Assembly (NCBI GenBank): GCA_030037545.1
Contig: JASHRF010000014.1
Coordinates: forward strand, 1-64,000
DNA from: Acidobacteriaceae bacterium
GTDB taxonomy: Bacteria > Acidobacteriota > Terriglobia > Terriglobales > Acidobacteriaceae
DNA length: 64,000 nt
Direction of reading: 5' to 3'
The notes below the pieces were generated by a model. The model worked only from the letters and a program-made list of their open reading frames with translations, ran no database searches and was not told the DNA's origin. The translations under genes and the position numbers were made by a program. Below, piece by piece: positions 1 to 64,000 of this stretch; within the stretch, counting starts at the first letter, position 1, and each line of letters starts with the position of its first letter.

Positions 1-147
1 GTTGTTTTGAGGGACGCCGTTTTCGATGGCCTTGGCGTAAGCTGCGGACCATGCGGATGTGCACTGGTCGACGGCGCTGCAGCGGCCGGCCGGATCGGTT
101 TCCGGCGCGGCAGGAGTTTCGGTGGATCGGGATGCAGTCAGGTCCAT
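1..147 (-). CDS. N-terminal part of an unknown small or truncated-by-window protein
   Basis: A leftward reading frame starts at ATG 147 and runs off the window edge after 49 codons without a stop. The start is preceded by a GAGGT Shine-Dalgarno-like sequence at good distance, which is the main reason for calling it. The visible peptide begins MDLTASRSTETP, is rich in Ala, Thr and Pro, and contains two Cys residues (GRCSAVDQC) followed by a Trp/Ala-rich helix-like stretch. It has no signal peptide or membrane segment and I do not recognise the family. It lies downstream of and in the same direction as the ADOP permease, 265 bp away, so co-transcription is possible but not evident. Confidence 0.45.
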   Translation of the reverse strand, partial: MDLTASRSTETPAAPETDPAGRCSAVDQCTSAWSAAYAKAIENGVPQNN

Positions 148-412
148 ATTTCTTACCTCGAAGCCATCATGCGCCGAACGGCGAAATAACCAGCAGATGG
201 AACGGGAAAAATTTTGAAGACGTAAGTTGCTGCGTGGCTGCTGGTTACGGGGATGTTGGGCGGCGAATTTGGGATGCCGGGGCTTGACGGCAGAAGGGAC
301 TTTCAGCAGACTTCTGCTTTCTGCAAACGCCGGCGCGCGACCGGAGAGGCGGATGCGCCTGTCTCGGCTTTGGCCGGTAGAGGGCACGTAGAATCGACAG
401 CAATGCAGACGG

Positions 413-2884
413 CTAGTCGGTCCTTAGCGCGGTCATCGGCTCAACGCGAGAGCTTCGCCAAGCAGGAATGAGAGCTGAGATCGTGGTCACGGCTCCGAGG
501 ATTGAAATAGTCATCAGAAGCGTCTCCACATCGAGTGCGTGAACGCCGAAAAGCATCCCCGCGAGTAGCCGCCCCACCATCACCGAAGCAAGCACACCGG
601 CAACTGCGCCAATTAGAGTCAGCCGGATCCCCTCTGAGACCACCAGTCCCACAATGCTGTTCCGCGTGGCGCCAAGTGCCATCCGTATCCCCACCTCACG
701 AATCCGCCTCGCCGCGAGAAACGAAATCAGCCCGTAAGTTCCGAACGCCGAAAGTACCAGCGCAGCGCCGCCGAAGAATGCCAGCACAAGAAATAAAAAC
801 CTGCGCACAGCGATTGTGTCGCCGATCAGCCCCTGCATCGACTGCACAAAAAATACGCCCTGGCCCGCATCCACGCTCGCTACGGCGTCCTTGATCAATC
901 GCGCTACCTCTCGCGTCGAATCCGGACTCTTCACCACTACAAAATTGACGTATCCTGTCGATTGATCGGCGGGAATGAACACTCCCGGCCGCGCAGCCAT
1001 ATCAAGCGAGATGTTGCGCATCGGGGCCAAAACTCCGACCACGCGCCGCCACACCGGCTTCGCTGGATCGTCGACATTGATCATCTGCCCAATTGGGTCC
1101 TCGCCGGGCCACAATGCCCACACCAGGTTTTCGTCGACCACCACTACCTTCGGACCTTCGCGCGTGTCGGTCTTCGCGATCAATCGCCCGCGGATCAGCC
1201 GCACTCCCATCGCTTCCAGGTATCCCGGAGAGACGTCATTGGAATCCGCATCGATCCCCGCATTACCGCCGTTGAACATGCCGTCAGACTGCGCCTTCAC
1301 GTCGTCGTATTGCCCCACAAGCGGGAATCCCGTCGACACACCGGCACTATCGATCCGTGGCGCGCTCCTCAGCTTGTCGAGCACTTTGCTGAAGAACACT
1401 TGACGTTTCTCGAACTGCCCGTATTGAGAAGCAGGAAGCACTGTCACGGCGTAGAACACACGCCCGGCGCGGTAGCCGGTGTTCGTCGACAGAAGATTTA
1501 CCAGCGTGCGCAGCATCAATCCGGCCACGCAGAGCAGCACCACCGAAACCGCAACCTGCCCCGCTACCAGGGAACCGCGCAGCTTGGTGCGCGGGCGGCC
1601 CAGGCTTGTGCGCGAAGCCTCAGACAAAATATCTCTTGGCGAGCGCCCCAGAACCTGCAGCGCATTCAATCCGCCGATCAGCATACCGCAGGCGATCGCC
1701 AGCAGCGCAGCAAACAGCACGGCGCCGAAATCGATGCTGGTATTCGCGAGGCGCGGCACATCAATCGGCGCGAGGCGCAGCAGCAGTTTCAGGCTTGCCA
1801 CCGCAACTGGCATACCCAGGAGACATCCGCAAAAGCACAACAGAACGCCCTCGAACATCGGGATTCGCGCCACTTGCCAGCCGCTGCCGCCCAATGCCAT
1901 GCGGATCGCGAGCTCGCCGCTTCGCGCCGCTCCTTGCGCCAGCAACAGGCCGGCAACATTCGCGCAGGCCAGCAGAAGAATCAAGCCTGTAGCAGCCAGC
2001 AGCGCAAGCAACGGTCCGTTCATTCCCCTCACCGTCTGCTGGCGCAACGAAAATATCCGAGCGCTCTCGTTGCGATTCGTCTTCGGATATTCGCGCTCCA
2101 GCAAGCGGCACGCATTTTCGAGCTCCGCCTGGGCCTGGCCCAGCGTGGCGCCGGGCTTCAGCTTCGCAATTACGCCGGCATCCGGCGTGCCATGCTGTTC
2201 CCTGGCAAGATCGACGGCCAGCGGCATCCAGTGTTGCATCTGGTCCGTTGGCAATCGCGCGGCGGTCCCCAACTTCAGCGGGAAGTTGAAGCCCGGGGGC
2301 ATGACCCCGACCACTTCGTAGCTCGCGTTATCCAAATGAATCGTCTTACCGACAATCTGCCGATCGGCTTCGAAGCGCCGTCGCCATAGATCATCGCTGA
2401 GGATGACGACGTGGTCATTTCCCGGCAGATCGTGATCCGCGGAAAACCAATTCCCCAATTCCGGGCGCACTCCCAGCATCGGCCACAAATTGGCTGTCAC
2501 GCGAAGCCCGTATATTGATTCCGCCTGGCCGTTCCCGGTGAGGTTGCGCAGATCGTAGTGATACATCGCCACGTCCTGAAAAGCCGGAACCGTGGTCTTC
2601 CAGTCCAGTGCATCCCTCATCGGAGCGCTCCAGCCGTTCATAGCGCCCGTTTTCGGGAACCAGCTCACAATCTGCACCAGTTCCCCGGGATGGCGAAATG
2701 GCAAGGGGTTGAGCAGCACATTTCGGACAACACTGAAAATGGCAACGCTGACGCCGAAACCCGCAGCGAGCACTATAACAACAGTTGCCGCGAAGGCGGG
2801 CGCTCCGCGGATCCGGCGCCATGCCTGTCGCAGATCGCCTCGAATAGATTCCGTTGATATTGGACGAGGAGCCTTGTATAACAT
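413..2884 (-). CDS. ADOP-family ABC transporter permease (MacB/FtsX type)
   Basis: An 823-residue membrane protein of the acidobacterial duplicated orphan permease family. A first helix (about residues 30-55, ending AIFSVVRNVLL) is followed by a MacB-like periplasmic core (about 60-270), then an FtsX-type three-helix domain (about 285-410). The block is then repeated: helix near 425-450, second periplasmic core, and a C-terminal FtsX domain ending PAWRSSRVEPMTALRTD. The repeated motif IRMALGG/IRMALGA is present in both halves, which shows the internal duplication. Family members resemble MacB but usually lack a neighbouring ATPase, and none is seen here. The PadR regulator or N-terminal prefix domain that often accompanies ADOPs is absent. 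The substrate cannot be inferred. ATG at 2884 has GGAG about 13 nt upstream, slightly far. Confidence 0.93.
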   Translation of the reverse strand: MLYKAPRPISTESIRGDLRQAWRRIRGAPAFAATVVIVLAAGFGVSVAIFSVVRNVLLNPLPFRHPGELVQIVSWFPKTGAMNGWSAPMRDALDWKTTVPAFQDVAMYHYDLRNLTGNGQAESIYGLRVTANLWPMLGVRPELGNWFSADHDLPGNDHVVILSDDLWRRRFEADRQIVGKTIHLDNASYEVVGVMPPGFNFPLKLGTAARLPTDQMQHWMPLAVDLAREQHGTPDAGVIAKLKPGATLGQAQAELENACRLLEREYPKTNRNESARIFSLRQQTVRGMNGPLLALLAATGLILLLACANVAGLLLAQGAARSGELAIRMALGGSGWQVARIPMFEGVLLCFCGCLLGMPVAVASLKLLLRLAPIDVPRLANTSIDFGAVLFAALLAIACGMLIGGLNALQVLGRSPRDILSEASRTSLGRPRTKLRGSLVAGQVAVSVVLLCVAGLMLRTLVNLLSTNTGYRAGRVFYAVTVLPASQYGQFEKRQVFFSKVLDKLRSAPRIDSAGVSTGFPLVGQYDDVKAQSDGMFNGGNAGIDADSNDVSPGYLEAMGVRLIRGRLIAKTDTREGPKVVVVDENLVWALWPGEDPIGQMINVDDPAKPVWRRVVGVLAPMRNISLDMAARPGVFIPADQSTGYVNFVVVKSPDSTREVARLIKDAVASVDAGQGVFFVQSMQGLIGDTIAVRRFLFLVLAFFGGAALVLSAFGTYGLISFLAARRIREVGIRMALGATRNSIVGLVVSEGIRLTLIGAVAGVLASVMVGRLLAGMLFGVHALDVETLLMTISILGAVTTISALIPAWRSSRVEPMTALRTD

Positions 2885-2927
2885 CCTGGATTACGCTCCT
2901 ACGCAGGCTGTGTTGTGCGCATGAAGC

Positions 2928-3071
2928 TCAAATAATTGGCGCTGCCGCGGGCGCAGCCGGCGCCTCGGGTTTCGCCTCTTCATTCAACACACGCAGCGTC
3001 TCTTCGTTGCCATTGGACAACTGCACATAAACCTTGTCATTCACCATCCGGACAACCGGGGAAAGACACAT
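2928..3071 (-). CDS. Possible small ORF or gene remnant after recN
   Basis: A 47-codon frame lies immediately after recN and in the same phase: the recN stop TAA (3098-3096) is followed eight codons later by an ATG. An internal ATG at 3047 would give a 39-residue product beginning MVNDKVYVQLSNG. The end is Ala/Pro-rich (EAPAAPAAAPII), like the tail of a longer protein. Codon use looks coding (GNEETLRVLNEEAK), yet there is no good ribosome site. It could be a small real gene, the decayed C-terminus of a lost gene, or chance. I do not recognise the family. Confidence 0.25.
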   Translation of the reverse strand: MCLSPVVRMVNDKVYVQLSNGNEETLRVLNEEAKPEAPAAPAAAPII

Positions 3072-3095
3072 CCATAATACCGGGCTGAAATTAGC

Positions 3096-5087
3096 TTACC
3101 GGCTGGCGGCGATCATCTGCGCGGCGTGCTGGAGGCTGGCGTCGGTTACCTTGGCGCCGCTGAGCATTCTTGCCACTTCATGGGTGCGGGCGCGGTCGTC
3201 CAAGACGCGAATCTGGGTCTTGGTGCGGCCCCGGTCTTCACGCTTTTCCACGGCCAAGTGCTGGTCGGCGAAGGCCGCGATCTGCGGTAAATGCGTGACG
3301 CACAGGACCTGCTGGGCGCGGCCCAGGGCTTTGAGCTTGTGGCCGACGGCTTCGGCGGCGCGGCCGCCGATGCCGATGTCGATTTCGTCGAAGACCAGAG
3401 TGCGCGGCGTGGGTTTTTTCCTGGATTTGGACGAAGTTTCTTCTACTGCAACTTTGAGGGCCAGCATGACGCGGCTCAGCTCGCCGCCGGAGGCGATCTC
3501 GACGAGCGGTTTCAATGGCTCTCCGGGGTTGGTGGCGATGCGATATTCGACCTGGTCCCAGCCGGAAGCGGTCCAGCGGGAGGTTTCGACCGGTCCCTCA
3601 GGGGCTAAAGCCTCACCTTTTTGCTGCGGCGCAATGTACGGGCTAAAGCCCGTACCCCTCACTCCTCCAGCCTTATCGGCACGGCTGAAGTCGTGCCCTT
3701 TCAAGACTTGGCCTTGGCCGGTTCCTTCAGGGGCTAAAGCCCTCGAATCCTGTTGGGGCTTATCGGCACGCGACCCGTTGAAGCGGGTTCCCCGAATGTC
3801 CTCTCTCAAAATTTCGCCTGGGCCCGGGCCTGAAGACCCTGGCTTTGTTCCCGTTTGGTTATCAGGGCTAAAGCCCCGACCCGCTTCCGCTGAAACCTCT
3901 CCTACCGGGCTCACGCCAACTTCGAAGCGGGCCTTCATGGCCAGAGAGTTGATCTGGGCTTGGGCGAGCTTGGCGAGGCGGGCGGCGGCGGAGCGACGCT
4001 CGGCGGTGAGCGCGGTTGCGGCTGCGCAATATTCTTTTGACGCCTGTTCGAGGGAGGCACGCAGAGCCTTCAGGATCTCGTCGCGGTCTTCCACTTCGCT
4101 CAATTTGCGAGCTACATCTTCGCCAAACGCAATGACCTCGGCAACGGTCTTGCCGTACTTGCGCTTGAGGCGATCGAGCAGGGCGAGGCGATCTTCAATG
4201 TCGGCGAGGCGCTCGGGGCTGGCGTTGATGCTTTCGGCGTAGTCACGCAGCGTGGCGCCGATATCCGCCACAATGGCGCGCGCCGACGCTAGCTGCTGGG
4301 CGGATTCGTTGAAGCGCAAGTCGTAGCGGGCCAGCTCCTCCACGTTGCGCAGCGCGCCGCGAAGCGCAGCTTCAGCACTGGCGCCACCTTCGTAAAGCTG
4401 GTCGAAGGCGCTCATGGCGGCGGCGTAGAGTTTCTCCGCATTGGCGAGGACGCGCTTTTCGGTTTCGAGGGCTTCGTCTTCGCCGGGCTCCAAATGCGCG
4501 GCATCGATTTCTTTTGCCTGGTAGCTCCACAGATCGACCATGCGCAGGCGGTCCTGCTCGCCCTGAAGCAGGTCGTCGAGCTTTTGCTGCGCGGCGCGCC
4601 AGTGAGCGTACGCCGCTTCAAGCGCGTCAGTGGAAATGCCGCCGAAGCGATCGAGAAGAATGCGCTGCTGGGCCTGGTCGAAGCTGTTGAGCGTCTCAGT
4701 CTGCGCGTGGACCAGAGCCAGCTCCGGCGCCAGTTCCTTGAGCACGGCGACGGTAGCGGGCTGGTTGTTGACGAAGACGCGTCCCTTGCCGGTGGAAAGA
4801 ATTTCGCGGCGCAGGATGATCTCAGCGCCCTCGGAGTCGATGCCGTTGGCTTCAAGGATGGCTTCTGCACCGGGGGAGGACTCGAAGACACAGGAAACCA
4901 CGGCTTTTTCCGCGCCGTGGCGGACGAGGTCGACCGAAGACTTGCCGCCCATGAGGAGCGCGAGCGCGTCGACGAGGATGGATTTGCCGGCGCCGGTTTC
5001 GCCTGTGAGCAGGTTGAGGCCGGGGCCAAAGGAGGCGATGGCGTGATCGATGACGGTGTAGTTTTCAGCGCGCAGCTCGACGAGCAT
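3096..5087 (-). CDS. recN: DNA repair protein RecN with a ~100-residue repeat-derived insertion
   Basis: An SMC-like ATPase that helps organise broken DNA ends in recombinational repair. Walker A GETGAGKS is at residues 29-36, long coiled-coil arms fill the middle, the ABC signature ASGGELSRVMLALK follows, and Walker B is LVFDEIDIG. ATG 5087 (MLVELRAENY) gives the canonical RecN N-terminus; the open frame extends further upstream without family similarity. The predicted length is 663 residues, whereas RecN is normally about 550-570. The excess lies between the strand FEVGVS (about residue 390) and GWDQVEYRIATNPGE (about 508), where homologues have a short loop. The insert is the in-frame translation of several copies of an intergenic repeat. 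Key motifs on both sides are intact, so the protein may still work. Confidence 0.93.
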   Translation of the reverse strand: MLVELRAENYTVIDHAIASFGPGLNLLTGETGAGKSILVDALALLMGGKSSVDLVRHGAEKAVVSCVFESSPGAEAILEANGIDSEGAEIILRREILSTGKGRVFVNNQPATVAVLKELAPELALVHAQTETLNSFDQAQQRILLDRFGGISTDALEAAYAHWRAAQQKLDDLLQGEQDRLRMVDLWSYQAKEIDAAHLEPGEDEALETEKRVLANAEKLYAAAMSAFDQLYEGGASAEAALRGALRNVEELARYDLRFNESAQQLASARAIVADIGATLRDYAESINASPERLADIEDRLALLDRLKRKYGKTVAEVIAFGEDVARKLSEVEDRDEILKALRASLEQASKEYCAAATALTAERRSAAARLAKLAQAQINSLAMKARFEVGVSPVGEVSAEAGRGFSPDNQTGTKPGSSGPGPGEILREDIRGTRFNGSRADKPQQDSRALAPEGTGQGQVLKGHDFSRADKAGGVRGTGFSPYIAPQQKGEALAPEGPVETSRWTASGWDQVEYRIATNPGEPLKPLVEIASGGELSRVMLALKVAVEETSSKSRKKPTPRTLVFDEIDIGIGGRAAEAVGHKLKALGRAQQVLCVTHLPQIAAFADQHLAVEKREDRGRTKTQIRVLDDRARTHEVARMLSGAKVTDASLQHAAQMIAASR
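3592..3888 (-). repeat. Composite GGCTAAAGCC-type repeat embedded in recN
   Basis: Inside recN are several modules seen elsewhere only between genes: GGGGCTAAAGCCTC near 3601, the palindromic ACGGGCTAAAGCCCGT near 3639-3654, GGCACGGCTGAAGTCGTGCC at 3678-3697, TCAGGGGCTAAAGCCCTC near 3728-3745, a diverged GCGACCCGTTGAAGCGGGTT near 3769-3788, and AGGGCTAAAGCCCCG near 3864-3878. The array adds no stop codon in the recN frame. Translated it gives peptides such as SRALAPEG, HDFSRADKAGG and GTGFSPYI. The intergenic relatives in this window are at 7570, 19703, 22727 and 60561. Confidence 0.85.
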
Positions 5088-5115
5088 AGAAGGTCCGCTG
5101 TGGATCGTGGTGCCT

Positions 5116-5163
5116 CCCCGCCTTAACCGATGGGGCACAAAACGCGTATCGGCAAAGGCGGGG
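5116..5163. other. Strong two-part hairpin between recN and tolQ
   Basis: CCCCGCCTT (5116-5124) pairs with AAGGCGGGG (5155-5163), and inside it CCGAT (5127-5131) pairs with ATCGG (5148-5152), separated by a 2x2 internal loop. It lies 29 nt before the recN start and about 210 bp before tolQ, in the divergent intergenic region. It has no T-run. It may be a repeat unit or a structured recN leader. Confidence 0.4.
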
Positions 5164-5373
5164 CGCCGGTTTCGGGCGGCGCACCGGCTTGGAGCGCGGC
5201 ACCCGACAAAGAAAGAAATCCGAGCGCAGCATAGCATGAACCAAGCTCTTCGCGCTGAAGGAGTTTGCAACTGGCGGCGCGGAAGAGGCATCGAATCGAT
5301 AACTTGGAAGGAAGTTGAGCGTCTGATACCGTAAAGGATGAGGTGAATCCCCATTTTTATTGCAGCGTTTGCA

Positions 5374-6144
5374 TTGTTTTTGCAGGCTGATAGCGGCGCA
5401 ACCCCTACGCCCAGCCAGGGCTTCGGCGCGCTGGCCGAAATGATGAGCATGATCGGCCCCATCGCCATCTTTGTGCTGGCGGTACTGCTCTTTGCCAGTT
5501 TGTATTCCTGGACGGTAATTCTGGGCAAAATCGGCACGTTTCGCAGGGCCACCAGGGAGAGCCGGCGGTTCATCCGGGCGTTTCGCAAGGCGACGCGGCT
5601 GCAGGAGATTGCGTCGCTGGCCAGCGAGTGCCAGGCCAGCCCTCTGGCGCAGGTCTTTGAGGACGTGTACGAGACCTACAAGCGGCAGACGGGCGGTTCT
5701 GGCCCGCCGCGCAATCTGGTTCCGCTGGAGCGCTCGGGGCAGACCGCTGCCAGCGAGGCGGTGACGACCCTGGAGCGGCGCATGACGTGGCTGGCGACCA
5801 TAGCGTCTGCCAGCCCGTTTGTGGGGCTGTTCGGCACGGTGATGGGCGTGGTGGAGTCATTCCACGCCATAGGCGTGTCGGGCGCGGGTTCGCTGAAAGC
5901 CGTGGGGCCGGGCATAGCTGAGGCGCTGATCACCACGGCGGCGGGATTGTTTGTGGCTGTGCCGGCGTTGGTGGCGTACAACCAGTTCACGGCGCGCATT
6001 CGCATCTTTGCCTCGGCCATAGACGATTTCTGCCGCGAGCTGCTGAATTCGCTCGAAGATATTCCGGTACGGGCGTCCGCGCCTGGGCCACCGCGCGTGC
6101 CCAGCGAGCTGGCACGGGAGGCGGAACGTGGCGTTTACAAGTAA
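5374..6144 (+). CDS. tolQ: TolQ/ExbB/MotA-type proton channel subunit
   Basis: Inner-membrane proton-channel subunit that, with TolR, uses the proton motive force to drive the Tol-Pal envelope system. One membrane helix lies near residues 28-50 (IGPIAIFVLAVLLFASLYSW). After a cytoplasmic loop come two helices around 140-165 and 180-205, with the family motif LATIASASPFVGLFGTVMGVV and the GIAEALITTAAGLFVAVPA segment. First gene of a Tol-Pal block; its end overlaps tolR by 17 bp. The start is unclear. TTG 5374 has no ribosome site, whereas AAGGATGAGGTG at 5334-5345 sits just before an in-frame ATT at 5353 that would give a more hydrophobic N-terminus. No ATG or GTG is available upstream in frame. 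ExbB is the alternative name; context favours TolQ. Confidence 0.88.
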   Translation: MFLQADSGATPTPSQGFGALAEMMSMIGPIAIFVLAVLLFASLYSWTVILGKIGTFRRATRESRRFIRAFRKATRLQEIASLASECQASPLAQVFEDVYETYKRQTGGSGPPRNLVPLERSGQTAASEAVTTLERRMTWLATIASASPFVGLFGTVMGVVESFHAIGVSGAGSLKAVGPGIAEALITTAAGLFVAVPALVAYNQFTARIRIFASAIDDFCRELLNSLEDIPVRASAPGPPRVPSELAREAERGVYK

Positions 6145-6565
6145 CAACGGGCAAACGCGAAGCTCGTTGGCGGATATCAACATCACGCCGTTGGTAGACG
6201 TGGTGCTGGTGCTGTTGATCATCTTCATGATCACCGAGCCGGTGCTGCAGTCCGGCATTCAAGTGAACGTGCCCAAGACGCGCACAGTGAGACAGATTAC
6301 AGAGCAGCGCATGGTGGTGACCATTGACCGCGACCAGAATATTTATCTGAACGATCAGCCCATTAACATTCACGATCTTCCCGTGAAGCTGCGCGACGCG
6401 TCCAGCGATCCGGCGCACCAGTCGATTTACCTGCGCAGCGACGAGCGGGTGCCGTTCGGAGCTTTTGCCAGCGTGATGGACGCGGTGAAGCAGTCGGGGA
6501 TCACGAATGTGTCGATTGTGACCCAGCCGCTGGAAACGAAGAACGCGGGGAGTGGCGGGGATTAG
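6128..6565 (+). CDS. tolR: TolR/ExbD biopolymer transport protein
   Basis: A 145-residue single-pass protein that partners TolQ. A short cytoplasmic N-terminus leads to ADINITPLVDVVLVLLIIFMI (about residues 15-35), the ExbD/TolR transmembrane segment with its essential Asp (D24). A periplasmic domain with the usual mixed alpha/beta pattern follows, including IYLRSDERVPFGAFASVMDAVKQ cut short here for length: the key part is the SDERVPFG turn. It overlaps the end of tolQ by 17 bp, suggesting translational coupling. A GGGAG/CTCCC hairpin lies about 15 bp after the stop. Confidence 0.93.
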   Translation: MAFTSNNGQTRSSLADINITPLVDVVLVLLIIFMITEPVLQSGIQVNVPKTRTVRQITEQRMVVTIDRDQNIYLNDQPINIHDLPVKLRDASSDPAHQSIYLRSDERVPFGAFASVMDAVKQSGITNVSIVTQPLETKNAGSGGD

Positions 6566-6571
6566 AACGGG

Positions 6572-6679
6572 CGGGGAGGGTTGTTCTCCCGCTCTTGGCA
6601 CGATAAGGCCGTGCGCAGGATGGAGCATCCAGCTTTCGTGGATTCCCAGGTCTCAGAATCGAGACTGGGGCACCCGGCA
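6572..6679. repeat. Intergenic repeat cluster (CCCAGGTCTC family, copy 1)
   Basis: Between tolR and the tonB-like gene lie a hairpin of GGGAG and CTCCC type (about 6573-6592), a GGCACGATAAGGCCGTGC fragment resembling the right half of the GGCTAAAGCC repeat, and then CCCAGGTCTC (6645-6654) facing GAGACTGGG (6661-6669). The last part matches the copy at 10128-10172, including the flanking TCGTGG and the following GCACCC/TGCCC. Confidence 0.7.
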
Positions 6680-6699
6680 CCGGAAGAGAGCGGCGGAAA

Positions 6700-7494
6700 T
6701 TGAGCAGCATGGAAGGCATTCTCGGCAGCGAGCACCTGGAACAGGAACTGGCGCCGGAACCGCTAAAAGGTCCGGCGGCGGGCTCTATCGTGCTGCACAT
6801 CGTGCTGTTCGGGCTGGTGGGCTACTACGCGTGGATCCTGGGCCTGTTTCATCACGACGTGTGGGGAAATGCGGGCCTTGGCGGCTCGATGCAGGTGAGC
6901 CTGGTGAGCAGCGCGCTTCCCTTGCCTGCCGCAGAGGTCAACAAGAACGTGCTGGCTACGGAAACGCCCAGCGAGGCGCCGGCGCAGATCAGCCCCAAGG
7001 AACAGCACCAGATGGATGAGACGGCGATTCCCATCCTGGGCCGGCACGCCAAGCCGCAGCAAAAGACGACGCCTAAAACACAACTACACCAGCCCCCGCC
7101 GCCGCAGAACAAGGCCGACTACGGCGAGCAGGAGGGATCGATCATGCAGCGGAGCGTGAGTCCGCAGATCGCGTCCAACGGGCCTACGACGGTGGGCGAT
7201 AACGATTTTTCCAGCCGCTTCGGATGGTACGTGGACCAGATCAATCGCAAGATGGCGAACAGTTGGTATAAGCAGGAGGTGGATCCGCGGACGCCGCGCG
7301 GCGCGCGCGTGTACCTGATCTTCACCATCGGCCGCGATGGCAGCCCCAGCGGGGTTCAACTGGATAAATCGAGTGGGAGTCCGACGCTGGACCTTTCGTG
7401 CGAGCGCGGCGTCCAGCGCGTTGACACATTCGGTCCCCTGCCCTCGGCTTATAATCAAAGTACGTTGAAAGTCTCCTATTATTGTGAATATTAA
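6700..7494 (+). CDS. TolA-like energy transducer with TonB C-terminal domain
   Basis: A 264-residue protein with one membrane helix near residues 28-50 (GSIVLHIVLFGLVGYYAWIL), a periplasmic linker rich in Pro, Gln and Lys, and a C-terminal TonB/TolA-like domain (about 175-264) containing RGARVYLIFTIGRDGSPSGV and ending LPSAYNQSTLKVSYYCEY. Its place between tolQR and tolB-pal makes it the TolA functional counterpart that reaches from the inner membrane towards Pal, although by sequence it is a TonB-C protein. TTG 6700 and ATG 6709 are both possible starts; neither has a strong ribosome site. In some acidobacteria such proteins are annotated simply as TonB. Confidence 0.85.
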   Translation: MSSMEGILGSEHLEQELAPEPLKGPAAGSIVLHIVLFGLVGYYAWILGLFHHDVWGNAGLGGSMQVSLVSSALPLPAAEVNKNVLATETPSEAPAQISPKEQHQMDETAIPILGRHAKPQQKTTPKTQLHQPPPPQNKADYGEQEGSIMQRSVSPQIASNGPTTVGDNDFSSRFGWYVDQINRKMANSWYKQEVDPRTPRGARVYLIFTIGRDGSPSGVQLDKSSGSPTLDLSCERGVQRVDTFGPLPSAYNQSTLKVSYYCEY

Positions 7495-7569
7495 GGCCGG
7501 TATCTTCGGATATTCGGCTTTTGGATTACGGCGTTCCTAAAACGCTATGGGAGTTTGCGGGGAATGAAT

Positions 7570-7645
7570 CTTCCCTCAGGGGCCAAGGCCCCGATGATTT
7601 TGTCCTGCGCGATGTATGGGCTGAAGGCCGTACCCTTCAAGGTAC
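7570..7645. repeat. GGCTAAAGCC-family intergenic repeat upstream of tolB
   Basis: Contains CCTCAGGGGCCAAGGCCCC (7574-7592), then TGTCCTGCGCGATGTATGGG and CTGAAGGCCGTACCC. The layout parallels the module at about 3597-3657 inside recN (CTCAGGGGCTAAAGCC, then GCGGCGCAATGTACGGGCTAAAGCCCGTACCC read in shorter pieces). The open frame of tolB extends through it, but that extension is not family-like. Confidence 0.75.
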
Positions 7646-7743
7646 CGAGTGGTTACCTTTCGCCGCGCGCCACGTCATGGAAGAGGGTCTCCCGCGCGCG
7701 CAGACCGAGGTTTCGTTACCCATCAGGAAGGACTGCCGATCGC

Positions 7744-9087
7744 ATGAAGGCAAAGTTGCGTTGTTTGCCTGTGATTTTGTTATGCCTGGTTTTTTTTCAG
7801 GCGCCCCGCATCCTGGCGCAGGACTGGGTTCACACCGGAACCAATCTGGGCAACTCGGCCATCCGACTGGCGGTTGCCGACTTCAAGCCGGTGGGCGCGG
7901 ATCCGCAAACGCCTGCGCTCAAGGCGGTCTTCGATGCGACTCTCTATAACGATCTGAACAACGCCGGCATCTTCGACATGGTATCGAAGAGCCTGGCGCC
8001 GCAGGCCATGCCCGGCTCGCCGCAGGAGATGGTGCTCAGCCAGTGGTCGGCCATGCCGGCCAGCGCGGCCATGGTAGCGTTTGGCGCTTTCTCGGTAACC
8101 AACGGACGGCTGGTGGTCTACGGCTGGCTCGACGATGCGAACAACGCCGCCAGCCCCCAGGTGCTGGCGCAGCAATACAACGAAAACGCCACGGAAGAGA
8201 TGGCGCGGACCATTGCACACAGATTTGCGGACGCCATCATCTACCGGCTGGGCGGGGGCATCAACGGCATTGCCGAGACCAAGATTTACTTTGTGAGCTC
8301 GCGCACCGGATCGAAGGAAATCTGGGAGATGGACTACGACGGCGAAAATCAGCACCAGCTCACACATCTGGGAACCATTTCGATGTCCCCCCACGTCTCG
8401 CCCGATAATTCGCGAGTGGCGTTTGATTCCCTGGAACGCGAGGGATGGGCGATCCGCATGTACTCGCTCGATCTGAGCCGGCTTGTGAGCTTCCCGGCGG
8501 GGGCGCCGGGCGGCAGCAATTACAGCCCTGCTTGGACTTCCGACGGAACCAGGGTCGCGTTTTCTTCTGCGCGCGGCGGGCATCCGGATATCTGGACGTG
8601 CGATGTGGGCGGCAGCAACCTGCACCGCATCACCTCGTTCGGCACGGATACGTCCCCGGTGTGGAATCCGCGCACCAATGCGCAGATCGCATTTGTGAGC
8701 GGGCGCACCGGAGAGCCGCAGATTTATACCATGGACCAGGACGGATCGAACGTGCAGCGCATGACGGACAGCGGCTACGCGGTGTCGCCTTCGTGGTCGC
8801 CAAGCGGCGGCCTGCTTACCTTCAGCTGGAATCGCAAATACGGCCCCGGCGATCCCGGTGGCCAGGACATCTATGTGTTCCAGATTGCCTCCATGCAGTG
8901 GTTGCAGGCCACGCACGAGTCCGGGAGTAACGATTTTCCATCCTGGTCGCCGGATGGGCGGCACATTGCGTTTGAGCGCACCATTGGCGGCCGCACGCAG
9001 ATTTGGTCGATGCTGGCCGACGGCACGCATCAGCAGCAGTTAACCCACACCGGGAACAATTACATGCCCGACTGGAGCTGGAAGTAA
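7744..9087 (+). CDS. tolB: Tol-Pal system beta-propeller protein TolB
   Basis: Periplasmic protein that binds Pal and takes part in outer-membrane constriction during division. ATG 7744 gives a clear signal peptide (VILLCLVFFQAPRILAQ) and a 447-residue product, the usual TolB size; AGGAAGGA lies about 11 nt upstream. The N-terminal domain (about 30-150, starting NSAIRLAVADFKP) is followed by a propeller of PD40 blades, for example KEIWEMDYDGENQHQLT, SPAWTSDGTRVAFSS, TSPVWNPRTNAQIAFVS and FPSWSPDGRHIAFE. The reading frame is open for another 60 codons upstream, but these translate the 7570-7645 repeat and should not be included. Confidence 0.95.
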   Translation: MKAKLRCLPVILLCLVFFQAPRILAQDWVHTGTNLGNSAIRLAVADFKPVGADPQTPALKAVFDATLYNDLNNAGIFDMVSKSLAPQAMPGSPQEMVLSQWSAMPASAAMVAFGAFSVTNGRLVVYGWLDDANNAASPQVLAQQYNENATEEMARTIAHRFADAIIYRLGGGINGIAETKIYFVSSRTGSKEIWEMDYDGENQHQLTHLGTISMSPHVSPDNSRVAFDSLEREGWAIRMYSLDLSRLVSFPAGAPGGSNYSPAWTSDGTRVAFSSARGGHPDIWTCDVGGSNLHRITSFGTDTSPVWNPRTNAQIAFVSGRTGEPQIYTMDQDGSNVQRMTDSGYAVSPSWSPSGGLLTFSWNRKYGPGDPGGQDIYVFQIASMQWLQATHESGSNDFPSWSPDGRHIAFERTIGGRTQIWSMLADGTHQQQLTHTGNNYMPDWSWK

Positions 9088-9371
9088 GCTTTGGTGAGGC
9101 GGCGGCGTGTGCACTGGCGCACAGCGGCGAACCGGGAAGATGCATTAGTATTTTGAGGGTGGCCAAAATCCGCGTTGTTTCGATCGCTCCGCGGAGACCG
9201 CAAACGGCCCTCCGGCGCCGCCGATCATGCACGAGAGATATGACGCGGGCACGGAAAACAACCAAGTTTGCTTAACGGTGATTCGGAGCGAGTCGTTGCG
9301 CCTTTTTTGGGGCGATGCGGTGACGCTATGGCCGGGTCGCCTGAGCCCTGATTTCAGAAGGAGTGATTCTC

Positions 9372-10106
9372 TTGAAGAGACGTATCGTTGTTCCTGCAAT
9401 CGTACTCGTTGCCTTGATCGCCGTTGCTGGTTGTAAGAAGAAACAGCCAGTCCCTACTCAAGCCACCGCGCCGCCGGCCACCGCCCCCGCGGCTCCCACA
9501 GCCCAACTGACGGCCACGCCGGGCGTGATCTCGGCCGGAGACCAGGTGCAACTCTCGTGGCACACCACGGATGCGAACGCGGTTTCGATTGACGGCATCG
9601 GAGATGTGCCGACGGAAGGCGTGAAGACCGTGACCCCAACGCAGAGCACCACCTATCACCTGGTGGCCCGCGGCGATGGCGGCTCCGCAGAAGCCTCGGC
9701 GAGCGTAACGGTGAATGCCCCGATTGCCGCCGTTGTGCCCAGTACGTCAATGACCGCTGAAGAAGAGTTCAAGGCCAATGTGCAGGACATCTTCTTCGAC
9801 TACGACACGGCCGATATTCGCAGCGATGCGCAGGCGACGTTGTCAAAGGACGCTAATTACCTGGTCAGCCATCCTGACGTCAAAATCGTGATCGGCGGCT
9901 ACTGCGACGAGCGCGGGTCGGATGAATACAACCTGGCGCTGGGGCAGAACCGCGCCAACGCGGCCAAGAACGCGCTGGTCAACGATGGCGTGGGGGCGGA
10001 CCGTGTGCGCGTGATCAGCTATGGCAAGGAGAAGCCGTTCTGCACGGAATCGAACGAGCAGTGCTGGCAGCTCAACCGCCGCGCGGGCTTCTCGATGGAC
10101 CAGTAG
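9372..10106 (+). CDS. pal: Peptidoglycan-associated lipoprotein Pal with an extra Ig-like domain
   Basis: Outer-membrane lipoprotein binding peptidoglycan through its OmpA domain. TTG 9372 is preferred over GTG 9363 because AGAAGGAG (9355-9362) is 9 nt before it but directly abuts the GTG. The signal peptide ends in lipobox VAGC with Cys21. A Thr/Pro/Ala linker is followed by a beta-rich domain (about 45-115; VISAGDQVQLSWHTTDAN, TVTPTQSTTYHLVAR) that resembles bacterial Ig-like folds and is not part of classical Pal. The OmpA-C domain (about 135-240) has VQDIFFDYDTADIR, GYCDERGSDEYNLALGQNRA and NRRAGF, typical of Pal. It follows tolB at 284 bp. Confidence 0.94.
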   Translation: MKRRIVVPAIVLVALIAVAGCKKKQPVPTQATAPPATAPAAPTAQLTATPGVISAGDQVQLSWHTTDANAVSIDGIGDVPTEGVKTVTPTQSTTYHLVARGDGGSAEASASVTVNAPIAAVVPSTSMTAEEEFKANVQDIFFDYDTADIRSDAQATLSKDANYLVSHPDVKIVIGGYCDERGSDEYNLALGQNRANAAKNALVNDGVGADRVRVISYGKEKPFCTESNEQCWQLNRRAGFSMDQ

Positions 10107-10127
10107 CGACGCAAATGTGAAGATTCG

Positions 10128-10172
10128 TGGTTTCCCAGGTCTCAACACTCCAGAGCGAGACCTGGGGTGCCC
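10128..10172. repeat. CCCAGGTCTC-family repeat (copy 2)
   Basis: CCCAGGTCTC (10134-10143) and GAGACCTGGG (10157-10166) form a perfect 10-bp inverted repeat with a 13-nt loop, 28 bp after pal. The flanks TTCGTGG before and GTGCCC after match the copy at 6637-6675. It may act as a terminator or partial attenuator between pal and cpoB, but there is no T-run. Confidence 0.75.
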
Positions 10173-10328
10173 AAATTCATGAGCGCGACTCCCGCATCAC
10201 AAGATGAATGACAGCTGCCGGCAAGGCTCGAAGAGCGCGGGGGAAGAACCTTGTTGTACTTTTGAGCGCCGAGGCTCTCACCCGGAGCTGCCGCATGCCC
10301 TTGGTATCATGAGGGTGGTGGGTGAAGC

Positions 10329-11315
10329 ATGAAGACACGCACACTTCGCAATCGCATTTTGGCGGTGGGGGCCGTGGCCGCGCTGCTGATACCGGCTGCT
10401 GTTCCGGCCCACGCCGTTTCCAAGGAGATGGTTCAGCTCGAAACCCAGGTGCAGCAGTTGCTGGACATGGTGCAGCGGCTGCAAACGACGCTGGACACGA
10501 AATTTGCCGTGATGCAGAACCTGGCCCAGCAGACCGCCGACCAGGCTACCCAGATGACCGCGACCGTAAACGCATTGCAGCAGAAACTGGACGCGCAGAC
10601 GCAGGCGGAAAACGGCAAGGTGGACACGGTTTCCGGCCAGGTGCAGTCGCTCAACGATTCAGTGGACGAGCTGAAAACGCGCATTGCCAAGCTGGATCAG
10701 TCGATCCAGGCTTTGCAGTCGCAGCTGCAGCAAATGCAGAGCCAGATGCCGAGCCAGGCCAGTCCGGGCGCGACGCCGGGAAGCGTACCGGGAGCCACGC
10801 CAGGCGAGGCGCCAAACGCTACCCCGGGCACAACTCCGGCTCCCGGCGCGCCGGGCAGCGGAGCGCCGGCGGCCGACCAGACGGGTATGATGCCCGGCGC
10901 AACACCCACCGCGCAGAAGCCTCCACTCGAGGAAACCTACCAGGCTGCTCTGCGCGATTTCAATGCCGGGCGCTATCAATTGGCTTCCAGCGAATTCGGC
11001 GACGTAATCCAAAACTATCCGCTCGACGACCTGGCCGGCACGTCGGAATTCTACCTGGGCGAGATCGCCTACCAGCAGCAGCACTACGATGATGCGGTGA
11101 ACGATTACAACGCCGTGATCGAGGGGTTCAGCGGCAACGCCAAGGCCCCGGCCGCGGAATTGCACAAGGGCTATGCACTGCTGGCGCTGGACAAAAAGCA
11201 GGCCGGCATCCAGGAGTTGCGGGACCTCATCAAGCGGCATCCGCAGACGCCGGAGGCGGCGCGGGCGCGGAGCAAGCTAAATGGGATGGGCGTGCGGATT
11301 ACGGCGGCGCGCTAG
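10329..11315 (+). CDS. cpoB: Tol-Pal coordinator CpoB/YbgF
   Basis: A 328-residue periplasmic protein closing the Tol-Pal block. It has a signal peptide (VGAVAALLIPAAVPAHA), a long N-terminal coiled coil (about 30-140, many Gln/Leu heptads such as MVQLETQVQQLLDMVQRLQ), a Pro/Gly/Ala/Thr linker with near-tandem ATPG units (about 145-200), and a C-terminal TPR domain (about 205-328) with ETYQAALRDFNAGRYQLASS, AEFYLGEIAYQQQHY-like helices and a third TPR. This is the architecture of YbgF/CpoB, which links outer-membrane constriction with peptidoglycan synthesis. ATG 10329 has GGTGGGTGAAGC just upstream. The linker is longer than in the enterobacterial protein. Confidence 0.9.
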   Translation: MKTRTLRNRILAVGAVAALLIPAAVPAHAVSKEMVQLETQVQQLLDMVQRLQTTLDTKFAVMQNLAQQTADQATQMTATVNALQQKLDAQTQAENGKVDTVSGQVQSLNDSVDELKTRIAKLDQSIQALQSQLQQMQSQMPSQASPGATPGSVPGATPGEAPNATPGTTPAPGAPGSGAPAADQTGMMPGATPTAQKPPLEETYQAALRDFNAGRYQLASSEFGDVIQNYPLDDLAGTSEFYLGEIAYQQQHYDDAVNDYNAVIEGFSGNAKAPAAELHKGYALLALDKKQAGIQELRDLIKRHPQTPEAARARSKLNGMGVRITAAR

Positions 11316-11430
11316 GCGCGCTGCCTGCAACCGTCAACACGTGCCGGCGTACCAGCAGCCCATTCCGCCATCCTTGACATCAACATCTGGCCCCGAGGGG
11401 AATCTGCCTTCCGATTCCTTACGATGGAAT

Positions 11431-13017
11431 TTAGAACTGGGGGGGATTTGCGGGCAGCGCCGAGGAGTTTATATCTTCGCAACTTGCGTTATTGACGGTT
11501 AAATTACCCTGGCTGTCGAGCGAAACCGTCCAGATGGTGTCGTAATCCAATCCCGGCCAACCGGGGGCGACCGGCGCACCACCGGAGGGATAAAAGCTTG
11601 CAATCAGCGCATTGACGGTGGCGACAATCTGCAGGTGTTCCCACGCAGCCAGAACTTTCTGGTTGGAAAATTCCCCGCCCGTAAAAAAGAAATTGCTCGC
11701 CTGCTGCGGACCGTCGGAGGCAAGGGCCTCGACGCCCGCGGCAAAATTGAAAGGCAGATTGTTGGCGACAGCGTAAGGTTCCACTGTCAAGGCCGCCCTG
11801 ACATAAGACCAATCTTCATCTCCCGCGGTGTTCTGCGTGCCTAAGGTTACCTGGGATGGGTCAATCGAATAGACCTGACCTACGAAGATTTTGCCTCGCA
11901 GCGCAGCAGGAAGGTCAAGAGCGCGCCATTGGCCGGCGCCGACATAATTTCCGTCGTTCCAATTCCCCTCGGGATGAGCCTCAGCGTGGCGGATCATGTA
12001 GAGGGTTTCATTGGTGTTGATCCCCGCCGGGATCTTGGCTCCGCTTTTGCCGCCTGTGACCGTAATGTTGAAAGGCGTTTGCCCGGTGCACGAGCTGGTG
12101 GTCGGCACGGGCGCGGGCAAAACGGGGTACGTGGAAGACGGCTGCACGCCGGTGTCGTAGGTAAGCAGGCTGGCAGCTTTCGTCGACGGGACAATTGAGA
12201 TGGCGTAGATAGTGTTGGGACCTTGATAGCTAGCCGGGAGACTCAGGTTATAGCCTTCCAGGTTATTGATGCTTGCCATCAAGTTGCCGACAGTTTCCCA
12301 TGGCGCCGAGAAGACATAGAAGCCAGGCTGGTTCGCTTTTATCATCCCGGTCACCAGCGCCTCGTTATCGCCTCCCTCGTCATTGAAATCGATTCCCTGG
12401 CAGGCCGGACAAGACGGCGTGGGCGTGGCGACGCCCGCGGGCAGAGGCTCGGAAGCGTATGAGGCGTTGAGCGGATAGCTATTGGCCGTGTACGGGCTTG
12501 CGTAAGAACCGGAAACGGTGGAGAGCGTGAATTGATTCAGCAGAGCGAACTGTTGGATTGTCCAGAGCGGGACGATGTCAGGATAGTTGTTTGCGGTCTG
12601 CAGATGGGTCATCGGTTCGAGAGCATAAATGCCGGTGACATTGTTCGATCCGAGGATCTGGACTTGGAGGAACTTCGCCATCGACAGCGTGCGCTGCAAG
12701 CCCTGGCTGGTGAGGTTGGCCGTTGACGGGTTGATATCTCCGGAAGCCTGGTACGACACATCGTCGCTTACTACGAAGATCAGATTGACGTTGCCGGCGC
12801 TGAGTGGAGCGGTCGACGAAGTGCTGCCGCCACCACCGCCCGTGCCGCCGCTGCCTCCTGTTCCGCCACTGCCGCCCGCGCCATTGTTGCCTCCTGTGCT
12901 CGTGCTGTTGGCGGCGGACGATCCGCATCCGATCAATACGGCCGGAAGCAGCAGGGCGAAGACAACGGCTAGAGCAGAAACTCTTCCGCACTGTCCCGAA
13001 AAGCCTGCTGATCTCAT
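11431..13017 (-). CDS. Lipoprotein with two histidine-phosphatase-like halves, first half degenerate
   Basis: ATG 13017 gives a 528-residue protein with a lipoprotein signal (ALLLPAVLIGC, Cys31) and a Gly/Ser/Thr linker (to about residue 70). The second half (about 335-480) carries MIRHAEAHPEGNW, the RHG/RHAE motif of the histidine phosphatase (phosphoglycerate-mutase-like) superfamily with His344, and later KVLAAWEHLQIVATVNALI, where His461 is at the expected second-histidine position. The first half (about 75-255) follows the same pattern (LTSQGLQRTLSMAKFL; IYALEPMTHLQTANNYP; FYVFSAPWETVGNLMASI), but the catalytic RH is SDD and the second His is missing. I infer an internal duplication with an inactive N-terminal copy. 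Substrate unknown. The gene is convergent to cpoB and stands alone. Confidence 0.72.
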   Translation of the reverse strand: MRSAGFSGQCGRVSALAVVFALLLPAVLIGCGSSAANSTSTGGNNGAGGSGGTGGSGGTGGGGGSTSSTAPLSAGNVNLIFVVSDDVSYQASGDINPSTANLTSQGLQRTLSMAKFLQVQILGSNNVTGIYALEPMTHLQTANNYPDIVPLWTIQQFALLNQFTLSTVSGSYASPYTANSYPLNASYASEPLPAGVATPTPSCPACQGIDFNDEGGDNEALVTGMIKANQPGFYVFSAPWETVGNLMASINNLEGYNLSLPASYQGPNTIYAISIVPSTKAASLLTYDTGVQPSSTYPVLPAPVPTTSSCTGQTPFNITVTGGKSGAKIPAGINTNETLYMIRHAEAHPEGNWNDGNYVGAGQWRALDLPAALRGKIFVGQVYSIDPSQVTLGTQNTAGDEDWSYVRAALTVEPYAVANNLPFNFAAGVEALASDGPQQASNFFFTGGEFSNQKVLAAWEHLQIVATVNALIASFYPSGGAPVAPGWPGLDYDTIWTVSLDSQGNLTVNNASCEDINSSALPANPPQF

Positions 13018-13204
13018 AAGAAGTTGGATCCGAACTTGAAGGATCGGTGGGAGTCGAAATACAGTGAATTGCGGGCTGGGAATGGTGCGGGTTCGCACCA
13101 TGATCCTTACCCACACATCGAATCCGTCTGTAGGATTCAGATGCCGGCGCAGCGAGGGGGTTGCGTGGCAACCTCTGGGCGTCCGGAATAGTAAAGTACG
13201 CCGC

Positions 13205-13903
13205 TTACCCGGCTGCCGGGGATCCCGGCCCGGCGGCTGCGACCACGCTCTTGTGGTGGCGCACGTCGGCGCCCTGCACCCAAAAGATGACGTCTTCAGC
13301 GATGTTGGTGGCGTGGTCGGCTACGCGCTCCAGGCTGCGGCAGATCATGAGGGCGTTGAGAGCCTGCGGCGCCAGGTGGCATTGCTCTTCCATCACTTTG
13401 GTCAGGGTCCTGTAGGCGGTGCGGTTCATGGTGTCTACAGCATCGTCCTGGGTGAGCACGAGGCGGGCGATTTCGGCGTCGGCCTCGATGAAGGCTTGCA
13501 GGCTCTTGCGCACCATGTCGGTGGCCAGCGCGGCCATGCGCGGGATATCGACCGGCAGCTCCACGGCCCCCATCTGCTCCATGTGGCGCACGCGGTCGCT
13601 GATGCTCTTGGCGGCGTCGCCCACGCGTTCCAGGTCGGCGTTGATCTTGATCACGGAAAGAATAAAGCGCAAGTCGATGGCCATGGGCTGCTCCATGGCC
13701 AGCAGATCGAGAGCGGCCTGGTCGATGTCGCGCTCCATGCGGTTGATGGCGATCTCGCTGCGGCTGACCAGGTCGCAGATGGAAAGATCGCGAACCCGGT
13801 AGGCCTCCACAGCGCGCTGGATGGCCTGTTCGGCTAAACCCGCCATCACCAGCAGGTTCTCTTTCAAATCTTCAAGGCTTTGTTGAAAGCGTATGCGGGT
13901 CAT
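13205..13903 (-). CDS. phoU: Phosphate transport regulator PhoU
   Basis: A 232-residue all-helical protein with two PhoU repeats (three-helix bundles) at about residues 10-100 and 115-205. Metal-binding-type motifs are visible: [20 protein letters not shown] in the first repeat and [20 protein letters not shown], with the ExxxD pattern, in the second. It modulates the Pst transporter and PhoR signalling. The start ATG (13903-13901) overlaps the pstB stop as ATGA, indicating coupled translation. The open frame continuing upstream belongs to the wrong phase of pstB. Last gene of the pst operon; a Pro/Gly/Ala tail ends the protein. Confidence 0.95.
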
Positions 13904-14658
13904 CCGAACCTCCCCGTGATGTAATCTTCGGTGCGTTTGTCGGAGGGGTTGGTGAAGATCTTGTGCGTGGAGTCGAACTCGACCATCCTTCCGTTCAAAA
14001 AGAAGCCGGTGTTTTCCGCCACGCGCGCCGCCTGCTGCATATTGTGCGTGACGATGACGATAGTGTACTGCGCTTTCAACTGGAAGATGAGGTCTTCGAT
14101 CTTGGAGGTGGAAACGGGATCGAGGGCGGAGGCGGGCTCGTCCATAAGCAGCACCTCGGGATCGACGGCCAGGGCGCGGGCAATGCACAGGCGCTGCTGC
14201 TGGCCACCGGAAAGGCTGGCGCCCGATTTCTTCTTGAGATCGTCTTTCACTTCGTCCCACAGAGCCGAGTTGCGCAGCGTCTTCTCGACAATTTCGTCGA
14301 GCGCGCGGCGATTGGAATAGCCGTTGAGCTTGAGTCCGGCGGCCACGTTGTCGTAGATGGACATGGTGGGAAAGGGATTGGGGCGCTGGAAGACCATGCC
14401 CACGCGGCGGCGAATCTCGACCGGGGTGGTATCGGCATAGATGTCCATTCCGCCCATGCGCACCGAGCCGGTAACGCGGGCCACGGGATTGGTCTCGTGC
14501 ATACGGTTGAGGCAGCGCACAAAGGTGCTCTTGCCGCATCCCGAAGGTCCGATGAGCGCCGTGGCGTGGTTGGCGGGGATATTCAGATTAATATCCTGGA
14601 GCGTGTGATTGGCGCCGTACCACGCATTCAGGTTGGTGACTTGGATGCTTACGCCCAC
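13900..14658 (-). CDS. pstB: Phosphate ABC transporter ATPase PstB
   Basis: A 252-residue ATPase of the high-affinity phosphate transporter. Walker [10 protein letters not shown] (about 37-45), Q-loop [12 protein letters not shown] (PstB signature), ABC signature [16 protein letters not shown], Walker [15 protein letters not shown], and H-loop [13 protein letters not shown] are all intact. It starts with GTG directly after the pstA stop (TAA-GTG, no gap) and overlaps phoU by 4 bp. Length is normal for PstB. Confidence 0.97.
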
Positions 14659-15528
14659 TTAGCTTGCCCCTTTCAAAACGCCGCGGCTGGTGACGTATCG
14701 AACCAGCGCCACCGAGAGGACGATCAAGAGAATCAAGACCAGCGCGCCGGCCCACGCCAGGCGGTGCCAGTCATCATACGGCGAAAGCGCGTATTCGTAA
14801 ATTTGCAGCGGCAGCGCGGCGATGGGCTGGTTGAGGCTGGAGCTCCAGAATTCATTGCCCAGCGCGGTAAACAGCAGCGGAGCGGTTTCACCGGCCACGC
14901 GCGCGAAGGCTAACATGCACCCGGTGATAATGCCTGGGGAGGCGGTTTTGACGGTGATGGAGAGGGCCGAGCGCCAGTTGGGCACGCCCAGCCCCAGCGC
15001 CGCCTCGCGCACTGCGTGGGGCACCATAAGCAGCATCTCTTCGGTGGTGCGACAGACGGTGGGGATCATCATGATGCCCAGGGCCACGCTGCCCGAAAAA
15101 GCCGAAAAATGCCCTTGGGGAACCACGATGAGCGCGTAAATGGCAAGGCCCATGACGATCGAGGGGACGCCGTTCAAAACGTCGGCCGTGAAGCGTACGG
15201 CATTGGCCAGCCTGGTGCCGCGGCCGAACTCGGCCAGAAAGATGCCGGCGCCGATGCCGATGGGAACGCCGATGAGGCTGGCTACGCCGAGCAGGAGCGC
15301 GGAACCGACAATGGCGTTGGCCATGCCGCCGCCCGGTTCGCCCACCGGCTTGGGAACCTGGGTGAAGAAGGCCCAATTGAGCGAGACCGCGCCCTTGACG
15401 ACGAGGTAGGCAAAGATGGCGATCAGAGGCGTGACCACAATCAGCGTAGCCAGAATAGCCAGGCCGGTGACCGCGTGGTCGGTGAGCGCACGCATGCGGG
15501 AACGGAATGGAGATCGCAACGTGCTCAT
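14659..15528 (-). CDS. pstA: Phosphate ABC transporter permease PstA
   Basis: A 289-residue inner-membrane permease with six predicted helices and the binding-protein-dependent transport motif near VREAALGLGVPNWRSALSI (about 165-185), the EAA loop that contacts PstB. The N-terminal helix is TGLAILATLIVVTPLIAIFAYLV. ATG 15528 is preceded by GGAGACAGGG. It follows pstC by 10 bp and abuts pstB, so the genes form one operon. Confidence 0.95.
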   Translation of the reverse strand: MSTLRSPFRSRMRALTDHAVTGLAILATLIVVTPLIAIFAYLVVKGAVSLNWAFFTQVPKPVGEPGGGMANAIVGSALLLGVASLIGVPIGIGAGIFLAEFGRGTRLANAVRFTADVLNGVPSIVMGLAIYALIVVPQGHFSAFSGSVALGIMMIPTVCRTTEEMLLMVPHAVREAALGLGVPNWRSALSITVKTASPGIITGCMLAFARVAGETAPLLFTALGNEFWSSSLNQPIAALPLQIYEYALSPYDDWHRLAWAGALVLILLIVLSVALVRYVTSRGVLKGAS

Positions 15529-15538
15529 CCCTGTCTCC

Positions 15539-16648
15539 TCAGCGCGTCTGCGCCGGCGCTCCTCGCGTTACCGCCCACACCAGAACCTGGGCGAAGGCAT
15601 TCACGATGATGGTGACCATGAACAGCGCCAGCCCGATTTCGATGAGCGCGCTGAGGTGCATATTGCTCACCGCCTCAGTAAATTCGTTAGCAATGACGGC
15701 GGCCATGGAACTGCCGTTGGCGAGCAGGGAGCGGTGAATCTCGGGCGTGTTTCCAATGACCATGGTGACGGCCATGGTCTCTCCGAGAGCGCGGCCCAGA
15801 CCGAGAATGATGGCGCCTACGATGCCGATGCGGGCGTTGCGCAGCACGCTCATGCGGATCATCTCCCAGCGGGTGGCTCCCAAGGCCAGCGCCGCTTCGC
15901 GCTGCGCGTGGGGCACGGCGGACATCACCTCGCGGGTGAGCGAGGAGATGATGGGCAGGATCATGACGGCGAGAATGACGCCGGCGGCCAGAAATCCCAA
16001 GCCGGTGGGGTTGTCGTTGTTGAAAAGGCCAGTCCAGCCCAGCCATTGAGTCAGGAGCGGGTTGACGTGCTCGCGCAGAATGGGCACCAGCACGAAAACC
16101 GCCCAGAGGCCATAGATCACGCTGGGGATGGCCGCCAGCAACTCGGTGAGGAAGGCCAGCGGGCCACGCAGGGCCCGCGGACACATTTCGGTGAGGAAGA
16201 TGGCCGTGCCCACGGCCAGGGGAACGGCCATCAGCAGGGCAAGAAACGACGAAACCAGGGTGCCGTAGATAAAGGGAACTGCGCTGAACAGCGAATTCAC
16301 CGGGTCCCAGTACATGGGCTGATGGGAATCGGGATTGGTAAACGTCTGATAAAAGAACCTGAAACCGAAAGCGTGCCAGGTAAGCTGCGAGCGCAGCACC
16401 AATTGCCAGACGATGAGCACCACGATGCCGAAGATGCTCAAGGCGCACAGCACCATCAGCCACTTGAAGACCCGGTCGGCGAGCGCCGAGTTGCCGCGGG
16501 AGAGCAGAAAGCGCCGTTGCGCCGAAACTTCAGTGAGGGGTGCGGGGAGTGCGCTATCGGCGCCGGCCGGTTTTGAGCCGGGCGAAGAAGCCGGAGGGGA
16601 CGCAGCGGGGATATCTGAGGCGCGGATATCTGGCAAGTTGGCGCTCAC
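15539..16648 (-). CDS. pstC: Phosphate ABC transporter permease PstC
   Basis: A 369-residue permease, first gene of pstC-A-B-phoU. A Pro/Ser-rich cytoplasmic N-terminus of about 55 residues precedes the first helix (KWLMVLCALSIFGIVVLIVW). Typical PstC elements follow: LFSAVPFIYGTLVSSFLALL, AVPLAVGTAIFLTEMCP, and the EAA motif around QREAALALGATRWEMIRMSVL. GTG 16648 lies directly on AAGG; TTG 16636, four codons in, has AAGGTG 8-9 nt upstream and may be the true start. No pstS or phoBR is seen nearby, so the binding protein must be encoded elsewhere. Confidence 0.94.
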   Translation of the reverse strand: MSANLPDIRASDIPAASPPASSPGSKPAGADSALPAPLTEVSAQRRFLLSRGNSALADRVFKWLMVLCALSIFGIVVLIVWQLVLRSQLTWHAFGFRFFYQTFTNPDSHQPMYWDPVNSLFSAVPFIYGTLVSSFLALLMAVPLAVGTAIFLTEMCPRALRGPLAFLTELLAAIPSVIYGLWAVFVLVPILREHVNPLLTQWLGWTGLFNNDNPTGLGFLAAGVILAVMILPIISSLTREVMSAVPHAQREAALALGATRWEMIRMSVLRNARIGIVGAIILGLGRALGETMAVTMVIGNTPEIHRSLLANGSSMAAVIANEFTEAVSNMHLSALIEIGLALFMVTIIVNAFAQVLVWAVTRGAPAQTR

Positions 16649-16900
16649 CTTAGAGAGGCTACCCGGCCATTATGAACGCCAGGTTACAAGTGTGCAAAAT
16701 CAAGCGCATACAAGCGGAAAACTGCGCCTAGACTGCGGCAGGGAGGGTAAGGCTTAAATCACCCTGACGGCGGGCGCGGGCCGGCCACGCGGGCGGCTGG
16801 AAGCCGTGATCGGCGGAAGTCGCAGATTTAGCGGGAAATTCGATTGACCAAACGAGATAGCGCTGTCTTGGGGCTATGAAAACGTGTTAAATATCGAAGT

Positions 16901-17974
16901 ATGATCAAGGACAAGTCCGTAACCCCCGATGGGCATGTGAACCTGAGGACGCTGGCCGAGCATCTGGAGCTGTCGCAGACCACGGTATCGCTGGTTTTGA
17001 ACAATTCACCTTCGGCCCGGTCGATCCCGCAGGAAACGCGGGACCGGGTGAAGGAGGCGGCGCGACGGCTCAACTACCGGCCCAATTACTTTGCCCGCTC
17101 GCTGCGGCAGAGCCGCTCGATGAGCGTAGGCGTGCTGGCGCCGGACTTGAGCGAGGGATACTTCACCCGCGTGATGGGCGGGGTGGTGGAAGAGCTGACC
17201 GCGGCCCACTACTTCTATTTCACGGCCTGCCACGACTGGAAACGGGAGCTGATCGAGACCTATCCGCGCATGTTGGTGGAGCGAGCGGTGGACGGATTCC
17301 TGTTGCTGAACACGCGAGCCGACCAGATCGCGGTACCGGTTCCGGTGGTGGCCATATCGGCGCACAGCGCCGCAGAAAATGTGACCAATATTGTGCTCGA
17401 CCATCATCGCGCCGTGGAGCAGGCCTTGACCCATCTTCGTTCCCTTGGTCACCGGCGCATCGCCATCATGCGCGGGCCGCGGGCCATTCCGGATTCCGAG
17501 GTGCGGTGGGAGAGCATTCAGCGGGTGTCTGCGGAGATCGGGCTCAAGCTGGACCCCAGCCTGGTGTTCCGGATCGAGGGTGAAAGCTGGTCGATCAAGA
17601 CCGGATATCACCCCATGGCCCCCGAGATCGGCTACAAACCGATGCAGGCGTTACTGGAAAAGACACGCGATTTCACGGCCGTTTTCTGCTTCAACGATAT
17701 CGCCGCCATCGGCGCCATTCGGGCGCTGAAGGATGCTGGACTGAGCGTTCCGGGAGATGTGTCGGTGGTGGGGTTCGACGATATTCAATCAGCGGCTTAC
17801 GCGACGCCTTCGCTCACCACGGTGCGCCAGCCGCTGGCGGAGATGGGCAAACGCGGCGCGCAGGCGCTGCTGGAGCGGATCGCGCATCGCGAAAGGCCGT
17901 TCCCGGCGGAGATCGTGATGGAGCCGGTCTTCGTGGTGCGGGAGTCGACAGCAGCAGCGTTGGGCGGTCGCTGA
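16901..17974 (+). CDS. LacI/GalR-family transcriptional regulator
   Basis: A 357-residue sugar-type repressor. The helix-turn-helix is at residues 14-35 (NLRTLAEHLELSQTTVSLVL) with the hinge following (RLNYRPNYFARSLRQSRS). The periplasmic-binding-protein-like effector domain starts at SMSVGVLAPDLSEGYFTRVM and ends with the typical SVVGFDDIQSAAYATPSLTTVRQPLAEMG in shorter form: VGFDDIQSA then TTVRQP. It is divergent from pstC with 252 bp between them. No sugar catabolic or transport genes are adjacent, so the target genes and ligand cannot be told from the window. Confidence 0.92.
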   Translation: MIKDKSVTPDGHVNLRTLAEHLELSQTTVSLVLNNSPSARSIPQETRDRVKEAARRLNYRPNYFARSLRQSRSMSVGVLAPDLSEGYFTRVMGGVVEELTAAHYFYFTACHDWKRELIETYPRMLVERAVDGFLLLNTRADQIAVPVPVVAISAHSAAENVTNIVLDHHRAVEQALTHLRSLGHRRIAIMRGPRAIPDSEVRWESIQRVSAEIGLKLDPSLVFRIEGESWSIKTGYHPMAPEIGYKPMQALLEKTRDFTAVFCFNDIAAIGAIRALKDAGLSVPGDVSVVGFDDIQSAAYATPSLTTVRQPLAEMGKRGAQALLERIAHRERPFPAEIVMEPVFVVRESTAAALGGR

Positions 17975-17980
17975 GCGCGG

Positions 17981-18187
17981 TCAGGAACAGGCGGCTTCGA
18001 GCCAGCGGCTAACGTACACCTGGGCATGGGCCTCGCCGCAGTAGTGCCGCGCGCCGTATTCGTCCGCGGCTTCCTTGGTCCACTTGTGAATGGTCAGTTG
18101 CTCGCTGTTGCAGTGGATGACGAGCCAGCGAACGGGATTCTGGCTTTCTTCGCCGCAGATTTCGCATTTGTAGATAGTGCCGATCAT
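17981..18187 (-). CDS. Small CxxC zinc-ribbon-like protein
   Basis: A 68-residue protein beginning MIGTIYKCEICGEESQNP. It has CxxC (residues 8-11), an HC pair (VIHCNSEQ), and a C-terminal HYCGEAHAQ, so four to five possible zinc ligands. Trp residues and a mixed charge pattern suggest a compact folded domain. It converges on the LacI-type regulator with 6 bp between the stops and lies downstream of hom in the same direction. Function unknown. Confidence 0.7.
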   Translation of the reverse strand: MIGTIYKCEICGEESQNPVRWLVIHCNSEQLTIHKWTKEAADEYGARHYCGEAHAQVYVSRWLEAACS

Positions 18188-18210
18188 TGGGGGGCGACCT
18201 CGTAAACCAG

Positions 18211-18295
18211 TGACTAGGGGTTAGGGACCAGGGACCAGAGATCGAGGAATCAGGGCTGAACTGCTGCCGATCCTCGGGTCCCTGTTCCCCATCGC
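18211..18295. repeat. Long imperfect hairpin of AGGGACC-type units after hom
   Basis: The left arm contains TGACTAGGGGTTAGGGACC, AGGGACCAGAGATCGAGG; the right arm CCGATCCTCGGGTCCCTG TTCCCCATCG reads back as the same unit pattern on the other strand. It begins immediately after the hom stop codon. Arms are built of degenerate 7-8 nt units. Likely terminator or mobile hairpin; compare 22823, 58466 and 59912. Confidence 0.55.
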
Positions 18296-19597
18296 TCATT
18301 CCAGTATTTGCAGGTCGAGCGGCTCGACCAGCATGCAATCCATGCCGCGGACCTGAGCTAAAGCGCGCTTGAGCGCTGACGTTTTGCAGGGCTCGACTGT
18401 AACCACAAAAGGCAGCGCGTTGGCGGGGTAGCCGGGCTTCTGCAAAATGGCGCGGATGTTGATCTGCTGGCTGGCCAGGGCGCCGGTGATGGCGGCGACG
18501 ATGCCGGGACGGTCGGCGACCAGGAAACGGATGTAATGGGGAACTTCGAACTCCGTGCCCAGGTGCGCCGGGGCTGAAGAAACCTCGACGCGGCGCGAGC
18601 CGTGCGCGAGGGCGAGCAGATCGCTGACCACGGCCACGGCCGTGGGATGGCCACCGGCGCCGTGGCCGGAGAAGACCACCTCGCCACAGTAGTGGCCGCG
18701 GACGATGACCATATTCTCCGTTCCCTGCGACCATGCCAGCGGCGAGCGCAAATCGACGAGCATGGGCCCAACCGTAGCGGCGAGATCGCCGTTGGACTGC
18801 TGGGCGCGGGCCACCTGGCGGATGGTGCAGCCCAAGTCGCGCGCATAGCTGAAATCGACGGCCGCGACCGCGGTGATGGACCGGGGCACAATTTCATCGG
18901 GATCGACCTGCACGCGCAGAGCCAGGCGCATAAGGATGGCGAGCTTGGCGCGCGCGTCGAATCCGCAGACGTCCTCGGTGGGGTCGGCCTCGGCGTAGCC
19001 GCGGGTCTGTGCTTCGGCCAGCACAGTTCCGTATTCCGAGCCCTCCTGCATCTTGCTCAGGATGAAATTGCAGGTACCGTTCAGAATGCCTTCGATGCGC
19101 TCGATGCGGTCTCCGGCCAGGCCCTGCTCAAGGCCAGGAATCACGGGAATCCCGCCGGCGACGGCAGCGCCATACTTGATGTGTCCCCCCTGGGCGGCAG
19201 CCAGCCGCTCGAGGTTGACGCCGTGATAGGCGATGAGCTTCTTGTTGGCGGTGACCACGCTCTTGCCCGATTCGAGAGCGCGCCGCACCCACGCGCCTGC
19301 CGGATCGAGGCCGCCCACCAGCTCGACGATCACGTCGGCATCGGAGGCCAGCACGGCTTCGGCATCTTCGCTCCAGAGCACGCTCGACGGAGTCCAGTCC
19401 ACGCGCTTGCGGGCCACGCGGCGGTTGAAGATGTGGGTGAGCTCGAGCTCGCGCGGCTTGGACTCGGCGAGAATGCGCGCCACCGAGCTGCCCACGGTGC
19501 CGAAGCCGAAGAGCGCAATCCGCAACGGGCGCTGGAGACGCGGCCGCAACGGCGAGTTGGAGGTCGATGGGGATGCGGATTGCTGGGCGTTCGGCAC
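18296..19597 (-). CDS. hom: Homoserine dehydrogenase
   Basis: NADP-dependent reduction of aspartate semialdehyde to homoserine, the branch point to threonine and methionine. GTG 19597 is chosen because GAGAGGA lies about 11 nt upstream and it gives the usual 433 residues; the frame is open for 35 more codons without family similarity. The Rossmann motif is RIALFGFGTVGSSVARIL. SVVTANKKLIAYHG and YGAAVAGGIPVI are the conserved homoserine dehydrogenase signatures, and EGILNGTCNFILSKMQEG follows. A C-terminal ACT domain (about 350-433; HYIRFLVADRPGIVAAITGAL) probably binds threonine for feedback control. It is monofunctional, with no aspartokinase half. Confidence 0.96.
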   Translation of the reverse strand: MPNAQQSASPSTSNSPLRPRLQRPLRIALFGFGTVGSSVARILAESKPRELELTHIFNRRVARKRVDWTPSSVLWSEDAEAVLASDADVIVELVGGLDPAGAWVRRALESGKSVVTANKKLIAYHGVNLERLAAAQGGHIKYGAAVAGGIPVIPGLEQGLAGDRIERIEGILNGTCNFILSKMQEGSEYGTVLAEAQTRGYAEADPTEDVCGFDARAKLAILMRLALRVQVDPDEIVPRSITAVAAVDFSYARDLGCTIRQVARAQQSNGDLAATVGPMLVDLRSPLAWSQGTENMVIVRGHYCGEVVFSGHGAGGHPTAVAVVSDLLALAHGSRRVEVSSAPAHLGTEFEVPHYIRFLVADRPGIVAAITGALASQQINIRAILQKPGYPANALPFVVTVEPCKTSALKRALAQVRGMDCMLVEPLDLQILE

Positions 19598-19702
19598 CGG
19601 AGTGGTCCTCTCGATAGGACTGCGGATTAAAACTGCGGGATATTTCGATGATACCGGATAGGCGCGCGGCGGCGCCGGTCGTGGTCCAGTCAGAGTACGC
19701 AT

Positions 19703-19776
19703 TCCTCAGCAGCTAAAGCCGCGCCCATTCTGCGGCCACTTTTGGCACAGGTGGCCCCTCGTGCCCTTTCAAAGCC
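19703..19776. repeat. GGCTAAAGCC-family repeat upstream of hom
   Basis: TCCTCAGCAGCTAAAGCCGC followed by TTTTGGCACAGGTGGCCCC and TCGTGCCCTTTCAAAG. The order (CCTCAG, NGCTAAAGCCN, TTGGCAC, GTGCCCTTTCAAA) is the same as in the copies at 22727 and 60561, with a diverged right stem. Confidence 0.7.
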
Positions 19777-19887
19777 CCGAGCTTCTCGCAAGCTTTGAAG
19801 CCGGTACGTCGATCATGCGCCGGATTGGCCTGCAACTTCCGCGCACTTTGCGAGATATGGCGCGACTCTCGTGTAAGATAAGGAGCA

Positions 19888-20256
19888 ATGCGGCGCGGAA
19901 TTGCCATTTTTCTGGCGCTCATGTTCGGCGTGGGGCCGCTGAGTGCGGCTCTGCCCGGCGCCGAAGACGCCAGCCTGCCTTCCTGTTGCCGCCGGCATGG
20001 GGCGCACCACTGCGCCATGGCCGCGGTTGAACGAGACGGAAAACCTTTCGTATCCGCTCCCGCCACTTGTCCCTATTATCCCGGCCCAACCTTTGCCCTG
20101 CTGTTGCCGGCCATTCATGCGCTGACGGCTGAGGCAGAGCGGCTGCCGGTTTTTGAAGGCAGCGCCAGTATTCTGTTGCCTGGCAATCCTGCCGGCCTCT
20201 TTGGCCCCTGCCGCGCCCATGCCGGACGCGGCCCTCCCGCATCGCTCCCCGCCTAG
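19888..20256 (+). CDS. Cys/His-rich small secreted protein (CCRRHGAHHC)
   Basis: A 122-residue protein with an N-terminal signal peptide (AIFLALMFGVGPLSAALPG) and a compact motif LPSCCRRHGAHHCAM at about residues 30-44 that could bind a soft metal such as copper or zinc. The rest is Ala/Pro-rich with a hydrophobic stretch FALLLPAIHAL. It precedes a TonB-dependent receptor by 104 bp in the same direction, so the pair may work together in metal uptake or handling; this is inference. AAGGAG is only 2 nt before ATG 19888, which is tight. Confidence 0.6.
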   Translation: MRRGIAIFLALMFGVGPLSAALPGAEDASLPSCCRRHGAHHCAMAAVERDGKPFVSAPATCPYYPGPTFALLLPAIHALTAEAERLPVFEGSASILLPGNPAGLFGPCRAHAGRGPPASLPA

Positions 20257-20360
20257 GCGTCCTTTCCATACCATCAGCTTCCCCCTACGTGGCCATGAGT
20301 GTCTCCGTGCTGCGCGAAGACTGTTTTTGTCCGAGGGCCGATCGCTCTGGAGGTTTATCC

Positions 20361-22697
20361 ATGCGTCGATTTCTTTTGCTTGCCGCCTTGTGCGCGGCCG
20401 CTTCCCTGCCTGCCTGGGCCACGATCTTCGGATCCGTTCGCGGTGTAGTTCATGATCCCCAGCATCGTCCCATCCAGGGTGCGCACCTTACTTTGAAAGC
20501 GCAGGGCTCGGATTGGACGCAAACGAAGGGCTCTGACGACAACGGAGAGTTTCTCTTCACTTCCGTTCCGATCGGAAATTACACGGTTACGGTGTCGTCC
20601 AACGGCTTTCAGCAGATGAGCCAAGCCGTGATTGTGGAGTCCGATACGAGCCCGGTACTCCACTTTCAAATGGCCATTGAAGGTGCAACAGAAGTTGTTA
20701 CGGTCCCGGAAACGGCGGAGCAGGCCACAACCGACAGCGCCACGCCGACAACCATGCTGAACCGGACAGCGATTGAGCAGACTCCGGGAGCGGACCGCAC
20801 CAACGGCATGGAGATGATCACCGATTATGTACCGGCGTCCTATGTGACTCACGATATGCTGCACATGCTGGGTGGCCATCAGGTAGAGTGGCTGATCGAC
20901 GGTGTCCCCATTCCCAATACCAACATCGCCGCCAATCTCGGCCCCCAGATCGACCCCAGAGACATTGATGAACTCGAAGTGTTCAGCGGCAGCTACGACG
21001 CCGATTATGGGGATCGCACTTACGGAATTTTCAACGTGGTGACGCGCACCGGTTTCGAATACAACCGGGATTGCGATCTGATCATCACGGCTGGGAATTT
21101 CTATCAAACCGACAACCAGCTGAGCTGCGGATCCCACACCGAGCGGTTTGCCTGGTATGCGAGCCTGAACGGTAATCGCAGCGCGTACGGACTCCAGACA
21201 CCAATCCCTCAGATTGTGAACGATGCGGAGAACGGCTTTGGAGGGTTTGCTTCGTTCATCGTCAATCCCAACCTCAAGAACCAATATCGGCTCGTCACTT
21301 CGCTGCGGCGGGATGATTATCAAATCCCCATCGATCCCAACCCGGACTCGTCGGGAAATCTCATTCTGGAATCCTCAGGCGAGTCTCCGAGCTACGGCTT
21401 GCACGATGCCGAAGTTGAGCCGGACGGCTACGCGATTCTCTCCTGGATCCACACCTTCAATCCAGAGACGATCCTCACTGTTTCGCCCTTTTATCACTAC
21501 AACGGAGCGGACTATAACGGCGGCGCCAACGACGTTCCCGTTCGCTCCAATGTCCAGCAGAATGCCAACTATGCCGGGGCGCAGACGGTGGTGAGCAGAA
21601 ACTTCTGGAAAAACTATCTGCAGGCAGGCTTCTACAGTTTCTATCAGCACCAGCACAACTACTTCGATAACGTATTCGTCAACCCCACGCCTGCCACGCC
21701 GAACACCGGCCCTTCGTCGATCGGGGTCAATGGCGGAGTGGTGGCCGAATTCATCAACGATAAATTCAAAGTGGCTCCCTGGTTTACGTTGATCACCGGG
21801 CTGCGCACCACGCAGTTCAACTCACCTTCGGTTTCGGAGCATGCGACCGATCCGCGTTTTGGCGCGGCGCTGCGGGTGCCCCATCTGAACTGGGTGTTTA
21901 GCGGCTTCTATGGCTACTACTACCAGGCGCCCCCCTTGTCGACAGCGTGCCGGGCAAACGCTTCAGCCAGCCTCTGCCCGCTCCAGACCCTTGCAAACAG
22001 CCAGGATTTCGGCTTTGCGCCTCTGCACGGCGAACGGGATATTCAATGGCAGTATGGCGTCACGATTCCCTACCGCAACTGGACCCTGAATGCCGATAAC
22101 TACGAAACCAGAGCGGAGAACTGGCTGGACCACAACAATATCGGAGAATCGAATATTTTCTGGCCCATCACCTGGGCCTATGCGATGATTCAAGGCTGGC
22201 AGCTCACATTGCGCTCGCCCGACGTGCTGCGTCACGGGCAGTTTCACCTTGCTTACGCAAACCAGATTGCGCAGGCGACCTCGCCCATCACCGGCGGGCT
22301 CATCTGCCCCCCGTCGGTGGGGACAGCATGCCCGCTCGATATTCCACCGGGCCTGGCGCCCGTCGACCATGACCAGAGAAACACGTTGAACGTGGGCTTC
22401 AACGGCATTCTGCCGTGGCATGCCTGGGCATCCACCAACGTTTACTACGGTTCCGGTTTCACGAACGGGCTCTATGGGATGCAGAACGCGCAATATCCAG
22501 GACCATATTTGCCTAGCCACACCACATTCGATTTATCCGCTGGCAAGACTTTCGCAGAAAACTACACCATTTCAGCGAATGCGGTGAACGTGACGAATCT
22601 ACGGGTACAACTGGACAACAGTTTGACTTTCGGCGGATTTCACTGGAATGATCCACGGCAGATTTATGGCGAGTTTCGCTACCGATTCAACTATTAG
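20361..22697 (+). CDS. TonB-dependent receptor with N-terminal carboxypeptidase-like domain
   Basis: A 778-residue outer-membrane receptor. ATG 20361 has GGAGG 9 nt upstream and gives the signal peptide FLLLAALCAAASLPAWA. A carboxypeptidase-regulatory-like beta-sandwich follows (about 25-110; SVRGVVHDPQHRPIQGAHLTL), then a plug domain (about 135-240) with VEWLIDGVPIPN and IDELEVFSGSYDADYGDRTYG, and a beta-barrel up to the terminal aromatic residue (FRYRFNY). It is much shorter than the Oar-like receptor at 35729 and has the classical plug-barrel proportions. The preceding Cys/His-rich protein hints at a metal or metal-chelate substrate, but the sequence does not show it. Confidence 0.9.
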   Translation: MRRFLLLAALCAAASLPAWATIFGSVRGVVHDPQHRPIQGAHLTLKAQGSDWTQTKGSDDNGEFLFTSVPIGNYTVTVSSNGFQQMSQAVIVESDTSPVLHFQMAIEGATEVVTVPETAEQATTDSATPTTMLNRTAIEQTPGADRTNGMEMITDYVPASYVTHDMLHMLGGHQVEWLIDGVPIPNTNIAANLGPQIDPRDIDELEVFSGSYDADYGDRTYGIFNVVTRTGFEYNRDCDLIITAGNFYQTDNQLSCGSHTERFAWYASLNGNRSAYGLQTPIPQIVNDAENGFGGFASFIVNPNLKNQYRLVTSLRRDDYQIPIDPNPDSSGNLILESSGESPSYGLHDAEVEPDGYAILSWIHTFNPETILTVSPFYHYNGADYNGGANDVPVRSNVQQNANYAGAQTVVSRNFWKNYLQAGFYSFYQHQHNYFDNVFVNPTPATPNTGPSSIGVNGGVVAEFINDKFKVAPWFTLITGLRTTQFNSPSVSEHATDPRFGAALRVPHLNWVFSGFYGYYYQAPPLSTACRANASASLCPLQTLANSQDFGFAPLHGERDIQWQYGVTIPYRNWTLNADNYETRAENWLDHNNIGESNIFWPITWAYAMIQGWQLTLRSPDVLRHGQFHLAYANQIAQATSPITGGLICPPSVGTACPLDIPPGLAPVDHDQRNTLNVGFNGILPWHAWASTNVYYGSGFTNGLYGMQNAQYPGPYLPSHTTFDLSAGKTFAENYTISANAVNVTNLRVQLDNSLTFGGFHWNDPRQIYGEFRYRFNY

Positions 22698-22726
22698 AAG
22701 AGGTTTCATAACCCGTCTGTAATCGT

Positions 22727-22796
22727 TCCTCAGAGGCTAAAGCCCCACGTTTTTGGGGAGCTTATTGGCACGGCTGAAGCCGTGCCCTTTCAAAAC
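22727..22796. repeat. GGCTAAAGCC-family repeat after the TonB receptor
   Basis: TTCCTCAGAGGCTAAAGCCCC, a TTTTTGGGGAG spacer, then TTGGCACGGCTGAAGCCGTG and CCCTTTCAAAA. The inner GGCACGGCT/AGCCGTGCC forms a perfect stem. It is the cleanest copy in the window and lies 30 bp after the receptor stop. Confidence 0.85.
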
Positions 22797-22822
22797 AGGG
22801 TTATGAAACAGCTTCTAGCCTT

Positions 22823-22934
22823 TCGCTATCAGCCACCAGCTATCAGCTTTTAGTTTGGCGATGGCAGATTGAGCCGCGCGACGATCATGAAGGGATGTAG
22901 AGCTGAAAACTGACGGCTGAAGACTGACAGCTTG
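22823..22934. repeat. Long imperfect hairpin of AGCTATCAGC-type units
   Basis: Left arm CTATCAGCCACCAGCTATCA GCTTTTAG; right arm GAGCTGAAAACTGACGGCTG AAGACTGACAGC, which on the opposite strand reads CTGTCAGTCTTCAGCCGTCA GTTTTCAG. Both arms consist of degenerate 10-11 nt units, separated by about 50 bp. Same architecture as 18211 and 58466 but a different unit sequence. Confidence 0.55.
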
Positions 22935-23563
22935 CTTTGCCTCGAGCACGAACCCCGCAAGCCCGGCGGCGGAGCCCCCGAGGTGCCCCTTCGGCGCCGT
23001 CCGGTCAGCCCGACGGAGGGTGAAAGGTTCTTCCGCTGACGGTGGGACCGCTCCGGGGGTCGGCCTCTGCGCCAATCCCCTTTTGATCCGCGAGCTTCGC
23101 AACGCACCATCTCCGCAGCACAACGCTTTTTAGGGTACATCCCTTCCCATCTCCGTCGCATCCTTTCCTCACAAAGCCCCGAGAAACGGGGTCAGATAAG
23201 TCAGAAAGCGGAAAAAGCTTGCGGGTTGAGGAATGAACGGCCATAATTGGCTCATCGTGTCAGTAATTTCCTCGGCTTGCCTGGGCATCTGGTCAAGTCG
23301 AGAAGAAACAGGGCTCGCGACGCAAAGGCCCCGCCGGCATTTGGAAGAAAACTCCTTCGCTCGTTTTCTTGAGCCGGCATTCCATATGCACTTATCTGTA
23401 CTTATTGGATAACGAACTGGAAACAAGGGTTTAGCGGCTGAAAGCGCGAGCCATTCCCCAGGTGGCGGCCAGGCCGGGATTTTCCCGAAGCGGCCGTTAC
23501 CCCATGGTCCGGGTTCCTCGTGGCCAGCGTTCCCGCCGCCCCAGATCGGACGGGGTAGTCGCA
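22935..23563. other. Non-coding, partly structured G+C-rich stretch
   Basis: No convincing gene lies here. The first part (about 22945-23080) is very G+C-rich and rich in dyads: GGTGCC (22982-22987) facing GGCGCC (22993-22998) with a CCTTC loop, GTCAGC (23004-23009) facing GCTGAC (23034-23039), and CGGAG facing CTCCG around 23015-23055. The second part holds CCCCG/CGGGG (about 23178-23191) and a 9-bp inverted pair CAGATAAGT (23194) / ACTTATCTG (23390) about 200 bp apart. Short open frames exist on both strands but lack ribosome sites and family similarity. It could hold an unrecognised structured RNA or decayed repeat. Confidence 0.35.
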
Positions 23564-26500
23564 ATGAAATTCCCTCTTCGTTTTCTCGCCGTGCTGGCCT
23601 CAGGTCTCGGCCTCTGTGCAATCTGCTCCGCTCCGGCGTTCTGCCTGGCCTCGCATCCTGCTTCCGCGGCGCCGGCGTCGGCGCAGACTCTGCCGCAAGA
23701 CACGGCCGTGATTCCCGGCCCCTTGCGCTCGTTTCTGCGCATGGCGGGCATCAGCCAGGAGGTCACCCCTTCCGAAGTGCTGCCCATGCTGGTGCGGAAT
23801 ATTTTTCTGCACGGCTATGAGAACGGCAAGGAGACCGAGTTCCTGATCCTTGTCGACCGTTACCTGCACCAGGCGCGGGAGCTTGAATCCATGGCAGGCA
23901 ACGGTGAGATTCATGTTGCCAGCTGCGCCGACGCGACCCAGTTGATCCGTGTTCTGGGCTACCGGTTTGAGCGCGGCTGTAGCCGCAACAACGCTTCGCT
24001 GGTCACCGAAGATGCGGAACGCGCCTTTCTTACCGTCGATTCCGGCTTCCCCATTACCCGGCTCGAAGAGTCGCTGGAGAAAGGCGAAGCGTTCTCCTAT
24101 CCCTACCCAGCCACCCGGGTCCCAGTGCTCTTCACCCAGAGTGACTGGTTCAACATCAGCAGGTACCAGGGAAAGCCCGGCGGGGATCTGGTGGATGTGC
24201 TCCTGCACGACGAAAACGTGGGGCGCCTCTACTCTGCCATGGCTCGCCTGGAGCCGCGTACGCGGAATCTGCTCGAGCAATCGCCGGGCCTCAAGAAGCT
24301 TTTGCCTTACGCCGCCACATTCGATTTCTACGGGGGTCAAATCTGCATCCCCGGTCACGTTGTGGCCGTGCCCGGTGGCGATCTGGCCGAGCAAAGCTGG
24401 ACGGAAATGGCCGGCGCAAGCCCGCGCGACCCCTCCGATTTTGTTCTTCACTTGCTGAGCCGGGATCGCGGATGGCTGGCTGCCTATTTCGACGCACTCT
24501 CGCGCACCAGCCCTAACCAGCAACTGCATTTTGCGCAGGGCGAGCGCCTGCGGGAGCTCTTCGACGCTTACCGCTCCAGCGCGGCCGGTATAGCTGCCGC
24601 CTCCGGTGTGTTTCCACGCAACGCCCCATTACTGCTTCTGCTTACCCGGATGCAGTGGCAAGCCGATGGCCAGCCGGAAATTCCCGGCAGCGTGACGGTT
24701 TGGGAGGACGCCTTGAGCCGCCAGGCGCGCTCCTACGGTTACCGCGATTGGGTCCGCCGCGCCCGGACGGTCAAAAACGCGAATACGTTCCTTGAAGCAT
24801 TAGTGGCATCCACGAATATGGTTGCGGAGGCGGGCCCCACGCAGATGTACCTGATGATCAGCTCCATCGACTATCGCCGGCCGCCTGAAAGCCATCTTTC
24901 CGAGCCAACCGTGCGTGTGCTGGCGAACCGCTTCCAGGAATATCAGGACTGGTACCTTACCTTCGCCGATTTTCCCCAACTCGACGACTCGGCGATCGCA
25001 CAGTTTTTCAAGACGGCGGACCACGTAGGCGCAATCTCCAATCCTGCCCTGCGCGCTAACGCGCTGGGTGCCTTTCAGGCCGACATTGGCTTATGGAGAA
25101 TTTTGGCGCGGCAAGGAGAGATTCCCGCCTCCTCCCTCAACGCCTCGTGGCACCAGACTCTCCAACCTTTCGCTGCAGCCGACAACTCCGTTCAGCTTTT
25201 TGACGCAGCCCGCGCCTCGCTTAATGCCCTGGTTTCGGCCGCCGGCGGCAACGGCAACCCCACTCAGGATGAGATCGTAGACCTGCTGGCCGGCCCGCCC
25301 CAGAACACTCCCGACGGTGTACGGGTGCACGATGAGCTCGCAGCCCGCATCCGCAGTGTTCTCAGCGACCAGCGCCTGGCCTCTCTTGACACCTTGTTCG
25401 GCCTTTACGACGGACTCGATTCCATGGCCCACGGCGCCAACGTGGGTGACAGCCTGCTTCCGCTGGCCGAAAACCTGCACGAATTCGAGATGCCGCGGCC
25501 CATCTTCACCGGCGGCGAGCGCGTGGCCTGGTCGCCGCTCATCTATACCAGCCGCCACGCGGAATTGCAGGTGCAGACCGATCTCACCAAGGTCATTCGC
25601 TTCTCGCACTCACCGCAACAGCTTGATGCAGCCCGCGGCCGTTTGACGCCCTTCCTGCGCGATACGCTGGTGGGGCTCAACTACGCCTACTATGAGCCGC
25701 CCGGCGCCCAGGTGCTTCACAATAACCCACTTTTCGTCCGCTCCCACGATTTCTCTGTTTCTTCCGTTCAGGGCGTGGAACAGGTGTGGGGCCCTCCTGA
25801 GCTAATCGGTATCGGCGCCACGGCGGGCGGCGGCGCTTACCTGATGGGATCGCTCATCGACCTGCCTTACGCGCTGGCCTCGGCAGAAGAAGACTTCATC
25901 TCGCCGGAAAAGATCCAGGCGCTGATCTGGCGCGAAACCGTGCCCCAATTGCTGGTCGAAGCCGTCCTGCCGCGCTGGTGGGGCATCAGCCCGACCGAGA
26001 TGCACGCTGCGGCCCTCTACCAGCGCGCCGGAGAAGAATATCTTACCGCTGCCCTGACCCACGCCGACGTCCGCGAAAAGGTGCTGAGCATCTTCTCTGA
26101 CCGCTTCGCCCTGGAACGTCTGGATAAGCTGGAAGAGCGGCTCGACCACCCCGAGGATTCCACGGCTCTGATGAGGCAGCTGCTGCCCGCGGACGCGTTC
26201 TATCTGACCACTGAATTCCGCAAGCGCTACCCCGATGAGGCGGCGCAGTGGGGTCCGGCGGGCCGCGAGCTCGACAGCCTGGTGCGCAAGGAACCCGATG
26301 AAACCAGCCCCGCACGTCTGGCCCGCGACTTCGGCGCCCCGCACCCCACACTCTCCGAGAGCGACATTTGTTCGCTGCTTAATCGTGAACCCTTTCCTGT
26401 CTCCGGCGGCTACTCGAGCCGTCTGTTCGGAGAATCCTGGGAATCGAGCAATCTGTATTGGGCCCGCCTGGCCGACGAAATGGGCTATTCGCCGGTCATG

Positions 26501-26698
26501 CTGAACCTTCTGGTTCCTGAGTTGACGCGCCGCATGGTGGCCAACATCTTCGCCACCTACGTGGACGATTGGCCCGCGCTGCAGCGCGCCATGGAGGAGA
26601 CCGGAACCGAATTCAAACAGGGTAAGCTTTCTGACCAGCAAGCCTACAAGGACACTACCAACGATTCAATTGCCGCCAATGGGAGCGCATCGGAATGA
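23564..26698 (+). CDS. Large secreted protein of unknown function, partner of the VWFA protein
   Basis: A 1044-residue protein starting at ATG 23564 with a signal peptide (LAVLASGLGLCAICSAPAFC). The rest is soluble, mostly helical in composition, with no membrane segments and no catalytic motif I recognise. Repeated helix-rich stretches (e.g. EFLILVDRYLHQARELESMA, DLVDVLLHDENVGRLYSAMA) and several Trp/Arg-rich turns suggest a scaffold-like or solenoid fold. It ends 4 bp into the VWFA gene (ATGA overlap), so the two are translated together and probably act together in the periplasm or outside the cell. I do not recognise the family and assign no function. Confidence 0.8.
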   Translation: MKFPLRFLAVLASGLGLCAICSAPAFCLASHPASAAPASAQTLPQDTAVIPGPLRSFLRMAGISQEVTPSEVLPMLVRNIFLHGYENGKETEFLILVDRYLHQARELESMAGNGEIHVASCADATQLIRVLGYRFERGCSRNNASLVTEDAERAFLTVDSGFPITRLEESLEKGEAFSYPYPATRVPVLFTQSDWFNISRYQGKPGGDLVDVLLHDENVGRLYSAMARLEPRTRNLLEQSPGLKKLLPYAATFDFYGGQICIPGHVVAVPGGDLAEQSWTEMAGASPRDPSDFVLHLLSRDRGWLAAYFDALSRTSPNQQLHFAQGERLRELFDAYRSSAAGIAAASGVFPRNAPLLLLLTRMQWQADGQPEIPGSVTVWEDALSRQARSYGYRDWVRRARTVKNANTFLEALVASTNMVAEAGPTQMYLMISSIDYRRPPESHLSEPTVRVLANRFQEYQDWYLTFADFPQLDDSAIAQFFKTADHVGAISNPALRANALGAFQADIGLWRILARQGEIPASSLNASWHQTLQPFAAADNSVQLFDAARASLNALVSAAGGNGNPTQDEIVDLLAGPPQNTPDGVRVHDELAARIRSVLSDQRLASLDTLFGLYDGLDSMAHGANVGDSLLPLAENLHEFEMPRPIFTGGERVAWSPLIYTSRHAELQVQTDLTKVIRFSHSPQQLDAARGRLTPFLRDTLVGLNYAYYEPPGAQVLHNNPLFVRSHDFSVSSVQGVEQVWGPPELIGIGATAGGGAYLMGSLIDLPYALASAEEDFISPEKIQALIWRETVPQLLVEAVLPRWWGISPTEMHAAALYQRAGEEYLTAALTHADVREKVLSIFSDRFALERLDKLEERLDHPEDSTALMRQLLPADAFYLTTEFRKRYPDEAAQWGPAGRELDSLVRKEPDETSPARLARDFGAPHPTLSESDICSLLNREPFPVSGGYSSRLFGESWESSNLYWARLADEMGYSPVMLNLLVPELTRRMVANIFATYVDDWPALQRAMEETGTEFKQGKLSDQQAYKDTTNDSIAANGSASE

Positions 26699-27732
26699 TT
26701 CACCTGAAGAGTTACGCCGCCTGTCTCGGGCTCTGCTCGAGCGTATTCCTGCTTGTGGCCATCGCGCCGCGGCCTGCCGCTCAGGACGAGTCCTCTCACC
26801 TGCGCGTCAACGTCGACCTCGTCCAACTCAACGTCGCGGTGACCGACCGCAAAGGCAACTACATTGCCGGTCTCAAGCCCCAGGACTTTGTCATCACTGA
26901 GGACAAAATCCCGCAGAAAATCGCCACTTTCGAAGAAGGAAACGGCGCTAACCGGCGCATTGTGGACCTTGACAACGGGCAGAACGGGGGCAAAGAGCAG
27001 GTCACGGCAGTAGCCGGCGCCAATGTCTTCATCCTCTTCGATACCAGCAATTACATGTATCGAAGCTTCGTGTATGCGCAGGATGCAATCGCCGATTTCG
27101 TGCGCTCTCTCGATCCGGCCAACAAGATCGCCTTCTACTCTTACAGCCGCGATCTTTCGCGCGCCACCCTGCTTACTTCCGACCGCTTCCAGGTGGTAAG
27201 CGGAGTGCGAAGCACCGTGGCTGGCGACGATGCCGCTCTTTACAATTCCCTGCTGCTCACCGTCAAGGATGCCTCGCAGTTGACTGGACGCAAAGCCATC
27301 GTGGTCTTCTCCAACGGTCCCGATAACGCCAGCTCCGTGCCTCCTGAGGACGTGGCCGAGCTGGCGCAGTCCACCGGGACCATCATCTACATCGTGAGCA
27401 CCCGCCAGGCCAACAACGAGCCGGTTTCTACCGCTGCCTTTACCCGCGTGAGCAAAGCCACGGGAGGAAAGGCGTACTTTGCCAGCAACTGGCGCGATGA
27501 GAAGCAGGCCTTCGCCGCCATTCGCGAAGATATTGCTCACCTTTACACCGTCAGCTACTATCCGCAGCCCAACCCCAACCGCGGCTGGCGCACCATCACG
27601 GTCAAACTGGTCGGGCCCGGAATGCAGAAGTATCACATTCGCACCCGCGACGGTTACCGGCTGATGCAGCCCTCCGCGGCCACTACCGAGAGCTACAACG
27701 CCGCGCCCGAAGCGCAGGCTTCCGGACACTGA
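26695..27732 (+). CDS. VWFA-related acidobacterial protein
   Basis: A 345-residue secreted protein with the VWFA-related acidobacterial domain. Signal peptide to about residue 29 (LVAIAPRPAAQ). The N-terminal part has the family hallmark VNVDLVQLNVAVTDRKGNYI and LKPQDFVITEDKIPQKI. The von Willebrand A domain (about 105-310) begins NVFILFDTSNYMYRS. A canonical MIDAS is DxSxS, but here it is D116-T-S118-N-Y120, so metal binding may be weakened. Later IYIVSTRQANN and LYTVSYYPQPNP are typical. Its ATG overlaps the stop of the 1044-residue gene. Members are common secreted proteins of unknown role, probably in adhesion or assembly. Confidence 0.9.
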   Translation: MIHLKSYAACLGLCSSVFLLVAIAPRPAAQDESSHLRVNVDLVQLNVAVTDRKGNYIAGLKPQDFVITEDKIPQKIATFEEGNGANRRIVDLDNGQNGGKEQVTAVAGANVFILFDTSNYMYRSFVYAQDAIADFVRSLDPANKIAFYSYSRDLSRATLLTSDRFQVVSGVRSTVAGDDAALYNSLLLTVKDASQLTGRKAIVVFSNGPDNASSVPPEDVAELAQSTGTIIYIVSTRQANNEPVSTAAFTRVSKATGGKAYFASNWRDEKQAFAAIREDIAHLYTVSYYPQPNPNRGWRTITVKLVGPGMQKYHIRTRDGYRLMQPSAATTESYNAAPEAQASGH

Positions 27733-27747
27733 GGGGCGGAAATCGAG

Positions 27748-27771
27748 GGCACAGTGTGCCGGCGATCGCCG
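27748..27771. terminator. Candidate terminator-like dyads after the VWFA gene
   Basis: GGCAC (27748-27752) pairs with GTGCC (27756-27760) and the next bases form the palindrome CGGCGATCGCCG (27760-27771). No T-run follows, so a factor-independent terminator is doubtful; the dyads lie 15 bp after the stop and 70 bp before tRNA-Lys. Confidence 0.3.
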
Positions 27772-27841
27772 CACTGCGGGGTGGGTGCGATCGTTTCCCG
27801 ACCCGCCCTGTGGTAGCTTGAAGGAAGCGGCAATTTCGAGC

Positions 27842-27917
27842 GAGCTCGTAGCTCAGTTGGTAGAGCAACGCCCTTTTAAGGCGTGGGTCCTGGGTTCGAT
27901 TCCCAGCGAGCTCACCA
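27842..27917 (+). tRNA. tRNA-Lys (UUU anticodon)
   Basis: A 76-nt tRNA with encoded CCA. Acceptor stem GAGCTCG (27842-27848) pairs with CGAGCTC (27907-27913). D arm GCTC/GAGC, anticodon stem ACGCC with GGCGT, anticodon TTT at 27875-27877 in loop CTTTTAA, variable loop GGGTC, and T arm CTGGG-TTCGATT-CCCAG are all regular. It stands alone between the VWFA gene and the convergent S9 peptidase. Confidence 0.98.
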
Positions 27918-27990
27918 AACCGCACGTGGCGACTCAGCACAATTCCAGCGGCTTGGTTCAAACCGGATAACCGATGGCGGCTTGCTATGA

Positions 27991-30150
27991 CTACTGTTGC
28001 GTGGCAGCGGTAGTCTTTATTTGCGCACCTTCCAGGTGTTGCTCAAAAAAATGCGCCGTGGCCTGATAAGAATTGATGAAAGTTTTCCAAAGTAAAAAAT
28101 CGTGGATTTCGCCGGGATAGACGATCTGCTCGAAGGGCACGTGGTTGTCGCGCAGCCGTTGCACCAGATCGACCATCTGGCTGAAGGGAACGTTGCGGTC
28201 GTCGTCTCCCTGAATGAGGAGGACAGGCGATTTCCATTGGCTGACGGAAGAATCCGGCGAGGACTCCCACGCCAGCTCCTGGGCGGCTTTTAAATCGGGA
28301 GCGGTGTCCGCACTTTCTTCCCACTGCGGCAAAAACGCAGACCAATCATGTACGCCGTGCCAATCCACGCCGGCTTTGAAGATATCGGAGTTGCGCGCCA
28401 ATGCCAGCGCGGTGAGAAAGCCGCCGTAGGAACCTCCCCAAATGCCGATGCGATGCGGATCGACCGACGGCAACTTCTGCAAATAGCGCGCCCCGGCGAG
28501 GACATCGTTGTATTCGGAAGCGCCTCGCCAGACGGAGTGGGGTGGAACGCGGAAATCGTGCCCGTACATGGTGCCGAGCCGGTAGTTCACGGAAAGGATC
28601 GTGAATCCCAGACTGGTCAGATATTGATTTTCAGCGTAGCCGTAAGAGTAGTAATCGAGGGGATGGAAGCCGAGCATCATCTGGCGGATGGGTCCACCGT
28701 GCACGTAGATCAGGGCCGGGCCGGGCTGGGTCTGGCCTTTGGGCATGAAGAGCTGACCGTGGATGGTGTAGCCGTCGGAACTTTTGAAGATTACCTGTTT
28801 CGGCACCACCAATTGCGCACTGGGAAAGTCCTGGGGGAGGGCGTTGGTGGTGATGAGTTCCCGGCTGCCGTTCTCCAACTTATAGACCAGGGCGGGCGTG
28901 ATGGCGGTTGAACCCAGACAGGCGATGACGTTTCCCTGACCGGTTTCGACGGGAGTCCATTCAATGGTCTCGCCCTTGGTCATGGGCTGTTGCGGGCTGC
29001 CGCCGGCGGCGTCGACGCGCCAGATATGACGGCGGTCCACATCGTTCTGGTTGGAAGAAAACAGGACACCACGCTTGTCGGCGGTCAGCGCCGCATCCAT
29101 GACCACAAAGTTGCCGGGAGTGAGCAGTGTAGCCTCTCCTCCCGCGTCTGAGATCGAATAAAGATGGTCGTATCCATCCTGCTCCGAGCCGAAGATGACC
29201 CGATCGCCGGCTGCGAACAGCAACTGGTCCGGCCCGAAGAGCGGCAGCGAGTCGCGCATGGTGTCGCCGCTTTTCCATATGGGATTCGCGGTGTAGGTTT
29301 GCGTGTCCGCGACCCACAGGGAATATGGCTGGGGATGCTCGGGAATCAAGGGGCGTTTCTTCTCTACGCCATGGATGCGCAGGAAAGCGATGTGCGCGCC
29401 GTCCGGCGACCATTGCGGGGACAAATCGCGGTCCACCGAAGGCGCGATATAATGGACTGCCTGAAGCTTGCCGCCGTCCACGTCCAGAATTGTGGTGAAG
29501 CTATGGTCCTGGCGTCCCACGATCACAACGATGTGTTTTCCGTCTGGAGACCACTGCTCCGAGGAAAGGGTTCCGCGAATATTAGTAAGCTGGGTGGCCT
29601 GGCTGGCCCCGGAAACCGGCGCAATCCAAAGCTGCTCCTTGCCCACCCAGACCGCCCACTGGCCGTCGGGTGAAATCTGGATGTTTTCGCATCCCTCGAA
29701 AGGGCAACCCATATCTCCAAGCAACCGCGGCTGGCCGCCTGCAACATCGGCGGCCCACACCTGCTGCTTGGGCTGCACGGGCAGATGCGTGGGGTTCGCG
29801 GCGCGGCCGACGGCGTCTAATTCCGTGCCGCGGGCGTACACCACCGCACGGCCGTCGGGAGTGAGCCGGAGGGAGGCGATGGGCTGGCCGTTGTCTCCCT
29901 GATAATGCGTTACCTGAACGGGGACGAGCTCCGGAGCGGCCGCGACCCAAATGTTCTCATCTCCCTCCTTATTGAAGACCCAGGCGATACTCGAACTCTG
30001 CGCCGCGGCAGTCAACTCGGAGGGAAAGGGGGAACTCATCACCTGCTCAATGGTGAACGACTGGGCGGGGAGAGACAGTGAGAGCACGGTGACAACTGCT
30101 GCGCAGGCAAAGACGCGCGTGAGGATATTGCCGAGCCGGGATGATTGCAT
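27991..30150 (-). CDS. Secreted S9-family peptidase (prolyl oligopeptidase type)
   Basis: A 719-residue serine peptidase. ATG 30150 has GAAGGAC upstream and gives a signal peptide (AVVTVLSLSLPAQS). The N-terminal two thirds is a PD40/beta-propeller domain (ISPDGQWAVWVGKE, WSPDGAHIAFLR), followed by an alpha/beta-hydrolase domain. The catalytic serine is S574 in GGSYGGF, the acid D651 in GDDDRNVPF and the histidine H683 in GEIHDF; the oxyanion region is YVHGGP. The family cleaves short peptides, often after Pro, or as dipeptidyl or acylaminoacyl peptidase. It lies 14 bp after the beta-lactamase-fold gene in a four-gene leftward run with a TonB receptor at its head, suggesting periplasmic digestion of imported peptides. 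Confidence 0.95.
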   Translation of the reverse strand: MQSSRLGNILTRVFACAAVVTVLSLSLPAQSFTIEQVMSSPFPSELTAAAQSSSIAWVFNKEGDENIWVAAAPELVPVQVTHYQGDNGQPIASLRLTPDGRAVVYARGTELDAVGRAANPTHLPVQPKQQVWAADVAGGQPRLLGDMGCPFEGCENIQISPDGQWAVWVGKEQLWIAPVSGASQATQLTNIRGTLSSEQWSPDGKHIVVIVGRQDHSFTTILDVDGGKLQAVHYIAPSVDRDLSPQWSPDGAHIAFLRIHGVEKKRPLIPEHPQPYSLWVADTQTYTANPIWKSGDTMRDSLPLFGPDQLLFAAGDRVIFGSEQDGYDHLYSISDAGGEATLLTPGNFVVMDAALTADKRGVLFSSNQNDVDRRHIWRVDAAGGSPQQPMTKGETIEWTPVETGQGNVIACLGSTAITPALVYKLENGSRELITTNALPQDFPSAQLVVPKQVIFKSSDGYTIHGQLFMPKGQTQPGPALIYVHGGPIRQMMLGFHPLDYYSYGYAENQYLTSLGFTILSVNYRLGTMYGHDFRVPPHSVWRGASEYNDVLAGARYLQKLPSVDPHRIGIWGGSYGGFLTALALARNSDIFKAGVDWHGVHDWSAFLPQWEESADTAPDLKAAQELAWESSPDSSVSQWKSPVLLIQGDDDRNVPFSQMVDLVQRLRDNHVPFEQIVYPGEIHDFLLWKTFINSYQATAHFFEQHLEGAQIKTTAATQQ

Positions 30151-30164
30151 GGTTTCGTTGTCCT

Positions 30165-32165
30165 TCAATATTTGAGGCTGAAATGCAATAGATGCCAGTG
30201 ATAGAGAAGCCAGGAGAAGCCAAGGCAGGCGCACACGATGGCGATATTGCCGATGCGCGAAAGCCACCATTGACGCTGCACGCTCCAGTTTCTGATCACG
30301 CTATAAACAACGAAGATGGTCCCGATGCTTCCCAGCCATCCAACGACTTGAATGAGCCTGAGCCATGGGTCGATGCGGGAGGTAAAGAGCGGTGTGCCGC
30401 CGGAGGAGGAAAGCAAAGCTATCCAAGTCGCGAAGAAGATCACGTCCAGCAGGCAAACCGCCCGAATCGTGAGCCGGCGCCATTTTTGTCCGCTATTGAG
30501 GATCAGCGGCATACGGTAATGTTTCCGCATCCACGCGGAAATCGGCCAGAAAACAAGTGTCAGGGCGCAGATGATGGGGACAAAGAAAATCAAAAACATG
30601 TTGAACGATTTGCCGTTCAGCCACGACACGCGATCGTAAACCATGAAAGGGTAGTCGATCGACATGCGCAGACGGCCGTCGGGATTTCGGGTGAAGGCGA
30701 TGGTGTCCTGATCGCCGACGGCGCGATAGACGAGAGGAGAGATTTCCTGCCATGTCTTGGGCTCGCCCGCCAGATTCCTGAATTCATCCACGGTGATGAT
30801 TCCGTCGGGCTTGGCGGAGACGGTGGCTTCTCCGAGGGCGCCGAAAAAGCTGAAGATATTGGTGAACGACCCGCGGCTGGACATGTATTGGCCGACCACC
30901 ATCCTGGCGTCCTGCACGGCGTTTGCCGGGGAATGCGCCGGGGGAACCGTATATGGAAAATAACGATCGAGAAACTGATTGAACAATGCGCCCCTGGGAT
31001 CGATTTTCCCGATGCCGGCGCTATTGTAAGAGACGAAGAAGCCGAAGTTGGCGACTGGAATTAGAAGCAGGTCACTGTGGAAATACATGGTGTCCCCGCC
31101 ATGGCCGATGATGCGCTGTCCGTCGCGGAACTGCTCGTAAAAGCCGAGACACATCCCGGGCAGGACCGGGTTTTCTCCATACTGCTGGCGCGCATGCATC
31201 TCGGCGACCGTGGCGGGATCGAGGATGCGCGCGCCGTTATATTCTCCGTCCTCGAGGTGTGCGAGCATGAAATGGGAGATATCGTCCGCCGTGGTGCTCA
31301 ACGCGCCTGCTGGAGCGACCCCTACGAATTCAAAGGGCTTGGGATCTCCCGAAGCAACTCGATAGCCATCCGACATGAGGGGCTTGAGATTGGCGGGCAG
31401 CGGCTGCTGGAAGGTGGAGTGCTGCATGCCAAGAGGCGCAAAGATATTTTTCTGGATGTATTCGTCGAAAGGCATGCCGGACACACGCTGCACAATATAC
31501 CCGGCCAGCGCCGCGCCGTAATTGGAGTAAGCGGGCGTCACGCCCGGCGGGAAGACGCGGCGCGGCTCATGGGTATTCAAATATTTTCCCAGCGGCTCCA
31601 TGTCCCCGGCCTTGCTCGAAATCAGGTCCTGGATCGATTCCTCGAATCCCGGCGTATGAGTCATCAGGTTTCGCATGGTGATGGGCTGCGGAAACATGTT
31701 GGGAATTTTGAAGTCGAGATAATCGTTGACGTTGGCGTCGAGGTTGATCTTTCCCGCCTGGACCAGCTGCATTACTGCCGTCCAAGTAAAGAGCTTGGAA
31801 ATGGAACCGGGCCGAAACAGGGTGGCATCGACGGTGACCGGCTTTTTATGCTTCACATCGGCGTAGCCGTAGCCCTTGGAGTACAGGACTTTTCCGTCTT
31901 TGACGATCAGCACCACCGCCCCAGCGATGTTCTCCCGTTGGAGTTGGAGCGGTACGACGCCATCGAGAAACGCGCCCACATCCTCGGCAGTCATGGCCGC
32001 CGGGACGTTGGCTGCGGGAGCGGAGACGGGCGACGATCCCGACTGCTGAACGGCAGGCCGGTGAGGCGGTAGTAGAGTGGGGCGCTGGCTGTTGCACGGA
32101 AGAGCGAATGGAACAAGCAACGCCAGCGCGGCAAACGAAAGTGCTATGGGACGACTTGGCTTCAT
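30165..32165 (-). CDS. Beta-lactamase-fold serine hydrolase (class C/S12) with C-terminal membrane helices
   Basis: A 666-residue protein. ATG 32165 gives a signal sequence (LSFAALALLVPFALP). The class C beta-lactamase/D-aminopeptidase domain (about 55-420) has SxxK at S121-I-S-K124 (PGSISKLFTW) and YSN at 213-215 (TPAYSNYG). A small beta domain follows, and the last about 120 residues form four membrane helices (FNMFLIFFVPIICALTLVFW, VCLLDVIFFATWIALL, VVGWLGSIGTIFVVYSVI, IGNIAIVCACLGFSWLLY). This S12-plus-helices layout is known in membrane-anchored esterase/D-peptidase homologues. It sits between the tricorn-like and S9 peptidase genes. Actual substrate (D-amino-acid peptides, esters or muropeptides) is not shown by sequence. 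Confidence 0.93.
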   Translation of the reverse strand: MKPSRPIALSFAALALLVPFALPCNSQRPTLLPPHRPAVQQSGSSPVSAPAANVPAAMTAEDVGAFLDGVVPLQLQRENIAGAVVLIVKDGKVLYSKGYGYADVKHKKPVTVDATLFRPGSISKLFTWTAVMQLVQAGKINLDANVNDYLDFKIPNMFPQPITMRNLMTHTPGFEESIQDLISSKAGDMEPLGKYLNTHEPRRVFPPGVTPAYSNYGAALAGYIVQRVSGMPFDEYIQKNIFAPLGMQHSTFQQPLPANLKPLMSDGYRVASGDPKPFEFVGVAPAGALSTTADDISHFMLAHLEDGEYNGARILDPATVAEMHARQQYGENPVLPGMCLGFYEQFRDGQRIIGHGGDTMYFHSDLLLIPVANFGFFVSYNSAGIGKIDPRGALFNQFLDRYFPYTVPPAHSPANAVQDARMVVGQYMSSRGSFTNIFSFFGALGEATVSAKPDGIITVDEFRNLAGEPKTWQEISPLVYRAVGDQDTIAFTRNPDGRLRMSIDYPFMVYDRVSWLNGKSFNMFLIFFVPIICALTLVFWPISAWMRKHYRMPLILNSGQKWRRLTIRAVCLLDVIFFATWIALLSSSGGTPLFTSRIDPWLRLIQVVGWLGSIGTIFVVYSVIRNWSVQRQWWLSRIGNIAIVCACLGFSWLLYHWHLLHFSLKY

Positions 32166-32281
32166 GGATACCCCATCTTGATCAACCGAAAATTTGCAAA
32201 AACAATTTCGAGAGCTCCGTCTTGTTTTGTGGGCCGGCAATTTTCCAACTCTCAGATCGCCCTCCATCCTACCGAAAAATT

Positions 32282-35200
32282 TCAAGGCGCGGTTGGATAA
32301 TCGGGAAACGGCGGAACCGTAGGTTCGGGCAGCGGATGCGCCTTCAGCTCATCGAGAATCGCCTGCACTCCTTTTTCAAGCTGCGGATCGCGGCCTTGAC
32401 GCCATGCGGCCGGATCCATGCCCACTTCAATATCGGGGGAGACGCCCTCATTTTCAATTCCCCACCTTCCTTCGGTTGTGAAGAATGCAAGACTGGGCGC
32501 GGTCACAAGTCCACCATCGATTAAGGGAGGATAGCCGGTAATTCCGACTTCCCCTCCCCAGGTTCTTTCTCCAATCAGTGTGCCGACATTGAGATGATGG
32601 AAGAACCACGGGATGAGGTCGCCACCCGAGCCCGCATAGGGGTTGATGAGCATGACCTTGGGCCCAAAGATGACTTGGCCGGGCTCGGTTTGCACGGCGC
32701 CGTTGGGCGTATACCAGTAATTCCACAGGGTTCGCTGCAAATACTGGATGATGTAGTCCGCGGCCTGACCGCCGCTGTTGAAGCGGTCGTCGATGATCGC
32801 ACCCTGTTTGCCCACCTGCGCAAAGAAGTAGCGATTGAACGAAGTAAATCCGCCTGTCGCGGTATCGGGCAGGTACACGTAAGCGACCTTCCCGCCGCTG
32901 AGTTCGTTCACCTTTTGTATATTGCCGAAGATCCAATCGCGGCCGCGCAATGGAATTTCGCTTTCGATAGGGACCACGGTGACTTGCCGGGCGCCGGAGC
33001 CGTCCGGATTGGGGCCTACGGTGATCGACACCTGCTGTCCCGCGGTATTGAGAAAGAAGCTGTAGATATTGTCGCCGGCATGCAACTCGCGGCCATTCAC
33101 AGCCAATAGGTAATCGCCTTCGTGGACATCGATTCCCGGCTGCGTCAGGGGTGCGTGCAGCCCAGGATTCCAGTTTTCTCCGCTGTAGATTTTCTTGAAG
33201 CGATACCGGTCATTGGCGGTGGTGTAATCCGCCCCCAGCAAGCCGACGCTCACAGGAGTGGGGCTGGGAATATCTCCTCCGCCGATGAACATGTGCATGG
33301 TGGAGAGCTTGCCCAGCATCTCGCGAAAGAGATAGTTGAGATCCTGGCGGCACATGATGCCGGGCAGGTATCGTGCATATTCCTTTTGGGCGGAATCGAT
33401 GTCGAGGCCGTCGTAGTTGGAGGCGTAGAAGTAATCGCGTTCAATACGCCAGGTCTCGCGATACATCTGGTTCCATTCCTCGCGCGGTACCACCCACACC
33501 TGCATGGCATCCATGCCCAGAAGGCCCTCGCCGGGCTTGGCTGGCGCGGCGGTCGAAGCAATGCCCCATTTATTGCCCTGTTGATAGAGGAATTTCTCGC
33601 CGTTGAATGAAACGCTGGCGCCCTCAATGCCCGCCAGCAACGGCGTCGGCTCCCGCGTGGAGAGGCTGAATTTGAGCAGGGTGGATTGATGGGTGTCGGG
33701 TGACGTCTGGAGCAGGAAAATCTCCCCCGCTTTACCGGCCTGCAAATCCGTATAATCGGCAGCCGGGATGGGCAGAGCCAAGATGCGCTGGCCGATTTGA
33801 TCGAAGTCGATCTGGACCGCTTCGCCGGCAGAGTTCGCGGGCGGCTTGGCAGAGGGATTGGGTGCGGCCTGAGCCGGAGCCGGCGCCGCGACGGGTTCCT
33901 CATCGCTTTGCGGCGCCAGGGGCGATGGGACGTCCTTGCGCAGCACAGCAAGGTAAACGCTGCTGGTCACCTGGTGGGTGTCGCTGGACATGTCCAGAAA
34001 GAAATTGGCCGGACCGGAATTTGTGCTGGCGGTGAAGTAGATGTATTTTCCGCTCTTGTCGAAGACGGCATGTTGCGCGTTGCTCATTCCGTCGGTCAGC
34101 TGCGTGGCCTTGCCGGTGTCCAGCGAATAAACAAACACGGCGCGCATGCGATTCTTCAGCAGTTTGGTGTAAACGATCCAGCGGCTGTCCGGCGACCAGG
34201 AGGGATTGAGCCCAGGGAAGAAATCGAAGTATGTGTCCGTATCAACTTTGACCGGCGTGGGATGGTCCAGATCGAGATACCAGACATTCAAACGCTTGTC
34301 GGTATAGACCAGTTTCTTGCTGTCAGGAGACCATCCCAGCTCAAAGAAGTAGGAAGAGGGGTTGCCCAGGCTGATGGAACGCACCGGCCCCATGCCGTCC
34401 TGACTCTTGATATGGAGCTCGTACTCTCCGGAGCGGTCAGAAAAATACGCGATCGATTTTCCGTCCGGTGACCACGCGGGCTCACGGTCGGCTATACCCG
34501 GCGTATTGGTGATGTTCCTAACGCTGCCTTTTTCGGCGGGTACCGTAAGGATTTCACCGTGCGCTTCGAATACGGCGCGTTCGCCGGTGGGAGAAATTCC
34601 GGAATTCAAAACGTGATCCGCAACTTTTGTAAAATGAGGGCGGACCTGCGGAAAATCTCCGGTGATGGTCACGTGGACCTCATGCTCACGTCCGCTGGAG
34701 AGGTCGTACAGGTGCAGCGAGCCGAATTGCTCATAGACAATCGCGCCCGGTCCGGCGGAGGCGGACATGATGTCCATGCCGGTGTTGTCGACGACTTTGG
34801 AAACCTTCTTGGTGCCCATGTCGTACACGTAGAGGGAAATGGGCTCGGCACGCGCAGAAAGGAAATAGATTTTATCGCCGACCCACATGGGGTTGAAGTC
34901 GCTGGCATTCTCATGCGGCACTTTGACGACGCTCGAATCCGCGAGGCTGGCGATCCACACCTGCGGCGCAAGGCCGCCGTGATAATGAGCTACGAACGCG
35001 CTCATGAAATCGTCGCCGCCGCCGAAAAAGATTTCACGCGGCAGGGGCGTGTAGGCCAGATGGCTGCCATCCGCGGAGTACGATCCCTGATAGCCCATGG
35101 GTAGGGGCAGGGGTGTCGCGAAACCGCCGTGAATGGAGATGGTATAAAGCTGCTTGTAGCGCATGGAAAAGCTATCGCGCAGAGATTGGAACAAAATATT

Positions 35201-35560
35201 CTGTCCATCCGGCGTCCAACCCTCCACCAGGTCCGATCCGGGATTGTACGTGAGCTGGCGAGGCTGTCCGCCCGCGGCCGGCATGACGTAGACGTTGGCG
35301 TTCCCGTTATAGCTTCCGGTGAAGGCAATCCAATTGCCGTCGGGTGAGAATCTTGGATTGGATTCCGCTCCCGGCCCGCTGGTCAATTCAACCGCCGCTC
35401 CGCCGTTTCGGTCGACGCTCCACAGGCGCGCTCCGTAGGCGAAAACGATGTGCGTGGCGTTCAGCGTTGGGTCCTGCATCAAAAGCGGCTGTTGATTCTG
35501 GGCGTGCAAGCCGGCACAAGCGAAGAGAAAAGCGGCGAAACAAAGCAAAATCCTTTTCAT
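32282..35560 (-). CDS. Tricorn-like S41 peptidase
   Basis: A 1092-residue secreted homologue of tricorn protease. Signal peptide ILLCFAAFLFACAGLHAQ after ATG 35560. Two beta-propellers (about 30-600) carry PD40 blades (NPRFSPDGNWIAFTGS, EPAWSPDGKSIAYFSDRSGEYE). An Ala/Pro linker comes next, then a small helical domain (REEWNQMYRETWRIERDYFY), a PDZ domain (GIDVHEGDYLLAVNGREL) and the S41 core. The nucleophile is in NPYAGSGGDLIPWFF (tricorn has AGSDGD, so the Asp after Ser is Gly here); the conserved His is in LSTMHMFIGGGD. Tricorn degrades short peptides. The signal peptide indicates a periplasmic role. It follows the TonB receptor by about 170 bp in the same operon-like run. Confidence 0.93.
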   Translation of the reverse strand: MKRILLCFAAFLFACAGLHAQNQQPLLMQDPTLNATHIVFAYGARLWSVDRNGGAAVELTSGPGAESNPRFSPDGNWIAFTGSYNGNANVYVMPAAGGQPRQLTYNPGSDLVEGWTPDGQNILFQSLRDSFSMRYKQLYTISIHGGFATPLPLPMGYQGSYSADGSHLAYTPLPREIFFGGGDDFMSAFVAHYHGGLAPQVWIASLADSSVVKVPHENASDFNPMWVGDKIYFLSARAEPISLYVYDMGTKKVSKVVDNTGMDIMSASAGPGAIVYEQFGSLHLYDLSSGREHEVHVTITGDFPQVRPHFTKVADHVLNSGISPTGERAVFEAHGEILTVPAEKGSVRNITNTPGIADREPAWSPDGKSIAYFSDRSGEYELHIKSQDGMGPVRSISLGNPSSYFFELGWSPDSKKLVYTDKRLNVWYLDLDHPTPVKVDTDTYFDFFPGLNPSWSPDSRWIVYTKLLKNRMRAVFVYSLDTGKATQLTDGMSNAQHAVFDKSGKYIYFTASTNSGPANFFLDMSSDTHQVTSSVYLAVLRKDVPSPLAPQSDEEPVAAPAPAQAAPNPSAKPPANSAGEAVQIDFDQIGQRILALPIPAADYTDLQAGKAGEIFLLQTSPDTHQSTLLKFSLSTREPTPLLAGIEGASVSFNGEKFLYQQGNKWGIASTAAPAKPGEGLLGMDAMQVWVVPREEWNQMYRETWRIERDYFYASNYDGLDIDSAQKEYARYLPGIMCRQDLNYLFREMLGKLSTMHMFIGGGDIPSPTPVSVGLLGADYTTANDRYRFKKIYSGENWNPGLHAPLTQPGIDVHEGDYLLAVNGRELHAGDNIYSFFLNTAGQQVSITVGPNPDGSGARQVTVVPIESEIPLRGRDWIFGNIQKVNELSGGKVAYVYLPDTATGGFTSFNRYFFAQVGKQGAIIDDRFNSGGQAADYIIQYLQRTLWNYWYTPNGAVQTEPGQVIFGPKVMLINPYAGSGGDLIPWFFHHLNVGTLIGERTWGGEVGITGYPPLIDGGLVTAPSLAFFTTEGRWGIENEGVSPDIEVGMDPAAWRQGRDPQLEKGVQAILDELKAHPLPEPTVPPFPDYPTAP

Positions 35561-35728
35561 TCCTGCCCTCAATTGAAATTCACTGCCAATTCTTGCGCGC
35601 ACGACCGGATGAAAGCACCTGGTTCCTCGACTTCGTCCACCACGCCGGACTCCTCTCGGAACGATCGGATTCCCGCCCGGCTTTGACGCCGCTACGCCCA
35701 GCGGCAACGAATTTGATTCGAGCCTTCG

Positions 35729-38700
35729 TTAAAAGCTGAATTTCAACGCCAACTGCAAAATCCTGGGGTTGACAGACGAGGTGTTGATGATGCCAAAAGT
35801 GGGCGCATCCACATCCAAGCCTGGATCCGCAAATTGCGGCGTGTTGAAGGTGTTGAATGTTTCCACGCGAAATTGAGCATCGGCTTCTTTTTTGCGCACG
35901 GTGAAGGGGAAAGTCTTGAGCATGGCGAAGTCCAAATTGTTTTGAGCCGGACCGCGTGCCATCCCAGGGCGCGAGTTGCCGAATCCCGTTGCGATCCCAT
36001 CGGCTCCTATGACCGGATAAGGATACGGAGTGCCGGGGCTGCTGTAAAAGCAGCTATTGTTGAAGTAATCGTTCAGCCTGCCGGTCACCGATCCGTGCGT
36101 GGTCAACTGAGCCTTAGAGCAGGCAGGGTTAATCTCGGCAAAATCCTGATCGCCGCCGTTGATGCCAAAGGCATTTGTGCCATTGGTATCGAGAAAGTAG
36201 AGGTTATGCCCCGACTGAACCTCAACCACGCCGGTCGCAGACCATCCTCCCAGAGTCTCGCCAGCCAGAGAGGTGCGGCGAAAAGGCGTGGGAATCTGAT
36301 AGACAAAGTTCGCCACCAGTCGGCCTGGCCGGTTGAAATAATCCGGCCCATAGTCCGCCGCTGGATCGTTCTGGTTGCCGGTCCTGGTGCCACCATTGGG
36401 GCCGATCGAAGGTTCCAAAGTGTCGGACAGACTGCTCGACCAGGTATAGGCAATCTGAGCCTCCGAACCGTCCCTAAAGCGCTTGGTGAAGCTCGCCAGC
36501 AGAGCACTGTACCAGGAATTACCCGTCGATTCGATCTGATAGGAACCAGCCTGGTTGAATCCCTCGACCGGGAGCCGCATGGGAATGTTTGCAACGGTGT
36601 TGCTGGTCTGTCCGTTTATGGGATTGCTGGGACTGGCCGAGAGGGCCTGGTCCGGCAAGCGGGTAATCAGCAGGTGCTGAGCTCGCGTGCCCAGAAACCC
36701 AACCTCCAGCACTGTGTTCGTGGCCAGCTCCGTCTGGACATTCAAACTGTAGTGCTGAACCACCGCGGGCCGAAAGTTGTTTGCGTAAGTGAACAGACTC
36801 AATGCCGTGGTGGGTGAGTACGGCGTGAAGAAGGGGAATGTCTGGGTGAAGGGCGCAAATGGGCTGGCCCAGGTCGCCGCCGCATTCGCCGCGCCCTCCA
36901 CTTCGCGAAGTTCCCCAAAAGGCGGATTGAGGACCAACTGAAGATTCGGCTGGCCGGTTGCCGTCTCATGGAAAAACCCGTAGCCGCCGCGCAACACCAA
37001 CTTGCTGGTTCCCGGCAATTGCCATGCAAACCCGACGCGTGGATCCAGAGTATTTTGACCGTCTCCCGCAAACGGCAACTCTCCAGACGTCTTCACAACG
37101 CCGGCCGGAGGCGTTCCGGGAAAGTTGGAACCCACCACAAAACCCTGCAGCGTCCCGCTTGCCGGCGGAGTGGGATTGGCGGCGAGGATATTGAAATTCG
37201 AGTTGCGCCCGATGGCATCCGCCAAATCTCCCACGCGCTCATACCGAAAACCCAGGTTCAGGATGAGCTGCGGGGTGACCTTATAATCGTCCTGCACGTA
37301 GGCGTGATCGTCGAGGGCGCGCCATTTGCGCGAATCCTCATTAGGGAAATCGATAGACAGAAACAGGTTGCTAAAGCCCAAGCCGTAAGCGGCGAAAGCA
37401 TTTGGGTTTTCGGCCTGACTCTCGCCCAGCAGGGCGTCGGTATAAGTGCCGAAAATGATGCCGCCGAGATACGACAGGGCAACCAGGTTGTACTGGGGGC
37501 GGGCGATGCCTGCGCCAAAACGGAAAGCATGGTTCCCATGCGTCCACGAAACCGTGTCAATGCCCACGAAGGTGTTGGTTGCAAGTTTCACCGTTTGTCC
37601 GTTTCCTCCAGTGGTAATGCCGTTCAGGATATTGACCTGCGGCAAGGTGTCAAAAGAGGGTACGGAAGCCCCGATATCGGAATACTGGAACGCCTCCTCC
37701 TGGTTGGTGTCGACCCAAACACGGTGAAAGCCGAACTCCGCCTGATTGAGCAGATTGGAGCTGAAGATATGGTTGTTGGTGATGGAGACATTTCGGAAAT
37801 GATCCGGCTCTTCCAGCGGAAACCCAGGGACCGGCTCCCCGCCGAGGTTGGGCGACGGAAAGGTGTAGGCCTGTTCGCTATTGGCAAAGAAGAACCGCGC
37901 CTGCCACTGGCTGGCTGCCGACTGTTCCCAATCACCGTTGGTCATGAACTGGTCTTCATTAAAGTAGCAGGCATTGCTGAGCACGCTGGTCCCCTGGCCG
38001 GCAAACGGCAGCGAAGTATTGATCGACTGCGGGGTAGGAATAATATATTGCCCGTTGGGTAGCTTGAGACTGAACAGCGCCAGAGCCTGGGGCGCGATAT
38101 TGGAGCCGTCCGGGGCCACGTTCGCGCCCGTGCCCGGGGTGCCCGCCGGCAAGCCTAGCTCGTACTGAATGAAATTCGGCTGCCCGGCAAACAGCGCACC
38201 CAGGGCGGCAGCGGAACGGTCATCGGTTAGCGGCGGCTCAGTCAGCACGGTCGAGCACTGGGAATCCAGTCCGTTCAGTTGACGCGTAGATTGGTAAGAA
38301 GTAAAGAAGAACATCCTGTCATGCTTGACCGGACCGCCAAATGTCATTCCCGGCTGGTTCTGGCGCAACTCCGCACGGCCCTCGCCTGCCTGGTTGCGGA
38401 AGTAATCGTTGGCGTTGAGATCTTCGTTGCGGAAGAACTCCCAGATTGAGCCATGAAACTGGTTGCTGCCGGTCTTGGTGACCACGTTGACATTGGCTCC
38501 GGCATTGCGGCCGTAGGAAGCATCGTACTGGCTGGTCTGAACCTTGAATTCCTGGATGGTGTCGGGATTGGGGATGGCAACGCCACCGGTGAAATATCCA
38601 CTGCCTCCGATATTATCGATTTCCACTCCGTCCATCTGATAGTTGTTTTCGTTGTAGTTGGTTCCCGCGGCAATGGGAACGTCGGTGGCCTCGCTGCCGT

Positions 38701-39265
38701 CGCCGCCTCCTCCGCGTCCGAACTCGGCGGCGTTGGTCACGTCGGAGGCTACACCGGGCGACAGGTTGATGATCTGGGTGTAATTGCGCACCGCCAGAGG
38801 AAGGCTTTGTACCATCTCACCGGTGACGACGGAACCAAGGGTGCTGGATTGGGTCTGCAACAACTGGCCGGTGGCCTGCACCTGCACCGTCTGGCTCGTC
38901 TGGCCGAGGGCAAGATGGACATTGACCGCTGTGATCTGGGTGACGCTGACCACGATGTTGGGAAAATCCGACGTGGTGAATCCCGGCTTCGTGATTTCCA
39001 GCCGATAATGGCCTGGCGGCAAAAGCTGAATGGCGTAGTCGCCGCCGGAACTGGACTGCACCTGCCGCGTGACCCCTGTGGCCAGGTTGGTAGCCGTGAC
39101 GGAAGCGCCGGGAATCAGGGCGCCTGAAGGATCAAGGACGGTACCAGAAATGGAGCCGGTGCCGGCTATCTGAGCCGGCATAGGACAGCTCAATACCAGC
39201 GCGCAAGCAATAGCCACTGCCAGTGAAATGGGGCGGAAACCGGAAAGCCGGTTCGTTGGACGCAT
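35729..39265 (-). CDS. Oar-like TonB-dependent receptor
   Basis: A 1178-residue outer-membrane protein with signal peptide (LAVAIACALVLSCPMPAQ), a carboxypeptidase-regulatory-like domain (about 35-125; SISGTVLDPSGALIPGASVT), a plug (about 130-240; NYNENNYQMDGVEIDN) and a long barrel ending in Phe (LQLALKFSF). ATG 39265 has a strong GGAGGTG 6 nt before it. These receptors are abundant in acidobacteria and can carry oligopeptides or oligosaccharides. Here it heads a run of three peptidase genes and is divergent from the MurR/RpiR regulator, so a peptide or muropeptide substrate is plausible. A TTGACA on the leftward strand (39386-39381) may be part of its promoter. Confidence 0.94.
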   Translation of the reverse strand: MRPTNRLSGFRPISLAVAIACALVLSCPMPAQIAGTGSISGTVLDPSGALIPGASVTATNLATGVTRQVQSSSGGDYAIQLLPPGHYRLEITKPGFTTSDFPNIVVSVTQITAVNVHLALGQTSQTVQVQATGQLLQTQSSTLGSVVTGEMVQSLPLAVRNYTQIINLSPGVASDVTNAAEFGRGGGGDGSEATDVPIAAGTNYNENNYQMDGVEIDNIGGSGYFTGGVAIPNPDTIQEFKVQTSQYDASYGRNAGANVNVVTKTGSNQFHGSIWEFFRNEDLNANDYFRNQAGEGRAELRQNQPGMTFGGPVKHDRMFFFTSYQSTRQLNGLDSQCSTVLTEPPLTDDRSAAALGALFAGQPNFIQYELGLPAGTPGTGANVAPDGSNIAPQALALFSLKLPNGQYIIPTPQSINTSLPFAGQGTSVLSNACYFNEDQFMTNGDWEQSAASQWQARFFFANSEQAYTFPSPNLGGEPVPGFPLEEPDHFRNVSITNNHIFSSNLLNQAEFGFHRVWVDTNQEEAFQYSDIGASVPSFDTLPQVNILNGITTGGNGQTVKLATNTFVGIDTVSWTHGNHAFRFGAGIARPQYNLVALSYLGGIIFGTYTDALLGESQAENPNAFAAYGLGFSNLFLSIDFPNEDSRKWRALDDHAYVQDDYKVTPQLILNLGFRYERVGDLADAIGRNSNFNILAANPTPPASGTLQGFVVGSNFPGTPPAGVVKTSGELPFAGDGQNTLDPRVGFAWQLPGTSKLVLRGGYGFFHETATGQPNLQLVLNPPFGELREVEGAANAAATWASPFAPFTQTFPFFTPYSPTTALSLFTYANNFRPAVVQHYSLNVQTELATNTVLEVGFLGTRAQHLLITRLPDQALSASPSNPINGQTSNTVANIPMRLPVEGFNQAGSYQIESTGNSWYSALLASFTKRFRDGSEAQIAYTWSSSLSDTLEPSIGPNGGTRTGNQNDPAADYGPDYFNRPGRLVANFVYQIPTPFRRTSLAGETLGGWSATGVVEVQSGHNLYFLDTNGTNAFGINGGDQDFAEINPACSKAQLTTHGSVTGRLNDYFNNSCFYSSPGTPYPYPVIGADGIATGFGNSRPGMARGPAQNNLDFAMLKTFPFTVRKKEADAQFRVETFNTFNTPQFADPGLDVDAPTFGIINTSSVNPRILQLALKFSF

Positions 39266-39510
39266 TGAAGCACCTCCGGAAAGAAAGCGAACCCATGCTG
39301 CTCGGTTTGGGGATTGGAAACAAACGTTACATATGAGGGAATATGGAACGTGGAACAGTTTCGAGCACTGCCTTAGCCCTTGTCAACAAAATAATGCCCT
39401 CCTTTTTCCAAGCCCGGCTTTCCTTTCTTCTTAAGGAGCCGATATCTGACGGTTTTGTTTCACGCTGCCGGCCCCTGTCCGGCGCGACGGCCGTGGCTGC
39501 AAAGAAAGAC

Positions 39511-39539
39511 TTGACACCGCTGGGTCTGCGGACGATTCT
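39511..39539 (+). promoter_or_regulatory. Candidate sigma-70-type promoter of the RpiR regulator gene
   Basis: TTGACA (39511-39516), a 17-nt spacer and GATTCT (39534-39539). The -35 is perfect, the -10 weak (three of six). Transcription would start about 39546, only a few bases before the ATG, and no Shine-Dalgarno sequence precedes the ATG; the message may be leaderless. Confidence 0.4.
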
Positions 39540-39550
39540 TCCAAGTAGCC

Positions 39551-40426
39551 ATGGCGAGAAACAGAAAGACTGGCGTCTTGCCGGAAGATCGTGAATCGCT
39601 TGTCCAGCGCCTGTCGGAGCTTAGCCCCAAGCGGCGCGAGATTGTCCGCCCGGCGTTGGAGCATCCCCGGAGCTTTGTCCTGCTGAGCGTCCGTGACATG
39701 GCGGCACGGCTGGATAGCGATCCGGCGACCATTGTGCGAATTACTCGAAGTATGGGATTTTCCAGCTACAAGGAGTTCCAGCAGTATCTGCATGAGCTTG
39801 CCATCGCCAACGCCACCTCACTTGACACCATGCAGGCCGGCCCCAAGGATTCAAGCCTCACCGGGACCATTCGCGAATCCCTGGACAACGATCTTCGCAA
39901 TTTGAATGCGCTGCGCAACAGCCTCGACCTGGCCCGGGTGGCGCGGCTCGCGCCCCGAATTTACGCTGCCAGAAGGGTGCTTCTATTTGGAGGCGACCTG
40001 GCGGAAAGCCTGATCCACTACTTCCATTACCATCTGCTGGTGCTGGACCTGCCGGTGCAAATCGCAACGGCATCTGGACATGCCGCCTACCTTGGCCGCG
40101 GAGCCACGAAAAAAGATCTGATATTTGCGGTCAGCTTCCGCCGTGGATTGCGTCAGACCGTGGAGGGAATGCAGCGGGCGAAACGCACCGGGGCGTATTG
40201 CGTGGGTATCACGGACACTTACCTTTCGCCGCTTGCGCAGCAGGCCGACGAGTTTTTCCTGGCATCGGTGGAGACCCACTCTTTTGGGGCGTCGTACGTC
40301 GCGCCGCAGGCGCTGGTAAATGCGATTCTAATGGCCTGCGCCAATTTCAAGCGCTCGCGGACTCTGGCACTGCTGCGCCAGGTGCAGGAAGAGCAAAAGC
40401 ACGGATTTCGCTGGTTTGGATCGTAG
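39551..40426 (+). CDS. MurR/RpiR-family transcriptional regulator
   Basis: A 291-residue regulator. The N-terminal RpiR helix-turn-helix (about 20-95) has LLSVRDMAARLDSDPATIVR and MGFSSYKEFQQYL, the typical family wording. The C-terminal SIS domain (about 130-265) has ARRVLLFGGDLAESLIHYFH and DLIFAVSFRRGLRQTVEG, which in relatives bind phosphorylated sugars such as MurNAc-6-P. It is divergent from the receptor-peptidase run and upstream of the racemase gene, so it is the likely local controller. A palindrome fitting an RpiR operator lies at 40585-40600. The effector here need not be a sugar phosphate; no sugar kinase, etherase or epimerase gene is present. Confidence 0.93.
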   Translation: MARNRKTGVLPEDRESLVQRLSELSPKRREIVRPALEHPRSFVLLSVRDMAARLDSDPATIVRITRSMGFSSYKEFQQYLHELAIANATSLDTMQAGPKDSSLTGTIRESLDNDLRNLNALRNSLDLARVARLAPRIYAARRVLLFGGDLAESLIHYFHYHLLVLDLPVQIATASGHAAYLGRGATKKDLIFAVSFRRGLRQTVEGMQRAKRTGAYCVGITDTYLSPLAQQADEFFLASVETHSFGASYVAPQALVNAILMACANFKRSRTLALLRQVQEEQKHGFRWFGS

Positions 40427-40545
40427 CGGGCGCATGGACGGCGGAATCGAGGTGGAGGCCGGCTTTCCAGGGTTGCGCGGCGGCTCCGCACAGCCCTGTG
40501 GCGGAATCTCTTAATCGACTTGATCGCGGCGAAAACTTTTCACTC

Positions 40546-40575
40546 TTGACTAGGGCCGGTGGCCCTGTGCATTAT
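40546..40575 (+). promoter_or_regulatory. Candidate promoter of the racemase operon with dyad in the spacer
   Basis: TTGACT (40546-40551), an 18-nt spacer, and CATTAT (40570-40575). Within the spacer AGGGCC (40552-40557) and GGCCCT (40561-40566) form a perfect 6-bp dyad. Both hexamers are close to the sigma-70 consensus. It lies 55 bp before the racemase ATG. Confidence 0.5.
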
Positions 40576-40584
40576 TGCTCCTTG

Positions 40585-40600
40585 TGAAACGAGTGTTTCA
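40585..40600. promoter_or_regulatory. Candidate RpiR/MurR operator
   Basis: TGAAAC-GAGT-GTTTCA is a perfect inverted repeat with 6-bp arms and a 4-bp centre, about +3 to +18 relative to the predicted transcription start. Operators of this family are often A/T-rich palindromes with TGAAA/TTTCA-like half-sites. The position would suit a repressor road-block. Confidence 0.4.
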
Positions 40601-40629
40601 ACTGTTCCGGAACCCCCTCTGGAGAGACA

Positions 40630-41778
40630 ATGAAGATCGCTGCCATTCATGCACGCGAAATCAACATGCAATTGATCGCGCCGTTTGAGACAAGCTTTGG
40701 CGTGACCCACCATCGACGCATTCTGCTTCTGGAGGTTTGCTCGGAGGACGGCGCAAGCGGCTGGGGCGAAGTAACGGCGGCCGAGGGCCCCTTCTACAAC
40801 TCGGAGACCACGGACACAGCCTGGATCGTGCTGCGCAATTTCCTGGCACCGTTGCTGGTGGGCAAGACTATAGAGACCCCGGAGGAAACGCTGCATTATA
40901 TGGCTCCGGTGCGCGGACATGAAATGGCCAAGGCAGGGTTGGAATGCGCGGTCTGGGACCTCATGGCAAAATGCCAATCGACCAGCTTGAGCCAACTGCT
41001 AGGCGGAACGCGCGCGGAGATTTCCAGCGGCGTTTCCCTGGGAATCCATGAAGACATTGGCAAACTGCTCGACCGGATCGCCCAGGAACTTGCTGCCGGA
41101 TACCAACGCGTCAAGCTTAAGATCAAGCCGGGCAAGGATGTCGAGGTGGTCAGCGCGGTTCGCAACAGATTCCCCGATATTGCGCTCACGGTGGATGCGA
41201 ATTCCGCGTACCGGCTTACGGACACAGCGTTGCTGAAAAAGCTGGACGCGTTCAATCTGACGTACATCGAACAACCCCTGGAATGGAACGAAATCTACCA
41301 GCATTCCAAATTGCAGAGGCAGCTCGAAACGCGGATATGCCTGGACGAATGCATCCATAATCTGCGCGATGCCCAAGCCGCAATCGAACTGGGGGCATGC
41401 AAGGTGATCAATATCAAATTAGGCCGCGTGTGCGGCCATGCGGCGGCGCGAAAAATGCAGGACTATTGCATGGGGCATGGCGTGCCGGTGTGGAGCGGAG
41501 GAATGCTGGAGGCCGGCGTGGGCCGCGCCCACAATATCGCGATGTCCTCCTTGCCGGGCTTTGTGCTTCCGGGAGACGTTTCCGCCAGCAAACGCTATTG
41601 GGAAGAAGACATCATAGTGCCGCCGGTGGAAGTCAGCGCGCAGGGGACGATTCGTGTGCCGGATTCACCGGGCATCGGTTTTGAGGTCAACAAGCGGCGC
41701 GTCGAAAAGCTGACGGTCCGAGAAGAAGAATGGACGGCCACGCGATCTGCTGGCGGAGTTCCAGTGGGTGCGAGCTGA
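40630..41778 (+). CDS. Enolase-superfamily N-acylamino-acid racemase / o-succinylbenzoate synthase
   Basis: A 382-residue member of the MLE-subgroup OSBS/NSAR family. The catalytic pattern is complete: KxK at K162-L-K164 (RVKLKIKPG), metal ligands D189 (TVDANSAY), E214 (YIEQPL) and D239 (CLDECI), and second base K263 (INIKLGR). The C-terminal GGMLEAGVGRAHN is the hallmark of OSBS/NSAR enzymes. No menaquinone genes are nearby, whereas a GNAT acyltransferase, peptidases and an N-acyl-D-amino-acid deacylase are, so N-succinyl- (or N-acyl-) amino-acid racemase is more likely than OSBS. GGAGAG lies 5-6 nt before ATG 40630. It follows the RpiR gene by 203 bp, with its own promoter and operator candidate. 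Confidence 0.9.
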   Translation: MKIAAIHAREINMQLIAPFETSFGVTHHRRILLLEVCSEDGASGWGEVTAAEGPFYNSETTDTAWIVLRNFLAPLLVGKTIETPEETLHYMAPVRGHEMAKAGLECAVWDLMAKCQSTSLSQLLGGTRAEISSGVSLGIHEDIGKLLDRIAQELAAGYQRVKLKIKPGKDVEVVSAVRNRFPDIALTVDANSAYRLTDTALLKKLDAFNLTYIEQPLEWNEIYQHSKLQRQLETRICLDECIHNLRDAQAAIELGACKVINIKLGRVCGHAAARKMQDYCMGHGVPVWSGGMLEAGVGRAHNIAMSSLPGFVLPGDVSASKRYWEEDIIVPPVEVSAQGTIRVPDSPGIGFEVNKRRVEKLTVREEEWTATRSAGGVPVGAS

Positions 41779-41847
41779 GAATTCCGAGGATTCACAGCAC
41801 CCATATGGGCAGGACAACAACTGCAATTCACGATGAGGAAAACGCGC

Positions 41848-43359
41848 ATGATTTCGAAATTTGCCAGCTCCGTTTCCATTTCAATTCTTGGTCTGATTGT
41901 CGCCGCGGGACCGGCCTGCGTTGCGCAGCAGCAGGATTTTTCCGCGCTCGATGAGTACATTCACACGACCATGAAGGAATGGCGGGTTCCTGGAGTCGCG
42001 GTGGGTATCGTACAGGGCAGCTCTCCGGTCTATTTGAAGGGATTCGGCGTTCGCAATATTCAAACGCGCCAGCCGATCACCCCCGACACGTTGTTCGATA
42101 TCGGCTCGTGCACCAAGGCATTTACCTCGGCATCCATCGCCATGCTGGTGGATGAAGACAAAATGCACTGGGACGACAGGGTGGACAAGTCCATTCCATT
42201 TTTCCATCTTTACGATCCTTTTGCGGATGAAGACGTGACCTTGCGCGACATTCTGACGCATCGCACCGGCTTGCCGGGCGCGGACCTGATTTGGTATGGC
42301 GCGCCGGTTTCGCGGGAACAGATTGTGCGCGACCTGGCTTTCATTCATCCAACCGCGGGATTCCGCACCGAGTTTCAATATCAAAACGCCATGTATGTGA
42401 CGGCCGGGTACGCCGTGGGCCTGGTTTCAGGAGGCACCTGGGACGAATTCGTGAAACAGCGAATCTTCCAGCCCCTGGGCATGACCGATTCGGACACCAG
42501 CTCCATCGATGCCCAGAAATCGCCGGACTACGCCAGCCCCCACGAACTGCGCAATGGGAAACTCGAAGTGATTCCATGGAGAAACATCGACAATGCCGGG
42601 CCCGCGGGGTCTATCAACTCCAGTGTCCGCGACATGTCGAAATGGCTGGCGTTGCAACTGAACGACGGCGTCTTCGACGGCAAACGTTTGATCTCGTCAA
42701 AGAACATGCAGGAGATGCACCGGCCGCAGATGATCATCTCCACCAGCGGCGAAATCGCAGGCGAATTCTTTCCCGATTCGATGCAACTGAGCTACGGTCT
42801 CGGCTGGTTTATTCAGGACTATCGCGGACATCAATTGGTTCTTCATCCTGGAGACATCGATGGCTTTGAGGCGCTCACGGTGCTGATTCCGGAGATCCAT
42901 ACCGGCTATGAGGTCCTGGTCAACATGGGCGGAAACTCGTACCGCCAGGCGCTTGGCTATCACATTGCGGACATGCTGTTGCATTTGCCGGCGGAGGATT
43001 GGAGCGCGCGCTTCAAGGCTAACGATGCCAAATACGAGGCGGAAGAAAAATCCGTTGCCGCGGCGTGGGAGTCCAAGAGAAATCCCGATGCGCCGCCATC
43101 GCACGGGCTGAGCGCCTACGCAGGAACCTATGTCAATAAGGCATATGGAGATGTGAAAGTGTCGACGCAAAACGGCCAACTGGCATTTCTGTTTCACGAC
43201 ACCACTTCGTCATTGAACCACTTTCAATACGACACATTCGTTGTTCATCTTGAATTGGGCGAGGGGCCGGGAATACGGCTCACCTTTGCCCAGGACGCGG
43301 ACGGAAATATCTCCGGATTCAATATGGCGGGTATTTGCTTTCAGCGCCAAAAACCATGA
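41848..43359 (+). CDS. Secreted class C beta-lactamase-fold hydrolase (S12-like)
   Basis: A 503-residue protein with signal peptide (ISILGLIVAAGPACVAQ). ATG 41848 is preferred over ATG 41833 because GAGGAAAA lies about 8 nt before it. The S12/class C domain (about 30-380) has SxxK at S87-C-T-K90 (DIGSCTKAFTSA) and YQN at 178-180. It contains HRTGLPGADLIWY, common in this group. A C-terminal beta domain of the DUF3471 type (about 400-503; LSAYAGTYVNKAYGDVKV) follows. Family members include D-aminopeptidases, D-esterases and penicillin-recognising enzymes. Between the racemase and the CPBP gene in a rightward run (69 and 18 bp gaps), it fits a D-amino-acid-peptide role. Confidence 0.92.
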   Translation: MISKFASSVSISILGLIVAAGPACVAQQQDFSALDEYIHTTMKEWRVPGVAVGIVQGSSPVYLKGFGVRNIQTRQPITPDTLFDIGSCTKAFTSASIAMLVDEDKMHWDDRVDKSIPFFHLYDPFADEDVTLRDILTHRTGLPGADLIWYGAPVSREQIVRDLAFIHPTAGFRTEFQYQNAMYVTAGYAVGLVSGGTWDEFVKQRIFQPLGMTDSDTSSIDAQKSPDYASPHELRNGKLEVIPWRNIDNAGPAGSINSSVRDMSKWLALQLNDGVFDGKRLISSKNMQEMHRPQMIISTSGEIAGEFFPDSMQLSYGLGWFIQDYRGHQLVLHPGDIDGFEALTVLIPEIHTGYEVLVNMGGNSYRQALGYHIADMLLHLPAEDWSARFKANDAKYEAEEKSVAAAWESKRNPDAPPSHGLSAYAGTYVNKAYGDVKVSTQNGQLAFLFHDTTSSLNHFQYDTFVVHLELGEGPGIRLTFAQDADGNISGFNMAGICFQRQKP

Positions 43360-43377
43360 GTTCGATCGGAGAATCCC

Positions 43378-44325
43378 ATGAAAACAGAAGGCGCGGCAAC
43401 ATTTCCCGAAGGCATGAGCGGAGGGCCGGCAAACTCCGGCCTCAACAAGCAAATTCTCGCCTTCATTGCGCTCGTCTTTCTCTTCAGCAGCGTGCCCTAT
43501 TTCCTCGTCATCCACGCCGGTCACCTGGCGGTTGGGAATGGATTGGTGGTGGGCCTGCTGATGTGGTGCCCGGCGCTGGCTGCGTTCGCGGCTTGCCGGA
43601 TTTTTCATATCGATATCGCCACGCTGGGATGGAAGTGGCGCCCGGCGCGCTATGAAGGATGGGCGTATCTGGTCCCGATCTTGTATAGCCTGCCTGTCTA
43701 TCTCGCAGTGTGGATATTCATTGCCGGCTCGTTCGGATTTTCAGCGTTTGCCGCGCGGCTGGGAGCGGTCTTCGGATTTCCTCACCATCCGGGCGCAGCG
43801 ACGCTGTTGATTGCCATTCCCGTCTACGCATCTTTGGGTGTTGTCACCTCCATGGCTCACGCCCTGGGCGAAGAGATTGGCTGGCGCGGGTTTCTGCTGC
43901 CCCGGCTGGTGGGGCGCGCCGGATTTACCATTGGTTGTTTTCTGAGCGGCTGCATTTGGGCGGTGTGGCACTATCCATTACTTCTGTTTGCCGACTACAA
44001 TTCGGGCACGCCAAAAACCTACGCGCTGATCTGCTTCACTGTGACGGTGATTGGAGCTGCGTTTCTATTCGGCTGGTTCCGGCTCAAGTCCGGCAGCTTA
44101 TGGCCTGCAGCCATGCTGCACGCCAGCCATAATTTGTTTATCCAGGCCATCTTCGACCGCATGACCAATCCTGTGGGCAGAACTCTGTATTGGTCGACCG
44201 AGTTCGGCGCGGGGCTGGCTATGACGGTGGGCGCTTGCGCAATATATTTCTGGACGAGACGCGGAGAAGTTGGAGGGAAAGTTTTCACTTCCGTTTCGCA
44301 AAACGTGAATACAGCATCCGTTTAA
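43378..44325 (+). CDS. CPBP-family intramembrane metalloprotease
   Basis: A 315-residue membrane protein of the CAAX-protease/bacteriocin-processing (Abi) family, with about eight helices. The family motifs are present: GEEIGWRGFLLPRLV (EExxxR, about residues 165-180), the second-motif histidine in GCIWAVWHYPLLLF, and the third in AAMLHASHNLFIQ. Related proteins cleave membrane-bound substrates or act in bacteriocin self-immunity. It starts 18 bp after the beta-lactamase-fold gene with GGAGAATCCC before ATG 43378. Its part in the locus is unclear. Confidence 0.93.
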   Translation: MKTEGAATFPEGMSGGPANSGLNKQILAFIALVFLFSSVPYFLVIHAGHLAVGNGLVVGLLMWCPALAAFAACRIFHIDIATLGWKWRPARYEGWAYLVPILYSLPVYLAVWIFIAGSFGFSAFAARLGAVFGFPHHPGAATLLIAIPVYASLGVVTSMAHALGEEIGWRGFLLPRLVGRAGFTIGCFLSGCIWAVWHYPLLLFADYNSGTPKTYALICFTVTVIGAAFLFGWFRLKSGSLWPAAMLHASHNLFIQAIFDRMTNPVGRTLYWSTEFGAGLAMTVGACAIYFWTRRGEVGGKVFTSVSQNVNTASV

Positions 44326-44335
44326 TCGTCGCGTG

Positions 44336-44773
44336 TCAGCCGCGGCGGGCAATCATAGTCGTCGATCGCGCGTGCTGCACCGGCTGGTCCAATTGGTTCA
44401 GGGTGGTGACCTTGAGCTTCGCCAATCCATAATCAGACCGCGAGCGCAACGGGCGCAGTTCGACAATTTCGATTTCCACCCTTAACACGTCTCCGGGCCG
44501 CACCGCCAGCGGCCAGCACATTTCCTCTACTTCAAGGCCGATGAAGCGTCCAGCCACGCCAAGAGCATCCACCATCATTCTCATGGTGAGGCTGGCCGTC
44601 TGCCATCCGCTGGCAACCAGGCCGTGGAAAAGGCTCAGCGCGGCCGCGGTTTCGTCCAGGTGAAAAGGTTGCGGGTCGTATTGGGCCGCAAATGCCTTGA
44701 TCGCGGCGGCATCGATCGCGACCGGGCCGCCGCGATGCACTTCGCCCACGGAAAAATCTTCAAAATAACGCAT
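44336..44773 (-). CDS. MaoC-like hot-dog-fold dehydratase
   Basis: A 145-residue single hot-dog domain protein. The MaoC hydratase-2 motif is present: FAAQYDPQPFHLDE (Asp and His of the active site) followed by FHGLVASGWQTASLTMRMM. Relatives hydrate enoyl-CoA thioesters. ATG 44773 (MRYFEDFSVGE) is chosen over TTG 44788 because GAAGGTG is 8 nt before it. It is 32 bp downstream of the large fusion gene in the same direction, so it belongs to that run, and is convergent with the CPBP gene (10 bp apart). A link to peptide metabolism is not obvious; acyl-group recycling is one option. Confidence 0.88.
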   Translation of the reverse strand: MRYFEDFSVGEVHRGGPVAIDAAAIKAFAAQYDPQPFHLDETAAALSLFHGLVASGWQTASLTMRMMVDALGVAGRFIGLEVEEMCWPLAVRPGDVLRVEIEIVELRPLRSRSDYGLAKLKVTTLNQLDQPVQHARSTTMIARRG

Positions 44774-44805
44774 AGAGGGCACCTTCAAGCGGCTCGAAGA
44801 TTGCT

Positions 44806-47800
44806 TTATTTTGCCTCCGCGCCGTTCCAGCCAGGACCGCGCAACGGTTTTCCGGCTTTGACTCCAGTCAAGCGGCCGTTTTCAAATTCCAATTGTCCAT
44901 TCACGAAAACGTAATCGATTCCTTGCGATAGTTGCGCCGGGTGGGCATAGGTGGCCTCGTCGCGAATGGTCGCCGGATTGAAGATCGTGATATCCGCAAA
45001 ATAGCCCGGCTTCAACAAGCCGCGATCGCGCAGGTGCTCCCGTTGCGCGGGCAACGAAGTCATTTTGCGAATTCCCTGCTCCAGGGGAAGCAGGTGCTCG
45101 TCGCCCACATAGTGGCCCAGGAAGCGTGGCATGGCGCCAAAGGCGCGGGGATGAGTGTGGGTCTCAAAAAGCGGCCCATCGAGCGAGAGTTCTCCGGCAT
45201 CGAGGCAGAGGCTGGTCCACGGCTGCTTCAGACCGTATTTCAGATCGTTTTCGCTGGCGATGAAATAAAGCGCGCCGGTTTGTCCCCGGTCGGCGAGAAT
45301 GAAATCGAAGAGAGTGTCGAGCTGAGACTTGTGTTGCTCCGCGGCGATCTGGGCGATGGTTTGCCCGTCGTATTTTTTCAGCGCGGGATTTTCAACGCCG
45401 GAAATCATCACTCCTTCGCCTCCGCCGCTATCGAAGAACAAGTTTTCCCAGTCAGGATGATCGGACGCCATTTCCAGCTTGATCTTCTTGCGAATGGCGG
45501 GATCTTTCAGCCGCTCGAGCATTTGATCCTGACCGCCGTTCGCCACCCACGGAGGAAGGCTGGAGGCGAGCGCCGTACCGCCGGCCAGATAGGGATACAT
45601 GTCGGCGGTAACATCCTGGCCGGCATCGCGGGCAGCCTGGATGGTGGCTACGACCTTGGGCATCGAGCCCCAACGCGTTTTGCCGCTGACCTTGAGGTGG
45701 AAAATTTCCACGGGAATGTTGGCCTCGCGTCCGATGCGCAGAGCTTCGTCGATCGCCTGGGGTTCGGTTTGCCCCTCGCTGCGCATGTGCGTTCCATAAA
45801 TTCCTCCATATTGCGCAGCCACTTTTGCCAACGCGACGAGTTCCTCGGTCTTGGCGTAATGGCCCGGGGGATAGATCAGTGCGGTGGAAACTCCAAATGC
45901 GCCCTGCTGCATTTCCTGCGCGACCAGGGCCTTCATCCGGTCCAGCTCTTCCGCCGTGGGCGCGCGATCTACATCCCCAAGCACCGCTTCCCTGACCTGC
46001 GCTGCACCGACATAGGTACCAATGTTCAACGGAGTACCGGTTTTCTCAAGGCGGCGGAAATAACCGTTAAGGTCCGTCCAATCGACAGTCAAGTGGTACT
46101 GATCCAGTTCCGGCTGAAGGCTGGCAAGAGTGAGCGCGTCCTGTGGCGCAACGGACTGGCCCTCGCCGGTGATTTCGGTGGTGATACCTTGCGACAGTTT
46201 GCTCAGCGAGCGGTTGTCGATGAGGAGGTCGATTTCGGACTGGCCTAGCATATCGATGAATCCCGGAGAAACCACCAGTCCGGATGCATCGATTACGCGC
46301 CCGGCGGTAGCATTGCGCAGATTGCCGATGGCCGCGATGCGATCTCCGCGGATGCCAATATCGCCGGACACCCACGGATTGCCGGTGCCGTCCATGATTC
46401 TGCCGTTCTTGATTATGACGTCGTAATCGTTGCCGGCCTCAGCGCGCGTCTGCTCCGGTAACGGCGAATCGTACGCGGCTGCCGCGATCTCGGCCAGGGC
46501 CGCTCCGACAATTGTCTGTGCGGCATTCGGATCCTCCAGCGGAACTGAGACCATGTTTGCATACAGCGCCAGCACCAGATGCTGGCCGCTTGCCGTTTCC
46601 ATATAACCGGCGAACCCCTTGCCGGTGACCATTAGGTTCTTGTTCAGTGCGTCGTAAATCTCGAAGGTTCCGGTCTTCGCATGCACGTGACCGGCGGCCG
46701 GGGAGTTCACCTCAATGTCGGCAAGGGTACCGTCGCGACCGAGGATTGGGAGGGCGCGGTAGAAATCAGGGAAATTTGCCTGCTTCGACATGAACAGCAG
46801 ATAGTGGGTCATGAAGTCCGGAGTGAAGAAGGCATTACCTCCGGCGCCATCGCTCTGAGACGCGCCGGCGAGATCCAGGCCCCCATTCTTAAGGAAGGTA
46901 TTTTCAAGCTCGAAGCCGGCCTGGTCGATATTTGTATGCGCATAAGCCAGAGTCGCCCCCAGAATAAAAGGCGTCATGCTGGCATGAAGATTTTGGCTGA
47001 CCTTGAGCGTGACCCGGATTTCCTCCTTCAATGGCGGCGAGATGTGCTCGGCCACAAGATTTTCCGGTTTGTAATTTGCCGCCAAGGCCGTGAAATCCGC
47101 CGGCTCCGCGGCCGCGGGCAGGGTCGCGGCGATGCCTTGATCCCGCAGCGCCTGCACCAGAAGAGTCTGAGCATATCGGCTCGGCTCGGGAACAGGGTAG
47201 GCGTTCATCTGCGACGGCGCTCCCAGCGGCAGGCTGCCGCTCAGCTTCACGCTGCGAGTGCCATCGGAGCTCAACTTCTCGTCTGTGTAGGATAAGTCGG
47301 GCTGAGATCCAGTTTTGCCCGTGGTTGCCTGATTGATGATGCGGACGTAAGACGTCTGCGGGGAGATTTTCAACTGGACTGGCGCGCCTTCACTCGTGCC
47401 CGGCGAGACGATGACGTCTACAAGATTGTCATTGACGACGATCGGCGAAATCACAACTCCTGTGCCCAGTTCGCGCTGGCCTTCGGGAAAGAGCGACGTA
47501 TCCACCAACACGCGGCCATCGATGCGCTCGATCCCTTTGGCCGCGATCTGCCGCGCAAATTCGCGCATTACGAGCAGGGGATCTCCGGGCAGCCCCTTGC
47601 TTTTTGGTCCACCGTAGGAATGGTCCTCATTTTCGAAGGCGAGCGTCCCATTGGGCTGAATGCGGTTTGAGATATCGGGATCGCCGCTCGCGACAAGGAC
47701 CAGATCGCCGTGCAGAGTGCCGTTCTCGTCGATCGGCCCCGTGCGATACACGCGCGTGTGAAAGCGGTAGTCTGCTCCCAGAAGCTCCAGCGCGGTACCC

Positions 47801-48042
47801 TCCGTGAGCAGCTTCGTGGTCGACCCGGGAACGAAGAGTTTCTGGGCGTGCAACGTGTACACCGGACGGCCTGTATCGAGCGAATCAAGTTCGATGCCGA
47901 ATTGCGCATGCGCAAACTCAGGTCGCGCCATAATCGCGTCGATTCGTTGTTGAAGAGTCGCTGCAGACTGCGCAACCAGGGCCGGCATGCAAAACGCGAC
48001 GGCGGCGAACGAAAATGAGCGAACAATTCGGCTTAAAAACAT
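44806..48042 (-). CDS. Fusion of PBP4-type D,D-carboxypeptidase and N-acyl-D-amino-acid deacylase
   Basis: A 1078-residue secreted protein (signal FSFAAVAFCMPALVAQ). Residues about 30-525 are a complete S13/PBP4 D-alanyl-D-alanine carboxypeptidase: SxxK S74-T-T-K77, SxN S349-Q-N351 and KTG 456-458 (HAKTGTF). Residues about 538-1078 are a D-aminoacylase-like amidohydrolase, opening DYDVIIKNGRIMDGTGNPW. Its later motifs are normal (THMRSEG H752, IFHLKVSG H782, CLDAGELSLDG D948, HPRAFGAMPRFLG), but the usual HxH after PGFID is MLGQSE, and the metal-bridging Cys region reads TTEITGEG. The fusion would couple D-Ala release with hydrolysis of N-acyl-D-amino acids outside the inner membrane. AAGGAG lies 12 nt before ATG 48042. 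Confidence 0.92.
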   Translation of the reverse strand: MFLSRIVRSFSFAAVAFCMPALVAQSAATLQQRIDAIMARPEFAHAQFGIELDSLDTGRPVYTLHAQKLFVPGSTTKLLTEGTALELLGADYRFHTRVYRTGPIDENGTLHGDLVLVASGDPDISNRIQPNGTLAFENEDHSYGGPKSKGLPGDPLLVMREFARQIAAKGIERIDGRVLVDTSLFPEGQRELGTGVVISPIVVNDNLVDVIVSPGTSEGAPVQLKISPQTSYVRIINQATTGKTGSQPDLSYTDEKLSSDGTRSVKLSGSLPLGAPSQMNAYPVPEPSRYAQTLLVQALRDQGIAATLPAAAEPADFTALAANYKPENLVAEHISPPLKEEIRVTLKVSQNLHASMTPFILGATLAYAHTNIDQAGFELENTFLKNGGLDLAGASQSDGAGGNAFFTPDFMTHYLLFMSKQANFPDFYRALPILGRDGTLADIEVNSPAAGHVHAKTGTFEIYDALNKNLMVTGKGFAGYMETASGQHLVLALYANMVSVPLEDPNAAQTIVGAALAEIAAAAYDSPLPEQTRAEAGNDYDVIIKNGRIMDGTGNPWVSGDIGIRGDRIAAIGNLRNATAGRVIDASGLVVSPGFIDMLGQSEIDLLIDNRSLSKLSQGITTEITGEGQSVAPQDALTLASLQPELDQYHLTVDWTDLNGYFRRLEKTGTPLNIGTYVGAAQVREAVLGDVDRAPTAEELDRMKALVAQEMQQGAFGVSTALIYPPGHYAKTEELVALAKVAAQYGGIYGTHMRSEGQTEPQAIDEALRIGREANIPVEIFHLKVSGKTRWGSMPKVVATIQAARDAGQDVTADMYPYLAGGTALASSLPPWVANGGQDQMLERLKDPAIRKKIKLEMASDHPDWENLFFDSGGGEGVMISGVENPALKKYDGQTIAQIAAEQHKSQLDTLFDFILADRGQTGALYFIASENDLKYGLKQPWTSLCLDAGELSLDGPLFETHTHPRAFGAMPRFLGHYVGDEHLLPLEQGIRKMTSLPAQREHLRDRGLLKPGYFADITIFNPATIRDEATYAHPAQLSQGIDYVFVNGQLEFENGRLTGVKAGKPLRGPGWNGAEAK

Positions 48043-48157
48043 GGGTATGAGCTCTCCTTGTCTTAGCTTGGCGGATGTGACGCCGTCGTTCTTGCGCGGT
48101 CAAAGCGACAGGCGCGGCTGTGAGCAGCAACGCGAGCGACAGTGCGATGGTTTTCAT
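47918..48157 (-). other. Short overlapping frame with signal peptide and ribosome site
   Basis: ATG 48157 has GAGGAAG about 10 nt upstream and encodes a convincing signal peptide (TIALSLALLLTAAPVALTAQ). After residue 22 the frame turns Arg/His-rich and runs 125 bp out of phase into the PBP4-fusion gene before stopping. It could be the surviving start of a deleted gene, or a small leader frame coupled to the fusion gene. Not supported as a functional protein. Confidence 0.25.
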
Positions 48158-48216
48158 GAAGCTATTGCTTCCTCAGTTGAGGTAAAGGTGCCGGCGCTTT
48201 TATGGGTTAGGATGAA

Positions 48217-48945
48217 TCATTCCTCATACGGCTCCAACAGGTATGTTCCAGATTTTTCGTCCAGCATAAATCCGGTGACTGCGTACGAGTTTTGAAGCAG
48301 CGTCTGAAACTCCGAGCGCACCCGGGACTGAATCTGCATCGCCCACTGGGCGTCGGAGCCACGTATTGCGAAGATGTTCGCCGGGACGGCGATGCGTTCG
48401 TGCGCGGCTGAAATTTTGCGCCCGCCGCCTTCAAGCGTTTCTTGCACACCGCAGGAACGGAGCCGCCATTCGGCAAGCAGGCGATCAGTGGGCAGGCCGG
48501 CATCCAGATTGCTGCTGGTGCGGCCGTACAGATTAGGCAGATACTGCCGCACCACCACGCCGAGGCGAGCAATGTTGAAATGGGCGTTCTTCAGTTGCAG
48601 GGGATCGAAAGTCCACTCGATCATATCGATGCCATTGTCGATAGCGATTTCCCGTTGCATGAGCTTGAGTCGCCGGCCCACCCCCGCGTTCTGATATTCC
48701 GGAAGCACCGCTGTCATATGGGAGTGAAGGCAAAGCCTCCCTTCATGGACAGCGGGAAATGCGAGAGCGAAACCGACGATGCGGTCGCCATCGAATGCCC
48801 CCAGCGCTTCTCCGCCGGTTTTATTGGCCACCACAAACACGGTGTGAGGCACGATCTCGACGTCGGCAAATTGCCAGATTACCTTCTGCAGTTGCTCGCA
48901 GGCGTGCATCTCTTGCAACGTCACAAGTTGCCGAATTGCAATCAT
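48217..48945 (-). CDS. GNAT-family N-acyltransferase (COG3375-like)
   Basis: A 242-residue protein of a GNAT-like family with MIAIRQLVTLQEMHACEQLQ at the start (shortened), FALAFPAVHEGRLCLHSHMTAV and the acyl-CoA-binding loop PEYQNAGVGRRLKLMQR. Then IDMIEWTFDPLQLKNAHFNI and LGVVVRQYLPNLYG follow, a pattern I associate with predicted acyltransferases that co-occur with OSBS/NSAR genes. In Geobacillus a GNAT enzyme succinylates D-amino acids for conversion by NSAR; the same role is inferred here. ATG 48945 overlaps the permease stop by 4 bp (ATGA). The open frame upstream belongs to the permease region and is not used. Confidence 0.82.
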   Translation of the reverse strand: MIAIRQLVTLQEMHACEQLQKVIWQFADVEIVPHTVFVVANKTGGEALGAFDGDRIVGFALAFPAVHEGRLCLHSHMTAVLPEYQNAGVGRRLKLMQREIAIDNGIDMIEWTFDPLQLKNAHFNIARLGVVVRQYLPNLYGRTSSNLDAGLPTDRLLAEWRLRSCGVQETLEGGGRKISAAHERIAVPANIFAIRGSDAQWAMQIQSRVRSEFQTLLQNSYAVTGFMLDEKSGTYLLEPYEE

Positions 48946-50348
48946 CGGCCCTCCTTGAGAACTGCTCTTCGCGGGTTGAGTTTTCGCCAAACCAAATACG
49001 CCGGCGCCCCGGCAAGCACCACCGCCATTCCAATCGCCGCACGGCGGGGTTCGGCCACGATGGTATTGGTCACAAATGCCGCCACGGTGACAATGAATAT
49101 CAGCGGCGTCCACGGATAGCCGGGCACTCGATAGGGCAATGCGGCATTCGGTTGGCGCCTGCGATACACAAAAATACTGGCGGCGGCGAGGGCATAAAAT
49201 GTCCAGCCAATAAAGACTACATACGTGAGCAGTTGCTCAAATGTGCCCGTGACAGCGAGCAATGCCGCCCAAACAGAGCCGGCAATGATGGCAAATGCGG
49301 GAGTCTGAAAGCGCGGATGAATCTCGGACAACTTGCGGAAGAACACGCCGTCGAGAGCCATTGCGTAGTACACGCGCGGCGCCGTGAGCACGATGGAATT
49401 GGCGGCGCTTCCGATGGCGATCAGGATCATGAGCGCAACCACCTTGGCCGCGCTTGGACCGATGACGGCAGCCACCGCAGTCGCCGCGACACGGCCGGAA
49501 GCGGCCACGCCCGATCCCCCCAAGGCGGCGAGATAGCCGAGGTTCGCGAAAAGAAAGAGGGCGATGAGAGCACCGGTGCCCATGAGGAACGCCAGAGGGA
49601 GATTGCGCTGCGGATTCTTAGCTTCTCCGGCGCTGAATGCCGCATACTGCCATCCTTCATACGCCCAAAGCACGCTTACCAGAGCCAGGCCGGCGCCGGA
49701 GAGCAGGGAATGAATCGGCATAGCGGAGGAGATCGAAATATGGCCGTGATGATACCCGCGCCCCAGCCAGAGCAGAACAGAGGCCATCAAGACAATTCCG
49801 CCTGCCTTGATCGCGGTGGCGATGTTTTGCAGGTCTGCACTTTGGCGCGTGCCGCGGACGTTGACAACCGTGATGACCCCAATCATCAGCAGCGAGATCA
49901 GCTTCGCCATCCAGGGGACGACGGGAACAATCTGGCCGAGATAGGCGCTGAATGCGACGGCGAGGGTCGCGATCGATCCCGCGCCGGTCACGAAAAAAAA
50001 GGTCCATCCGAATAGAAATGCGGGAAACAGTCCAAAACAGTCGCGAATATAAACGTAAAGGCCTCCAGCCTGGGGTTTCATCGCGCTCAATTCGCCGTAA
50101 GTCAGCGCGCCCAGCAGGGAAAGGACTCCGCCGGCGAGCCAGATGGAAAGCGCGAGCGGCACATTATTTCCGACAGGCCGGAGCACGATGCGGGGAACCA
50201 AAAATATTCCAGAACCGATTACGGTTCCAATTACCAGCAGGACCATGTCGTTCAAAGTGAGCACGCGGGGAAGCCCGCCAGAAGGGCGCGATGCCGCAGG
50301 GCGTGCCGTCACGGCCGGCGTGGTGAATGAGCTTCTCAATATCTGCAT
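48942..50348 (-). CDS. APC-family amino-acid permease
   Basis: A 468-residue transporter with about 12 helices. Helix 1 has the APC signature MVLLVIGTVIGSGIFLVP; GGVLSLLGALTYGELSAMKPQAGG (shortened: GALTYGELSAM) marks helix 2, and AYEGWQYAAFSAGEAKNPQRN helix 6. The profile resembles L-type or serine/threonine exchangers and D-Ser/D-Ala/Gly-type carriers, but the substrate cannot be fixed by reading. It is the first gene of permease-GNAT-fusion-MaoC; translation is coupled to GNAT. The ATG at 50348 has no strong ribosome site and a 429-bp gap before galT. Confidence 0.93.
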   Translation of the reverse strand: MQILRSSFTTPAVTARPAASRPSGGLPRVLTLNDMVLLVIGTVIGSGIFLVPRIVLRPVGNNVPLALSIWLAGGVLSLLGALTYGELSAMKPQAGGLYVYIRDCFGLFPAFLFGWTFFFVTGAGSIATLAVAFSAYLGQIVPVVPWMAKLISLLMIGVITVVNVRGTRQSADLQNIATAIKAGGIVLMASVLLWLGRGYHHGHISISSAMPIHSLLSGAGLALVSVLWAYEGWQYAAFSAGEAKNPQRNLPLAFLMGTGALIALFLFANLGYLAALGGSGVAASGRVAATAVAAVIGPSAAKVVALMILIAIGSAANSIVLTAPRVYYAMALDGVFFRKLSEIHPRFQTPAFAIIAGSVWAALLAVTGTFEQLLTYVVFIGWTFYALAAASIFVYRRRQPNAALPYRVPGYPWTPLIFIVTVAAFVTNTIVAEPRRAAIGMAVVLAGAPAYLVWRKLNPRRAVLKEGR

Positions 50349-50777
50349 CCTTCAAACAGCGATATTTGCTATTTTTTTGCGGCGCTCGGAATGGATAAAC
50401 GAGCGCTTCCGGTCGAGCTGCGGGGAACAACCGGTTAAAGTGTATCGAATGTTACAGGTTCTCCGGTAGATATATCGCGCACGCCAGGATATTTTCGGCA
50501 GGCGCTCCAACGTACACGCATGGCCGGTGCGAACCCATACGATATGGCCGGAATAGCTTAGCGGGGATTGAACGGAGCGGCCGGATGACGCCAAATTCCT
50601 TCGTTCCAGCGCAGGAGAGCTGGCTGAAATCGTTATGGGCGTGCTCATAAGAAACATTTGTAACACAAGAATGCGCGCGGCCCAGCTCCCTGCTTTCGAG
50701 TGCGCCTTCGCCGGCGCCGCGGAAGCTGGCGCCGGCGCACCGACCGGTCGTCATCGGGATCTTCCGGGACCGCGCTT
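50349..50777. other. Intergenic region upstream of the permease operon, no gene seen
   Basis: 429 bp between the permease start and the galT stop, both leftward. Short open frames exist but lack ribosome sites. An A/T-rich piece close to the permease (CGATATTTGCTATTTTTTTG, 50360-50379) could hold its promoter. No TGAAAC/GTTTCA palindrome like the one before the racemase was found. The galT-proximal part is G+C-rich with small dyads (GGCGCCGG, ACCGACCGGTC). Confidence 0.4.
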
Positions 50778-51824
50778 TCAGCTTCGTGGCCAGAAATGCT
50801 TTTCCGAGCAGGCGCGCATCCGTTCGGCCGCGCTCTCAGCGGTAATATCGCGCTGCGGCATACCCAGCATCTCAAATCCGACCATAAACTTGCGCACCGT
50901 GGCGGAACGCAGCAGCGGTGGATAGAAATGCGCATGGAAATGCCATTCGGGATGAACTTTCCCGTCCGTCGGCGACTGGTGGAAGCCCATCGTATACGGA
51001 AAGCTGGTGGCGAAAAGATTGTCGAAGCGCGTGGTCATCCGCTTCAGGACGTCGGCAAGCGCATCGCGCTCCTGGCCCGTGAAATCCGGCATGGCGCCCA
51101 AATGGCGCCGGCTGAGCAGCATCACCTCGAACGGCCACACCGCCCACCAGGGAACGAGCGCCGTAAAATGCTCATTCTCGAAAATCATGCGCTCGCGCAG
51201 GGTACGCTCGGCCTCAAGGTACTCACAGAGCAGGCAGCGGCCGGTGCTGGCCAGGTGATCGCGCTGTGCCACCGTTTCCGCGGCCGCCTCGTCGGGAACA
51301 AAGCCGGTGGACCAGATCTGGCCGTGCGGATGCGGATTGCTGGCTCCCATCATGGCGCCGCGATTCTCGAAGATCTGCACGTATTCGATCCAGTCGAGGG
51401 AGCCCAGCTCGCGGTACTGCTCTACCCACGCGTTCACCACGAGCCGGATCTCTTCATGCGTCATGCGCGCCAGGGTCAGGCTGTGATCGGGATGAAAGCA
51501 GAGCACTTTGCAGATGCCACGTGCCGGCGCCGCCGCGAGCAGCGGTGAAGCCGGGGTTTCGTTGGTCGCCAGCGCCTCCGGCAGCAGCGCGGCGTAATCG
51601 TTTACAAACGAAAACACAGTTTCATAGCCCGGATTCACTGCCCCGCCCGCGCGCTTGTTGCCAGGGCAGAGGTAGCAATCGGGATCGTAGTGAAGCGCCG
51701 AGGGCGGCGCCGCTTGCGCAACCTCACCCTGCCACGGCCGTTGGGTCCGCTGTGGCGAAACCAGGATCCAGGACTGGCGAAGCGGATTCCACCGCCGGTG
51801 CGTAAACTGCGATTTCGCATCCAT
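50778..51824 (-). CDS. galT: Galactose-1-phosphate uridylyltransferase
   Basis: A 348-residue Leloir-pathway enzyme transferring UMP between UDP-glucose and galactose-1-phosphate. The active-site motif SNPHPHGQIW carries the nucleophilic His at residue 167. CYLCPGNKRAGG provides the Zn-binding CxxC, and a second Cys pair is in CLLCEYLEAE. FENEHFTALVPWWAVWPFEVML and HPEWHFHAHFYPP are family hallmarks. ATG 51824 is preferred (GGGAA 7-9 nt upstream) over GTG 51842. No galK or galE is next to it. Confidence 0.96.
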   Translation of the reverse strand: MDAKSQFTHRRWNPLRQSWILVSPQRTQRPWQGEVAQAAPPSALHYDPDCYLCPGNKRAGGAVNPGYETVFSFVNDYAALLPEALATNETPASPLLAAAPARGICKVLCFHPDHSLTLARMTHEEIRLVVNAWVEQYRELGSLDWIEYVQIFENRGAMMGASNPHPHGQIWSTGFVPDEAAAETVAQRDHLASTGRCLLCEYLEAERTLRERMIFENEHFTALVPWWAVWPFEVMLLSRRHLGAMPDFTGQERDALADVLKRMTTRFDNLFATSFPYTMGFHQSPTDGKVHPEWHFHAHFYPPLLRSATVRKFMVGFEMLGMPQRDITAESAAERMRACSEKHFWPRS

Positions 51825-52459
51825 GCTTGTTCCCAATTTCACTTCCCGGACGCGGGAAGCTTACTCGAAGAAACGCTCCCCGCCGATTGCGGCGCATTTC
51901 CGGAGGTTGCAATTCATGGTTAAGTTTAACTGCGCAGGGCCGGGTGAGGCGGCACGCCGCACCCGGGCGCCAGGGCAATCGCACTTCAAAAAACACCAAT
52001 CCTCTTGAAGGATTCCTCTCCTCCGCCTTGCCGTTGTCAAGCTCTTGCCAAGGCCACATCGCCCGCATCGCACTCATTCGGCGGGAAATATATTTTAGCC
52101 CTTCGTTGCGGGTTAATTTCGCCATTCCGCTATGCTGTGAAAAAACGTTCCCAGGCACTCGTGGCCGCTCGAGAATCCGGGGCCGGCAGGCGCAAAGAAG
52201 CGCAAGAAAGTGAGGTTTTCTTGCGCAAATCCGCATGTTAATCGCACCCGAAAACGCACCCAACCATCAGAAAACAAGGAACTTGATTGCAGAATCCCAC
52301 GCACCCCCCCGGGGGGTACGTATGAACCTGAAATCAACACTGCCGGGGCACCAATTCCAAGTGCGATTGCCCTGCCCTGGGCGCAGCCATTCGCATAAGA
52401 AGAGGGCAAGTGGGCAGGACGCCGATGACGCCGCTCTCGCAGAATCCATCCGGGCATTT
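51825..52459. other. Long intergenic region with an inverted-repeat-bounded segment, no gene seen
   Basis: 635 bp between galT and the orphan tonB, both leftward. It contains the 16-bp inverted repeat described separately and a C7G6 tract (52304-52316). Some open frames on the + strand run through it but overlap tonB and have no family similarity. I see no supported gene. Confidence 0.5.
51971..52374. repeat. 404-bp segment bounded by 16-bp perfect inverted repeats
   Basis: CAGGGCAATCGCACTT (51971-51986) and its exact reverse complement AAGTGCGATTGCCCTG (52359-52374). The segment between is non-coding and ends near the C7G6 tract. This could be a small non-autonomous element (MITE-like) or a chance/regulatory dyad; no target-site duplication is obvious. 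Confidence 0.45.
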
Positions 52460-53125
52460 TCAAGAATCGGCGATGGGATAGTTTCGATCGAACGGGAAGA
52501 TCAATTCCGCCTGGGTGGGTACCGGCTTGCCGTCAACCATGGCGGGTTGGAATCGCCAGGTTTTCACGATATCGAGGACGATCTGGTCGAGCTTGTTCCC
52601 GATTCCGGTTATCAACCGCTCCTTCACCACCTGGCCGGCAGCGTCGACGTTCACGTCCACAACGATCTTGCGCTCGGAGGCGGGCAGAAGGGAGCGATCC
52701 GTCACCGGTGGACGCGGCGAGAAGACGGGGAAAGCTGGGACGGCATCGTGCGTGTCGCTGCCGTTGCCGGCAGCAGCCGTACCGGAGCCATTGCCGGTAT
52801 GGGGCGTGGCCGGAGCGCCGCCACCGCTAGGACGGACCGGCCGAACTAACGCGGTGGGCAGCGTGGAGCTCATGGTGGCTTCGGTTTTCGGCGCAGGGTG
52901 ACGCGTATGCGCTGCGCTGTCCATCGTCGGGAGCTCAATGGGCACCGGATGCGAGCCGCCTCTGATTTCAAGCGCGGCTATGGCTTGCAAAGGAGCGCGC
53001 TCGACCAGAGTGCGTCCGGCAAGCCAGCTCAGCAGCATCATGCTGGCGAGCAGGGACACATGGAAGGCCAGGGAGAGCGAAAACGCGGGCCAGCGCAGGC
53101 GGGTGGACTTTGAGGCAGGTTTCAT
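52460..53125 (-). CDS. Orphan TonB-like energy transducer
   Basis: A 221-residue protein with an N-terminal membrane helix (FSLSLAFHVSLLASMMLLSWL), a periplasmic Pro/Thr/Ser/Gly-rich linker and a C-terminal TonB domain (about 150-221; VVDVNVDAAGQVVKERLITG, VKTWRFQPAMVDGKPVPTQ). ATG 53125 has AAGGAGAACCGCC immediately upstream, an excellent ribosome site. The frame stays open upstream, but that part is not TonB-like. No exbBD adjoins it. It could power the TonB receptors in this window. Confidence 0.9.
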   Translation of the reverse strand: MKPASKSTRLRWPAFSLSLAFHVSLLASMMLLSWLAGRTLVERAPLQAIAALEIRGGSHPVPIELPTMDSAAHTRHPAPKTEATMSSTLPTALVRPVRPSGGGAPATPHTGNGSGTAAAGNGSDTHDAVPAFPVFSPRPPVTDRSLLPASERKIVVDVNVDAAGQVVKERLITGIGNKLDQIVLDIVKTWRFQPAMVDGKPVPTQAELIFPFDRNYPIADS

Positions 53126-53153
53126 GGCGGTTCTCCTTGCGGGACGAACGCCT

Positions 53154-53196
53154 GGTGAATGAATTGTCTCACAGGTCGGGTGAATGCATTGTCTCA
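53154..53196 (-). promoter_or_regulatory. Two 18-bp direct repeats upstream of tonB
   Basis: GGTGAATGAATTGTCTCA (53154-53171) and GGTGAATGCATTGTCTCA (53179-53196) differ at one base and start 25 bp apart, 29-71 bp before the tonB ATG. Spacing and place fit a pair of regulator-binding sites or duplicated promoter elements. Confidence 0.4.
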
Positions 53197-53413
53197 GGGG
53201 AAACCCTGAACGTGGCTTGTGAATTCCCGGAGGCAGCAGAGCGCGCTTGGGCCGTAGGCGAGATAGTTTTACCATAGACGCGGCGCACTTGCGCAATGCG
53301 TCGCCGCTCCAGAGCGGGACCAGAATAATCGTACCCTCACGTCGACTTGTGGAACGTGGCACCTCGACTCTGGTTCCGCAGTGCCCGGCAAACACGGCAA
53401 GGACCACAAAAGA

Positions 53414-54049
53414 ATGCTTTCAGCAGACAAAATAATGGCGCTGCACGACCAGCGCACACGCGACTGGCATCGGGCAGAAGCGCCGGGCGAAGAACTATCG
53501 GGCGCGAGCGCCACCTCGCCCGAGGTCGAATGGCTGGCCGCCGTTGCCCGCCAGCATCGCGCCAACTTCGACCTCTGGCACATCGAAGATGAAGCCCGTG
53601 CTCCGGGCGCGACCGATCGGGAGGTCGCCGATGTAAAACGGCGCATCGACCGCACCAACCAGCTCCGTAACGATCTGGCCGAGGCGCTGGACCGGCTGTT
53701 GATGGAGTGGCTCGCTGGCCGCGGTCTTCCCCGCCCGGCTGCCCCGCTGCATTCCGAATCGCCGGGCTTGATGATCGACCGGCTTTCCATTCTCGCGCTC
53801 AAAATCTACCACACGCGCGAAGAAGCCACGCGCGCCGACGCCCCCGAGGGCCACGCCGAACGCAACTGCCAGCGGCTGGCTGTGCTCGAGGAGCAGCGCG
53901 CCGATCTGGCCGGGTGCCTCGATGCACTGTGGCGGGAGACGCTGGCCGGCGTGCGGCGTTTCAAGATTTATCGCCAATTGAAGATGTATAACGATCCCGC
54001 GCTGAACCCCGCAATTTATGGAAAAGCGTCGCCGGAGGGAGAGGCGTAG
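53414..54049 (+). CDS. DUF4254-family protein
   Basis: A 211-residue soluble, mostly helical protein. Family hallmarks are NFDLWHIEDEARAPGA, VKRRIDRTNQLRNDLAEALD, ESPGLMIDRLSILALKIYH and the end RQLKMYNDPALNP. Relatives are often found near lipopolysaccharide or glycosyltransferase genes, but their function is unknown. ATG 53414 is preferred (AAGGA about 10 nt upstream) over GTG 53381. It is divergent from tonB and 172 bp before the TPR gene. Confidence 0.88.
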   Translation: MLSADKIMALHDQRTRDWHRAEAPGEELSGASATSPEVEWLAAVARQHRANFDLWHIEDEARAPGATDREVADVKRRIDRTNQLRNDLAEALDRLLMEWLAGRGLPRPAAPLHSESPGLMIDRLSILALKIYHTREEATRADAPEGHAERNCQRLAVLEEQRADLAGCLDALWRETLAGVRRFKIYRQLKMYNDPALNPAIYGKASPEGEA

Positions 54050-54221
54050 CCCCAATCCAAGCCCCGCCAGTTGACGCCGCTAGGGGGAATGCGTATAAAC
54101 ATGGCCTAAGCAGCGTTGCCGGTCAGAGGCGTTGGTATGTGAGGGGAAGCTCCCGCACAAACACCGTCCCGGAGCGCGCTCATTGGCAAATCAAATGATT
54201 CAAGAGGCCCGAGGCGCGGCT

Positions 54222-54755
54222 ATGAGCCGCAAGAAGAACGCTCCCCTTCCTACGAAGAATGACGGCCGTCCCGTCGCCGGCACTCCTGCTTTCCAGCACT
54301 ACCAGGCCGCCGTCCAACTGCTGCAGCAGGGCAAGTATGAAAAGGCCCTGGCGGCGCTTGAAAAGCTGTTGCCGGAAGCGCCCCTGGAGCTGAAGGAGCG
54401 CTGCCAGATGTATATTGCTACCTGCCAGCGGCAAATGGAAAAGGTGGTGTTGGCGTTCGAAACTCCCGAAGAGCATTACGACTACGCCGTCTCGCAGCTC
54501 AACACCGGCTATTACGAGGAAGCGCGTGAGCAGTTCAATGCCATCCTGTCCCGCTATCCCAGGGCTGATTACGCGTACTACGGATTGGCCGTGCTGGAGG
54601 CAATGACCGGTCGTGCCCAGGAATGCCTGACCAATCTGGCGCAGGCTATCGAACTGAATCCCAAGAATCGGCTGCAGGCGCGTGTGGACAACGATTTCCA
54701 GAACATGGTCGATGACCCGCGTTTCACTGAACTGCTGTATCCTGAGATTCCGTAA
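54222..54755 (+). CDS. TPR-repeat protein
   Basis: A 177-residue cytoplasmic protein with about three tetratricopeptide repeats: AFQHYQAAVQLLQQGKYEKAL, HYDYAVSQLNTGYYEEAREQ and YYGLAVLEAMTGRAQECLTN (first one given to 20 residues or fewer in effect). A Lys/Pro-rich N-terminus and C-terminal DDPRFTELLYPEIP flank them. ATG 54222 is chosen for GAGG 8 nt upstream; ATG 54195 lacks a site. It is 12 bp before yvcK and probably co-transcribed with it. Confidence 0.8.
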   Translation: MSRKKNAPLPTKNDGRPVAGTPAFQHYQAAVQLLQQGKYEKALAALEKLLPEAPLELKERCQMYIATCQRQMEKVVLAFETPEEHYDYAVSQLNTGYYEEAREQFNAILSRYPRADYAYYGLAVLEAMTGRAQECLTNLAQAIELNPKNRLQARVDNDFQNMVDDPRFTELLYPEIP

Positions 54756-54767
54756 GGCCTTACTCGA

Positions 54768-55841
54768 TTGAATTCTCCTCATCACCCCGCGGATGGCGAA
54801 GTTGCCGCGGCGCCACTATCCTCTGTCGAGCGGGTGGCCGGCGCACGCACCCTGCGCGTGGTCGCGCTCGGAGGGGGAACGGGGCTCTCCACGCTGCTGC
54901 GTGGTCTAAGACGCCACGTATTGGCACCCGGAAGCGATCCCGGGCCGGCGCAGATTACCGACCTGGCCGCCGTGGTGACGGTCACCGACGATGGCGGTTC
55001 CTCCGGCCGGCTGCGGAGCGGCTTTAACATGCTTCCTCCGGGCGACCTGCGCAACTGCATGGTGGCGCTTAGTGAGGAGGAAGACCTTCTGGTCAAGCTC
55101 TTCAGCCATCGGTTCCGTGGCGGCGGAGATCTGAAGGGTCACAATCTCGGCAATCTTTTTGTGGCGGCGCTCACCGAGGTGACCGGCGATTTCGCGCTCG
55201 CCATACAACTGGCGTCAAAGATTCTGGCCACCCGCGGCAGCATCTACCCAGCCACGACAGCAAACACCACGCTGGTTGCACGCATGGACGATGGCTCCGA
55301 GGTACGCGGTGAAACCAAAATCACCGCCAGCAAGCGGCGCATCGTGGAGTTGACGCTTGATCCGCCGGACCCGGTACCGTTGCCGGAGACGCTGCACGCC
55401 ATTGGCCAGGCCGACCTGATTACCGTGGGGCCCGGTTCCCTGTACACCTCGCTCGTCACCAATCTGCTGGTGGAAGGCGTGGCCTCAGCTCTGGCTGGGG
55501 CGCGGGGCCTGCGCGTATACATCTGCAACCTGATGACCCAGGCCAATGAGAGCCTGGGGCTGACGGCCTCAGAGCACATCGAGCGCATCTACGACCACAC
55601 GCGGGCGCCCATATTCGACTACGCCATTGTGAACACGGCACCATTTTCGGCCGAGACACTGGCGCGATATGCGGCGGAGGGTGCGTCGCCGATTGTGCCT
55701 GACATCGAGCGGATCGAGGCTTTGGGCGTGCGCTGCATCGCCGGAAATTTCGCCAGCGAAGAGAGCGTGGTGCGCCACGCAGCCGGGCGCGTGGCCGATG
55801 CCGTGCTGGAGCTAGGGCGGACGACCTCCAACCTGTCCTAA
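54768..55841 (+). CDS. yvcK: YvcK/CofD-like UDP-GlcNAc-binding protein
   Basis: A 357-residue member of the YvcK (gluconeogenesis factor) family needed for cell-wall homeostasis on gluconeogenic carbon; relatives bind UDP-GlcNAc. Family motifs: VVALGGGTGLSTLLRGLR, VTVTDDGGSSGRLR, PPGDLRNCMVALS, GHNLGNLFVAALTEV, LITVGPGSLYTSLVTNLL and the C-terminal FDYAIVNTAPFS. TTG 54768 is the only early start in frame; AAGG lies about 11 nt upstream. The first about 25 residues are Ala/Ser-rich and not conserved. Confidence 0.94.
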   Translation: MNSPHHPADGEVAAAPLSSVERVAGARTLRVVALGGGTGLSTLLRGLRRHVLAPGSDPGPAQITDLAAVVTVTDDGGSSGRLRSGFNMLPPGDLRNCMVALSEEEDLLVKLFSHRFRGGGDLKGHNLGNLFVAALTEVTGDFALAIQLASKILATRGSIYPATTANTTLVARMDDGSEVRGETKITASKRRIVELTLDPPDPVPLPETLHAIGQADLITVGPGSLYTSLVTNLLVEGVASALAGARGLRVYICNLMTQANESLGLTASEHIERIYDHTRAPIFDYAIVNTAPFSAETLARYAAEGASPIVPDIERIEALGVRCIAGNFASEESVVRHAAGRVADAVLELGRTTSNLS

Positions 55842-55891
55842 CAATTCGCATCGCCAGAGCGGCCACGGAGAAATAACGCTCAACTGAGGCG

Positions 55892-57058
55892 TCAGCCCCT
55901 TTCGATAGTTCGCTTCAACTGCCCACAAGCCGCATAGATATCCCGCCCGCGCGGTTTGCGCAGATACGCCGGGACTCCGGCAGCGATCAATTCCTCGCGA
56001 AAGGCCTCGACGGATTCCGGCGCGGGCGTTTGGTACGGAATCCCGGGCCCCGGATTCCAGGCGATCAGGTTCACTTTGGCAGGCAGGCCGGTGCGGCGGA
56101 CAAGGCGAGCGACTTCTCTTGCCTGCTCGGGACGGTCAGTGACGCCTCCCAGCAGCACATATTCAAACGTGATGCGCTCGCGCGGGCGCAGCTTGACTTG
56201 GCGCACCGCATTCACCGCCGCGTCGATCGGCCACTTGCGGTTGACGGGCATGATCTCGGACCGCACCGTATCGTTGGGCGCGTTCAGGCTGATGGCCAGC
56301 TTGGGGCGAAGCTCCGGAGGCTCCTGCGCAAAGCGCTCGATGCCGGGAACGATGCCCGACGTGGAAACCGTCATGCGCCGCGGGCTCAGGCCGACTTCCT
56401 CGACGAGCAGGCGCACCGCGGTCCTGAAGTTGTCGTAATTCAGGAAGGGCTCGCCCATGCCCATGAAAACGAGATTGACGCGGTCGCGGCCGACTTCGAC
56501 TTGCTGACGATCGAATACCTCGACCACCTGCCCGGCGATCTCGCCCGCTGAGAGATTGCGCTGCAAGCCGAGCTTCGCGGTGAGGCAGAACTGGCAGTTG
56601 ACCGCGCAGCCGATCTGGCTGGAGATGCAGATGGTGGCGCGGTCCCAGCGCTTCTCAGATGCCTCACCGGGCTCGACCTCATCGCCGGCTTCGCCATCAT
56701 CGCCTTCCGGCATCCACACGGTCTCGACCGTGTTCGCCGCTGGGCCCGGGCACTCGATCAGGTAACGCTCAGTTCCATCCACAGACCGGAAAACCTGGGT
56801 GATGCGCGGCCGGCTCACCTGCCAGTCTGCGGCCACGAGGCGCTGGCGCAAGGAGCTAGGTAAAGTGCTGATGGAAGAAAGGTCGCCAACCCGTTGACGA
56901 TAGATAGCTTCTGCTAATTGCCGACCCCGCCATGCCGGCTCACCAAGAGCATCCATCCGCCGGGCAAGATCGGCTCTACCCAGCCCGAAAATATTCAGAC
57001 CTCCATCCGGCGGGGTTGCGGCGTCTAACGAAACGAGCTGGTCGGGATTCTCACTCAC
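55892..57058 (-). CDS. rlmN: 23S rRNA/tRNA adenine-C2 methyltransferase RlmN
   Basis: A 388-residue radical-SAM enzyme that methylates A2503 of 23S rRNA and A37 of some tRNAs. The cluster motif CAVNCQFC places Cys151, 155 and 158; the catalytic Cys378 is in YAACGQL near the C-terminus. Other motifs: NLVFMGMGEPFLNYDN, VSTSGIVPGIERFA and LAISLNAPND. An acidic insertion (about residues 117-137, EGDDGEAGDEVEPGE) precedes the radical-SAM core and is longer than usual. GTG 57058 is the start. The gene is divergent from the M16 peptidase gene (133 bp). Confidence 0.96.
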   Translation of the reverse strand: MSENPDQLVSLDAATPPDGGLNIFGLGRADLARRMDALGEPAWRGRQLAEAIYRQRVGDLSSISTLPSSLRQRLVAADWQVSRPRITQVFRSVDGTERYLIECPGPAANTVETVWMPEGDDGEAGDEVEPGEASEKRWDRATICISSQIGCAVNCQFCLTAKLGLQRNLSAGEIAGQVVEVFDRQQVEVGRDRVNLVFMGMGEPFLNYDNFRTAVRLLVEEVGLSPRRMTVSTSGIVPGIERFAQEPPELRPKLAISLNAPNDTVRSEIMPVNRKWPIDAAVNAVRQVKLRPRERITFEYVLLGGVTDRPEQAREVARLVRRTGLPAKVNLIAWNPGPGIPYQTPAPESVEAFREELIAAGVPAYLRKPRGRDIYAACGQLKRTIERG

Positions 57059-57191
57059 GCTTTCAGTATTTCATTGCTCCGTTCCGCGAGCTACGTGCAA
57101 GGCTAAGTGACTTGTTTTATTTGAGTTGCCTCGTCGCTGTGCCATTTCGGCCCCCGTTGCCCTACAATCGAATCACGAAGGGATTGACCCC

Positions 57192-58466
57192 TTGAACACC
57201 GAGCGCAACCTTCGCCGCACAGTTTTGCCGAACGGCCTCATCGTGCTCACCGAGCGCATGGAGCACCTGCGTTCGGTGGCCATGGGTGTGTGGATCAAAT
57301 CCGGCTCGCGCTGTGAACCAGCCGAAACCAACGGCATCTCGCATTTTGTGGAGCACATGGTTTTCAAGGGCACGCGCTCGCGCACCGCACTGTCGATCGC
57401 CCGTGAGATGGACGCCATCGGCGGCAACCTGGACGCCTTCACGAGCAAGGAAACCATCTGCTTCAACGTGAAGTCGCTGGGCGAGCACGTGCCCATCGCG
57501 CTCGACGTGCTCACCGACCTGGTGCTCAATCCCATCTTTGCGCCGCCGGAGATTGAGCGTGAGCGAGGCGTGATCCTGGAAGAGATCAAGATCGACGAGG
57601 ACAATCCCGACGTGCTGGTGCACGAGCTGTTTACGCAGAGCTTCTGGAAGGGCCATCCGCTGGGCAAGCCGATCCTGGGCACCACGGAGACAGTGGGCAG
57701 AATGGCGCAGCGACAGCTCCTCGCCTACCACAACGATCGTTTTCATGGCGGAAATATCGTGTTTTCTGCAGCCGGCAATCTCGATCATGATGATTTCACC
57801 GCAGCCGTGACGGAAAAGTTCTCGGGATTGAAGGATGGTGAAACGCCGGCGGAGTTGTCGGCACCGCAGCCCAGCGCGCGCATTATCCTGCGCAACAAGA
57901 AGGCGCTGGAGCAGGTGCAGATCTGCCTGGGCGTGCCCGCGCCGCCCATCACCGACGACAATCGCTACGCTACGCTGATTCTGAACACGGTCCTGGGCGG
58001 CGGCATGAGCTCGCGGCTCTTCCAGACCATCCGCGAGGAGCGCGGCATGGCCTACTCGGTCTACTCCGACCTGAGCCCGTACCGCGACACCGGGACGCTC
58101 TGCGTCTATGCCGGAACTTCGGCGAACAAAGTCATCGAGGTAGTGGACCTGATCGTGGCCGAATTCCGCAAGCTCAAGGAGACGGCGCTGCCGGAGGAAG
58201 AACTGACCCGCGCCAAGGACCAGGTAAAAGGCAACATCCTGCTGGGGTTGGAAAGCTCCAACTCGCGCATGGCCAACCTGGCGCGCCAGGAAATGTACTT
58301 CCGCCAGTTCTTTACGATCGACGAGATCATTGCCCGCATCGACGAGGTCACCGCGGCCCAGGTGCAGGCCATGGCGCAGCGGCTCTTCCGCCCGGATGGC
58401 ATCGCCGTGACCCTGCTCGGCCGCCTCGATGGTCTGAAGCTGGGGCGGACACGGCTGGAGTGCTGA
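57192..58466 (+). CDS. M16-family zinc metallopeptidase (mitochondrial-processing-peptidase-like)
   Basis: A 424-residue peptidase with the inverted zinc motif H51-F-V-E-H55 and the distal Glu around 130-131 (RGVILEEIKIDEDNPD). The second, inactive M16 half contains YATLILNTVLGGGMSSRLFQ and REERGMAYSVYS. TTG 57192 is chosen since GAAGGG lies 10 nt before it; the in-frame ATG 57126 has no family-like sequence behind it. Relatives are processing peptidases such as Bacillus YmxG. No signal peptide, so cytoplasmic. Confidence 0.94.
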   Translation: MNTERNLRRTVLPNGLIVLTERMEHLRSVAMGVWIKSGSRCEPAETNGISHFVEHMVFKGTRSRTALSIAREMDAIGGNLDAFTSKETICFNVKSLGEHVPIALDVLTDLVLNPIFAPPEIERERGVILEEIKIDEDNPDVLVHELFTQSFWKGHPLGKPILGTTETVGRMAQRQLLAYHNDRFHGGNIVFSAAGNLDHDDFTAAVTEKFSGLKDGETPAELSAPQPSARIILRNKKALEQVQICLGVPAPPITDDNRYATLILNTVLGGGMSSRLFQTIREERGMAYSVYSDLSPYRDTGTLCVYAGTSANKVIEVVDLIVAEFRKLKETALPEEELTRAKDQVKGNILLGLESSNSRMANLARQEMYFRQFFTIDEIIARIDEVTAAQVQAMAQRLFRPDGIAVTLLGRLDGLKLGRTRLEC

Positions 58467-58575
58467 AAAGGCAGTTCGTAGTTCTCAGTTCGTAGGTCAT
58501 AGCGAAAAACCGACTCGCCGGGCCAGCAAATGGGGCAGGCACTGCGAACTGTGGACTACGAGCTATGAACTGTCT
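58466..58575. terminator. Long hairpin of TTCGTAGT-type units after the M16 gene
   Basis: AAAAGGCAGTTC at the start of the left arm pairs with GAACTGTCTTTT at the end of the right arm (11 of 12). Between them both arms are made of degenerate TTCGTAGT/CTATGAAC units and enclose about 45 bp. Ending in a CTTTT run directly after the M16 stop makes a terminator plausible, in either direction. Confidence 0.55.
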
Positions 58576-58630
58576 TTTCCGAGCGTCCTATTTCCCTTTT
58601 GCGTCCTTACGATATAGCATCTTGTCGGAT

Positions 58631-58679
58631 GGGCCGGGAGCCTCCGGCCCGTCGGCAGCATTTGTCTCGGAAAATGCTG
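58631..58679 (+). promoter_or_regulatory. Two strong hairpins in the pilin leader
   Basis: GGGCCGG (58631-58637) pairs with CCGGCCC (58644-58650); CAGCATTT (58656-58663) pairs with AAATGCTG (58672-58679). Both are perfect. They end 21 nt before the pilin ATG. No T-run follows. They could stabilise the message or form a regulatory leader; no riboswitch class was recognised. Confidence 0.4.
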
Positions 58680-58700
58680 GAACGAGGCAGTGGGAACCTA

Positions 58701-59222
58701 ATGAATCGCAAGCTTTCGCTCTCTCGCAGGCGCCGCAGCGCGCAGAACGGCTTCACGTTGATGGAGCTGCTGATTGTCATCGCCATCATCCTGATTCTCA
58801 TGCTCATGGCCATTCCGACCATCGGCAGCCTGAAGAAGAAGGCCAACGAGACCTCGGCCATCAACTCCATGCAGGTCATTAACAAGGCCGAGATTCAGTA
58901 CGAATCGACCTTCCCGACCAGCGGCTACGCGTGCTCGCTGCAGGCGCTGGGCGGCGATCCTGCCGCCGGCGCGCCTTCGGCCACCAGCGCACAGATCCTG
59001 CAGCAGGATCTTGCCTCCGGTATTAAGTCCGGATATCAGTTCATCATTGGCAACTGCACCAAGGTGACGGTCAACGGCCAGGACCGTTTTACCGGATACA
59101 GCGTCACGGCAGTGCCGCTGACGGTGGGCAAGACCGGCGACCGCGGCTTCTGCAGCGACCAGTTCGGCACCATCACAGCGGATCCGGCCGGAGGGACCCA
59201 CTGCAGCCAACCCCTGCAATGA
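58701..59222 (+). CDS. Type IV pilin-like prepilin
   Basis: A 173-residue protein with a prepilin leader: the cleavage site is G17|F18 in NGFTLMELL, with Glu at mature position 5 (E22), followed by a hydrophobic helix (IVIAIILILMLMAIPTIG) that assembles the pilus core. The C-terminal globular part has four Cys residues (YACSLQ, GNCTKV, FCSDQ, HCSQP), possibly two disulfides. ATG 58701 has the only suitable leader. Its stop overlaps the lolA start by 4 bp (ATGA). No other pilus assembly genes are present, so it is an orphan pilin. Confidence 0.92.
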   Translation: MNRKLSLSRRRRSAQNGFTLMELLIVIAIILILMLMAIPTIGSLKKKANETSAINSMQVINKAEIQYESTFPTSGYACSLQALGGDPAAGAPSATSAQILQQDLASGIKSGYQFIIGNCTKVTVNGQDRFTGYSVTAVPLTVGKTGDRGFCSDQFGTITADPAGGTHCSQPLQ

Positions 59223-59911
59223 GCACGGTTTTTCCGATCAGGCGCAACGGAGCATTCGGGCTCTGCCGTGCCTTGCTGTTTCTGCTGATTGCCGGCGGGG
59301 CTGGACTTGCCGCTGCGCAAACCGCGCCGCCCTCCGCCAAGGGGCTGGCCGGGCGCGTGGATGCTCATTACAACGCGCTCCATTCGCTGAAAGCGGAGTT
59401 TACCGAGTTCTATGAAGGCATGGGCGTAAGCCGCGCGGAGAGCGGCACGCTGCTGCTGCGCAAGCCCGGCCGCATGAAATGGGAATATAGCTCGCCGCCG
59501 GGCAAGGTGTTTGTTTTGGATGGGAAATATGCCTGGTTCTACAGTCCCGGCGACCCCCAGGTGCAGCGGATTCCCGCCAAAGAGCTCAACGACCTGCGCT
59601 CGCCGCTGCGTTTTCTGCTCGGGCACACGGAGCTGGAAAAAGAGTTGACCAACCTGACGCTGGCGCCTGCCGCCAACGGCGATCTCACACTCAGCGGGCA
59701 GCCCAAAGGGCAGGAGAACCGGGTGCGCCGGCTCACCCTGACCGTGACGGCGGCAGGAGCGATTTCCGGCATCGAGATCGACGAGACTGACGGGACGACG
59801 ACCCGCTTCGCTTTCACCAATCAGCAGCCGGATGCGCCCATTTCTCCACAGGGGTTACACTTTACGCCGCCGCCCGGCGTCCCGGTGGTGGAGGCGCCTC
59901 CGCCAGTGTGA
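59219..59911 (+). CDS. lolA: Outer-membrane lipoprotein carrier LolA
   Basis: A 230-residue periplasmic chaperone that carries lipoproteins to the outer membrane. Signal peptide LLFLLIAGGAGLAAAQ. LolA features: GRVDAHYNALHSLKAEFTEF, GTLLLRKPGRMKWEY, LDGKYAWFYSPGDPQ and the closing FAFTNQQPDAPIS. A Pro-rich tail (PPPGVPVVEAPPPV) is extra. It is translationally coupled to the pilin gene, which is unusual company for lolA, and convergent with secG. Confidence 0.92.
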   Translation: MSTVFPIRRNGAFGLCRALLFLLIAGGAGLAAAQTAPPSAKGLAGRVDAHYNALHSLKAEFTEFYEGMGVSRAESGTLLLRKPGRMKWEYSSPPGKVFVLDGKYAWFYSPGDPQVQRIPAKELNDLRSPLRFLLGHTELEKELTNLTLAPAANGDLTLSGQPKGQENRVRRLTLTVTAAGAISGIEIDETDGTTTRFAFTNQQPDAPISPQGLHFTPPPGVPVVEAPPPV

Positions 59912-60012
59912 GAAAAGCAGGAGCAAAGGGAACAAAGGAACAGGAAAGCAAAGGCAAGCCTTGAGGGCCTGCCTCTCCTGTTTGCCGAGGTACTTGCCTG
60001 TTTACTTGCTGG
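59912..60012. terminator. Hairpin region between lolA and secG
   Basis: AGGCAAGCC (59952-59960) pairs with GGCCTGCCT (59966-59974) with one mismatch. Around it both arms are built of degenerate AAAGGAACAGG/CCTGTTT units, so the whole 100 bp forms a longer imperfect hairpin that reaches the secG stop. Suitable as a terminator for both convergent genes, but without a clear T-run. Confidence 0.45.
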
Positions 60013-60313
60013 GTTTGGCGGGCGCGCTGATGGGAGCGGGCCTGGCGCCCTCCAGGACCGAATGCGATCCGGTGGTGCGGTTGTAAAGCACGACCAGCGA
60101 AAGCGACGTACACATGAAGATGATGGCGGACCAGGTGGTCAGGCGGGTGAGCACGTTAGCCGCGGCCCGCGGCCCGAAGGCTGTTTGCGAGCCTTGGCCG
60201 CCAAAGGCACCGGCCAAGTCAGCCGAACGGCCCTGCTGAATGAGCACTACGCCGATCAGAAACAGGGACACGACGATGTGGACGACGATCACGAAATAGA
60301 AGAGAATCTGCAT
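60002..60313 (-). CDS. secG: Preprotein translocase subunit SecG
   Basis: A 103-residue SecYEG accessory subunit. Two membrane helices: FYFVIVVHIVVSLFLIGVVL and TRLTTWSAIIFMCTSLSLVV, joined by the family loop QQGRSADLAGAFGGQGSQT. A Pro/Ala/Lys tail follows. ATG 60313 (MQILFYF) is the start; the frame open upstream crosses tRNA-Leu and is not real. It lies 50 bp downstream of tRNA-Leu, probably on the same transcript. Confidence 0.95.
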   Translation of the reverse strand: MQILFYFVIVVHIVVSLFLIGVVLIQQGRSADLAGAFGGQGSQTAFGPRAAANVLTRLTTWSAIIFMCTSLSLVVLYNRTTGSHSVLEGARPAPISAPAKPSK

Positions 60314-60362
60314 GTTTTTAACAGCTTTCCAAACTGGCTGGTGGCGGGGCCGGAAAAATCTT

Positions 60363-60447
60363 TGGTGCGGAAGGCGGGACTTGAACCCGCATGCCGTGAG
60401 GCGCCACCCCCTCAAGATGGTGTGTCTGCCAATTTCACCACTTCCGC
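60363..60447 (-). tRNA. tRNA-Leu (GAG anticodon)
   Basis: An 85-nt tRNA with encoded CCA. Acceptor GCGGAAG (60447-60441) pairs with CTTCCGC. A long variable arm, as in class II tRNAs, lies before the T arm (GCGGG-TTCAAGT-CCCGC). The anticodon stem is CCATC/GGTGG with loop TTGAGGG, anticodon GAG at 60413-60411. Upstream of secG on the same strand. Confidence 0.97.
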
Positions 60448-60560
60448 ACACACTGGACCCTATGAGTATAACAAAGGGCTGGTTGGCGGAGAAGCGCGGG
60501 CCGTTTTGCAGACGAGGGTTTAGCGGCCTGTGGCGAAAGTCAAAAATTCAAGAAAAAACA

Positions 60561-60631
60561 TCCCTCAGCGGCTAAAGCCGCATTGATTTGAGACCGCTTA
60601 CGGCACGGCTGAAGCCGGGCCCTTTCAAAAC
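60561..60631. repeat. GGCTAAAGCC-family repeat downstream of polA
   Basis: TCCCTCAGCGGCTAAAGCCG, a 22-bp spacer, GGCACGGCTGAAGCCGGGCC and CTTTCAAAA. Nearly the same as the copy at 22727. It lies between polA (leftward, ending at 60660) and tRNA-Leu. Confidence 0.85.
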
Positions 60632-60659
60632 TCGACTATTACCACAGGCTGTTAGCGGC

Positions 60660-63350
60660 CTATTTCAGATCGCGCCAATTGGGCCCGAAGGCCACATCGG
60701 CCACCAGCGGCACCTTGAGCTGCACTACACCCTCCATCTCTGTGCGCACCAAGCCCTCGACGTTATCGCTCTCGTCGACAGGCACCTCGAAAAGCAGTTC
60801 GTCGTGCACCTGCAACACCATCCGCGTCCTGAGCTTGCGTTCCGCAAGCTTGCGGTCGAGGGCGATCATGGCCAGCTTGATGAGGTCGGCGGCGGTGCCC
60901 TGCAGGGGTGTGTTAACGGCGGTGCGCTCCGCGAAGCCGCGCTGGTTGGGATTGCGGCTTTCGATATCCGGGATGGGCCGCAGGCGTCCGAACAGGGTGC
61001 GCACACAGCCCTCTTTGCGGGTCTGCGCAAGCGTCTTTTGAATGAACTCATGCACGCCCTGATAGCGGGCGAAATAGCGGTCGATGTAGGCCTTGGCTTC
61101 GGCCTGCGGGATGCCAAGCTGCGCGGCCAGCCCGAAGGCCGAGATGCCGTAAACAATTCCGAAGTTCACGGCTTTGGCGCGATTGCGCGTCTCCTTGTCC
61201 ATCTTCTCGATGGGCACGCCAAAGACCTCGCTGGCGGTCAGCGTATGGATATCGATGTCTTCAGCAAAGGCGCGCATCAGCAACGGGTCGCCCGAGAAGT
61301 GCGCCAGCAAACGCAGCTCGATCTGCGAATAGTCGGCGGAGAGCAGTCGCGTGCCCGGCGCAGCGATGAATGCTGCACGAATCTCGCGCCCCAGCTCCGT
61401 GCGCACAGGGATGTTCTGCAAGTTAGGATTGATGGACGAGAGGCGGCCGGTTGCCGTAGCCGCGGACTGAAACGTTGTATGCACGCGCGAATCGGCATCG
61501 GCCAGCAGCGGCAAGGCATCGATGTAAGTTGACTTCAGCTTTGCTAAATGCCGGTACTCGAGCACCAGCTTGGGAACTTCGTGCTTTTCGGCAAGCTGCT
61601 CCAGCACGTCCTGCGCGGTTGAAACGGTTTTGCCCTTGCCGTACTTGACGGGAACAGGCAGGTCGAGGTGCGTGAAGAGGATGGTGCCGAGCTGCTTGGG
61701 CGAGTTGATATTGAAGCGCTGTCCGGCCAGCTCGAAGATGCGCTCGCCCACGCGATCCAACTCGGCATTGAACCGCTCCGAAAGTCTGCTCAATGCAATT
61801 GTGTCGATGCGGACACCGGCGCGTTCCATCCGATAAAGCACGGGCGCCAGCGGCAGGTCGATCTCGCGGTAGACGCGATCGACTGCGGTCTTATCCACCT
61901 CGACCCGAAGGTTTGGTATCAGCGCATGAATGGCCGCAGCTTTGCCGGCAACGGAAACCGGCGGCGGCTGGCCGTGGCGCGCTGCGATGTCGGCCAGCGC
62001 CTGCGTGGTGTGCGTGGGGTTCAGCGCATACGAGAGCAGCATCAGGTCGTCAACCGCGCCATGTAAATCGACGTTTAGCCCGCACAACACGTGCAGCGCC
62101 AGCTTCCAGTCGTGCGTCTGCTTGGGAACCTTGGCATCTTGGAGGAGCGCGCGCAGCGCCGGCGTGAGCGGCAGGCACAAGGCACGCGAAGGATCGGCGC
62201 AGACGCCGACGCTTGACTGCGCCTTGCGCTCGGCAGTTTCGATGGCATCAAGAAGCGATGGCGCCGGCTGGTCTTCATCTTCGGAAACTTCCGCGGTTGG
62301 CTCCGCGGCATCGAGCGCAAAGGCAAACCCGCCGGCCCGCGCAGCACGGAAGAATTCCTCAGCCTGCTCGTGCCCGGGCTGCTCAATCAGCTCTACCTGC
62401 GGCCCGCCCGCCGCAGGCGAAAGCTCCTTAAGCATGGAGGTGAACTCCAGCTCCGTGTACAGCTCGCGGCAGGCTTCCACGTCGGGCAATTGCGTTTCCA
62501 GCGCCGCTAAATCCAGCTCCAGCGGCACATGATTGTCGATGGCGACCAGCTCTTTCGAGAGCAGCACGGCATCGCGATTCTGCTCGAGGGATTCGCGGTA
62601 GCTCTTGCGCTTAACCTCGGCCGCGCGATCGAGCACTGCTTCCAGGCTGCCGAACTCGACGATCAAGTCCACGCTGCCCTTATCGCCGATTCCGGGCGCG
62701 CCGGGAATGTTATCGACCGTGTCGCCGCGCAGAGCCATCACGTCGATGACCTTTTCCGGGGGCACGCCCAGCACTTCCCTTACCTTGTCCGGATCAAGGA
62801 TCAGGTTGTCCTTTTGGGGATTGAGAACCTTCACCTGCGGCGTGACCAGTTGCATCATGTCCTTGTCGCCGGAGACGATGAAGACTTCGTGCCCGCGCTC
62901 GGCGGCCTTGCGCGCCAGCGTGCCGATCACGTCGTCGGCTTCGAAGCCCTCAGCCTCCAGGATGGGAATGCGCAGAGCTTCGAGCGAGCGGCGAATGTAT
63001 GGAATCTGGCGGCGCAGATCTTCAGGCATGGACTCACGCTTGGCCTTATAGCCCTCGTAGCCCACTTCTTCAAAGCACTGCGTTTTCGAGTTCCACTTCT
63101 TCAGGGATTCGATGGCCTTGGCGCGCGCATCGCGAAAGACCGCTCCGCTCACGTCGAAGACCGCGGCAAAATACTTGGGTTCGAAATCCTGGCGCAGTTT
63201 GCGGATCATGTTCACGAAGACATAGGTGGCCGCGGTGGGCAGGCCGCTGCGCGTAGACATGGGCCGGCTGCGCTGCATGGCGTGATAAGCGCGGAAGATG
63301 AACGACATGGCGTCGAGCAGAAAGACGGGCGGCTTGGATGGATCGGGCAC
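60660..63350 (-). CDS. polA: DNA polymerase I
   Basis: An 896-residue polymerase for Okazaki-fragment processing and repair. The 5'-nuclease domain (about 1-300) has DAMSFIFRAYHAM, FEADDVIGTLARK, VSGDKDMMQLV and GIGDKG. Between GAVFRDA and YKAKRESMPEDL it carries about 20 extra residues (around 76-100, KKWNSKTQCFEE). The 3'-5' exonuclease domain (about 330-510) is poorly conserved; the expected DxE is LDAAEPT and the second motif is THDWKLAL, so proofreading is probably lost. The polymerase domain is intact: LLSADYSQIELRLLAHFSG (motif A), RAKAVNFGIVYG (motif B) and QVHDELLFEVP (motif C). Confidence 0.96.
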   Translation of the reverse strand: MPDPSKPPVFLLDAMSFIFRAYHAMQRSRPMSTRSGLPTAATYVFVNMIRKLRQDFEPKYFAAVFDVSGAVFRDARAKAIESLKKWNSKTQCFEEVGYEGYKAKRESMPEDLRRQIPYIRRSLEALRIPILEAEGFEADDVIGTLARKAAERGHEVFIVSGDKDMMQLVTPQVKVLNPQKDNLILDPDKVREVLGVPPEKVIDVMALRGDTVDNIPGAPGIGDKGSVDLIVEFGSLEAVLDRAAEVKRKSYRESLEQNRDAVLLSKELVAIDNHVPLELDLAALETQLPDVEACRELYTELEFTSMLKELSPAAGGPQVELIEQPGHEQAEEFFRAARAGGFAFALDAAEPTAEVSEDEDQPAPSLLDAIETAERKAQSSVGVCADPSRALCLPLTPALRALLQDAKVPKQTHDWKLALHVLCGLNVDLHGAVDDLMLLSYALNPTHTTQALADIAARHGQPPPVSVAGKAAAIHALIPNLRVEVDKTAVDRVYREIDLPLAPVLYRMERAGVRIDTIALSRLSERFNAELDRVGERIFELAGQRFNINSPKQLGTILFTHLDLPVPVKYGKGKTVSTAQDVLEQLAEKHEVPKLVLEYRHLAKLKSTYIDALPLLADADSRVHTTFQSAATATGRLSSINPNLQNIPVRTELGREIRAAFIAAPGTRLLSADYSQIELRLLAHFSGDPLLMRAFAEDIDIHTLTASEVFGVPIEKMDKETRNRAKAVNFGIVYGISAFGLAAQLGIPQAEAKAYIDRYFARYQGVHEFIQKTLAQTRKEGCVRTLFGRLRPIPDIESRNPNQRGFAERTAVNTPLQGTAADLIKLAMIALDRKLAERKLRTRMVLQVHDELLFEVPVDESDNVEGLVRTEMEGVVQLKVPLVADVAFGPNWRDLK

Positions 63351-63362
63351 GGTAGTGAGTTT

Positions 63363-63397
63363 AACAGTGGACGGCGGACAGTGGGCAGCGAACAGGA
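63363..63397. repeat. Half-hairpin of AGTGGACGGC-type units between polA and queA
   Basis: AACAGTGGACGGCGGACAGT followed by GGGCAGCGAACAG: degenerate 9-11 nt units directly after the queA stop, like one arm of the long hairpins at 18211 and 58466. No second arm is present. Confidence 0.4.
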
Positions 63398-63398
63398 T

Positions 63399-64000
63399 TC
63401 AGGCGATGAACATGCAATCGCCATAGCTGAAAAAACAGTAGCGCGCCTCGACGGCATGGCGATAGGCTGCCAGCACATGCTCCCGCCCGGCGAAGGCGCT
63501 TACCAGCATCAGCAGGCTCGATTGGGGCAGATGAAAGTTGGTGAGCAGCGCGCCAACCAGCCGGAATTCGAATCCCGGCGAAATAAAAATCTCGGTTTCG
63601 CCGGAGTGTGCTTCCAAATGCACCGGCCCCATGCGCCGTGCCGCCGATTCCAGGGTGCGCACGGTCGTGGTGCCGACGGCCACAATGCGCCGGCCCTCGC
63701 CAACGGCGCGATTCAGCGCCTCGGCTGCGGCTGCGCTCAGCGTGTAGCGCTCGCGATGCAATTTCACCTCGTCCACGCGTTCTACGCGTAGGGGCGCGAA
63801 CGTTCCCAGGCCCACGTGCAGCGTAACGCACGCAATCTCGACGCCGCGGGCGGCGATTGTCTCCAGCATTTGCGGAGTAAAGTGCAAGCCGGCCGTAGGC
63901 GCGGCGACCGATCCCGGCTCGCGCGCGAAGACGGTCTGGTAACGCTCGCGATCTTCAGGCGCGTCGGTGCGGTGGATGTAGTGCGGCAGAGGAATGTGTC
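63399..64000 (-). CDS. queA: C-terminal part of QueA (SAM:tRNA ribosyltransferase-isomerase)
   Basis: The last about 200 codons of QueA, running off the right edge. QueA transfers and isomerises the ribosyl moiety of SAM onto 7-aminomethyl-7-deazaguanine in tRNA during queuosine synthesis. Visible motifs: [100 protein letters not shown] and [12 protein letters not shown]. All are canonical. The start codon is outside the window. It lies 48 bp downstream of polA in the same direction. Confidence 0.95.

Follow-up and report, generated by a model that had tools for sequence, protein, structure and literature searches.

The closest described systems are palindromic repeats that have entered reading frames. 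The Rickettsia palindromic elements RPE-1, RPE-4 and RPE-6, described by Ogata and Claverie, are inserted in frame and translated within many conserved genes and also occur between genes (PMC3733652). Intragenic REPs of the GTAG/CGTC type lie in frame too, many of them in replication or repair genes (uvrA, uvrB, recBCD, dnaE2); clusters of intragenic REPs encode 43 to 82 aa, and two Xanthomonas species have a REP at roughly the same place in recB (PMC3733652). The text of that paper does not mention recN, but it does mention tyrosine transposases of Koribacter and other Acidobacteria. Atypical REPs that have no foot have been described, and atypical hairpins surround class 3 genes of Acidobacteria (PMC6006769). 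The recN gene of Coxiella shares its last 7 bp with an overlapping MITE (PMC5896051). In the open-access papers that we searched, we found neither the element family reported below nor an invasion of recN described.

Here we analyze a 64,000-nucleotide stretch of DNA (the window) on contig C43 of an Acidobacteriaceae genome of 4.17 Mb, assembled in 128 contigs and 88.7% complete. It is compared here with relatives from the Terracidiphilus/Occallatibacter group of the Acidobacteriaceae, most of whose genomes are metagenome-assembled.

Results

The recN gene and its insert

The window recN lies on the minus strand and is about 104 codons longer than in most congeners, whose RecN has 560 aa. The mechanically called ORF reaches 5588 and RecN homology begins at 5084; between 3096 and 5084 the frame is open and holds zero internal stops, as the first-pass annotation of the window had reported. 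Against the NCBIfam recN model TIGR00634, the protein scored 487.9 bits (cut-off for a RecN equivalog, 407.85 bits), with the match split into two stretches. Walker A, the ABC signature and Walker B had been called intact, and GETGAGKS, SGGELSR and VFDEID are indeed conserved in the RecN alignment, with the ATPase motifs intact in the window RecN. The additional 104 codons follow a strand whose end is near residue 393 and precede W504, at about 3579-3908 in plus-strand coordinates. The insert had originally been placed at 3592-3888, which is correct as to its existence and slightly narrow as to its extent. It comprises six clear hairpin modules, with centers near 3602, 3640, 3688, 3731, 3780 and 3868, and a decayed seventh near 3830, all of a repeat that is otherwise mostly intergenic; the earlier count of at least six modules is borne out. 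The features are as follows.

3096..5084, minus strand: recN, 662 aa, with insert, identified by NCBIfam TIGR00634 and an alignment of 61 RecN sequences
3579..3908, minus strand: insert region, about 104 codons beyond the 49-residue loop of 47 congeners (a loop length that depends on the boundaries we chose)
3596..3617, plus strand: module of hairpin 1 type (CCTCAGGGGCTAAAGCC), read as ALAPEG
3636..3655, plus strand: module GTACGGGCTAAAGCCCGTAC with an 8-bp stem and TAAA loop, read as GTGFSPY
3672..3708, plus strand: module of hairpin 2 type (CTTATCGGCACGGCTGAAGTCGTGCCCTTTCAAG), read as LKGHDFSRADK
3725..3743, plus strand: module of hairpin 1 type, read as RALAPEG
3766..3794, plus strand: module of diverged hairpin 2 type (ACCCGTTGAAGCGGGT), read as GTRFNGSRADK
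3820..3839, plus strand: probable decayed seventh module (CCGGGCCTGAAGACCC), recognized by eye in the sequence; the corresponding stretch of locus L091 retains it
3862..3879, plus strand: module TCAGGGCTAAAGCCCCGA, read as RGFSPDN, also present in the recN insert of L091

In the coding direction, the insert reads RGFSPDN, GTRFNGSRADK, RALAPEG, LKGHDFSRADK, GTGFSPY and EALAPEG, each peptide stemming from a hairpin with a CTRAAG-type core, and the decayed hairpin reads GSSGPGP. With at most one mismatch allowed, GGGCTDAAGCCC matched 10 times across the window, compared with 1.15 matches expected by chance. Seven of the 10 match rows are inside the recN insert, where they represent four sites, some counted on both strands.

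Three other descriptions of the insert were considered and set aside. Tandem Repeats Finder reported no tandem array there, and the modules are dispersed hairpins. No Pfam or NCBIfam domain matched up to E 10. The single-strand fold of the whole insert had a z of only -1.35, and we claim no overall fold beyond the local hairpins. Elsewhere in the window, short GC-rich tandem repeats with periods of 18 and 36 occupy 12825-12897.

We modeled the window RecN with AlphaFold2 using 61 RecN sequences. Because the N-terminal ATPase half of the model is of low confidence, only its local topology was used. The model places the insert between strands 386-393 and 510-517 of a predicted beta-hairpin, in agreement with the earlier proposal of a flexible loop between two beta strands, and pLDDT is about 30 for residues 404-497; the insert is probably disordered. 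The position that aligns with it in the RecN of D. radiodurans (4AD8) is occupied by a short loop flanked by two conserved segments.

The repeat element and its link to RAYT genes

The six clear modules match intergenic elements. The first-pass proposal that the extra codons of recN are an intergenic repeat lying in frame in a tolerated beta-hairpin loop is supported. The element is laid out as CCTCAG-NGGCTAAAGCCN, a spacer, and then GGCACGGCTGAAGCCGTGCC-CTTTCAAA. A full intergenic unit consists of CCTCAG, the hairpin NGGC-TAAA-GCCN, a spacer of about 20-25 bases, the hairpin GGCACGGC-TGAA-GCCGTGCC, and finally CCCTTTCAAA; an alternative hairpin form is GTACGGGC-TAAA-GCCCGTAC. Outside the recN insert, the following copies were found in the window.

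22727..22797, plus strand: complete two-hairpin element of the insert-repeat family, intergenic
60561..60630, plus strand: complete two-hairpin element of the insert-repeat family, intergenic
19703..19780, plus strand: degenerate intergenic copy
7570..7650, plus strand: copy immediately before a tolB-like ORF or within its over-called 5′ end

All four had been listed as intergenic sites; the first two stand as complete copies and the third as a degenerate one, while that at 7570 was reassigned to the 5′ part of the tolB-like ORF, which is over-called. The repeat copy at 7555-7660 could lead automatic annotation to give TolB a false, repeat-encoded N-terminus.

A search of the genome with the strict hairpin core detected 58 copies, compared with 0 in the reversed control. 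In a 772-kb sample of the genome, 29 of 36 hairpin-2 copies (control, 0) and 19 of 25 hairpin-1 copies were intergenic, as called by a simple home-made gene caller for which several "inside" copies are over-called gene starts. The repeat thus has the high copy number, the short imperfect palindromes and the mainly extragenic location of REPs. Inspection of the copies revealed no canonical 5′ GTAG (GT[AG]G) foot; they start with CCTCAG and end with CCCTTTCAAA. The best explanation is a REP-like, non-autonomous, two-hairpin element of about 70 bp. Using a 30-residue consensus peptide, we detected the element in 32 of the 36 genomes of the genus. The peptide is rare outside the genus, with a match in nine of 121 genomes drawn from the class, six of them in Acidobacteriaceae.

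RAYT, also called TnpA-REP, is an HUH single-strand transposase. The host genome contains seven matches to Y1_Tnp (PF01797), two of which, on contigs C18 and C108, encode RAYT-like proteins that have intact HUH motifs and carry the motifs MPDHxHLLL and NPVK. Copies of the element flank both of these genes on both sides in a REPtron-like arrangement. In the flanks retrieved for the other Y1 genes examined (L137-L140 and L142), we saw no copy of the element core. Y1 genes occur in 35 of the 36 genus genomes. Given that two RAYT/Y1 genes are bracketed by element copies, RAYT probably spreads the element, and this gene neighborhood makes mobilization by RAYT likely. The frame of the C18 RAYT gene (L181, about 7855-8385) stops within the adjoining repeat, so its last residues, PQGLKPLGNGPAYGTTKVVPFQNR, are repeat-encoded.

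Recurrence at the recN loop

We compared 71 recN loci, namely the window's own and 70 from a scan of named genomes. The loop was exactly 49 residues long in 47 of them, outgroups included, and four had 4-5 extra residues, while 20 carried at least 12 extra residues (12-104 aa) at the same loop. A long loop is thus missing from most relatives, and where one is present it carries the same repeat and not an unrelated sequence. All recognizable inserts are in one strand and one reading frame (LKGHGFSRAE...GALAPEG, GTGFSPY). When the 20 inserts were pooled, the coding frame had 0 stops in 1,080 codons, and the other five frames had 40, 42, 51, 8 and 32; the stop-free frame is as expected under selection for intact RecN. 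Module types vary by lineage, the GTGFSPY type being found in L043 and the LKGHGFSRA type in L039, and the inserts of L090, L087 and L038 have decayed to barely recognizable, unrelated-looking peptides. The recN insert of L033:2998-4881 contains tandem copies of a hairpin-2 unit about 50 bp long, indicating local duplication after insertion. In the pairs with and without insert that we compared, the loop flanks were too diverged to define a target-site duplication.

In a RecN phylogeny that leaves out the insert, the outgroups are insert-free and presence or absence changes 13 times, a count that does not tell gain from loss; at least seven of the changes are forced by strongly supported branches. 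Because L001 and L091 share the first module with its spacer and flank at matching positions, some inserts are inherited, the independent gains probably number fewer than 13, and loss or horizontal exchange must occur. The shared module, as well as the constant orientation and frame wherever the repeat is recognizable, would also fit a single ancient insertion that was inherited and then lost in many lineages by recombination with insert-free alleles. We consider this history unlikely. With insert-free loops all exactly 49 aa and outgroups without an insert, it would need many precise losses, and it is further opposed by the changes on strongly supported branches, by the different module types in L043 and L039, and by uvrC and mtaB, which likewise re-use the same site. 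The fairest statement is that the recN loop has experienced several independent gains together with some turnover.

The element inside other genes

We retrieved 33 consensus-peptide matches in long open frames. The repeat is in frame in alaS (two genomes), rsmB, mnmE, copA (two), yoaA, pcrA, mtaB (two, same site), an MsbA-like transporter (two, same site), a RarA-like AAA ATPase, a YdiJ-like dehydrogenase, and mrdA, where it lies in the C-terminal tail. It is also in frame in uvrC, in several genomes at one loop and in one genome at another; among the part of the loci that was parsed, species differ in the loop after RRYRRLL, some having 17 residues and others 49-96. The lengthened uvrC loop occurs in L222, L229, L238, L241, L250, L253 and L257, with the same repeat-derived peptides in most. 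In the host genome, carB (L181:8405-9499, G000:C18) carries a sense-strand copy in frame (PQGLKPAHSGWASSGTAEAAPFQN; PQGLKP...GTAEAAPFQN), and an unnamed 427-aa ORF holds three modules. This carB lies directly downstream of the copy-flanked RAYT gene of C18. The copies in named conserved genes have open frames throughout and are predicted to be translated, a trait of RPEs. The list of genes suggests that the element may be over-represented in DNA-repair genes. Counted by eye in frames of at least 400 aa, there were about 39 antisense (LKGHGFSRAE) and about 13 sense matches among the approximately 150 listed for each, which hints at a preferred frame or strand.

Since the element is also within many other conserved genes, RecN is one tolerated site among many. 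The idea that recN is a special target does not hold, and we rejected a recN-specific function as the main reading. The first-pass suggestion that the insert is domesticated fares little better. Had the repeat-encoded loop been co-opted, a new RecN property, such as a binding partner, regulation or damage-site tethering, would explain why one site is occupied in 20 loci, stop-free and in the same strand and frame where recognizable, and the excess of LKGHGFSRAE over sense matches would fit as well. However, 47 congeners do without an insert, insert lengths range from 12 to 104 aa, the inserts of L090, L087 and L038 are decaying with zero sign of gained function, functionally unrelated proteins carry the same element, and the insert is predicted to be fully disordered; stop codons and peptide tolerance can account for the frame and strand bias. 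Co-option is accordingly improbable. An assembly or binning artefact of the metagenome-assembled genome is very unlikely because, although a 128-contig, 88.7% complete assembly could be misled by short repeats, the 104 codons are open between homologous flanks and 20 of 71 loci, from independent assemblies of several projects, carry the same kind of insert at one loop.

Discussion

We observed the element, its location in recN, its recurrence there in frame, and the maintenance of that frame. With a probability of roughly 0.8, the best reading is recurrent, tolerated, in-frame invasion of recN by a REP-like element spread by RAYT. The element would have spread, most likely by RAYT, through the genomes of one Acidobacteriaceae genus, with most copies landing between genes and some in coding sequence. 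There, its own open reading frames, mainly LKGHGFSRAE...GALAPEG on one strand, would allow in-frame translation, and the insertions would survive only in loops at the protein surface where disorder is tolerated. The beta-hairpin loop of RecN would be one such site, repeatedly invaded; the inserted modules would later have been stacked, duplicated in tandem and eroded, some lineages apparently having lost or replaced them. In the window RecN, several stacked modules would form a long disordered loop. We infer that the insert is neutral and that RecN is expected to retain its function with it.

A more speculative and rather doubtful extension is that the RAYT-driven REP family acts as a continuing generator of disordered segments, which re-invade the RecN, UvrC and MtaB loops mostly in one frame, and that some inserts have gained a role in repair or translation proteins.

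Rickettsia is the best-known host of protein-coding palindromic repeats; the present case adds free-living soil Acidobacteriota and ties the repeats to RAYT genes. It also supplies many natural comparisons with and without insert at the same RecN and UvrC loops. A long-standing question, whether mobile repeats are a source of useful protein sequence or are only tolerated, thereby becomes directly testable.

Like the Rickettsia palindromic elements, the acidobacterial repeats are short palindromes in frame within conserved genes, with intergenic copies as well. The likeness is one of behavior; the insert has no NCBIfam or Pfam match up to E 10. In contrast to those elements, the acidobacterial one has a free-living soil host, a two-hairpin unit and linked RAYT genes, and it re-uses one loop across many species. 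With the intragenic GTAG/CGTC REPs it shares in-frame location within genes, repair genes among them, but its hairpins have TAAA/TGAA loops, no GTAG foot was seen, the array is larger (about 104 aa), and the recurrence is far greater. Compared with REP/RAYT (TnpA-REP) systems, REPtrons and REPINs (PMC6006769, PMC2817692, PMC3116915), there is likewise an HUH Y1 gene with hairpin copies on both sides, whereas the canonical 5′ GT[AG]G foot was not seen in the acidobacterial element. The Coxiella MITE is a different situation from an in-frame insert in the recN loop. The acidobacterial repeats appear to be a case of protein-coding REPs, notable for its scale and for the repeated re-use of the same loops.
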